Assembly (NCBI GenBank): GCA_902775105.1 | Contig: CACYLC010000022.1 | Span: 1-32,165, forward strand | DNA length: 32,165 nt | Direction: 5' to 3' | From: Oscillospiraceae bacterium | GTDB lineage: Bacteria; Bacillota; Clostridia; Oscillospirales; Oscillospiraceae | In this document: one piece after another, positions 1 through 32,165 of the stretch | How the letters are laid out: the number at the start of each line of letters is the position of its first letter | Position numbering within the stretch: the first letter of the stretch is position 1 | Notes under the pieces: model-generated | What the model was told of the DNA's origin: nothing | Database searches by the model: none | What the model saw: only the letters and a program-made list of their open reading frames with translations | Program-made: the position numbers and the translations under genes

Positions 1-1
1 C

Positions 2-244
2 GGTATTGAAGGAGAAATCATATCTACTGCAAGTCACAGTAATGACAGCATATCCCTGATTTTGGATAATGGAATTTGTTTTGTAGGTGATTTAGAACCT
101 ATCGAATATCTTGATGCTTATGAAGAAAATACTGCGTTAAGAGACGACTGGAATCTTGTTATGAATTATAATCCCAAAATCATCTGCTATTCTCATGCAA
201 ATGAAAAGGTGATACAGAGACAAACAAATTCCGATTTTATATGA
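2..244 (+). CDS. MBL-fold metallohydrolase, C-terminal fragment
   Basis: An open frame runs from the first bases of the window to a TGA at 242-244, so only the last 80 or so residues are present. The visible stretch has a metallo-beta-lactamase-fold layout: a SHSNDSISL segment (like the family's T-x-G-H-S-x-D-S element), then LILDNGICFVGDL, where the Asp is the usual bridging metal ligand, and near the end a CYSHANE segment that supplies a late His. The substrate cannot be told from a fragment. The DNA is clearly more AT-rich than everything downstream to about 31.6 kb, which suggests a different origin from the operon that starts 31 bp later. Family call fairly sure; function unknown. Confidence 0.65.
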   Translation, partial: GIEGEIISTASHSNDSISLILDNGICFVGDLEPIEYLDAYEENTALRDDWNLVMNYNPKIICYSHANEKVIQRQTNSDFI

Positions 245-275
245 TGTAGCAGTCTCCAGAAAGGAGCCCCATACC

Positions 276-1142
276 ATGACCCAACTAACCCGTGAACTGA
301 TCTCCTCCTGGCTCCCCAGCCGTCCCGAGAACGGACACAAGGGTACCTTCGGCAAGGTGCTGATCGTAGGCGGCTCGGTGGGCTACTCCGGTGCGCCTGT
401 TCTGGCCGCAAGGGCCGCTGTCCGGGGCGGGACGGGACTGGTCTTTGTGGGCGTCCCCAAGTCCCTGTGGCAGGTGGCGGCGGTGAAGCTGGACGAGGCC
501 ATGCCCTTTCCGCTGCCCGAGGACAGCGACGGCAGATTGACCTATGAGGCCATATCGCCAATCCTCCAACGTCTCTCTGGCTGCAATGCCGGACTCATCG
601 GCCCCGGACTGGGTCAGTCGGGGGCGCTGGACTTCCTCGTCACCGAGACCCTTCAAAACGCAAACTGCCCCATGGTGGCGGACGCGGATGGTCTAAATGC
701 CCTCAGCCGGCATATGGATAGATTGTCCCAGACCAAGACCCCCCTCATCCTCACCCCCCACGACGGGGAGTATGCCCGCCTTGCCGGGCATCTGCCGGGA
801 GAAAACCGGGAGCGGGAGGCGGCGGAGTTCGCCCAGACCCACGGCTGTATTCTGGTGTTGAAAGGCCATCGGACGGTGGTTGCCGCTCCGGACGGGGAGA
901 CTTTCGTCAACACCACCGGCAACCACGGCATGGCAAAGGGCGGCAGCGGAGATGTGCTCTCCGGGCTGATTCTCTCTCTGCTGGGGCAGGGGATGCCTAC
1001 GGTCAAGGCGGCGGCAGCGGCAGTCTGGATCCACGGCCGAGCGGGAGACTATGCGGCGGAGGCAAAGGGCTTTCGGGGCATGACGCCTTCCGATCTCATC
1101 GAGATGCTGCCCAAAGTCTGGCGGGACGATTTTCACACGTAA
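276..1142 (+). CDS. nnrD: ADP-dependent (S)-NAD(P)H-hydrate dehydratase
   Basis: NnrD removes water from damaged NADHX/NADPHX at the expense of ADP and so restores NAD(P)H. The 288-residue protein is the dehydratase (YjeF C-terminal, ribokinase-like) domain alone; the NnrE epimerase domain, fused in many bacteria, is absent here. Visible marks are HKGTFGKVLIVGGS at residues 21-34, the IGPGLGQ stretch near 108-114, ADADGLNAL near 135-143, LTPHDGE near 159-165, and NTTGNHGMAKGGSGD at 212-226, which holds the nucleotide-binding and catalytic Asp loop. An AGAAAGGAG ribosome site lies just before the ATG. It is the first gene of an operon with the lipoprotein gene 11 bp downstream and alr. The call is secure. 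Confidence 0.93.
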   Translation: MTQLTRELISSWLPSRPENGHKGTFGKVLIVGGSVGYSGAPVLAARAAVRGGTGLVFVGVPKSLWQVAAVKLDEAMPFPLPEDSDGRLTYEAISPILQRLSGCNAGLIGPGLGQSGALDFLVTETLQNANCPMVADADGLNALSRHMDRLSQTKTPLILTPHDGEYARLAGHLPGENREREAAEFAQTHGCILVLKGHRTVVAAPDGETFVNTTGNHGMAKGGSGDVLSGLILSLLGQGMPTVKAAAAAVWIHGRAGDYAAEAKGFRGMTPSDLIEMLPKVWRDDFHT

Positions 1143-1153
1143 GGAGTGGTTGG

Positions 1154-1774
1154 ATGCGCCTCGGAGACGGCGCACGAAAGACGATCTCTCTGGCGTTGCT
1201 GCTGTGTTTGACTGGCTGCGCTGCCGGAGAGCAGAAGCCCGATCAGGCGGCGCTGAACCTGCGCAGCGCCTATCTCTCCATGACAAATATGCAGGCCACG
1301 GCCGAGGTCACGGCGGATTATGGCGACCGGGCATATCAGTACACCGTTTATTGCGAGGGAACGGCCGAGGCCGGGGCGCTGACCGTGACTGCCCCGGACG
1401 CCATTGTGGGAACCGGTACGGAGTGGAAGGACGGAAAGACGGTGCTGGACTATGACGGCATCACGCTGGAGACCGGGCAGCTGTCTCCGGACGGACTCTC
1501 TCCGGCGGACGCCATGCCGGTCATTCTCTCCGCCTGTCAGTCGGGCGCCATCGTGGAGAGCGGATGGACGTCCTGGGGGGAGCAGGAGCACTGCCTCTAC
1601 CTCCTGACCCAGAATCCCAACACCCAGAGCCTGGAGAGCAAGGTTGCCCTCTGGGCAGACGCCGAGACGGGGCATCTGCTTCAGGCAGAGATACTGTGGG
1701 AGGAAAACCGGGTGATCTCCTTCACCTTTACCGATTTTAATCTGGAAACCGCGCCGTCGGAGACGGCAGAGTAA
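1154..1774 (+). CDS. LolA-fold-like lipoprotein (GerS/YdcC-type, putative)
   Basis: A 206-residue secreted lipoprotein: an Arg/Lys-containing N terminus, a hydrophobic run, and a lipobox LTGC at about residues 19-22, so Cys22 should be the lipidated residue. The rest has the alternating strand pattern of LolA-like lipoproteins (MTNMQATAEVTADYGDRAYQY, then a WKDG turn, LDYDGITLETG, and FTFTDF near the C terminus). No catalytic motif is visible. A lipoprotein of this type directly before alanine racemase is known from Bacillus subtilis (ydcC before alr) and Clostridioides difficile (gerS with alr2, where GerS is needed for spore germination through the cortex amidase CwlD). Assignment to that group is inferred from lipobox, size, strand pattern and position, not from an alignment. 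Confidence 0.7.
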   Translation: MRLGDGARKTISLALLLCLTGCAAGEQKPDQAALNLRSAYLSMTNMQATAEVTADYGDRAYQYTVYCEGTAEAGALTVTAPDAIVGTGTEWKDGKTVLDYDGITLETGQLSPDGLSPADAMPVILSACQSGAIVESGWTSWGEQEHCLYLLTQNPNTQSLESKVALWADAETGHLLQAEILWEENRVISFTFTDFNLETAPSETAE

Positions 1775-1795
1775 AGAGAGAAAGAAGCGATACCA

Positions 1796-2917
1796 ATGAA
1801 CAAGCAAACACGCCGCACTTGGGCGGAGATCCATTTAGACCGCCTTGCTCGCAACTATGAAAAACTGCGCTCCTTAGCGCCGAACAGCAAATTCGGCGGA
1901 CTGGTCAAAGCCAACGCCTACGGTCATGGTGCCGTTCCGGTGGCGAAGAAGCTGGAGGAGTTGGGGGCGGACTACTTGCTGGTGGCCTGTCTGGACGAGG
2001 CGGAGGAGCTGAGGGAGGCAGGCATCAAAGCCCCCATTCTCATTTTGGGCTATACCCCCGTGGAGTACACCGCCGACCTGATTCGCCTGAACCTCACCCA
2101 GACGGTCTATGACCCCGACATGGCAAAGGCTCAGTCGGAGGCCGCCAAAGGCGCAGGCGGAAAGCTGCTCAGCTTTTTGAAGGTGGATACCGGCATGAGC
2201 CGACTGGGCGTGCTGACCACAGAGGACCGTCTGGACGAGGCTGCAGAGACACTCTCGGAGATGTACCGTCTGCCCGGACTGGAGCCGGTGGGACTTTTCC
2301 AGCACTTTGCCGACGCTGATACCTGCCCCGAATACTCCCGGATGCAGATCGAACGGTTTAATGCCCTTCGGAGTAGGCTGGCCGAGCGGGGCTGCACCTT
2401 CCCCATTTACAGCTGCTGCGCCGGAGCAGCGACGCTGAATTATCCGGAGGTTCACTGGGATCTGATCCGTCCCGGCATCCTCCTCTACGGCCACCAGCCC
2501 GACCACGCCTGTGACGGGATGTTGGACGTGGAGCCGGTGATGGAGGTGAAGAGCCGCATTGCGTCCGTCAAGCGGCTCCCGAAAGGCACCTGCATCAGCT
2601 ACGGACGCACCTACACTTTGGAGCGGGACAGCGTGATTGCCGCCGTTCCCATCGGTTACGCTGACGGCCTGTTCCGGCTGCTCTCCAATCGGCAGGAGAT
2701 GCTGGTACGTGGCAAACGTGTTCCCCAGATTGGCCGGGTGTGCATGGATATGTGTATGCTGGACGTGACGGATGTGGCGGACGTCCATGTGGGAGACGAG
2801 GTCACGGTCTTTGGTGACGATCTGCCCTTGGAGGAGAAGGCGGACACGCTGGGGACGATCACCTATGAGCTGCTGTGCGATGTGTCGCCCAGGGTGAAAC
2901 GAATTTATCTCGAATAA
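1796..2917 (+). CDS. alr: Alanine racemase
   Basis: Converts L-alanine to D-alanine with pyridoxal phosphate, supplying D-Ala for peptidoglycan and, in spore formers, modulating germination. The 373-residue protein has the usual family length. The PLP-binding lysine is Lys38 in LVKANAYGHG, and the second catalytic base is Tyr269 in ISYGRTYTL, followed by AAVPIGYADG. FLKVDTGMSRLG (about 127-138) and IRPGILLYG (about 224-232) are also typical. GAGAGAAAGAAGCG precedes the ATG. It is the last gene of the nnrD - lipoprotein - alr operon and faces purD across a shared terminator. The call is secure. Confidence 0.97.
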   Translation: MNKQTRRTWAEIHLDRLARNYEKLRSLAPNSKFGGLVKANAYGHGAVPVAKKLEELGADYLLVACLDEAEELREAGIKAPILILGYTPVEYTADLIRLNLTQTVYDPDMAKAQSEAAKGAGGKLLSFLKVDTGMSRLGVLTTEDRLDEAAETLSEMYRLPGLEPVGLFQHFADADTCPEYSRMQIERFNALRSRLAERGCTFPIYSCCAGAATLNYPEVHWDLIRPGILLYGHQPDHACDGMLDVEPVMEVKSRIASVKRLPKGTCISYGRTYTLERDSVIAAVPIGYADGLFRLLSNRQEMLVRGKRVPQIGRVCMDMCMLDVTDVADVHVGDEVTVFGDDLPLEEKADTLGTITYELLCDVSPRVKRIYLE

Positions 2918-2918
2918 A

Positions 2919-2951
2919 AAATTCCGAGGGCGTAATGTCCTCGGAATTTTC
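2919..2951. terminator. Bidirectional rho-independent terminator between alr and purD
   Basis: AATTCCGAGG at 2920-2929 pairs with CCTCGGAATT at 2939-2948 around a 9-nt loop. The hairpin is flanked by A-runs upstream and TTTTC downstream, so it has a U-tract when read in either direction. It lies between the convergent 3' ends of alr (+) and purD (-) and probably ends both transcripts. Confidence 0.85.
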
Positions 2952-2958
2952 TTTCAGG

Positions 2959-4221
2959 TTAATCCACCCACACCTTGCCAATATCGGTGCGGTAATGCAT
3001 ATCCGTCCAGTGGATGGGCTTTGCCGCCTCATAGGCCTTGGCCACGGCGTCCTTCAGGTCAGTCCCCACAGCGGTGACGCCCAGCACACGGCCGCCATTG
3101 GTGGTATAGACGCTGCCAGAGAGCTTGGTGCCTGCGTGGAACACGGTGGCCCATTCCGGCACCTCGTCCAGACCCTCAATTTCATAGCCCTTCTTGTAGT
3201 CCAGCGGATAGCCGCCGGAGGCCAGCACCAGGCAGCAGGCGGCGCCGGGCTTCCACTGAATGTCCAGCTCAGCCAGCTTGCCGTCCACGCATGCCTCAAA
3301 GATGTCCAGCAGGTCGGTGTCCAGCATGGAGAGGAGGGGCTGTGTCTCCGGGTCACCAAAGCGGGCGTTGTACTCCACCACTTTGGGGCCGTCGGCGGTC
3401 AGCATCAGACCGAAGTAGATGACGCCCTTGAAGGGACGGCCCTCCGCTTTCAGCGCCTCTAGCGTGGGATTGAAAATCTCCTTCACACAGCGTTCGGCGA
3501 TTTCCTGCGTATAGTTAGGGGAGGGGCAGAATGCGCCCATGCCGCCGGTGTTGGGACCCTCGTTGCCATCGTAGGCCCGCTTGTGGTCCTGAGAGGAGAT
3601 CATGGGAACCACCGTCTCGCCGTCGGCAAAGGCCAGTACCGTGACCTCCGGGCCGACCATGCACTCCTCAATGACCACGGTGGAGCCGGAGGCGCCGAAT
3701 TTGCCGCCCTCCATCATGTCCCGGACGGCCTGCTTGGCCTCCTCCACGGTGGCGGCGACGGTGACGCCCTTGCCCAGTGCAAGACCGTCCGCCTTGACCA
3801 CAATGGGAGCGCCCTGCTCGTCAATGTACGCGAGGGCGGCAGCCTCATCGGTGAAGGTCTCATACTTGGCGGTGGGGATGCCGTATTTCTTCATCAGTTC
3901 CTTGGAGAACGCCTTGGAGGCCTCGATGATGGCGGCATTTTTCCGGGGACCGAAGGCACGGATACCGGCCGCTTCCAGCGCATCCACCATGCCCAGCGCC
4001 AGCGGGTCGTCAGGCGCCACCATGACAAAGTCCACGGCGTTTTCCTTTGCCCACTTGACCATCCCCTCCACGTCGGTGGCGGAGATGGGGACGCAGGTGG
4101 CAATCTGGGAGATGCCGCCGTTGCCCGGGGCGCAGTAAAGCTCGGTCACTCTGGGGGACTGCGCCAGCTTCCAGCAGATGGCGTGCTCACGGCCGCCTCC
4201 GCCGACTACCAATACTTTCAT
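2959..4221 (-). CDS. purD: Phosphoribosylamine-glycine ligase (GAR synthetase)
   Basis: Second step of de novo purine synthesis: joins glycine to phosphoribosylamine with ATP. The protein is 420 residues from the ATG at 4221, preceded by a GAGGAGTGACAACT ribosome site; a further 32 codons upstream are open but the family begins with MKVLVVGGGGREHA, so the shorter start is chosen. Typical stretches are GGGGREHAICWKLAQSP at the N terminus, the ATP-grasp core with SQDHKRAYDGNEGPNTGGMGAF, and EYNARFGDPETQ near the metal site. It is the last gene of the purine operon, 43 bp after the HAD gene, and shares a terminator with alr. The call is secure. Confidence 0.96.
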   Translation of the reverse strand: MKVLVVGGGGREHAICWKLAQSPRVTELYCAPGNGGISQIATCVPISATDVEGMVKWAKENAVDFVMVAPDDPLALGMVDALEAAGIRAFGPRKNAAIIEASKAFSKELMKKYGIPTAKYETFTDEAAALAYIDEQGAPIVVKADGLALGKGVTVAATVEEAKQAVRDMMEGGKFGASGSTVVIEECMVGPEVTVLAFADGETVVPMISSQDHKRAYDGNEGPNTGGMGAFCPSPNYTQEIAERCVKEIFNPTLEALKAEGRPFKGVIYFGLMLTADGPKVVEYNARFGDPETQPLLSMLDTDLLDIFEACVDGKLAELDIQWKPGAACCLVLASGGYPLDYKKGYEIEGLDEVPEWATVFHAGTKLSGSVYTTNGGRVLGVTAVGTDLKDAVAKAYEAAKPIHWTDMHYRTDIGKVWVD

Positions 4222-4264
4222 AGTTGTCACTCCTCGTCTGTAAAATGGGGTGTTTCGTGTCAAA

Positions 4265-4954
4265 TTACGGGATGTTTGCCAGCAGATCCGGCAGCTCGTC
4301 CAGCCGGGAGATCTCACAGTACACGGGAATGTCCGCCCGCCGGGGTTTCCCGTGGGGGTTATACCAGCAGGCGGGGATTCCTGCGTTCCGTCCGCCCAGC
4401 ATGTCGGACGTGAGGCTGTCGCCCACGATGAGACACTCCTCCCGGTTCACGCCGGGCATCTGCTCGAAGCAGGCGTCGAAGAACTCCCGCCGTGGCTTGT
4501 CGTAGCCCAATCGCTGAGAGATAAAGATGTGAGAAAAGTAGGGGAGCAGCCCTGCGTCCCTGATTCTCCTGTCTTGGACCGTTGCTGTGCCGTTGGAGAC
4601 GATAACCAGCGTATACTGCTCCTTGAGCGTGTCCAGCAGCTCTTTTGCCCCCGGCAGGAAAAAGTGCTGGAGGCTGAGCTGGTGCTGGTAGAAGAGATGT
4701 GCCTCGTCGGGAGAGCGATCCACGCCCAGTTCCTCAAACAGGACGGCAAACCGCCCGGCCTGTACCTGACTTCGCGTGATCTCTCCCCGTTCCAGCCGTT
4801 CCCAGTGCATCAGATTGATGGCGCTGTACCGGGCGAGGATGGCATCGGTGGGGGTGATGTCCAGATGTGCCAGCGTATTGCTGATGGCAACGGCCTCCGA
4901 ACGGTGGAAGTCCAGCAGGGTGTCGTCCAGGTCGAACAAGATGGTCTTGATCAT
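4265..4954 (-). CDS. HAD-superfamily hydrolase (YjjG-like nucleotidase)
   Basis: A 229-residue HAD-fold phosphatase. Motif I is DLDDT at residues 8-12, the C1-type helical cap follows, motif II is the SNG segment, the motif III lysine is in YDKPRREFF, and motif IV is GDSLTSD. The order and the LHHFFLPGAKELLDTL-like region fit the YjjG/YfnB group, members of which dephosphorylate nucleoside monophosphates; substrate is not provable here. ATG at 4954 is preferred over the GTG at 4963 because AGAAGGA lies about ten bases before the ATG and is too close to the GTG. It sits inside the purine operon between purH and purD, 69 bp and 43 bp from its neighbours, suggesting a purine-nucleotide or intermediate-related role (inference). 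Confidence 0.85.
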   Translation of the reverse strand: MIKTILFDLDDTLLDFHRSEAVAISNTLAHLDITPTDAILARYSAINLMHWERLERGEITRSQVQAGRFAVLFEELGVDRSPDEAHLFYQHQLSLQHFFLPGAKELLDTLKEQYTLVIVSNGTATVQDRRIRDAGLLPYFSHIFISQRLGYDKPRREFFDACFEQMPGVNREECLIVGDSLTSDMLGGRNAGIPACWYNPHGKPRRADIPVYCEISRLDELPDLLANIP

Positions 4955-4988
4955 GTGGGGCACATCCTTCTCTGATAAAACACAGCAA

Positions 4989-5014
4989 GGCAGAGGTTTG
5001 GGTCAACCTCTGCC
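4989..5014 (-). promoter_or_regulatory. Intercistronic hairpin after purH
   Basis: GGCAGAGGTT at 4989-4998 and AACCTCTGCC at 5005-5014 form a perfect 10-bp stem with a 6-nt loop. It starts 10 bp beyond the purH stop codon. In the direction of transcription it is followed by TTGCTGTGTTTT, an imperfect U-tract, so it could be a leaky terminator or an RNA-stabilising 3' end that lowers or separates expression of the HAD and purD genes. Confidence 0.6.
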
Positions 5015-5023
5015 ATTGCAATA

Positions 5024-6199
5024 TTAGTGGTGAAACAGCCGGATGCCGGTAAAACACATGGCAATGCCGTACTTGTTGCAGGTCTCAATGACATTGTCGT
5101 CCCGAATGGAGCCGCCGGGCTGGACAATGTACTGCACGCCGCTCTTTCTGGCCCGCTCCACGTTGTCGCCGAAGGGGAAGAAGGCGTCAGAACCAACGGT
5201 CACGCCCTGCTGCTGGGCGATCCAGGACTTCTTTTCCTCAGCGGTAAACACTTCCGGCTTGACCTTAAAGGTGTTCTGCCACACGCCCTCCGCCAGCACG
5301 TCCTCGTACTCGTCGGAGATATAGACGTCGATGGCGTTATCCCGGTCGGGGCGGCGGATATTGTCCACAAACTGAAGACCCAGCACCTTGGGATGATGGC
5401 GCAGCCACCAGTTGTCCGCCTTGCTGCCGGCGAGACGGGTGCAGTGGATGCGGCTCTGCTGTCCTGCGCCCACGCCGATGGCCTGGCCGTTTTTGACGTA
5501 GCAGACGGAGTTGGACTGGGTGTATTTCAGCGTGATCAGCGCCACGATCATGTCGATTTTAGCGGTGTCAGGCAGCTCCTTGTTCTCCGTGACCAGATTG
5601 GTCAGCATCTCCTCGTCAATCTTGAGGAAGTTATGTCCCTGCTCAAAGACCACGCCGAAGATGTGGCGGCGCTCAATGGGGGCGGGGGTGTAATCCGGGT
5701 CGATCTGCACCACGTTGTAGTTGCCCTTCTTCTTGGTCTTGAGGATTTCAAGCGCCTCATCGGTATAGCCGGGAGCGATGACGCCGTCAGAGACCTCATA
5801 TTTCAGATACTCGGCGGTGGAGGCGTCGCAGACATCGGACAGCGCTGCCCAGTCACCATAGGAGCAGAGCCGGTCAGCGCCTCTGGCCCGGATATAGGCG
5901 GCGGCCAGCGGAGTGATCTCAGCGTCCTTGTCCACAAAGTAGACGGCCTTTTCCACGTCGGTCAGCGGCACGCCCACAGCGGCGCCGGCGGGAGAGACGT
6001 GCTTAAAGGAGGCAGCGCAGGGAAGGCCGGTGGCCTCTTTCAGCTCCTTGACCAGCTGCCAGGAGTTCATGGCGTCGCAGAAGTTGATGTAGCCCGGCTT
6101 GCCGTTCAAAACAGTGACAGGCAGCTCGCCCTCCTCCATGTACAGGCGGGAGGGCTTCTGGTTGGGGTTACAGCCGTATTTCAGTTCCAGTTCTTTCAT
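5024..6199 (-). CDS. purH: AICAR formyltransferase (stand-alone PurH C-terminal domain)
   Basis: Transfers a formyl group from 10-formyl-tetrahydrofolate to AICAR, giving FAICAR, the last but one step to IMP. The 391-residue protein corresponds only to the transformylase half of the usual bifunctional PurH; the N-terminal MGS-like IMP cyclohydrolase domain is missing. The catalytic Lys-His pair is K66-H67 in ASFKHVSPAGAA. Further typical segments are VALITLKYTQSNSVCY, IGVGAGQQSRIHCTRLAG, SDAFFPFGDN and the C-terminal QPGGSIRDD. The cyclisation step is supplied by the purO-type gene 9 bp upstream. ATG at 6199 is chosen; MKELELKYGCNPNQ is the normal start of the stand-alone form. Secure as to function. 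Confidence 0.94.
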   Translation of the reverse strand: MKELELKYGCNPNQKPSRLYMEEGELPVTVLNGKPGYINFCDAMNSWQLVKELKEATGLPCAASFKHVSPAGAAVGVPLTDVEKAVYFVDKDAEITPLAAAYIRARGADRLCSYGDWAALSDVCDASTAEYLKYEVSDGVIAPGYTDEALEILKTKKKGNYNVVQIDPDYTPAPIERRHIFGVVFEQGHNFLKIDEEMLTNLVTENKELPDTAKIDMIVALITLKYTQSNSVCYVKNGQAIGVGAGQQSRIHCTRLAGSKADNWWLRHHPKVLGLQFVDNIRRPDRDNAIDVYISDEYEDVLAEGVWQNTFKVKPEVFTAEEKKSWIAQQQGVTVGSDAFFPFGDNVERARKSGVQYIVQPGGSIRDDNVIETCNKYGIAMCFTGIRLFHH

Positions 6200-6208
6200 C
6201 TCGGTACC

Positions 6209-6919
6209 TCACTGCTCGTGTTTGTTGATGATGACGTCGTCGGTGTTCTGGCTTTCCAGATCGATGTAGCGGACGAAGAGGGAGACCTTGTTCTCCTCGT
6301 TCAGGCTGTCCCACAGAAGATTGGCAAACTCCGTGGCGGAATTGGCCGGGATGCCGACCAGCTCCGGCTCGCCCTCAAAGGAGGGGAGAGGATTGCCGTC
6401 TCCCTGATAGGTGTGGATGAAGTGGCCGTAGCCGGCGGGAGCGCCCTCGTACTCATAGAAGTAGCGATTGCAGAATTGGGGATCCCCGTAATAGCTCTTG
6501 AGAATAGACAGCTTATAGGCGCCGCTGGGCAGCATAACGCCGGAGATGCGGGGGGTGTAGTTGGGGCCGTCCGGCTCGAAGGTGCGCGTGTTGAGGGCAT
6601 GGCGGTAGCAGTGGCCGGCCTGCAGGGCCTCCATAATGGTGTCGGTCTGGTCACCGTTGGTGACAATGGTCTTGTCCCCCACCTTGCGGACGGGATGGTA
6701 GATGATGAGAGAGGGATCGGACATCTTGGAGGGGTCAAAAGCCTCGGTGCGGATGCCGTCCTCGGTGATGGAGAAGATGCGGTTGCGGCTGTTGACGCTG
6801 CGACCCATGATGAAATAGGCGATGACGGCGCTCTTGCCGTCGGCGCTCCGACCCAGAATAATGCCCCGGCCGGGGTAGGGATTGGCTTGCAGCTTCTGTG
6901 CGATGTTGGGCAGTTTCAT
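6209..6919 (-). CDS. purO: IMP cyclohydrolase, archaeal PurO type
   Basis: Closes the ring of FAICAR to make IMP. The 236-residue protein begins MKLPNIAQKLQANPYPGRGI and contains GRSADGKSAVIAYFIMGRS, YHPVRKVGDKTIVTNGDQTD and HTYQGDGNPLPSFEGEPE, the pattern of the PurO family first described in archaea and also present in some Firmicutes; it is unrelated to the PurH N-terminal domain. It lies 9 bp before the stand-alone transformylase, so the two together replace bifunctional PurH. A 168-bp stretch with inverted repeats separates it from purN. Recognition rests on sequence pattern plus the missing cyclohydrolase domain next door. Confidence 0.88.
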   Translation of the reverse strand: MKLPNIAQKLQANPYPGRGIILGRSADGKSAVIAYFIMGRSVNSRNRIFSITEDGIRTEAFDPSKMSDPSLIIYHPVRKVGDKTIVTNGDQTDTIMEALQAGHCYRHALNTRTFEPDGPNYTPRISGVMLPSGAYKLSILKSYYGDPQFCNRYFYEYEGAPAGYGHFIHTYQGDGNPLPSFEGEPELVGIPANSATEFANLLWDSLNEENKVSLFVRYIDLESQNTDDVIINKHEQ

Positions 6920-6955
6920 AGATGCACCTCATGTTTCGAGAAATATCCGTTATGG

Positions 6956-7074
6956 GCGGGACGTCCAGAGGCCGTCCCGGTACAAACGGAAGTAAAAATC
7001 AGAACCGTACGGGACGGCGTCTACCCTCTTCGGGGCACTCCTGCCGCTTTGCAGCTCCTTGCTCGACGTCCCGT
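6956..7074. repeat. Nested inverted-repeat element between purN and purO
   Basis: The 168-bp gap between purN and purO has no gene but holds four alternating arms. CGGGACGTC at 6957-6965 is the inverse of GACGTCCCG at 7065-7073, and inside it GCCGTCCCGGTAC at 6971-6983 is the inverse (one extra base) of GTACGGGACGGC at 7007-7018. Arms share the core GGGACG/CGTCCC, so they can pair as one nested structure or as two adjacent hairpins. It may be an RNA switch or processing site inside the operon, or a small palindromic mobile repeat; copies elsewhere in the genome would decide. Confidence 0.6.
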
Positions 7075-7087
7075 TGCGCAGATACGC

Positions 7088-7720
7088 TCAGACCCCCGGT
7101 AGAATCTTCACCGTTCTGCCCTCGACCTTGAGCCGTCCCTCGCAGAACAGGCTCACTGCCTTGGGCAGCAGCTTCCACTCTGCCTGCTCCATAATGCGGC
7201 GCTGGAGGGTTTCGGGGGTATCATCCTCCTCTACTGCCACCGCCTTTTGCAGGATAATGGGGCCGCCATCACACTCCTCGTTGACAAAGTGGACGGTTGC
7301 GCCGGAGAGCTTGACGCCGTATTGAAGTGCCTTTTCATGGACGTGAAGCCCATAGGCACCCTCGCCGCAGAAGGAGGGGATGAGGGCGGGATGAACGTTG
7401 ATGATAGCGTTGGGATAGGCGGAGATCAACTCCTCTGTCAGCACATACATAAACCCGGCCAGCACGACCAGCCCGATGTCCTGCTCCTTTAGCAGCTTGG
7501 TGAGATCGTGGGTCATGGCCTCATTGGAGGGATAATCACGCCGATTGACCACAAATCCGGGAATACCCGCCTTTTTCGCCCGCTGAAGGGCGAAGGCATT
7601 GGGAGAGGAGGAGATGACGGCAACCAGCTTACCCTGCTTGATGGTGCAGCGCATCTGGGCGTCGATCAGCGCCTGCAGATTGGTGCCGCCGCCGGAGACC
7701 AGCACGGCGATCCGGGTCAT
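7088..7720 (-). CDS. purN: Phosphoribosylglycinamide formyltransferase
   Basis: Formylates GAR to FGAR using 10-formyl-tetrahydrofolate, the third step of purine synthesis. The 210-residue protein has VLVSGGGTNLQALIDA (residues 7-22), the phosphoribosyl site, and the catalytic triad Asn108 and His110 in INVHPALIPSF with Asp151 in EECDGGPII. Length and motifs are standard. Its ATG overlaps the purM stop codon by 4 bp (ATGA), which indicates translational coupling. The call is secure. Confidence 0.96.
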   Translation of the reverse strand: MTRIAVLVSGGGTNLQALIDAQMRCTIKQGKLVAVISSSPNAFALQRAKKAGIPGFVVNRRDYPSNEAMTHDLTKLLKEQDIGLVVLAGFMYVLTEELISAYPNAIINVHPALIPSFCGEGAYGLHVHEKALQYGVKLSGATVHFVNEECDGGPIILQKAVAVEEDDTPETLQRRIMEQAEWKLLPKAVSLFCEGRLKVEGRTVKILPGV

Positions 7721-8769
7721 AGAATCACCTCAACGCCCTCGTCGCCCTTGATGACCTGGCCGACAACGGCAACCCGCTCCCCATTCTGCACCAGCAGATT
7801 CATGGCCTCGCCCGCTTTGTCCTTGGGCACAGCCAGAACCATGCCAACGCCCATATTGAAGGTGTTGTACATATCCCGGGTGGGGATGCTGCCGGCCTGC
7901 TGGATGATGGAAAAAATAGGCATCTGGGGAATAGAGGCGGTGTTAATGCGGGCGGTAAGTCCCGCCGGCATCATGCGGGGGACATTCTCAAACAGACCGC
8001 CGCCGGTAATGTGGCTGATGCCGTGGATGGGAATGTTGAATTCCATCAGGCAGCGGATCGAGCGGACGTAGATGCGGGTGGGCTTGAGCAGCTCCTCGCC
8101 CAGGGTGCAGCCCAGGTCAGCGTTATACTGGCCGAAGGTGTTATTGATATCCAGCACCTTGCGCACCAGAGAGAAGCCGTTGGAGTGGACGCCGGTGGAA
8201 CCGAGGCCGAGCAGAATGTCGCCCTCCTCCATCTTTTCATTGGTGATCTTCTTGTCGTAGTCCACCAGGCCCACGGAAAAGCCTGCCAGATCGTACTCGT
8301 CCACCGGATAGAAACCGGGCATCTCGGCAGTCTCGCCGCCAATGAGGGCGCAGCCGGACTGACGGCAGCCGTCGGCAATGCCGGAGACGATCTGCTCGAT
8401 CTTTTTCGGATCATTCTTGCCGCAGGCGATATAGTCTAAGAAAAACATGGGCATAGCGCCGGAGCAGATAATATCGTTGACGCACATGGCTACGCAGTCA
8501 ATGCCCACGGTGTCGTGCTTGTCAAGGAGGAAGGCCAGCTTGAGCTTGGTGCCCACGCCGTCGGTACCCGAGACCAGAACGGGGCGGTTCATGCCCTTGA
8601 TCTGAGGCTCAAACATGCCGCCGAAATCGCCAATGCCGCCCAGCACACCGGGTACAACGGTGGAGGCGACCAGTGGCTTGATGCGGCTGACAGCCTCGTA
8701 GCCGGCGGTGACGTCTACACCGGCGGCGGCGTAGGAGGCAGACTGACTGTTGTTGCTGTTGGGATTCAT
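7717..8769 (-). CDS. purM: Phosphoribosylformylglycinamidine cyclo-ligase (AIR synthetase)
   Basis: Closes FGAM to AIR with ATP, step five of the pathway. The 350-residue protein has the PurM marks ASTVVPGVLGGIGDFGGMFE, LVSGTDGVGTKLKLAF, CVNDIICSGAMPMFFLDYIA, ALIGGETAEMPGFY and HITGGGLFENVPRM. The N-terminal 15 residues (Asn/Ser-rich) are unusual but an AGGAGG ribosome site stands before the ATG at 8769 and supports this start. It overlaps purN by 4 bp and follows purF by 17 bp. The call is secure. Confidence 0.96.
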   Translation of the reverse strand: MNPNSNNSQSASYAAAGVDVTAGYEAVSRIKPLVASTVVPGVLGGIGDFGGMFEPQIKGMNRPVLVSGTDGVGTKLKLAFLLDKHDTVGIDCVAMCVNDIICSGAMPMFFLDYIACGKNDPKKIEQIVSGIADGCRQSGCALIGGETAEMPGFYPVDEYDLAGFSVGLVDYDKKITNEKMEEGDILLGLGSTGVHSNGFSLVRKVLDINNTFGQYNADLGCTLGEELLKPTRIYVRSIRCLMEFNIPIHGISHITGGGLFENVPRMMPAGLTARINTASIPQMPIFSIIQQAGSIPTRDMYNTFNMGVGMVLAVPKDKAGEAMNLLVQNGERVAVVGQVIKGDEGVEVIL

Positions 8770-8786
8770 CGTAAAGTCCTCCTATT

Positions 8787-10235
8787 TTATAAGATGGTGG
8801 GAAAGATGGAAAGCTGCGGATGGGGATCTTCCCGGACGGGGAGAACGTAATCGCCGGTAAAGCAGGCGTCGCAGAAGCCCAGCCCTTCTCCCTTTGCCAG
8901 CTCTTTCAGCGTGTCGAGGGGGAGATACTGGAGAGAGTCTGCGCCGATCAGCTTGCAGACCTCCTCTACGGTGCGGCCGTTGGCGGCCATATCCTCCGAG
9001 CGGGGCGTCACCGTGCCGAAGTGACACTGATAGCGGAAGGGGGGAGAGGAGACCCGCATGTGGACCTCCTTCGCGCCGGCGTCCCGCAGCAGTTTTACAA
9101 TGCGGGCGCAGGTTTTGCCCCGAACGATGGAGTCGTCCACCAAAATGATCCGCTTGCCCTTCACCGTGGCGGAGACGGCGTTGAGCTTAATGTGCAGGCT
9201 CTTTTCCTGCTCCCAGCGCTGCGTCTGAATAAAAGTGCGGGCGATATAGCGGTTTTTCATCAGGCCAATGCCGTAGGGGATGCGGGATTCTCTGGCAAAG
9301 CCCATGGCGGCGGCAATGCCGGAGTCGGGCACACCGATGACCAGATCGCCCTCCACGTCGTTCTGACGGGCCAACATCCGTCCCGCCTTTTCCCGGACGG
9401 AACCTACGGCGATGCCGTCAATGATGGAGTCCTGCCGGGCGAAATAGATCAGCTCAAACAGGCACAGGGCACGCCGGGCGGCCCGGATGCGGCAGTGATG
9501 GCTGGAGACTATGCCGTCCCTGGCGACCACAACCTCGCCCGGCTCCACATCCCGCAGGAAGGTGCCGCCCAGCGCCTCTATGGCGCAGGACTCGGAGGCA
9601 AAGATGATGGCATCTCCCAATTTGCCGATGCAGAGGGGGCGAAAGCCGTTGGGATCTCTTGCAGCGATCAGCTTCCCCTTTTCCATCAGCACGATAGAAT
9701 AGGCGCCGATCATGTAGTCCATGGCGTTGAGGACGGCGTCCTCCAGCGTGTGGGTACGCAGATGCTCCCGGACGATGAGATAGGCGATGATCTCGGCGTC
9801 GTTGGTGCCCTGGAAGATGCCGCCCCGGTGCTCCGTCTCCATACGGAGCGCATGGCCGTTTGCCAGCGTGCCGTTATAGCACATGGCCATGGAGCCGGAG
9901 GCATGGTGCACCACCAGCGGCTGGATATTGGCAGGGTTGACAGTGGCGGCGGTGGTGGCGTGGCGCACATGGCCGATGGCAGCGTCAGCGCCCCGGAATT
10001 GCTCCAGTGCGGAGAGGGAGAATACCTCCGGCACCAAACCTGCCGCCTTGTGTACCCGAAGCAGTCCGCCGTGCGCCACGGCGATGCCGCAGGAGTCCTG
10101 GCCCCGATGCTGGAGGGCATAGAGGGCGTTATAGGCGTCGAAAGCCGGCTCCCGGCCGCCCTCAGGCCCGTTGATGAGGCCAAAGACGCCGCACTCCTCT
10201 TTCAGCTTCGGGGCAGTGATAGTCAGTTCATTCAT
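8787..10235 (-). CDS. purF: Amidophosphoribosyltransferase
   Basis: First committed step of purine synthesis: glutamine plus PRPP gives phosphoribosylamine. The 482-residue protein is the Fe-S, propeptide-bearing (Bacillus) type. Cys15 of EECGVFGL should become the N-terminal nucleophile after removal of 14 residues. The PRPP loop is VDDSIVRG at 366-373. Four cysteines fit the [4Fe-4S] ligands: Cys258 in ALCLFE, Cys404 in YQCHFG, and Cys455/Cys458 in FCDACF. Such clusters make the enzyme oxygen-labile, which suits an anaerobe. It lies 13 bp after purC and 17 bp before purM. The call is secure. Confidence 0.97.
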   Translation of the reverse strand: MNELTITAPKLKEECGVFGLINGPEGGREPAFDAYNALYALQHRGQDSCGIAVAHGGLLRVHKAAGLVPEVFSLSALEQFRGADAAIGHVRHATTAATVNPANIQPLVVHHASGSMAMCYNGTLANGHALRMETEHRGGIFQGTNDAEIIAYLIVREHLRTHTLEDAVLNAMDYMIGAYSIVLMEKGKLIAARDPNGFRPLCIGKLGDAIIFASESCAIEALGGTFLRDVEPGEVVVARDGIVSSHHCRIRAARRALCLFELIYFARQDSIIDGIAVGSVREKAGRMLARQNDVEGDLVIGVPDSGIAAAMGFARESRIPYGIGLMKNRYIARTFIQTQRWEQEKSLHIKLNAVSATVKGKRIILVDDSIVRGKTCARIVKLLRDAGAKEVHMRVSSPPFRYQCHFGTVTPRSEDMAANGRTVEEVCKLIGADSLQYLPLDTLKELAKGEGLGFCDACFTGDYVLPVREDPHPQLSIFPTIL

Positions 10236-10248
10236 AGGGATCGGAAGC

Positions 10249-10974
10249 TCAGCCCTCAGCGTCGCCCATCAGACGGCGCATGACCTCCTGATAGGCCTCC
10301 TCAGCGCCGCCCAGATCCCGGCGGAAACGATCCTTGTCCAGCTTCTCGTGGGTGGTCTCGTCCCACAGACGGCAGGTGTCGGGGCTGATCTCATCGGCCA
10401 GCACGATGGTGCCGTCGGCCAGCTTGCCAAACTCCAGCTTGAAGTCCACCAGATCAATGCCGACGGACTTGAGGAAGCCGCGGAGCAGATCGTTGACCTG
10501 GAAGGCGTACTTCTTAATGAGTTCAATTTCCTCCCAGGTGGCGGCCTTGAGCGCCACTGCATGGTAGGCGTTCATCAGGGGATCGCCCAGATCGTCGTTC
10601 TTGTAGGAGAATTCGATGGTAGGCTCGTCAAAGACAATGCCCTCCTCCACGCCGAAGCGCTTGGCAAAGGAGCCGGCGGAAATGTTGCGGATGATAACCT
10701 CCAGAGGCACGATGGAGACCTTTTTGACGGCGGTCTCACGGTCGCTGAGTTCCTCCACATAGTGGGTGGGAACGCCGGCGGCCTCCAGCTTGCGCATCAT
10801 ATGGTTGCTCATGCGGTTGTTGATGACGCCCTTGCCTACAATGGTGCCCTTTTTCAGGCCGTTAAAGGCGGTGGCGTCGTCCTTATAGGAGACGATGACG
10901 ATCTCGGGGTCTGCGGTTGCAAATACCTTTTTTGCCTTGCCCTCGTAGAGCTGTTCCAGTTTTTCGTATGCCAT
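10249..10974 (-). CDS. purC: SAICAR synthetase
   Basis: Joins CAIR and aspartate with ATP to give SAICAR. The protein is 241 residues from the ATG at 10974, preceded by AGAAAGGAAG; the frame stays open upstream but the family start MAYEKLEQLYEGKAKKVF settles the choice. Other marks are FNGLKKGTIVGKGVINN, VIIRNISAGSFAKRFG, GIDLVDFKLEFG and ADEISPDTCRLWD. It follows purE by 40 bp. PurK is not present in this operon. The call is secure. Confidence 0.96.
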   Translation of the reverse strand: MAYEKLEQLYEGKAKKVFATADPEIVIVSYKDDATAFNGLKKGTIVGKGVINNRMSNHMMRKLEAAGVPTHYVEELSDRETAVKKVSIVPLEVIIRNISAGSFAKRFGVEEGIVFDEPTIEFSYKNDDLGDPLMNAYHAVALKAATWEEIELIKKYAFQVNDLLRGFLKSVGIDLVDFKLEFGKLADGTIVLADEISPDTCRLWDETTHEKLDKDRFRRDLGGAEEAYQEVMRRLMGDAEG

Positions 10975-11014
10975 TGTAAAGACTTCCTTTCTGAGAAGCA
11001 TTGATGATGTAAAA

Positions 11015-11512
11015 TTACTGCTCGAACTGAGCGCGGACCTTCTCGTCCTTGGCGGCCACGGCCTCGGCCATATCCTGTTTGAAGGCCGCAAGCTTTGCAG
11101 TCAATTCCGCATCGCCGATGGCCAGCATCTGAGCGGCCAGGATGCCGGCGTTGGCGGCGCCGTTGACGCCTACCGTGGCAACGGGAATGCCGGAAGGCAT
11201 CTGCACGATGGAGAGCAGGCTGTCCAGTCCGCCCATCATGCTGGTCTTGATGGGGACGCCGATCACTGGCAGGGTGGTGTAGGCCGCCAGTACGCCGCCC
11301 AGGTGAGCGGCCTTGCCGGCGCCGGCGATGATAACGCCGAACCCGTTCTCAGCGGCGTCTGAGGCAAACTGCTCGGCGGCAGCGGGGGTGCGGTGGGCGG
11401 AGATGATGCGTACCTCCACAGGGATGCCGAAGTGCTTTAATTTGTCGATTGCCTCCTGCATCACCGGCAGGTCGCTGTCAGAGCCCATGATGACGGCTGC
11501 TTTTTTTGCCAT
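11015..11512 (-). CDS. purE: N5-carboxyaminoimidazole ribonucleotide mutase
   Basis: Moves the carboxyl group of N5-CAIR to give CAIR (class I PurE). The 165-residue protein has the substrate loop GSDSDLPVMQEA at 10-21, the catalytic His40 in ISAHRTP, and GAGKAAHLGGVLAAYTTLPVIGVP. A partner PurK that makes N5-CAIR is not in the window. GGAGGAGGAAG precedes the ATG and follows almost directly after the attenuator-like hairpin. It is the first structural gene of the purine operon. The call is secure. Confidence 0.96.
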   Translation of the reverse strand: MAKKAAVIMGSDSDLPVMQEAIDKLKHFGIPVEVRIISAHRTPAAAEQFASDAAENGFGVIIAGAGKAAHLGGVLAAYTTLPVIGVPIKTSMMGGLDSLLSIVQMPSGIPVATVGVNGAANAGILAAQMLAIGDAELTAKLAAFKQDMAEAVAAKDEKVRAQFEQ

Positions 11513-11530
11513 GGTAAACTTCCTCCTCCA

Positions 11531-11568
11531 CAGGAAAACAGGCAGATAAAGGGTATTATCTGCCTGTT
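11531..11568 (-). terminator. Attenuator-like hairpin in the purine operon leader
   Basis: AACAGGCAGATAA and TTATCTGCCTGTT (11537-11549 and 11556-11568) form a perfect 13-bp stem with a 6-nt loop, followed in the direction of transcription by TTTTCC. It ends only about 20 bp before purE and contains the stop codon of the leader ORF at the top of its first arm. A copy of GCCTGTT lies upstream in the leader (complement of 11600-11606) and could pair with the first arm in place of the second, giving a competing structure. Termination itself is inferred; the U-tract is short. Confidence 0.65.
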
Positions 11569-11648
11569 ATGAGACGGTGTTCAGTGGGGAGAACGGCGCA
11601 ACAGGCGCTTTGGCAAGATGCGAAATGCAGCTCAAACCAACGCAGCAT
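11556..11648 (-). CDS. Putative leader peptide of the purine operon
   Basis: A 30-codon ORF starts at ATG 11646-11648 and stops at TAA 11556-11558. It has a strong ribosome site (AGGAGGGAG, eight or so bases before the ATG), better than those of several structural genes, and begins only about 25 nt after the predicted transcription start. The peptide starts MLRWFELHFASC and has three cysteines (Cys12, Cys16, Cys17) and two histidines. Its stop codon lies inside the first arm of the 13-bp hairpin that precedes purE, and codons 15-17 contain the GCCTGTT that can compete with that hairpin. This is the arrangement of a translation-coupled attenuator. No known family is recognised; that it is translated is inferred. 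Confidence 0.55.
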   Translation of the reverse strand: MLRWFELHFASCQSACCAVLPTEHRLITGR

Positions 11649-11679
11649 GGCAACTCCCTCCTCACTTCTATTTGATTGT

Positions 11680-11708
11680 ATTTTATCCCATGGAATGGGG
11701 AGTTTCAA
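11680..11708 (-). promoter_or_regulatory. Sigma-A-type promoter of the purine operon
   Basis: On the minus strand TTGAAA (11703-11708) and TAAAAT (11680-11685) are separated by exactly 17 bp. The start of transcription should be near 11673, which puts the leader ORF at the very 5' end and leaves no room for a purine or PRPP riboswitch. A weak PurR-box-like stretch (CCCGAAAAAT on the plus strand) lies a little upstream but matches the B. subtilis consensus poorly. Confidence 0.75.
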
Positions 11709-11839
11709 GGAGAAAAGAACCCGAAAAATGTTTTTTGTACGCTTACACAATGGAAAAGAAAAAAAGGGGAGAGGAATTGTCTCAACCGCCTATGGCATAT
11801 GCCGAAATCAGTTTGCACTGCCGCAGGCACCGTTTGGCA

Positions 11840-12958
11840 TCACAGCAGACAATTACGCTCCAGGATCTGCTCTGCCTCTTTGGCGCGATTGGTCCAGTCT
11901 GCCTCCATGCCGTAGCGCTTGCGCCTGGCAGGCGCCCAACTGCTGTTTTCCAGCACTGCCTGCTCGCAGGCCTCCACGAACTCCTTCGCCGAGCGGCCGC
12001 CGTAGATGACGTCGGGATAGACAGGGATAAAACGGAGGGGATACATCACGGCGATGGGCTTTCCCACCACCAGATATTCGTAGATCCGGCTGGGCACCAC
12101 ATCCTCGTCGGGATCGTCCGTGTCCAATAGATCGATGAGTACGTCAAAGTGGGCCGCATAGCCCGGGAGATCCAGCGCCTCAACCTTGCCGAGGAAGTGG
12201 ACGTTGGGCAGGTTGCTCAGCCGCTCATAGAGGGGATTGCCTCTGCCGCAGCGGCCGGCAAAGACGAAGCTCCAGGCCGGATGGGATTTGGCCGCCCGAT
12301 AGACGGGGCGCAGATCCACCTTTCTGCCCACGTCGCCCAGATAGCCCAGAAGCGGCCCCCGGATCCGCAGCAGGGATGCCGGCACCTGAATGGTCAGATC
12401 CTCTGTCTTCTGGTACAGCTTATAGTCTCCGCCGTTGGGCAGCAGGGCAATGTTGGTATTGCAGGGAGCAAGATGATCCACCAGTCCCGGGGAGGCGGCA
12501 AAGAGAACGTCGGCCCGGTTGGCCAGAATACTCTCCCAGCGGATGTCAAACTGAGACCAGTCCTGATAGCAGTCGTAGACCAGCCCCCGGAAATCCAACG
12601 TATCCAGCAGCGTGGCATAGACCGGGGAGCAGACCCAGAGCAGAGCGTTATAGCACTGGTGCTCTCTGGCCTTGCCGTTGATAAAACGGGTCAGCGTCCG
12701 CTCATTGTGGGACAGGAGCCGGGGATGCTCGTAGTCGGTCAGGTGAAAGACGGGCGGAAGGGTGTAGACAGTGATATTGGGCTGGGGATGCCATCCCTTC
12801 TTCTTGTGGTCCTTCCGATGGGGGTCACGAGAGAACCGGACGGGAGCCGGCTGGAAGTACAGGATCTGATGATAGTGGTTCAGCTGGGTCAGCAGCCGCT
12901 GGGTGCGTGTGGGCTTTTTCAGCCAGCGCTGGCTGCCGAGACAGATAATAAACGCCAT
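11840..12958 (-). CDS. Glycosyltransferase (GT-B, TuaH-like)
   Basis: A 372-residue protein with no signal peptide that looks like a GT-B-fold glycosyltransferase of the group of TuaH-like enzymes. Visible features are VYDCYQDWSQF near the middle, ADVLFAASPGLVDHL, LLPNGGDY, the linker LGYLGDVGRKVDL, VFAGRCG, NVHFLGKV and a C-terminal SRIYEYLVVGKPIAVMY, whose acidic residues fit the nucleotide-sugar site of GT4-like enzymes. Donor and acceptor are unknown. The ATG at 12958 has GGGAGGGA before it; the open frame extends far upstream but without a better start. It is divergent from DUF5693-csaB, which points to a cell-wall polysaccharide role (inference). Confidence 0.82.
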   Translation of the reverse strand: MAFIICLGSQRWLKKPTRTQRLLTQLNHYHQILYFQPAPVRFSRDPHRKDHKKKGWHPQPNITVYTLPPVFHLTDYEHPRLLSHNERTLTRFINGKAREHQCYNALLWVCSPVYATLLDTLDFRGLVYDCYQDWSQFDIRWESILANRADVLFAASPGLVDHLAPCNTNIALLPNGGDYKLYQKTEDLTIQVPASLLRIRGPLLGYLGDVGRKVDLRPVYRAAKSHPAWSFVFAGRCGRGNPLYERLSNLPNVHFLGKVEALDLPGYAAHFDVLIDLLDTDDPDEDVVPSRIYEYLVVGKPIAVMYPLRFIPVYPDVIYGGRSAKEFVEACEQAVLENSSWAPARRKRYGMEADWTNRAKEAEQILERNCLL

Positions 12959-13091
12959 GGACAGATCCCTCCCTTCCTCTGATTTCGGAATGCCAGCCCC
13001 TATTTTAGCCCTTTTCCGCCCGGAACGCAAGATAGAGGAGGTAATTTCCGGCTCAGATCTGTCCATAATGGAGGGGATAGGAGGATGTGCC

Positions 13092-14915
13092 ATGAAAAGG
13101 AAGCATTGGATCCGGCTGGCGGTGGGACTGTTAATTGCCCTCTCTCTGCCGGGAGTCGTGAATCGAATCCGGTGGGAGCAGCGCCATACCGCCGTTGCCG
13201 TCCTCTTTGACAGCCAGGCGCTGGAAACGCTTGCCCAGGAGACGGAGAGGGACTGGACAGATTGGGCGGAGGGACTGCAAAAACAGGGACTCACCGGCCT
13301 TGCCGTAAGGGAGGAGACCCTGGAGCGGCTGCAAAATCGAGGCATTCTCACATGGAGCACCCGGAAATCCGCCGTCACCGACCCAGGCTGGACGCAGCTC
13401 TACCCCCAGCCGGTGAGAGATTGGCTGGCAAGACCTGAAAAGGGCGTGGTGGTGACGCTGTGGGACGACGAAATTGCCCGGTGGCTGGAGAAACGACTTG
13501 CGGCCTGCGGCTGGGACTTCTCCGTTTGCCGGGGAGGGGAGATGACTTATTTTCTCATAAATGGCGGAGAGGAGCTGGCGCAGCTTCCCTTGGGCATCTG
13601 GCCTGAGACAGCCCGGCAGGCTCAGAGGCTGGGGCTTTCGCTCTGTCCGGTGGTGGAGGTGCCGAAAAAAGGCAATACAATGGCGCTGGCAAAGGCACTT
13701 TACGACGAGTGGGAGACATTGAGCTGTCCTGTCCTTGTGGCCTGGGGGGATCGCCTTCCGGGGTGGGATGAGGACGAAGATGCGGCGCTGCGCCTTTTGG
13801 AGCACTATCTGGATTCCGGCGGCACACTTTCCCTCGCCGAGGTCAGCCAGCACGGAAAAAACCTGCCCTTGGAGGGGAAAGGGGGACTTCTGACCCGTTT
13901 CGGCGGAGATCTGCTGCGCAGCTACATTCAGTGGGACTTTATCTCCTCTGACTACGGGACATTGGGATATTCCGACGGCAGACAGGTCAGCTTCGCCCTC
14001 TCCCGAGCCGCCGCCGAGCGAAACTGCCGTGTCCTCTGGCTGCGCGGCATGACCGACCATGAGACGGGGGAGCCGGTGACGGAGCCGGACGCCTACGAAG
14101 GACTGCTCCGTCAACTGGGGCGAGACCTGAGCCGCTACGGATTGGAGATGGGGCTACCGGTGAAGGAGAATGCAGTGGGAGGAAACATCCCCCTGCTCTT
14201 GCGGCAGTGCGTCAGCTGGTTTCTGGCTGCGGGGACGGGCTGTGTCTGTGTGTGCCTGCTGATCTACGGTAAGAGAAGCTGGCTTACGGTGATAACGGGA
14301 CAGTTTCTTGCCCTGCTGGGCGGACTTTCTGCCGGAGGATGGCTGTTTACTACGCCGGTGCTGGTGGGGGAGGCCGCCTTCCGGGGGGTCAAACTGGCAC
14401 AGATTGTCCCGCTGGCTCTGTTTGCCGTATTGTGGGGCTTCCGGATGTGGAAGGAAAAACGAGGAGCGGTGGATGCATTTCTACAGCGGCAGGTCTCCGG
14501 TCGGACGCTGGTGGGCAGCTGGCTTGCGGCGGGATGCGCCCTCTTGCTGGCGGCGGCGGGGTGGTATTACCTGATGCGGACAGGCAACTCCGGACTTGTC
14601 TCGGACTGGGAGCTGCGGCTGAGAAATACACTGGAGGAACGGCTGACCGTGCGTCCACGATTTAAGGAGTTTGCCCTGGGGCTGCCCTGTCTCATTCTGT
14701 GGTGCCGGGGACGGCCGGGACGAGTTGCGGCTCCCGTCTTTGGCGTGGGAGCGGTGATCGGTCTGACCTCGGTGACCAACACCTTCCTCCACTGCACACC
14801 GCTTCGCATCAGCCTGATCCGTACGGGGGCGGGCTGGCTGCTGGGGTGCCTGATCGGCTTGGCGGTGCTGATGCTCTGGAGAAAGGGGAGGGCGTTGCTG
14901 TGGCAAAAATCCTGA
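13092..14915 (+). CDS. DUF5693 family membrane protein
   Basis: A 607-residue membrane protein. It has one N-terminal membrane segment (about residues 5-24), a large extracytoplasmic domain of roughly 350 residues, and about six hydrophobic segments in the last 220 residues (for example CVSWFLAAGTGCVCVCLLIY). I recognise it as DUF5693 mainly from this architecture and from its place directly before csaB, with which such genes usually occur. No enzymatic motif is evident. The ATG at 13092 is chosen because AGGAGG lies seven bases before it; the open frame continues upstream into the divergent gene's start. Its 3' end overlaps csaB by 16 bp, so the two are translated together. Likely role in cell-wall polysaccharide assembly is inference. 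Confidence 0.8.
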   Translation: MKRKHWIRLAVGLLIALSLPGVVNRIRWEQRHTAVAVLFDSQALETLAQETERDWTDWAEGLQKQGLTGLAVREETLERLQNRGILTWSTRKSAVTDPGWTQLYPQPVRDWLARPEKGVVVTLWDDEIARWLEKRLAACGWDFSVCRGGEMTYFLINGGEELAQLPLGIWPETARQAQRLGLSLCPVVEVPKKGNTMALAKALYDEWETLSCPVLVAWGDRLPGWDEDEDAALRLLEHYLDSGGTLSLAEVSQHGKNLPLEGKGGLLTRFGGDLLRSYIQWDFISSDYGTLGYSDGRQVSFALSRAAAERNCRVLWLRGMTDHETGEPVTEPDAYEGLLRQLGRDLSRYGLEMGLPVKENAVGGNIPLLLRQCVSWFLAAGTGCVCVCLLIYGKRSWLTVITGQFLALLGGLSAGGWLFTTPVLVGEAAFRGVKLAQIVPLALFAVLWGFRMWKEKRGAVDAFLQRQVSGRTLVGSWLAAGCALLLAAAGWYYLMRTGNSGLVSDWELRLRNTLEERLTVRPRFKEFALGLPCLILWCRGRPGRVAAPVFGVGAVIGLTSVTNTFLHCTPLRISLIRTGAGWLLGCLIGLAVLMLWRKGRALLWQKS

Positions 14916-15919
14916 TCTCCGGCTACTACGGATTTGGCAATCTGGGGGACGAGCTGCTGCTGGAGGCCATCTTAAACGATCTGCGGCAGATTGACCCGAC
15001 TGGGGCGGTGACCGTCCTCTCCGCCCGACCGTTGGAGACGGCGAAGCGATTCGGCGTCCGGGCGGTCTGCCGCACAGATCCGTTCATTCTGATGGGAGAG
15101 GTCCGCCGCTGCGACCTCCTCCTCTCCGGCGGGGGAACGCTGCTGCAGGATACAACCTCCCGACACAGCCTGTGGTACTATCTGACGGTTCTCCGTCTGG
15201 CGAACGCACTGCAAAGGCCCGTCGTGATCTACGGCCAGGGGATCGGACCGCTGAGTCATCCCCGACACCGGGAACTGGTGAAACGGGCGTTGGAGAGGGC
15301 GGAGGTTATTACCCTCCGGGATGAAGCTTCCGCAAAACTGTTGGGGCAGATCGGGGTGCACTGCCCCTTTACCGTCACGGCGGATCCGGTGCTGAGCCTT
15401 GTAAAGCGGAGTGCAGAGCGGGACGAACGGCGGATTGGCTGGGCGCTCCATGGAGGACTCTGCAGCCGCCGGACACTGGAGGTGCTGGGCGAGGCGATGA
15501 TGGAACTGAATCGGCAGGGCTACGCCTCTATCCTGCTGCCCTTTTATCCCAGGCAGGACAGCGGGGCGGTGGAGCGCCTGAGCACATGGGGGAAAGCAGT
15601 GGGGCCGGATTGCGTGCGGCGGGAGATCGGACGCTGCGGCCGGGTGGTCTCCATGCGGCTCCACGGACTGATTCTGGGTGCCGCGACGGGCAGCCGTGTG
15701 CTGGCGCTCTCCGACGACCCAAAGGTGGCGGGATTTTTGGACGGAATGGAGCTGCCGGAGGGGAGAGTACCGGAATGCCTGACGGCGGGGGAGTTGGTGG
15801 AGGAGGTGCTGCACCGGGCGAGACAGGCAGAGCCAAAACGGCTGAAAGAGGCAAAACGGCGTCTGGAGGAGAACAGGAGGCAGCTCGAAATGCTCATCAC
15901 GAAGCTGCCGCAAACGTAA
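14900..15919 (+). CDS. csaB: Polysaccharide pyruvyl transferase CsaB
   Basis: CsaB adds ketal pyruvate to secondary cell-wall polysaccharide, which then binds SLH-domain surface proteins. The protein is 339 residues from the GTG at 14900, preceded by GGGGAGGG; it begins VAKILISGYYGFGNLGDELLL, the family's normal start, so the longer open frame is not used. Other marks are DLLLSGGGTLLQDTTSR, VIYGQGIGPL, ITLRDEASAKLLGQIG, the ADPVLSL segment and VSMRLHGLILGA. It overlaps the DUF5693 gene. No SLH protein is visible in the window, although the truncated gene at the right edge encodes a secreted protein. The call is well supported. Confidence 0.88.
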   Translation: MAKILISGYYGFGNLGDELLLEAILNDLRQIDPTGAVTVLSARPLETAKRFGVRAVCRTDPFILMGEVRRCDLLLSGGGTLLQDTTSRHSLWYYLTVLRLANALQRPVVIYGQGIGPLSHPRHRELVKRALERAEVITLRDEASAKLLGQIGVHCPFTVTADPVLSLVKRSAERDERRIGWALHGGLCSRRTLEVLGEAMMELNRQGYASILLPFYPRQDSGAVERLSTWGKAVGPDCVRREIGRCGRVVSMRLHGLILGAATGSRVLALSDDPKVAGFLDGMELPEGRVPECLTAGELVEEVLHRARQAEPKRLKEAKRRLEENRRQLEMLITKLPQT

Positions 15920-15947
15920 AAATTCCCTCCCCTTTGCAGGGGAGGGA
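15918..15947 (-). terminator. Terminator of the SurA-like gene (and csaB)
   Basis: TCCCTCCCC (15924-15932) and GGGGAGGGA (15939-15947) form a 9-bp G+C-rich stem with a 6-nt loop. Read on the minus strand it is followed by ATTTTTAC, so it ends the transcript of the gene at 15971-17503. There is no clear U-tract in the csaB direction. Confidence 0.75.
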
Positions 15948-15970
15948 GAGATTGGTAAATGGGGAAGGGA

Positions 15971-17503
15971 TCAGCCGACGTAACGGATGAAGGAGGTTTC
16001 AGCACTGACCAGGCTCTCTTTAGCGGCGGAGATCCAGTCGTTATAGCGCTCAGAGGAGATGGCGTTGGTAGCCGCGACCTGCCAATAGTACTGCTCGTCA
16101 TAGCCGGTGAAGTAGACGAGACGATAGCCATGGAGGGTGGAGTCCTCAATGATGGCGTAGTCGCCTGCCTCATGCTCCTCGCCGAAGAGCCAGTCATTGA
16201 CCTCGGTGTTCTGAGCGTCCTTGGCCACGTGGGTGTACTCCACAGTGGATCCATCGGTGTTCTCCTCGGCCAGAGTGAGGAAGCTGTCGGCGTTGCCGCC
16301 GTCTGCCAGCCACTCAGCCTCCAGGCGCTCAATCTCCGCCTTGGCGGTATCCCAATCGTACTGCGTCTCGGCATCGGGATCCTCGTTCTCAATGGCATTG
16401 GCCTGAATCAGCAGGTTGTAGAAATTGGCGCCGTAGTATTCATCCAGAGAGCGGTCGTTGTAGCGGACCACATAGATGGAGGAGACATACTCCTCGCCGT
16501 TGGAGTCAGAGGAGGTCTCGTTCACAAGTCCCACCTCGCCGGCGGTGCGGCTGCTGTCTGCCAGCCACTCACCGAAAGCGTAATAGGTCAGGGAGGAGCT
16601 GGGAAGTCCGTTCATATCGCCGGCACCCAACTCGGAGACGGCAGCGGCAATCTCCTCCTCAGAGCCGGTCTCCATGACGGTCTTGAGCTGTTCTGCCTGT
16701 TCGGACAGTGTTTCCTCGGCGGCGGCCAGCTCGTCGGGGTCGAAGTCCAACGGATTGCCCTCATCGTCATAATCGGCGGCCAGACCCAGATAGAGGACGT
16801 ATGCCTCGTAGTCAAAGTCGTCAAAGGTAAGGGGATTTTCCTCGTAGTAGGTGGTCAGCTCTTCGTCGGAGATGTCGTAGTTGTCCGTCACATAGGTGCT
16901 GTACTCTCCCGCCAGAGTCTGATCGGTGATGACGCTCTTGTAGGCAGAGAGGGTCATATACCGGCCATAGGCATAGTTCAGGTAGGTGTTGGTCGAGACA
17001 CCGCTCTGGGCAGCAACGTCCTTGAGAGACTGGATGGCGTCGTCCACAGTGGCCTTGCCCTCGTCAGAGAGCTGATAGCCGTTGGCCTTGGCCTCGGTAC
17101 AGAGGAAGGCGACCTCCTGCATCTCGCTCTCGGCGCTCTCCAGCAGGAAGTCGTACCAGGTCTGACCCTCGGCAAACTCCTGTTCCTTCAGGCTGACGCT
17201 GGTGTCCAGACCGTAGTAAACGCCGTAGGGAGCGTAGCTGTTATACTGGGTGTAAAAATAGTAGTTGGCATCGGCAACGGAAAATTTGTAGTCCCCCACC
17301 TTATAGGCGGTGGCGTTGCGCTGAATGACGCCGGAGTCCCAGACGAGCAGGGCGGCGACCAGAATGGCAACGACGATGGCAACGATGGTGTAAATGCGGG
17401 TCTTTTTTCTGGTTTTCTGCTCTTCCAGAACCTCCTGACGGCGGCGCATGGAGAGGGAACTCAGATCCTCCTGAGCGTTAGATGCTTTCTTATTTTGGTT
17501 CAT
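15971..17503 (-). CDS. Membrane-anchored SurA/PrsA-like foldase (putative)
   Basis: A 510-residue protein with a basic, cytoplasmic N terminus, one membrane segment at about residues 37-55 and a long, very acidic Tyr- and Asp-rich outer domain. The region after the membrane segment (KVGDYKFSVADANYYFY and following helices) looks like the SurA N-terminal chaperone fold, and the later GEVGLVNE...SIYVVRYNDRS stretch resembles a rotamase (PPIC) domain. Whether isomerase activity remains is not clear. ATG at 17503 has GGAGG ten bases before it, and a TTGCAT-17-TATAAT promoter lies upstream. It probably helps fold exported proteins, but no obvious partner sits beside it. Fold call is moderate. Confidence 0.68.
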   Translation of the reverse strand: MNQNKKASNAQEDLSSLSMRRRQEVLEEQKTRKKTRIYTIVAIVVAILVAALLVWDSGVIQRNATAYKVGDYKFSVADANYYFYTQYNSYAPYGVYYGLDTSVSLKEQEFAEGQTWYDFLLESAESEMQEVAFLCTEAKANGYQLSDEGKATVDDAIQSLKDVAAQSGVSTNTYLNYAYGRYMTLSAYKSVITDQTLAGEYSTYVTDNYDISDEELTTYYEENPLTFDDFDYEAYVLYLGLAADYDDEGNPLDFDPDELAAAEETLSEQAEQLKTVMETGSEEEIAAAVSELGAGDMNGLPSSSLTYYAFGEWLADSSRTAGEVGLVNETSSDSNGEEYVSSIYVVRYNDRSLDEYYGANFYNLLIQANAIENEDPDAETQYDWDTAKAEIERLEAEWLADGGNADSFLTLAEENTDGSTVEYTHVAKDAQNTEVNDWLFGEEHEAGDYAIIEDSTLHGYRLVYFTGYDEQYYWQVAATNAISSERYNDWISAAKESLVSAETSFIRYVG

Positions 17504-17578
17504 GGTTGTATGCCTCCAAATGTCATGTGCCGGAAAATGCAGGGGCTTCCGACCATACATATTGACTAAACATTAAAT

Positions 17579-17607
17579 ATTATATACGATGCAGGGGAAA
17601 GATGCAA
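17579..17607 (-). promoter_or_regulatory. Promoter of the SurA-like gene
   Basis: On the minus strand TTGCAT (17602-17607) and TATAAT (17579-17584) are 17 bp apart. The start of transcription should be near 17572, leaving a 5' leader of about 70 nt. Confidence 0.7.
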
Positions 17608-17674
17608 GAATAAAATCAAAAACTCCTTTTCAATTAACAGAACAGAAATGGACGGGCGGGCTGTGCGCAGTCTC

Positions 17675-17703
17675 TTGTCCGGTGAGGACAAATGTGGTAC
17701 AAT
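17675..17703 (+). promoter_or_regulatory. Promoter with dyad over the -35 box
   Basis: TTGTCC (17675-17680) and TACAAT (17698-17703) are 17 bp apart and stand 29 bp before the small gene's ATG. The -35 box is the left arm of the perfect dyad TTGTCC-ggtga-GGACAA (17675-17691), which could be an operator for a dimeric regulator. Confidence 0.65.
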
Positions 17704-17731
17704 ATGATAAATACAAAGAGGAGATACCGCC

Positions 17732-18160
17732 ATGCATGCCACAGATCTGATCGCAGACTACCGAATCTATATGCAGCACTTTAACCGTACCGAATACCCG
17801 GATTTCTTTCAGCGCTACAAGGCTGCTGCGGCGCCCTTTCTGGATGACCTCCGACCTGCGGAGATCCCTGGGGAGGTCAGTAATCTATTAGACGAGCTGG
17901 AGAAAGTGTGGGCATCTCACCGCTGGAAGTTCCGCCGGGAGGCGGCGAGAGAGGACGACAAGATGCTGCTCCTGCTCTATCTGGCACCGGCGGCAGCAGA
18001 TCACGGGACGGAGGCGGGGAGGAACTTTGCCGAAGAACTGGCAGAGCAGTGGATGACCCGCTATCCCGGCTCTCGGTTTAAAGTGGGCAGCTTTGCCGAT
18101 ATTCAGGATGGATTTCGCTGGAAGCCGAAGATCCCCGGCACGAATAAGGATTTGTTCTGA
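17732..18160 (+). CDS. Hypothetical protein, 142 residues
   Basis: I do not recognise this protein. It is 142 residues, soluble by composition, with no signal peptide or membrane segment. The N-terminal two thirds are rich in helix-forming and charged residues (RYKAAAAPFLDDL, LLDELEKVW), the centre has a Leu run (DDKMLLLLYLAPAAADHG), and the C terminus is Gly/Pro/Lys-rich. It reads as a small helical protein. The coding call rests on codon use like the neighbours, an AGAGGAGA ribosome site before the ATG, a good promoter of its own and a terminator after it. It is a single-gene unit between two minus-strand genes. Confidence 0.75.
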   Translation: MHATDLIADYRIYMQHFNRTEYPDFFQRYKAAAAPFLDDLRPAEIPGEVSNLLDELEKVWASHRWKFRREAAREDDKMLLLLYLAPAAADHGTEAGRNFAEELAEQWMTRYPGSRFKVGSFADIQDGFRWKPKIPGTNKDLF

Positions 18161-18175
18161 TACTTGAATACAAAA

Positions 18176-18208
18176 TGAAATCGCCGGAAGCCCAAGGGCT
18201 TCCGGCGA
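18176..18208. terminator. Terminator between the orphan gene and the ABC operon
   Basis: TCGCCGGAAGCCC (18181-18193) and GGGCTTCCGGCGA (18196-18208) form a 13-bp near-perfect palindrome with a minimal loop. On the minus strand TTTCATTTTG follows, so it ends the sugar transporter operon; on the plus strand it closes the 142-residue gene, with a weaker tail. Confidence 0.8.
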
Positions 18209-18235
18209 TAAAACGTTGTTGATGTAATGGAATGA

Positions 18236-19420
18236 TTACTTCTTGCGGGCACGTACGTCGAAGGCGACTGCGGCGATGAAGATAATGCCCTTGACGATGT
18301 ACTGATAGGAGATGTCCACGCTCATCAGGTTCATGCCATTGGTGAGGGACATGATAACGAAGGTACCGATGATGGCGTTGGTGACCTTGCCCACACCGCC
18401 GCTGACGGCAGTGCCGCCGATGTAGGAGGAGGCAATGGCGTCCATCTCAAAGGCGTTGCCGGCGGTGGGAGTGGCGGAGGACAGACGGGAGGTATACAGG
18501 ATACCGGACACGGCTGCCAGCACGGACATGGAGCAGAAGGCAAACTGGGTGACCAGCTTGACATCGACGCCGGACAGCTCTGCTGCCTGATCGTTGCCGC
18601 CGATGCCGTAGATGTAGCGGCCCAGCTTGGTCTTGCTCAGTAGGAAGGTGTAGATGGCGAGGATGACACCGACGATAACGGCGCTCCAGGGGATGCCCTT
18701 ATCGGAGGCCAGCACAATGCAGACCACCAGGATAATGGCGGAGATCAGCGCCAGACCGGCGATAAAGATGGGAGCGGAGACCACCTCAAACTGATAGCGC
18801 TGCTTGTTGCGGCGGGACTTCAGCTGAGAGTAGATGACCAGAGCCACGGCGATGACGCCGATGATAATGGTCACCAGATGATAGCCGGTGTTGTTGGGAA
18901 TGTCAGGGATAAAGCTCTGGCAGAGGGCGAGGAAACCCTTCTGACTGACCACGATGGTGCCGGTCTTTGCCAGGAACAGGGACAGCAGGCCGCGGAAGAT
19001 AAACATACCGGCCAGCGTAGTGACGAAGGCAGGCACACCTACCCGCATGACCAGAGTGCCCTGATACAGACCGATGACCAGACCGATCAGCAGAACAATG
19101 ATGATGGCGACCCACTGGTTGATGCCGTAGGTCTGCATCAAAATGGCGGCGATAGCGCCGGTGAAGCCGGCCACATAGCCGACGGACAGGTCAATGTGCT
19201 TCAGAATCAGGATCAGCGTCATGCCGATGGCAAGCACGGCGACATAGGCGGCCTGATTGAAGAGGTTGGTGATATTGGAGGGCTTAAAGAACTTGCCGCC
19301 CGACCAGATCTGGAAGACCAACATGATGAGGACAAGAGCAATATACATCATATAGCTCTTGATGTTGTCTTTCAGCAGTTGGACGATCTCCGAACCAGTG
19401 GATTGCTTCTTATTTTCCAT
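18236..19420 (-). CDS. Sugar ABC transporter permease (MmsB/GguB/XylH-like)
   Basis: A 394-residue integral membrane protein with about ten hydrophobic segments, of the ribose/xylose/multiple-monosaccharide permease family. The family signature region is VLAIGMTLILILKHIDLSVG, and GNDQAAELSGVDV with the GTAVSGGVGKV segment near the C terminus are also typical. The long form with extra segments in the middle (RRNKQRYQFEV loop) fits the GguB/MmsB and XylH subgroup. Paired permease units form the membrane channel. The ATG is 13 bp after the ATPase gene. It is the last gene of the operon. Family secure, sugar unknown. Confidence 0.92.
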   Translation of the reverse strand: MENKKQSTGSEIVQLLKDNIKSYMMYIALVLIMLVFQIWSGGKFFKPSNITNLFNQAAYVAVLAIGMTLILILKHIDLSVGYVAGFTGAIAAILMQTYGINQWVAIIIVLLIGLVIGLYQGTLVMRVGVPAFVTTLAGMFIFRGLLSLFLAKTGTIVVSQKGFLALCQSFIPDIPNNTGYHLVTIIIGVIAVALVIYSQLKSRRNKQRYQFEVVSAPIFIAGLALISAIILVVCIVLASDKGIPWSAVIVGVILAIYTFLLSKTKLGRYIYGIGGNDQAAELSGVDVKLVTQFAFCSMSVLAAVSGILYTSRLSSATPTAGNAFEMDAIASSYIGGTAVSGGVGKVTNAIIGTFVIMSLTNGMNLMSVDISYQYIVKGIIFIAAVAFDVRARKK

Positions 19421-19433
19421 TTTACTCTCTCCC

Positions 19434-20966
19434 TTAGTTGCTGTTAATGGCCATCTTCATGACCTTTTCCTCGGTGGCGTCCGCTGCATCCAGCTCGCCG
19501 GTAATATGACCCTCGCTCATGACGTACAGGCGGTCGGACATACCCAGAACCTCGGGCAGCTCGGAGGAGATCATAATGATGCTCATGCCGTCCTCCACCA
19601 TCTTGTTCATGAGGGAGTAAATCTCGTACTTGGCACCTACGTCGATGCCACGAGTGGGTTCGTCCAGGATCAGCACCTTGGGAGCCACAAACAGCCACTT
19701 GGCGATGGATACCTTTTGCTGGTTGCCGCCGGACAGATTGACCGTCTTCTGGGCGATGGAAGGAGCTTTGATGTTGATCTCGTCCTTGTACTGATTGGCG
19801 ACGATGATCTCCTTCTGCTCGTTAATGGCGAGACCGTTGGCGAGAGCGCCCAGATTGGGCAGGGTGATGTTGTAGCGGATGTCCTGAATGAGCACCAGGC
19901 CGTTACCCTTCCGATCTTCCGTGACGTAGGCCAGACCATGCTTGATGGCCTCGCGGGGACTCTTAAAGAAATAGCTTTGGCCGTCCAGAACTACCTCGCC
20001 GGACTTGATCCGGTAGCCGTAGGGATTGCCGAAAACGGACAGAGCACACTCCGTACGTCCGGCACCCATCAGACCCTGCAGTCCGACGATCTCGCCCTTA
20101 CGAACCTTCAGGTTGACATCGTGCAGGATCTCTCGGCCGGTGCTGGGGTCCTCTACCGTCAGGTGCTTTATTTCAAACATGACGTCACCGAACGGGTGCT
20201 CGGCACGCTTGGGATAGACGTTATCAATGCTACGGCCGACCATGTGGCGAATGATATTTGCCTCAGAGATGTCGTCCGTCTTAGCGTCCATGGAGCAGAT
20301 CGTGCTGCCGTCACGGAGGACGGTGATGGTATCGGCGATGGCGGTGACCTCACGCAGCTTGTGGGAGATCATGATACAGGTGATGCCGGATGCCTTCAGC
20401 TCACGCATCAGATCCAGCAGGTTTTGGCTGTCGTCCTCGTTGAGGGAGGAGGTGGGTTCGTCAAAGATAATGAGCTTGCAGTTTTTGGAGAGGGCCTTGG
20501 CGATCTCCACCAGCTGCTGATTACCGGTGTTCAGCCGCTTGATGGGAAGGGAGGGGTCCACGTTGAGCCGAACCTTCTCCAGCATCTTCTTGGACTGGAC
20601 AATGGTCTCATTCCAATCCACCTGGTGTCCCTTCATAATTTCGTGGCCGAAGTAGATGTTCTCGTAAATGGGGAGTTCCGGGAACAGTGCCAGCTCCTGA
20701 TAGATGATGGCAATGCCCTTTGCCTCGCTGTCGGCGATGTGACGGAACTGCTGCACCTCACCGTTGTAGATGATGTCGCCGGTATAGGTTCCGTACTTCC
20801 AGACGCCGGAGAGAACCTTCATCAGGGTGGATTTGCCCGCGCCGTTTTCGCCCACCAGACAGTGGATCTCGCCCCGGCGCACCTTGAAGTTGACGTTGTC
20901 CAGCGCCTTGACACCGGGGAACTCCTTGGTGATGTTCCTCATTTCAAGGATATATTCGTTGTCCAT
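19434..20966 (-). CDS. Sugar ABC transporter ATP-binding protein (MmsA/GguA/XylG-like)
   Basis: A 510-residue double ABC protein of the RbsA type. The first domain has Walker A GENGAGKS at 39-46, a divergent signature LNTGNQQ and Walker B IIFDEPTSS. The second has the degenerate Walker A GLMGAGRTE, with Arg where Lys is usual, a standard signature LSGGNQQ and Walker B LILDEPTRG; such asymmetry is normal in this family. It powers import through the permease encoded 13 bp downstream. CAGGAG stands before the ATG. Its start overlaps by 23 bp the apparent end of the binding-protein frame, an overlap explained by a likely frameshift there. Confidence 0.94.
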   Translation of the reverse strand: MDNEYILEMRNITKEFPGVKALDNVNFKVRRGEIHCLVGENGAGKSTLMKVLSGVWKYGTYTGDIIYNGEVQQFRHIADSEAKGIAIIYQELALFPELPIYENIYFGHEIMKGHQVDWNETIVQSKKMLEKVRLNVDPSLPIKRLNTGNQQLVEIAKALSKNCKLIIFDEPTSSLNEDDSQNLLDLMRELKASGITCIMISHKLREVTAIADTITVLRDGSTICSMDAKTDDISEANIIRHMVGRSIDNVYPKRAEHPFGDVMFEIKHLTVEDPSTGREILHDVNLKVRKGEIVGLQGLMGAGRTECALSVFGNPYGYRIKSGEVVLDGQSYFFKSPREAIKHGLAYVTEDRKGNGLVLIQDIRYNITLPNLGALANGLAINEQKEIIVANQYKDEINIKAPSIAQKTVNLSGGNQQKVSIAKWLFVAPKVLILDEPTRGIDVGAKYEIYSLMNKMVEDGMSIIMISSELPEVLGMSDRLYVMSEGHITGELDAADATEEKVMKMAINSN

Positions 20967-22164
20967 GTAATATGCTCCTGTCTCTTATTAAGGAGTAGCC
21001 GGCTCTGCGGCGGAAGTTACCGGCAGCGATCAGATCGGGCAGGGTGTCAGCAGTGATGACGGTGACGGCCTGCTCCACGGAGGGGACGTCGATGACCTGG
21101 TTGTTGTAGGTAGCCTCGGTGGCAGGAATGTTGCCATTGAGCAGGTCAGCGACCAGAGCGCAGGTGGTCTCAGCCAGAGTGGCGGTGTTCTTCCAGACGG
21201 TCATGCTCTGCTTGCCGTCCTGGATGTACTTCAGAGAAGCGTTCTCAGCGTCCTGACCGGTGATGACATAGTCGGTGATGTCGGAGTCAGCGGAGAAGGC
21301 GTCAGCGATGGCACGGGCGGTACCGTCGTTGGGAGCCAGGATAGCGACATTGCCCTTCTGGGAGGCGTCAGCAGCAACCAGGTTGCCCTCAGCCAGAGTC
21401 TTAGCAGTAGCGAAGTCCCAGTTGGTGGTGATGGTGCCGAGGATACCAGCCAGAGTCTCGTGGTCGGCATCGGGATCCAGAGCGCCCAGACCGGCGACGG
21501 CGTCGCAGTTCTCGACGACGAACTGGCCGTTAGCAACAGCCTTGTTCAGGACGGACCAGGCACCGGCGAAGAAGATGAAAGCGTTGTTGTCGGTGACCGC
21601 GCCGGAGTACAGGTACAGAGGCACATCGGTCTGGCCGGCATAGGCGTCGATCAGGAACTGGCCCTGCTCAACACCGACTGCGAAGGAGTTGAAGGTGATG
21701 TAGTAGTCAACAGCGTCGGTACCGGTGATCAGACGGTCATAGCAGACGACGGTGACGCCGGCATCCTTAGCCTTCTGGACAGCAGCGCCGGCAGCGGCAG
21801 CGTCCTGAGCGCAGATGACCAGAACCTTAATGTTCTTCTCCAGCAGAGCCTCGACGTTGGACAGCTCGGTCTCGGACTTGCCCTGAGAGAACAGAACCTC
21901 AGAGGTAAAGCCGGCGGAGCTCAGAGCGGCCTCGAAGGAAGCCTCGTCCTGCAGCCAGCGGGGCTCTTCCTTGGTGGGAAGAACGATGCCGACCTGAACG
22001 CCGGAGTCGTCAGTGGTGGCGTCGTCAGCGGGGGCGGCGTCCTCGGTGGCGGCTGCGTCATTTGTGTTGTCTGCGGTGTCGCTGGTGGTGGTCTTGTTGC
22101 CGCCGCAGGCGACCAGGCTCAGAGCCATGATCAGAGCGAGCAACAGTGCGATTGCTTTTTTCAT
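20944..22164 (-). CDS. Sugar-binding lipoprotein (ChvE-like), C terminus apparently frameshifted
   Basis: Periplasmic-binding-type lipoprotein that captures the sugar for the transporter. It has a signal peptide with lipobox LVAC and Cys20, a Thr/Asp/Ala-rich linker to about residue 55, then the type I binding fold starting VGIVLPTKEEPRW, with VVCYDRLITGTDAVDYY and VITGQDAEN typical of the ChvE/MmsE group. After about residue 382 (LIAAGNF) the frame reads an unlikely basic tail RRRAGYSLIRDRS and overlaps the ATPase gene. In the next frame the sequence reads SAAEPATP and ends in two stop codons (20985-20990) just before the ATPase ribosome site. So one base appears lost near 21011-21014, or the end has truly changed. 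The body of the protein is secure. Confidence 0.9.
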   Translation of the reverse strand: MKKAIALLLALIMALSLVACGGNKTTTSDTADNTNDAAATEDAAPADDATTDDSGVQVGIVLPTKEEPRWLQDEASFEAALSSAGFTSEVLFSQGKSETELSNVEALLEKNIKVLVICAQDAAAAGAAVQKAKDAGVTVVCYDRLITGTDAVDYYITFNSFAVGVEQGQFLIDAYAGQTDVPLYLYSGAVTDNNAFIFFAGAWSVLNKAVANGQFVVENCDAVAGLGALDPDADHETLAGILGTITTNWDFATAKTLAEGNLVAADASQKGNVAILAPNDGTARAIADAFSADSDITDYVITGQDAENASLKYIQDGKQSMTVWKNTATLAETTCALVADLLNGNIPATEATYNNQVIDVPSVEQAVTVITADTLPDLIAAGNFRRRAGYSLIRDRSILHGQRIYP

Positions 22165-22256
22165 AGTGATCCTCCATTTTTTGTTTTTTATCCAACGGAC
22201 TCTTGCCGTTTAGATACATTGTAATACGGAGACAACCAAATGCCCCGATTGTGTTG

Positions 22257-22285
22257 ATGATAGCATAAAAAACTTCTGGAGTCAA
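22257..22285 (-). promoter_or_regulatory. Promoter of the sugar transporter operon
   Basis: On the minus strand TTGACT (22280-22285) and TATCAT (22257-22262) are 17 bp apart. Transcription should start near 22250, giving a leader of about 85 nt before the binding-protein gene. No convincing CRE-type catabolite site was found, and no regulator gene is adjacent. Confidence 0.72.
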
Positions 22286-22341
22286 CATCTGTATAAGAAT
22301 TTTGTAAAAATGCAACAAAAAGTTGACAGGTTTTTTGGTCG

Positions 22342-22623
22342 TTATTCAAGTATGTCCTCGTCAGTGTCGGTTTCAAGGCTACGTTCCGTCGCTTTTTCCA
22401 TGTAGTGACCGCTGACGAAGGCAAACAGCCCCATAATCAAAAGGGCGGTGCCGGCAGCGACGAAGAGAATCATAAAGATGAAGATGGGGACGGGACTGCC
22501 GGTCAGGGAGTCCAGACCGCGATACATATTATATGTGGCGTAGAACAAATATGCACCTACCACCAGCATCAGGATGAAGGACATACGGGAGCGCTGCTCC
22601 ATCCAGTCGGTCAGTTTTTTCAT
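22342..22623 (-). CDS. Small membrane protein, 93 residues
   Basis: I do not recognise a named family. The protein is 93 residues with two membrane segments, about residues 14-33 and 46-68, a short loop between them, and a charged, acidic C-terminal tail ending TDTDEDILE. Both ends are probably cytoplasmic. A GAGAGG ribosome site precedes the ATG at 22623 and a near-consensus promoter (TTGACA-17-TACAAT) lies about 70 bp further up, so it is a well-supported single gene. It is followed by a weak T-rich hairpin (TCAAC...GTTG) before the transporter promoter. Function unknown. Confidence 0.78.
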   Translation of the reverse strand: MKKLTDWMEQRSRMSFILMLVVGAYLFYATYNMYRGLDSLTGSPVPIFIFMILFVAAGTALLIMGLFAFVSGHYMEKATERSLETDTDEDILE

Positions 22624-22690
22624 AGTTACCTCTCAAATTAGGTCAAAGTGTCGTATGGAATAGAGAGCGGATTTAAATACGATTGTCTGT

Positions 22691-22719
22691 ATTGTACAAA
22701 GTAAAAACTGTTTTGTCAA
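22691..22719 (-). promoter_or_regulatory. Near-consensus promoter of the 93-residue membrane protein gene
   Basis: On the minus strand TTGACA (22714-22719) and TACAAT (22691-22696) are 17 bp apart, the strongest promoter match in the window. The leader is about 60 nt. Confidence 0.8.
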
Positions 22720-22783
22720 CTACTTTTAATAAAAAACGAGCCGCAGAGTTGCAGGGGATTCCCATGTTGTTTTTTCTTCGGAA

Positions 22784-22815
22784 AACAAAAAATCAGGGCA
22801 AAAGCCCTGATTTTT
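22784..22815 (-). terminator. Rho-independent terminator after the 6S-like RNA
   Basis: AAAAATCAGGGC (22788-22799) and GCCCTGATTTTT (22804-22815) form a 12-bp stem with loop AAAA. Read on the minus strand the stem is followed by TTTTTTGTTTTC, so it should end the DUF1292/6S-like transcript. A T-run also exists in the other direction, but there is no plus-strand gene to end. Confidence 0.85.
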
Positions 22816-22854
22816 CTGTGAAATGGGATATTTCACTGTATGATCGGAGATCAA

Positions 22855-23050
22855 AATAAGACCCCGCTCTGGCCGTGTGACCAATTTCAAACCTGCACCT
22901 AAGGGCAGGTGGGACGCGCCCGGCTGGCTTTACTGCTTCCAACGTCCGGCGCAACGCGCGGGGAGGCCTGCAAACCACCGGCCGAGGGATGCATCCCGTT
23001 TGAGAATTGTGGGTTTAAACACTGGTCATCACGAACCGAGCAGGGCAGTG
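22855..23050 (-). ncRNA. ssrS: Probable 6S RNA
   Basis: This stretch holds no ORF of note but folds as a long rod. Its two ends pair over about 184 nt: CCC/GGG (22862-22864 with 23043-23045), GCTC/GAGC (22866-22869 with 23038-23041), GG/CC, CGTG/CACG (22874-22877 with 23030-23033) and TGACCA/TGGTCA (22878-22883 with 23023-23028). Then comes a bubble with a small hairpin (ACCTGC/GCAGGT at 22891-22910) on one side. Closing stem, central bubble with a hairpin in the 3' strand and an apical stem are the layout of 6S RNA, which binds the housekeeping RNA polymerase. The minus strand is chosen because the hairpin then lies in the 3' strand and a terminator follows. No clear own promoter is seen; it starts 16 bp after the DUF1292 stop. 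Confidence 0.62.
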
Positions 23051-23060
23051 GAGACGTTGC

Positions 23061-23372
23061 TCAGTCCTCGTTTTCCTCGTCCTCATCCTCAAAGAGGGCT
23101 TCCATGAAGAGGTCGTAGACAGCGTTCAACTCTGCCTCGTCCTCAATGGAGACCAGCTCCTCCTCGTCACCGTTGTCGGAGACGACCTTGAGAATGATCA
23201 GACCGTAATCGTCGTTATCCTCGGCGGAGTCTGCCTCGTCCTCGGGAATGGTGGGGAAGAAGGACATATAGACGGCGCCGTTATACTCCAGCGTGTCCAG
23301 ATATTCCAGTTCGATCTCGTTGCCGTCCTCGTCGGTCAGCGTGATAAAGGTGCTCTCAAAGGACTCGTCCAT
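23061..23372 (-). CDS. DUF1292 domain protein (YrzB-like)
   Basis: A 103-residue, very acidic cytoplasmic protein. It starts MDESFESTFITLTDEDGNEIELEYLD..., continues EYNGAVYMSFFP and GLIILKVVSDNGDEEELVSIEDEAE, the pattern of the DUF1292 family found across Firmicutes, and ends in an Asp/Glu run. The function of the family is not known. The ATG at 23372 is chosen because the family begins there; a longer open frame runs into the promoter. TTGCTT-17-TACAAT lies 34 bp upstream of the ATG. It is followed on the same strand by the probable 6S RNA. Family call is sound. Confidence 0.88.
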   Translation of the reverse strand: MDESFESTFITLTDEDGNEIELEYLDTLEYNGAVYMSFFPTIPEDEADSAEDNDDYGLIILKVVSDNGDEEELVSIEDEAELNAVYDLFMEALFEDEDEENED

Positions 23373-23405
23373 AGCACTCACCAGCCTTTCTCTTTGCTTG
23401 CCCCT

Positions 23406-23434
23406 ATTGTACTCTGACGGGGACAAAAAAGCAA
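23406..23434 (-). promoter_or_regulatory. Promoter of the DUF1292 gene
   Basis: On the minus strand TTGCTT (23429-23434) and TACAAT (23406-23411) are 17 bp apart. The expected start near 23399 leaves a 27-nt leader. Confidence 0.7.
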
Positions 23435-23467
23435 GAGGGGGAATCCGTCATTTTATGGAAAAATCCC

Positions 23468-23821
23468 TTAAGAAGTGATATCCTCCAGAAGTGCGGTAAG
23501 GTCGGCCTGACTTTCCACTTCAATGCCCTGCGCCAGTGCCTCCCGATCCTGCTTTGGAAGCAGAGAGGCGGAAACGCCGGTGTGCAGCAGGATTCTCTCA
23601 CCCTGTAAAATGCACACCTCGTCGTCCACCGTCTGAATCAAATAAGATGTGTTTGCCTCGTCCGCCTCTTTGGGCAGCGTCAGCTGAGCAGAGGCGAGGG
23701 TGGGGGCGGAGGCGGGTGCGCCGGATGCATCGGCGGCGAGGAGATGGAGACAGAAGGCCAGCGTCACGGACATTAGGGCGAGGGAGAGGGCGGCGAATAA
23801 AAGACAGGAGCGTTTGTTCAT
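23468..23821 (-). CDS. Secreted BofC C-terminal-like protein (putative)
   Basis: A 117-residue protein with an N-terminal membrane or signal segment (NKRSCLLFAALSLALMSVTL), an Ala/Pro-rich linker and a compact C-terminal domain from about residue 55: SYLIQTVDDEVCILQGERIL, then LPKQDREALAQGIEVESQADLTALLED. That pattern resembles the C-terminal domain of BofC, a forespore protein that tunes the SpoIVB signal to sigma-K, but the match is by eye and BofC-like domains also occur in other sporulation proteins. ATG at 23821 is preceded by GGAGGTG; the longer open frame is not needed. It is divergent from the class A PBP gene. Function uncertain. Confidence 0.6.
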   Translation of the reverse strand: MNKRSCLLFAALSLALMSVTLAFCLHLLAADASGAPASAPTLASAQLTLPKEADEANTSYLIQTVDDEVCILQGERILLHTGVSASLLPKQDREALAQGIEVESQADLTALLEDITS

Positions 23822-23989
23822 GGAAGAGACACCTCCGTAATGAGATATGATATCTCTGACAGTGTGCCCAAAGAGGACGGAAAATATCCAAATTTTTCTG
23901 AAAAATGGCGGAATTGCCTTGCATAAAAGGGAAAACTTTGGCACAATAATGCTGTATTCATCTCATTGGTATCTGTGATTTGACAGGCA

Positions 23990-23998
23990 TGATATACT
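23990..23998 (+). promoter_or_regulatory. Extended -10 promoter candidate before the PBP gene
   Basis: TGATATACT has the TGn extension followed by TATACT, with no good -35 box at the right distance. It lies about 60 bp before the PBP start codon. Confidence 0.4.
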
Positions 23999-24057
23999 AC
24001 TAGTAGCAAGATGCTTTCAGACAGAATCTGGAGTGCTTGTCAGGAGGTAACGAGACT

Positions 24058-26097
24058 ATGACAAATCAGCAGCCATCGCTGCCTGTGCGGATCATAAAGG
24101 GGATCGTCAAATGGATCCTGATTCTGCTGGGCACCATGCTTTTGATCGGCGCTGCCACCGGGGCGATCATAGCGTGGTACGGCGCATCCTATGTGCAGGA
24201 AGTCATTCTGCCTGAGGCGGAGTCGGCTACGACGGCACTGGATCTGGTGCGCTCTGATACGGCCCAGACCTCAGCCATCTACTACTATGACTCCGTCACC
24301 GGCGGCTATCAGATAGAGCAGGTGCTTCACAGCGGCGAGAACCGGGTGTGGGCCTCTTATGACGACATTCCGGAGAACCTGATCAACGCTACCGTGGCCA
24401 TTGAGGACAAGCGCTTCTGGGAGCACGGCGGCGTGGACTGGGTGCGTACCGCCAGCGCCATGCTCCACCTCTTCACCGGACAGCGGCAGGAGGGCGGCTC
24501 CACCATTACCCAGCAGCTGATCAAAAACGTTACCCAGAACACGGATACCACCGTCAAGCGGAAGGTGTTGGAGATCTTTGAGGCGCTGGAGTTTGACGAC
24601 AACCACACCAAAGAGGAGACGCTGGAGTGGTATCTTAACAAGATCTATCTGGGTAACCGCTGCTACGGTGTGTATACGGCGGCTCAGCGGTATTTCGGCA
24701 AGGATCTGAGTGAGCTGACGCTGGCCGAGTGTGCCTCACTGATCTCTATCACCAACAACCCGGCGGTCTATAATCCGGAGGTGCACCCGGAGAACAACCT
24801 GCGCCGGCGCAATCTGGTGCTGGATCAGATGTGCGAGCAGGGCTACATCTCCGAGCAGGAGCGGGACGCCGCCAAGGCAGAGCCGCTGGTGCTGGCCAGG
24901 GGAGATCAGCAGACCCAGCAGCAGGAGACCGCCAGTTTGGACGGGGATTATTACTCCTGGTACACCGAGACGGTCATCGAATCGGTGGCAAAGGGTCTGG
25001 AGGAGAAGTATGCCATCGACTATGAGTCTGCCATTCAGATGATCTATTCCGGCGGACTCCAGATTTACAGCTGTCTGGATCCCAGGGTGCAGAGCGAGGT
25101 GGACGAGGTCTACCAGAGCGGGGATGTCCTCTCCGGCCATAAGTCCAGAAACGGACAGGATCTGGTCTCTGCCATCACTGTCATTGACAACCACACCGGT
25201 GCGGTGGTGGCCGTAGTGGGCGGCATCGGGGAGAAAGAGGGCAACCGTGTGTGGAATATGGCCACCATGACCACCCGTTCTCCCGGCTCCAGCTTTAAGC
25301 CTCTGGCAGTCTATACGCCCGGTCTTGAGATGGGGGTCATCACACCGGATACCCTTCTGGAGGACAGCTCCATCCGCCTCAGCGACGGCACCCTGTTCCC
25401 CAGATCCAACGACGGGAAAAAGCCAACGGGAGATCTGGTGACGGTGCAGTACGGCGTCCAGAAGTCCCTCAACACCATTGCCGCTCAGGTGCTTCAGCGG
25501 GTCAGTCCTCAGTATTCTTTTAGCTTTGTGCAGGAACGCTTTGGCATCTCCACACTGGTGGAGGGCTATACCGGCCCCTCCGGCAAGTATTACAGCGACC
25601 TGGATCTGGCTCCTCTGGCACTGGGCGGCCTGACCAAGGGTGTCTCCGTCTATGAAATGACGGCGGCCTATGCTGTCTTTGCCAGAGACGGCGTCTATAC
25701 CAAGCCCTATGTCTATACCGTCGTCACAGACAGCAACGGCGAGGTCATCCTCAGCACCGACGGCTATGACGTCACCCTCGACGCAGCGGGTCAGCCCATT
25801 ATCACCGGCTACGCCGCAGGAGAGGCGGTGCTGAAGGAGAGCACGGTTCAGCAAATGGAGCAGATGCTGATCAATGCGGTGGAAAACGGTACCGGTAAAA
25901 AAGCCAGAATCAGCGGCGTCGTGGTAGCCGGCAAGACCGGTACCACCAACGACGACTATGACCGCTGGTTTGCAGGCTATACCCCGGACTATACCGCTGC
26001 CGTCTGGACGGGCTACGAAAAGGCGGAGAGCATCAATTACGACGGCAATCCCTCGGTGGATCTGTGGCATGAGGTCATGGAGCGGCTGAGCGAATAG
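24058..26097 (+). CDS. Class A penicillin-binding protein (PBP1A family)
   Basis: Bifunctional peptidoglycan glycosyltransferase and transpeptidase, 679 residues. A membrane anchor spans about residues 13-38. The GT51 domain has the catalytic Glu116 in AIEDKRFWEHGG, then GGSTITQQLIKN and EALEFDDNHTKEETLEWYLNKIYLG. The transpeptidase domain has the SxxK motif SSFK at 411-414, SLN in QKSLNT, and KTGTT from Lys626. Length is standard, without a long C-terminal tail. ATG at 24058 follows AGGAGG by ten bases; an in-frame ATG 21 bp earlier lacks a ribosome site. A terminator follows directly. Secure. Confidence 0.95.
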   Translation: MTNQQPSLPVRIIKGIVKWILILLGTMLLIGAATGAIIAWYGASYVQEVILPEAESATTALDLVRSDTAQTSAIYYYDSVTGGYQIEQVLHSGENRVWASYDDIPENLINATVAIEDKRFWEHGGVDWVRTASAMLHLFTGQRQEGGSTITQQLIKNVTQNTDTTVKRKVLEIFEALEFDDNHTKEETLEWYLNKIYLGNRCYGVYTAAQRYFGKDLSELTLAECASLISITNNPAVYNPEVHPENNLRRRNLVLDQMCEQGYISEQERDAAKAEPLVLARGDQQTQQQETASLDGDYYSWYTETVIESVAKGLEEKYAIDYESAIQMIYSGGLQIYSCLDPRVQSEVDEVYQSGDVLSGHKSRNGQDLVSAITVIDNHTGAVVAVVGGIGEKEGNRVWNMATMTTRSPGSSFKPLAVYTPGLEMGVITPDTLLEDSSIRLSDGTLFPRSNDGKKPTGDLVTVQYGVQKSLNTIAAQVLQRVSPQYSFSFVQERFGISTLVEGYTGPSGKYYSDLDLAPLALGGLTKGVSVYEMTAAYAVFARDGVYTKPYVYTVVTDSNGEVILSTDGYDVTLDAAGQPIITGYAAGEAVLKESTVQQMEQMLINAVENGTGKKARISGVVVAGKTGTTNDDYDRWFAGYTPDYTAAVWTGYEKAESINYDGNPSVDLWHEVMERLSE

Positions 26098-26114
26098 TTC
26101 GTTCCGAAATACAG

Positions 26115-26151
26115 ACAGCGCAGAGAGCATGACCGTTCCCTGCGCTGTTTT
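26115..26151 (+). terminator. Terminator of the PBP gene
   Basis: ACAGCGCAG (26115-26123) and CTGCGCTGT (26140-26148) form a 9-bp stem with a 16-nt loop, followed by TTTGCT. It fills the gap between the convergent PBP and YtvI-like genes. Confidence 0.75.
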
Positions 26152-26152
26152 G

Positions 26153-27160
26153 CTACCCTTCGATCACGGCCATCCCGGCAGAGAGGGCGATGGGGGCAAG
26201 GATCAGCCCGCCGATCCCGAACAGCCGCAGCCCTATATACATGACCAGCAGCGTGACCAGCGGAGATGTCCCTGCCTGCCGGCCCAGGAACCGAGGCTCC
26301 AGTACCGAACGGCAGAGGGCGGCGATCATCCAGAGAAACATCAGCCCCAGCGCCCGCCACAGCTGCCCCTGGATCAGCGTCAGAGCAGCCCAGGGGACTA
26401 AGAGCAGACCGGAGCCAAATACCGGCAGGGCGTCGGCCAGCGCAATAAACAGCGCCAACGTCAGGGCACCGTCGATGTCCATCACCAGAAAGCCCAGCAC
26501 AAGCAGCCCAAAGGTGATGAGCATAAGCCGTCCCTGCACCCGAAGCCAGCCCAGCGCCCCCTGCATCAGCTTATGAAAGAGACTGCGGATGGCGTTCTCC
26601 CAGCCGTGAGGCAGCAGACGGAGCAGCCCCTCTTTTACCCGCTGCCAGTCGGCAGCGGCATAAAAGCTCCCGAGCAGGGCGACGCCCCAGGCAAAGAGGA
26701 TACCCGGCAGGGCGGCCGCCGTACTGGCGGCCCACTCGGTCAGCGCCTCTGTCAGATGGGTACGAAGGGCGCTGCTCTGGGTTTGAAGCTGGGTGAGCAG
26801 CCACTCGATGCCGCCCCGTAAAAAGGCGGGAAGCCGGGCGGCGAAGTGTTCCAGATGAGTCCACAGGGCGGTGCCGTCCCGGGCACCGGCAAGAACGGCG
26901 GGAACGTCCTGCCACAGCTTGACGATGAGCAGCAGGAGCAGACAGCAAAGCAGAAGGCCGCTGATGGTGAGAATGAGCAGAGCGGCCAGCCACCGAGGGA
27001 GCTGTTGGGCAAGTCTTGAGACGGGGCGGTCCGCCCAGTGCGCCAAAAGCAGCGCGGCCAGAAAGGGAAACAGACAGCTCCGTACCCCGGAGCTGAACAG
27101 CAGAGCGAGAGCAAGGGCGATTAAAATGCCCCCTTTGGCGAAGTCTACTATGGATCTCAT
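26153..27160 (-). CDS. AI-2E family transporter / YtvI-like sporulation membrane protein
   Basis: A 335-residue protein with about seven or eight hydrophobic segments. The order is typical of the AI-2E transporter family (PF01594): two N-terminal segments, a double segment around LAALLILTISGLLLCCLLLLLIV, a long amphipathic middle part, and a C-terminal block with DALPVFGSGLLLVPWA and a VLEPRFLGRQ element (the family's conserved E-P-x-x-x-G). Members in spore formers include YtvI. The substrate, if any, is not known. ATG at 27160 is used rather than the TTG 6 bp earlier, as AAAGGGG is then suitably spaced. It is divergent from the ACT-hom-lysC operon. Confidence 0.85.
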   Translation of the reverse strand: MRSIVDFAKGGILIALALALLFSSGVRSCLFPFLAALLLAHWADRPVSRLAQQLPRWLAALLILTISGLLLCCLLLLLIVKLWQDVPAVLAGARDGTALWTHLEHFAARLPAFLRGGIEWLLTQLQTQSSALRTHLTEALTEWAASTAAALPGILFAWGVALLGSFYAAADWQRVKEGLLRLLPHGWENAIRSLFHKLMQGALGWLRVQGRLMLITFGLLVLGFLVMDIDGALTLALFIALADALPVFGSGLLLVPWAALTLIQGQLWRALGLMFLWMIAALCRSVLEPRFLGRQAGTSPLVTLLVMYIGLRLFGIGGLILAPIALSAGMAVIEG

Positions 27161-27208
27161 GTGCAATCTGCCCCTTTTCTGTCAAAGCGCCAAAATGGAA
27201 AAACCCGG

Positions 27209-27237
27209 TTGCAATCAAAAAAACGGTGTGCTATCAT
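27209..27237 (+). promoter_or_regulatory. Promoter of the ACT-hom-lysC operon
   Basis: TTGCAA (27209-27214) and TATCAT (27232-27237) are 17 bp apart. Transcription should start near 27244, giving a leader of about 58 nt with no recognised riboswitch; a lysine riboswitch, common before lysC, is too large to fit here. Confidence 0.72.
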
Positions 27238-27301
27238 ATGAAATGCAGCGCCAAAATGACCGCCACGGGCGGACAAATGTATGCGGAAGGAAGTGCGGCA
27301 G

Positions 27302-27742
27302 ATGTCCAGCGCACCGAAGTATTTCATCGTCGAGGCAGAGGCACTGCCGGAGATCTACCGCAAGGTAGCCAGAGCCAAGCAGGCGCTGGAGCTGCACGAG
27401 GCGGCGACGGTGAACGAGGCGGCAAAGCTGGCGGGCATCAGCCGCAGCGCATTCTATAAATATAAGGATGCCGTCCGTCCCTTTAACGACATGATGAACG
27501 GTCATATCGTCACCTTTCAGGTCATGCTCCGGGATGAGCCGGGTGTTCTGTCGGCGATATTGAATATTTTCGCACAATCCGGCGCAAATATTCTCACCAT
27601 CAACCAATCCATTCCGACAGACGGTGTGGCGGCGGTGACCATCGGCGCAGAGATCTCCGGCCTGCACATCCCGCCGGAGGAGCTGGCCCGGCTGCTGGAG
27701 GGGCAGAGCGGCGTCATTAAGATGGAAATTTTGGCAGGTTAA
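27302..27742 (+). CDS. pheB: ACT domain protein (PheB/UPF0735-like)
   Basis: A 146-residue protein with two parts: an N-terminal helical, HTH-like region (KYFIVEAEALPEIYRKV, then AAKLAGISRSAFYKYKDAV) and a C-terminal ACT domain (GHIVTFQVMLRDEPGVLSAILNIF...) of the kind that binds amino acids. This is the PheB/UPF0735 layout, which in Firmicutes commonly precedes hom. ATG at 27302 is chosen because AGGAAG is well spaced to it and the family starts MS..KY(F/Y)IV; the ATG at 27281 is less likely. It likely senses an amino acid and regulates hom, lysC or their products, but the ligand is unknown. Confidence 0.88.
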   Translation: MSSAPKYFIVEAEALPEIYRKVARAKQALELHEAATVNEAAKLAGISRSAFYKYKDAVRPFNDMMNGHIVTFQVMLRDEPGVLSAILNIFAQSGANILTINQSIPTDGVAAVTIGAEISGLHIPPEELARLLEGQSGVIKMEILAG

Positions 27743-27786
27743 GCGGCAACGTCAGTTTTCACTGTTTTAGTAAGAGGAGAGTAGAA

Positions 27787-28989
27787 ATGGTCAATGTAGC
27801 GATTCTGGGCTTCGGTACCGTCGGTTCCGGCGTGGCCGAAGTCATTGCAAAGAACAACCAGCAGATCGCCCAGCGGGTCTCCAACCCCATTGAGGTGAAG
27901 TATGTGCTGGATGTGCGGGATTTCCCGGACAGCCCCTTTGCGGACAAGGTGATCCACGACTTTTCCATCATTGAAAACGATCCCGATGTGGGTGTGGTGG
28001 TAGAGACCATCGGCGGGGCGAAAATTGCGCTGGACTTTACCCGCCGGGCGCTGGCTGCCGGGAAGAGTGTCGTCACCTCCAACAAGGAGCTGGTGGCCAC
28101 TCATGGCTACGAGCTGATGCAGCTTGCCAAGGAGAAGAACGTCTCCTACCTGTTTGAGGCCAGCGTGGGCGGCGGTATTCCCATCTTAAAACCCATCCGC
28201 ACCTGCCTTGCCGCCAACGAGCTGAGCGAGATCACCGGCATCCTGAACGGCACCACCAACTATATCCTCACCCGGATGATCCGGGCAGGGCTGTCTTTTG
28301 AGGATGCCCTGAAGGAGGCCCAGGCCAACGGCTTTGCCGAGCAGAATCCCGCTGCTGACATTGAGGGGCACGACGCCTGCCGCAAAATCTGCATCCTGGC
28401 CTCTCTGGGCTTCGGCCGTCAGATCTCCCCCGAGCAGGTGCCCACCGAGGGCATCACCTCCATTACCCTGGCTGACGTGGACTACGCCCGCAGCGCAGGC
28501 ATGAAGATCAAGCTGCTGGGCCGTGCCATCCGCCGGGACTCCGACGGAAAGGTCTGCGCCTTTGTCGCACCCCATCTGGTGTCGGATGAGTCTCCCCTTG
28601 CCAATGTGGAAGGTGTGTTTAACGCCATCTCTGTGGTGGGCGACGCCATCGGCGACGTCATGTTCTACGGGCAGGGTGCCGGCAAGCTGCCCACTGCTTC
28701 CGCCGTGGTTGCGGACGTCATGGACGCAGCCAAGCACCAGTGCTATCTGAAAAACAACTGCTGGGAGGCCGGCGGTGACGATGTGGTCTACTCTGCAGAG
28801 GAGATCAAGAGCCGCTGGTACGTCCGGCTGGGTGACACGGACGCTGTTCCCGGCGCCAAGGCGCTCCACGCCGCCGAGGCAGTCAGGGGCGAGGGCGCAT
28901 GGCTGACGGAGCAGGCGATGACGCCGTCTGAGGTGGAGAAGCTGCTGGCCGGCCGTGCGGTCCGGTCGCTGTACCGGGTACTGGAGTAA
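27787..28989 (+). CDS. hom: Homoserine dehydrogenase
   Basis: Reduces aspartate semialdehyde to homoserine, on the way to threonine and methionine. The 400-residue protein has the NAD(P)-binding ILGFGTVGSGVAEVIAKN at the N terminus, TSNKELVATHG with the family's active-site Lys, EASVGGGIPILKPIR, and ILNGTTNYILTRM in the catalytic domain. The C-terminal 65 or so residues keep the general strand pattern of an ACT domain (SRWYVRL ... RSLYRVLE) but lack the usual D-x-P-G-V-L regulatory motif. AGAGGAGAG precedes the ATG. It follows the ACT protein gene by 44 bp and precedes lysC by 63 bp. Secure. Confidence 0.95.
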   Translation: MVNVAILGFGTVGSGVAEVIAKNNQQIAQRVSNPIEVKYVLDVRDFPDSPFADKVIHDFSIIENDPDVGVVVETIGGAKIALDFTRRALAAGKSVVTSNKELVATHGYELMQLAKEKNVSYLFEASVGGGIPILKPIRTCLAANELSEITGILNGTTNYILTRMIRAGLSFEDALKEAQANGFAEQNPAADIEGHDACRKICILASLGFGRQISPEQVPTEGITSITLADVDYARSAGMKIKLLGRAIRRDSDGKVCAFVAPHLVSDESPLANVEGVFNAISVVGDAIGDVMFYGQGAGKLPTASAVVADVMDAAKHQCYLKNNCWEAGGDDVVYSAEEIKSRWYVRLGDTDAVPGAKALHAAEAVRGEGAWLTEQAMTPSEVEKLLAGRAVRSLYRVLE

Positions 28990-29052
28990 TCACGTAAAAT
29001 AGAGGGGATATTCCCCCAAAATGAATCGAAGATTGGGAGGGACCCATCCAAT

Positions 29053-30279
29053 ATGGGACTGATCGTACAGAAATTCGGCGGCACCTCTGTCGCCAATACC
29101 GAGCGGCTGCAAAATGTGGCCCGCATCATCACAGAGACATATAAGGCCGGAAACGACGTGGTGGCCGTCCTCTCCGCTCAGGGAGACACCACCGACGAGC
29201 TGCTGGAGAAGGCGGCGGAGATCAACCCCCGTGCCTCCAAGCGGGAGATGGATATGCTCCTGTCTACCGGCGAACAGGTGTCGATTTCCCTGTGCGCCAT
29301 GGCGATCGAGGCGCTGGGTTTCCCGGTGATCTCCCTCACCGGCTGGCAGGTGGGCATGAAAACCAACCGTACCTATGGCGACGCCCGCATCACCCGCATC
29401 GACAAGGATCGCCTGGAGTCCGAGCTCGGTCAGCATAAGATCGTACTGGTGGCGGGCTTTCAGGGCATCAACCGCTTCGACGACGTGACCACGCTGGGAC
29501 GGGGCGGCTCGGATACCTCCGCTGTGGCGCTGGCTGCCGTGCTCCACGCGGACCTCTGCCAGATCTTCACCGACGTGGACGGCGTCTATACCGCAGATCC
29601 CCGGTTGGTGGAGGATGCTGAGAAGCTGGAGGAGATCACCTACGACGAGATGCTGGAGCTGGCGACGCTGGGCGCCCAGGTGCTCCACAATCGCTCCGTC
29701 GAGATGGCAAAGAAATACGCAGTGAATCTGGAGGTACTCTCCAGCTTTACCGGAAATCCCGGTACGAAAGTCAAGGAGGTCGTGAAAACCATGGAAAAGT
29801 CTCACATCAGCGGTGTGGCAAAGGATAAGAATATCGCCCGTCTGGCTCTGGTGGGCCTGAGCAACCAGCCCGGCATTGCATTTAAGATTTTCTCCCTGCT
29901 GGCCAAGGAGAAAATCAACGTGGACATCATCCTCCAGTCCATCGGCCGGGATGATACCAAGGACATCAGCTTTACCGTGACCCGCTCCGATCTGGAGCGT
30001 GCAAGCGAACTGCTGGAGCAGCGGAAGGAGGCGCTGGGCTTCAAGCGTTTGGAGGTCAGTGACCATGTGGCCAAGGTCTCCATCGTGGGTGCCGGCATGA
30101 TCAATAGCCCCGGCGTGGCCGCTACCATGTTCGAGGCTCTCTATGACGCCGGCATCAACATCAACATGATCTCCACCAGCGAGATCAAGGTTTCTGTCCT
30201 TGTGGACGAGAGCCAGGCGGATCGTGCCGTGCAGGTCATCCACAGCCAGTTCTTCCGTGAGTTCGGCCAGCAGCAGTAA
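29053..30279 (+). CDS. lysC: Aspartokinase, class II (alpha chain)
   Basis: Phosphorylates aspartate with ATP, the entry step to lysine, threonine and methionine. The 408-residue protein has VQKFGGTSVAN at the N terminus, AALLSAQGDTTDEL-like region, LGRGGSDTSAVALAAVL and DVDGVYTADPR in the kinase domain, and two ACT domains from about residue 260 (LVGLSNQPGIAFKIFSLL and KVSIVGAGMINSPGVAATMF). It is equal in length to the B. subtilis lysC product and, like it, shows an internal start (see 29773). GGGAGGGA stands before the ATG. It is the last gene of the operon and is followed by a terminator. Secure. Confidence 0.96.
   Translation: MGLIVQKFGGTSVANTERLQNVARIITETYKAGNDVVAVLSAQGDTTDELLEKAAEINPRASKREMDMLLSTGEQVSISLCAMAIEALGFPVISLTGWQVGMKTNRTYGDARITRIDKDRLESELGQHKIVLVAGFQGINRFDDVTTLGRGGSDTSAVALAAVLHADLCQIFTDVDGVYTADPRLVEDAEKLEEITYDEMLELATLGAQVLHNRSVEMAKKYAVNLEVLSSFTGNPGTKVKEVVKTMEKSHISGVAKDKNIARLALVGLSNQPGIAFKIFSLLAKEKINVDIILQSIGRDDTKDISFTVTRSDLERASELLEQRKEALGFKRLEVSDHVAKVSIVGAGMINSPGVAATMFEALYDAGININMISTSEIKVSVLVDESQADRAVQVIHSQFFREFGQQQ
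29773..30279 (+). other. Internal ribosome site and start for aspartokinase beta chain
   Basis: AAGGAGG at 29773-29779 lies 11 bases before an in-frame ATG at 29791-29793 (Met247 of 408). Translation from here gives a 162-residue protein with only the two ACT domains. B. subtilis aspartokinase II makes its beta subunit in this way, from an internal start at nearly the same residue. The ribosome site is one of the best in the window although it is inside a gene, which argues that it is used. Confidence 0.65.
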
Positions 30280-30294
30280 TCGTCTTTAGAAATG

Positions 30295-30346
30295 AAAAAA
30301 TACGGATACCGGGTATGCAGAGAGATGCTTCCCGGTATCCGTTTTT
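30295..30346. terminator. Bidirectional terminator between lysC and plsC
   Basis: ACGGATACCGGG (30302-30313) and CCCGGTATCCGT (30331-30342) form a perfect 12-bp stem with a 17-nt loop. TTTTT follows on the plus strand and ATTTTTTC on the minus strand, so it ends both lysC and plsC transcripts. Confidence 0.88.
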
Positions 30347-30370
30347 CGTTTGAGTGAAAGTCTGTGTCGA

Positions 30371-31096
30371 TCAGGAGGGGGATTTCTCCAGAGCCCCGGC
30401 AATTCGCTCACGGGCCAGAGCGCCGATCTCGTTGGTGCGCATTCCCTTGATCCGTTCAGCGTCCAGAACCTCCAGAATGTGGATCTCCACACGGCTCCGG
30501 CGGAGGGGGTAGTTTTTGTGAATGTCCTCCGTTCCACGGACAGCGGCGATGACCACGGGGACATTGGCCTTCTGGGCGATCTGAAACATCCCGTTGTGGA
30601 AGGGGAGTAGCTCTTTGCCGTAGTTCCGGGTGCCCTCCGGGTAGACGGCGACGGACACCTCGTTCTTTTTCAGCAGCTCCGCCGCCCGATTCACCGTCTT
30701 GATGGCATTTCTGGGATTGTCTCGGTCGATGGGCATAAAGCAGCATTTGCGGATGATCCTGCCGAAGAAGGGGACTTTAAAGTTCTCCGGCTTGGAGATG
30801 AAGGCCAGATCCTGCTTGCGGAAGATGTACCATGAGAGGATCGGGTCAAATTTGGAGCTGTGGTTGGAGACAAACAGGAACCGCCCCTCAGGCAGTTTTT
30901 CCATCCCGCTGACCTCCACGCGGATGCGAACCAGCACCATGCACATCGCGGTGGCGCTGTTGATGAGAAAGCGATAAAAACAGCTGTTTCTGTCATACTC
31001 CCTGTTCACATCCACAAAGAGGCCGCAGACGGTGAGAAACAGGAAATAAAGCGCTACCAGCGCAGCCAGTGACAACAAAATCCACAGCACGATCAT
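30371..31096 (-). CDS. plsC: 1-acyl-sn-glycerol-3-phosphate acyltransferase
   Basis: Acylates lysophosphatidic acid to phosphatidic acid in membrane lipid synthesis. The 241-residue protein begins with a membrane segment (IVLWILLSLAALVALYFLF), then has the PlsC motif I NHSSKFDP (His-x4-Asp), the FFGRIIRKCCFMPIDRD segment, and motif III YPEGTRN. Length and motifs fit the family. GGGAGAG stands before the ATG at 31096, and an extended -10 promoter (TGTTATAAT) lies upstream. It is a single-gene unit on the minus strand. The call is secure as to family; preference for a substrate is inferred. Confidence 0.92.
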   Translation of the reverse strand: MIVLWILLSLAALVALYFLFLTVCGLFVDVNREYDRNSCFYRFLINSATAMCMVLVRIRVEVSGMEKLPEGRFLFVSNHSSKFDPILSWYIFRKQDLAFISKPENFKVPFFGRIIRKCCFMPIDRDNPRNAIKTVNRAAELLKKNEVSVAVYPEGTRNYGKELLPFHNGMFQIAQKANVPVVIAAVRGTEDIHKNYPLRRSRVEIHILEVLDAERIKGMRTNEIGALARERIAGALEKSPS

Positions 31097-31178
31097 GGTC
31101 GATCTCTCCCTTTCCGATTATGGGATTATTTGGGCAGTGCGCACAGACAAACCCCGCAATGCCACAGAATTTCAACAT

Positions 31179-31187
31179 ATTATAACA
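31179..31187 (-). promoter_or_regulatory. Extended -10 promoter of plsC
   Basis: On the minus strand TGTTATAAT has a perfect TATAAT (31179-31184) with the TGn extension; there is no good -35 box. It gives a leader of about 75 nt. Confidence 0.6.
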
Positions 31188-31291
31188 TACTTCCATCCAA
31201 GAGGGAAGCGGTTTGGACGTAAAATGACATCGGCTGGGAGAACGGGAATTGGCAACAGACAGAAGTGTGAAAAAATATTACAAAAAATTCC

Positions 31292-31319
31292 TTGCAAATG
31301 TGGGGTATCCTGTTATAAT
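31292..31319 (+). promoter_or_regulatory. Promoter of the surface-protein leader
   Basis: TTGCAA (31292-31297) and a perfect TATAAT (31314-31319) are 16 bp apart. The transcript would start near 31326, about 280 nt before the start codon at 31605. Confidence 0.7.
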
Positions 31320-31340
31320 AAACTTGAGAAAACAAAATAG

Positions 31341-31604
31341 TGCGACAGCTGTCCGGTGTTACCAGCACCCGACAGCCGATGCAGGTGCCCTAATCACCAT
31401 ACATAACGGCAAAGCCGCATCGCACACGGATATTATAGGGGAATTCGCCCTTGTTTGCGTTGCCTTTGCCTTGTACGTCACGGCGCTGTGTATGGGACAA
31501 AACCCTGCACGGCGCTTTTGTTTTCTCCCTCGGCGGCCGGGGCGCAGGCCCCGTGCCGCTGTGCGGGGAGATCGACCGAGACGACACAAGGAAAGGATGG
31601 TAAG
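31341..31604 (+). promoter_or_regulatory. Structured 5' leader, riboswitch-like, class unknown
   Basis: The leader of about 280 nt has a hairpin GCTGTC-c-GGTG ... CACC-c-GACAGC (31348-31376). Next is a possible three-way junction closed by CGATGC/GCATCG (31377-31382 with 31417-31422) that holds GGTG-ccctaat-CACC (31384-31398) and CGGC-aaa-GCCG (31407-31417). After the terminator-like hairpin a further hairpin CGGGGC-GCAG-GCCCCG (31538-31553) precedes the ribosome site. No known riboswitch class was recognised. The short ORFs in this stretch lack ribosome sites. Confidence 0.5.
31483..31524 (+). terminator. Terminator-like hairpin inside the leader
   Basis: GCGC-t-GTG-tat-GGG (31483-31496) pairs with CCC-tg-CAC-g-GCGC (31503-31515), and TTTTGTTTT follows. 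It stands about 80 bp before the start codon, downstream of the structured part, where a regulated terminator would be expected. Confidence 0.65.
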
Positions 31605-32165
31605 ATGAAACAGGTAAAGAGACTGCTGGCGCTGGTTCTGGTGCTGGCGACGTTAATGACCGCACTGCCGATGACGGCGATGGCGGCAGGGAGCAGTATA
31701 GGAAGTGCAACAGGTATTACAACAGGATCAACATATTATGGGACGCTTTCATCTGCAAACGGCGCAGATTATTACAGATTTACACTATCAGCATCCGGCA
31801 GAGTGACTTTGACCGCAACAGCGGGAATGGTATGGGTATATTATCGTATCTATGACAATGCGGGAAATCAACTGTGGTCTATCAATCCATCTTGGAATTC
31901 TACCACGGAAACCATTAGCACCAGTGAAACAATTGATTTAACGAAAGGCACGTACTATTTTGTTGTAGAAAGAGATGGTTCTTGCACAGGAAATTACTCT
32001 TTCAGACTAGCATTTACCAGTGCAGGTGAGAGCTTTACTGAGACAAACGGTGGTGTAAATAATTCAATGCGCAATGCCAGTTCGATATCTGTAAATAACA
32101 CATATAAAGGACAATTGGCAAAAAATGATGAGAAGGATTTTTACAGATTTACACTATCAGCATCC
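31605..32165 (+). CDS. Secreted repeat protein, N-terminal part (PPC-like repeats)
   Basis: Open from ATG 31605 to the end of the window, 187 codons without a stop. AAGGAAAGGA precedes the ATG. The N terminus is a clear signal peptide: MKQVKRLL, a Leu/Val/Ala run, and the cleavage site AMA-AG near residues 26-28. The mature part is rich in Ser, Thr, Gly, Tyr and Asn and contains NGADYYRFTLSASG and, about 123 residues on, DEKDFYRFTLSAS, so it is built of repeats similar to bacterial pre-peptidase C-terminal (PPC) beta-sandwich domains. The true length and any anchor (SLH, sortase) are outside the window. The signal-peptide DNA is G+C-rich; the mature part is notably more AT-rich. Role unknown; cell surface or secreted. 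Confidence 0.8.
   Translation, partial: MKQVKRLLALVLVLATLMTALPMTAMAAGSSIGSATGITTGSTYYGTLSSANGADYYRFTLSASGRVTLTATAGMVWVYYRIYDNAGNQLWSINPSWNSTTETISTSETIDLTKGTYYFVVERDGSCTGNYSFRLAFTSAGESFTETNGGVNNSMRNASSISVNNTYKGQLAKNDEKDFYRFTLSAS
31767..31796 (+). repeat. 30-bp direct repeat, copy 1
   Basis: This stretch matches 32136-32165 at 29 of 30 positions, with the last 25 bases identical; the one change turns Tyr (TAT) to Phe (TTT). It encodes the start of the repeating domain, and the 369-bp spacing gives the repeat period of about 123 residues. Confidence 0.85.
32136..32165 (+). repeat. 30-bp direct repeat, copy 2 (runs off the window)
   Basis: Second copy of the repeat at 31767-31796, cut by the window edge. 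The identity may continue beyond the end. Confidence 0.85.

Follow-up and report, generated by a model that had tools for sequence, protein, structure and literature searches.

A conserved leader ORF and terminator upstream of purE in Oscillospiraceae: a candidate translation-gated attenuator

The pur gene cluster and its leader

The window analyzed here is a 32,165-nt stretch of contig CACYLC010000022.1 from an Oscillospiraceae bacterium. On its minus strand it carries purE (11015..11512; TIGR01162, E 1.7e-61; ATG at 11512), followed by purC (10249..10968; TIGR00081), purF (8787..10235; TIGR01134), purM (7717..8769; TIGR00878), and purN (7088..7720; TIGR00639). An IMP-cyclohydrolase-like ORF and an AICAR formyltransferase gene come next, with purD further on; the leader in front of purE thus heads the gene cluster of the pathway. 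The IMP-cyclohydrolase-like ORF (6209-6919, minus strand) is of the archaeal PurO type, with a score below the curated cut-off, and the separate AICAR formyltransferase gene lies beside it (5024-6199, minus strand), the pair replacing the fused PurH. Elsewhere in the window, a 6S RNA was found at 22857-23049 on the minus strand (73.9 bits). The closest purE among the matches listed (96%) comes from an uncultured Clostridiales, isolate RUG010. Among the results listed by searches of the open-licence literature, subscription papers excluded, no account of the control of purine synthesis in these gut bacteria was seen.

The leader is read from the minus strand as well. A sigma-70-type promoter, TTGAAA-17-TAAAAT (-35 at 11708-11703, -10 at 11685-11680), has similar counterparts upstream of purE in loci of the same genus. 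It is followed by the Shine-Dalgarno site (SD) GGAGG (11657..11661), 8 nt before the ATG of a leader ORF of 30 codons, MLRWFELHFASCQSACCAVLPTEHRLITGR plus TAA (11556..11648; ATG at 11648, TAA at 11558-11556). A perfect, terminator-like 13-bp hairpin with a 6-nt loop occupies 11537..11568 and ends 24 nt before the purE ATG. The TAA forms the last three bases of the first arm, so that the stop lies inside the stem, at +10 relative to the hairpin start. The encoded peptide contains cysteines at positions 12, 16, and 17. The first-pass annotation had described the promoter, the ORF with its strong ribosome site, the stop in the first arm, and the three cysteines, and all are present as it said.

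The hairpin is followed just by TTTTCC, a weak U tract, and a terminator scan of the window did not report it. The T-run after the hairpin is longer than the window's in most relatives among those listed, the relatives with U-tract terminators having been selected for that feature.

Leader ORFs upstream of purE in related genomes

The purE gene was located in 31 of 32 genomes of the window's genus and in 192 of 250 family genomes searched at a cut-off of E <= 1e-40. The upstream regions collected numbered 174, of which 29 belong to the genus and 145 to the family matches listed. In 102 of the 174, a custom scoring script detected a strong hairpin near purE that is followed by a T-rich tail. 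A regular expression flagged 26 of these 102 leaders as ZTP riboswitches; Rfam confirmed 25, and the exception, L153, is really a leader of the window type. Among the 76 remaining terminator-bearing leaders, related sequences included, SD strength pointed to a start in 75, and 61 of the 75 pass an SD score of at least 7 with a stop between -20 and +80. The nearest relative of the window leader, L008, is outside the 75 because its hairpin scored too low. A fresh sample was drawn from 80 loci and 7 others; removal of 27 near-duplicates, 28 leaders without a terminator, one ZTP leader, one without an ORF, and one that was too short left 29 leaders (one pair identical). A DNA search of 150 family genomes with the window leader gave, outside its own genome, one 27-base match. 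Window-type leaders were also found in records of Flavonifractor and Intestinimonas.

The stop of the SD-chosen ORF lies at -16..+1 nt of the hairpin in 49 of the 75 non-ZTP leaders, as against 5 and 6 leaders when frames +1 and +2 are read. The same placement holds for 39/48 leaders of other genera (4 and 6 in the other frames), for 10/27 leaders of the window's genus (1 and 0), where six of the ten form one close cluster, and for 21/29 leaders of the fresh sample (1 and 2). The 26 leaders flagged as ZTP by regular expression gave 0, 0, and 1 in this frame test. Counted over all 75, the spacer from stop to stem is 0-13 nt in 42 leaders, and in 21 the stop falls within the hairpin or beyond it (> +3; 15/27 in the genus and 6/48 in the others). 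The window leader, at +10, is outside the 49.

It is from these frame statistics that we infer translation of the leader; by the same measure, the leaders conserve an ORF whose end lies a little upstream of the hairpin, within it, or beyond it, with placement judged to be looser near the window, in its own genus. The short ORF and terminator hairpin that the first-pass annotation expected before purE in relatives were indeed found, in the main set and the fresh sample alike. Its expectation of a fixed stop inside the hairpin held in part: the stop is kept near or in the hairpin, but its exact placement varies, most visibly in the genus.

In 13 genus leaders (L009, L011-L015, L017, L019, L021, L028, L031, L033, and L034) the ORF crosses the whole hairpin and stops close to the purE start or beyond it; stop placement thus appears to have changed repeatedly within one genus. 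No strong SD at proper spacing was seen in the genus leaders L017, L019, L021, and L031, and leader start codons vary between ATG, GTG, and TTG. In two more distant Oscillospiraceae, L317 and L333, the peptides end in GVSVGKLRL and GVSVSKFRL and the stop lies 6-7 nt inside the hairpin; these leaders are possibly the same element further out.

The weak terminator of the window, and the fact that intergenic hairpins are common, would suit a leader that regulates nothing, with a plain terminator of weak upstream transcription standing by a chance short ORF. Such a reading is highly improbable, since the hairpin has a promoter upstream that is kept along with it, and the placement of the stop is specific to one frame in the 75 leaders and again in the 29.

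Covariation of the terminator and a covariance model

In 28 leaders of other genera, the terminator stem differs in sequence and shows covariation at 8 of its 12 pairs. Its foot, CAGG/CCTG, is nearly invariant in the alignment A1, with free covariation in the remainder of the stem. From 30 leaders of other genera we built R1, a covariance model that spans the ORF end and the terminator, and searched 300 family genomes with it under strict filters. At E < 1e-6 it gave 38 matches spread over 16 genera, every one of them upstream of purE (four placed by the coordinates of the purE search); 27 of the 38 matched genomes had supplied training leaders and 11 had not. Twenty regions around R1 matches were examined, 4 at purE and 16 elsewhere. 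The 16 matches away from purE (E 9e-6 or weaker) appeared by eye to be ordinary hairpins or terminators and were rejected. Among the matches listed, R1 found none at purE in genomes of the window's genus, the window's own included, and the genus is therefore joined to the other leaders by shared architecture.

The leader peptide and the proposed antiterminator

The first-pass annotation proposed a ribosome-dependent attenuator in which GCCTGTT of the ORF (11606-11600) pairs with AACAGGC of the first hairpin arm (11568-11562) to form an antiterminator, with the peptide or cysteine as a possible sensor. The match exists in the window, but across the leaders it occurs no more than by chance. A contiguous 7-bp Watson-Crick match between ORF and first arm was found in one of 61 leaders, the window alone, and swapped combinations of ORF and arm reach 7 bp in 4.7% of cases. 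The mean longest match in the 61 leaders is 4.34 for own and 4.64 for swapped arms, and the duplex energy averages -10.44 for own and -11.01 for swapped pairs in 36 non-redundant leaders. When the ORF end is paired with the first arm, own combinations are worse than swapped ones over 47 leaders (z +2.5) and no better than swapped in the window's genus (z -0.8, 456/2000 permutations). The GCCTGTT antiterminator was rejected on these grounds. Compensatory changes, expected in both pairings, are seen in the terminator stem; the antiterminator pairing does no better than swapped sequences.

The leader peptides drift and show no resemblance between genera. Sister genera share a short C-terminal peptide pattern, which follows conserved nucleotides. 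Pooled pN/pS is 0.72, taken over 31 non-independent pairs from five sets of close relatives, and points to weak constraint on the peptide. Purines have no codon, and no run of codons for a pathway product was seen when the leader peptides were read by eye. Cysteine is not conserved in the leader peptides of relatives, although the L008 leader also encodes three. Sensing by cysteine or the peptide was rejected because the peptides diverge and by the pN/pS value.

Taken together, the classical attenuator, in which stalling on the leader selects the antiterminator, can draw on the 7-bp pairing and three Cys codons of the window and on the three of L008. The rarity of the pairing, duplexes that are worse than swapped ones over all leaders and no better in the genus, and peptides that are unrelated between genera leave it with hardly any probability. 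By sequence comparison, what the first reading had noticed is real and conserved, and its mechanism fails in two parts: a translated leader and terminator are indeed kept, but neither the antiterminator nor the peptide sensor goes with them.

A helix between the Shine-Dalgarno site and the ORF end

The minimum free energy (MFE) fold of the window leader contains a long-range helix, P1, of AGUG/CACU and GGAGGG/UUCUCC, which covers the SD. Its 5' strand, AGUG-A-GGAGGG, lies at 11656..11666 and includes the leader SD; its 3' strand, UUCUCC-C-CACU, lies at 11583..11593 near the ORF end, both on the minus strand. In duplex tests of own against swapped sequences, 36 non-redundant leaders out of 47 gave -17.81 kcal/mol for own and -15.62 kcal/mol for swapped pairs, with 0/2000 permutations as good. 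With wider segments, z is -5.1 for all 47 leaders, -4.7 for 31 leaders of other genera, and weak, at -1.8 (82/2000 permutations), for 16 leaders of the window's genus. Out of sample, 18 leaders of the fresh sample gave z -3.6 (0/2000 permutations). For comparison, other segment pairs range from z -1.3 to +2.8, the promoter control over all leaders is at -0.5, and the terminator arms, used as a positive control, reach -17.9. P1 base pairs are more numerous in own than in cross combinations in 45 of 56 leaders.

The predicted openness of the window SD falls from 0.42 before to 0.02 after the ORF end is present. Over the 56 leaders its mean goes from 0.36 to 0.20 with the ORF end (p 0.0002), of which swapped ORF ends already account for a fall to 0.24, the own-specific part being small (p 0.038); in several leaders the SD is predicted to be more open with the ORF end, not less. 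In L008, the DNA from the site described below to the start is 94% identical to the window and the ORF 68%, yet its altered ORF end is again predicted to pair with the SD region, through a helix of different sequence. A strict GGACG:CGUCC core has weak statistics (z 2.1, 97/5000). The register of P1 varies between lineages, and an RNAalifold consensus recovered the terminator alone and not P1, the position of which relative to the SD varies. On this comparative evidence, a long-range helix between SD and ORF end is conserved, weakly so inside the window's genus. P1 and the hairpin occupy separate bases in the window and hence are not mutually exclusive there.

Riboswitches upstream of purE

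An Rfam search of the window leader returned nothing of note even at a permissive threshold. The ZTP riboswitch (RF01750) had no covariance-model match in the leader, and the purine riboswitch (RF00167) had none in the window or, at E <= 0.001, in any of the 32 genus genomes. A ZTP riboswitch, a purine riboswitch, or any further Rfam RNA was accordingly rejected for the leader, which bears out the earlier remark that no purine riboswitch lies here. A ZTP riboswitch, confirmed by Rfam, stands before purE instead of the leader ORF in 27 loci, one in the genus (L035) and the others outside it (L104, L105, L116, L124, L126, L127, L136, L137, L145, L146, L154, L165, L169, L179, L183, L184, L187-L189, L192, L193, L195-L197, L200, and L201). 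Anywhere in the genome, the riboswitch was found in 27 of 32 genus genomes, G004 being the one that has it before purE, and none was found in the window's own.

These loci bear on the possibility that P1 closes a metabolite aptamer or protein site of a kind so far unrecognised, the bound state of which would lock the SD, with leader translation relaying the effect to the terminator. The conservation of P1, the restriction of strong R1 matches to purE, the ZTP aptamer at the same place in other genera, and a motif near the ORF end, CCAGGGCnCCAnUGCGUCCAAAU, which is conserved across sister genera even where the GGACG:CGUCC core is missing, all agree with it. Yet the CCAGGGCnCCAnUGCGUCCAAAU motif was not found in the window's own genus, the Rfam search gave no match of note, the P1 register shifts between lineages, and RNAalifold recovers the terminator alone. 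We regard an aptamer or protein site as unlikely, though it deserves serious consideration.

A candidate DNA site upstream of the promoter

A palindrome-like, operator-like site, TTGTGTAAGCGTACAAA (TTGTNNAAGCNTACRAA), lies at 11734..11750 on the minus strand, 25 nt upstream of the -35 box. The pattern TTGT-N6/7-TACRAA was found in 34 of 62 window-type upstream regions of purE, in none of 34 regions flagged as ZTP by regular expression (27 of them confirmed by Rfam), and in 6 of 78 other regions. For 43 of the 45 loci compared, the site lies 14-15 or 24-26 nt from the -35 box that scores best; the two spacings are about one helical turn apart, as might be needed by an activator. A strict form of the pattern had 13 matches in 120 genomes, 10 of which are the purE site by coordinates, and two of the three others sit inside coding regions. 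A search of the window's own genome for the site with two mismatches gave matches at chance level. These observations suggest a candidate regulatory DNA site, in phase with the promoter and almost restricted to purE. The first reading had included neither this site nor the ZTP riboswitch at purE elsewhere nor the helix between SD and ORF end.

Proposed mechanism and signal

We propose that the leader is a translation-gated transcription attenuator of the pyrBI kind for the purE-C-F-M-N cluster, a reading that we hold at about even chances. A ribosome that loads early would translate the leader and stand on the first arm of the hairpin as RNA polymerase passes, so that transcription would continue into purE. 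If no ribosome has loaded before the ORF end is made, P1 could form and shut the SD; the terminator would then fold and purE would be off. In leaders with a stop within or beyond the hairpin, the translating ribosome would itself open the stem. Since P1 and the hairpin have no bases in common in the window, the switch would be the ribosome, not an antiterminator RNA.

Work on E. coli supports the geometry. According to PMC4824070, when the stop was brought closer to a terminator, from a distance of 28 bp to one of 5 bp, termination efficiency dropped from ~90% to <10%, the terminator was near its maximum when the stop was more than about 27-30 nt upstream, and uncoupling or removing translation abolished terminator repression. 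With spacers of 0-13 nt (42/75) or stops in or past the hairpin (21/75), leader translation is therefore expected to lead to readthrough. The pyrBI attenuator needs tight coupling across the leader peptide (PMC5021804).

As to the signal, we tentatively suggest that the supply of purine nucleotides sets this race through the speed and pausing of RNA polymerase, by analogy with pyrBI, for which the signal is UTP supply; this is possible, and we would sooner doubt than assert it.

One more specific version involves pausing. At the E. coli consensus pause G-10 Y-1 G+1, RNA polymerase waits before adding G (PMC9291695 and PMC12288461). Twelve of 31 sister-genus leaders have the motif at -16 from the stop (best position after codon shuffling: mean 6.3, maximum 9), as do 8 of 13 new leaders, some of them near relatives of each other (shuffled 4.6, maximum 6). 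Anywhere near the stop, it was found in 23/31 sister-genus leaders (shuffled mean 16.3, maximum 25) and 13/13 new ones (shuffled 7.5, maximum 13). The window's genus shows no enrichment of it (4/11; shuffled mean 5.5), and none lies near the window's stop. The pause consensus was consequently rejected as a general feature, being confined to sister genera. There, the bases of the motif also serve P1, so that the two readings are inseparable. Leaders unable to form the GGACG:CGUCC core still carry the motif, which would be compatible with an aptamer, a protein, or a pause.

In the sister genera, the polymerase might thus pause at G-N8-YG while copying the strand that closes the SD, and GTP would be needed to leave. 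Scarce GTP would lengthen the pause, letting a ribosome load first and hold the terminator open; with ample GTP, P1 would shut the SD and the terminator would act. Such a self-closing, GTP-clocked leader, reading the pool as the time between the making and the hiding of its SD, is speculative and we consider it improbable. If true, it would work with no aptamer, regulatory codon, or antiterminator, at a place where related genera use a ZTP riboswitch.

The same anatomy would also fit a leader that monitors initiation. Low fMet-tRNA, resulting from low 10-formyl-THF, or a shortage of free ribosomes would then shut the pur operon; because an untranslated leader shuts it, purines would not be made when formyl donors or ribosomes are short. 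A related case has been suggested for the uORF of Streptococcus fthC, which may respond to initiator tRNA (PMC11109978). The frequency of ZTP riboswitches in the genus (27/32 genomes) points in the same direction. In the two genus loci inspected, moreover, the riboswitch precedes a putative fhs-like gene. However, no sequence feature was found that indicates initiator tRNA, the start codons being ATG, GTG, or TTG, and the window's own genome yielded no ZTP riboswitch. An initiation monitor is quite improbable in our estimate.

Comparison with known attenuators and riboswitches

The trp, his, and ilvB attenuators share with the purE leader a promoter, a leader ORF, a terminator, and a biosynthetic operon; here, in contrast, no run of regulatory codons was seen and no antiterminator is conserved. 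The ZTP riboswitch RF01750 occupies the same place before the same target gene in relatives, and the window has no match to its aptamer. The mgtM leader of Salmonella mgtCBR also has a short ORF with a non-conserved peptide; it serves the response to ATP, a purine nucleotide being proposed to act through coupling (PMC3641672). It differs in that alternative stem-loops and conserved adenines decide the outcome, and high ATP is the ON state.

The closest likeness is to pyrBI (pyrL) of E. coli, where a ribosome on the leader ORF, close behind RNA polymerase, blocks an intrinsic terminator (PMC4824070 and PMC5021804). Also shared are the setting in a nucleotide biosynthesis operon and the placement of the terminator, a terminator-like hairpin in the window, at or in the ORF. 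The purE leader has, as far as can be judged from its sequence, the features of this type, namely an ORF without a conserved peptide and an ORF end that would let a ribosome cover the stem. On the other hand, its operon serves purine and not pyrimidine synthesis, its nucleotide sensing is proposed by analogy, its stop is often just before the hairpin and that of pyrBI beyond it, and a helix between SD and ORF end is predicted. On this reading the purE leader would be a purine counterpart of the pyrBI attenuator, with a candidate helix that closes the SD. If this conserved attenuator indeed senses by the timing of translation, the exchange of one sensing principle for another, the ZTP riboswitch, could be studied at a single gene.
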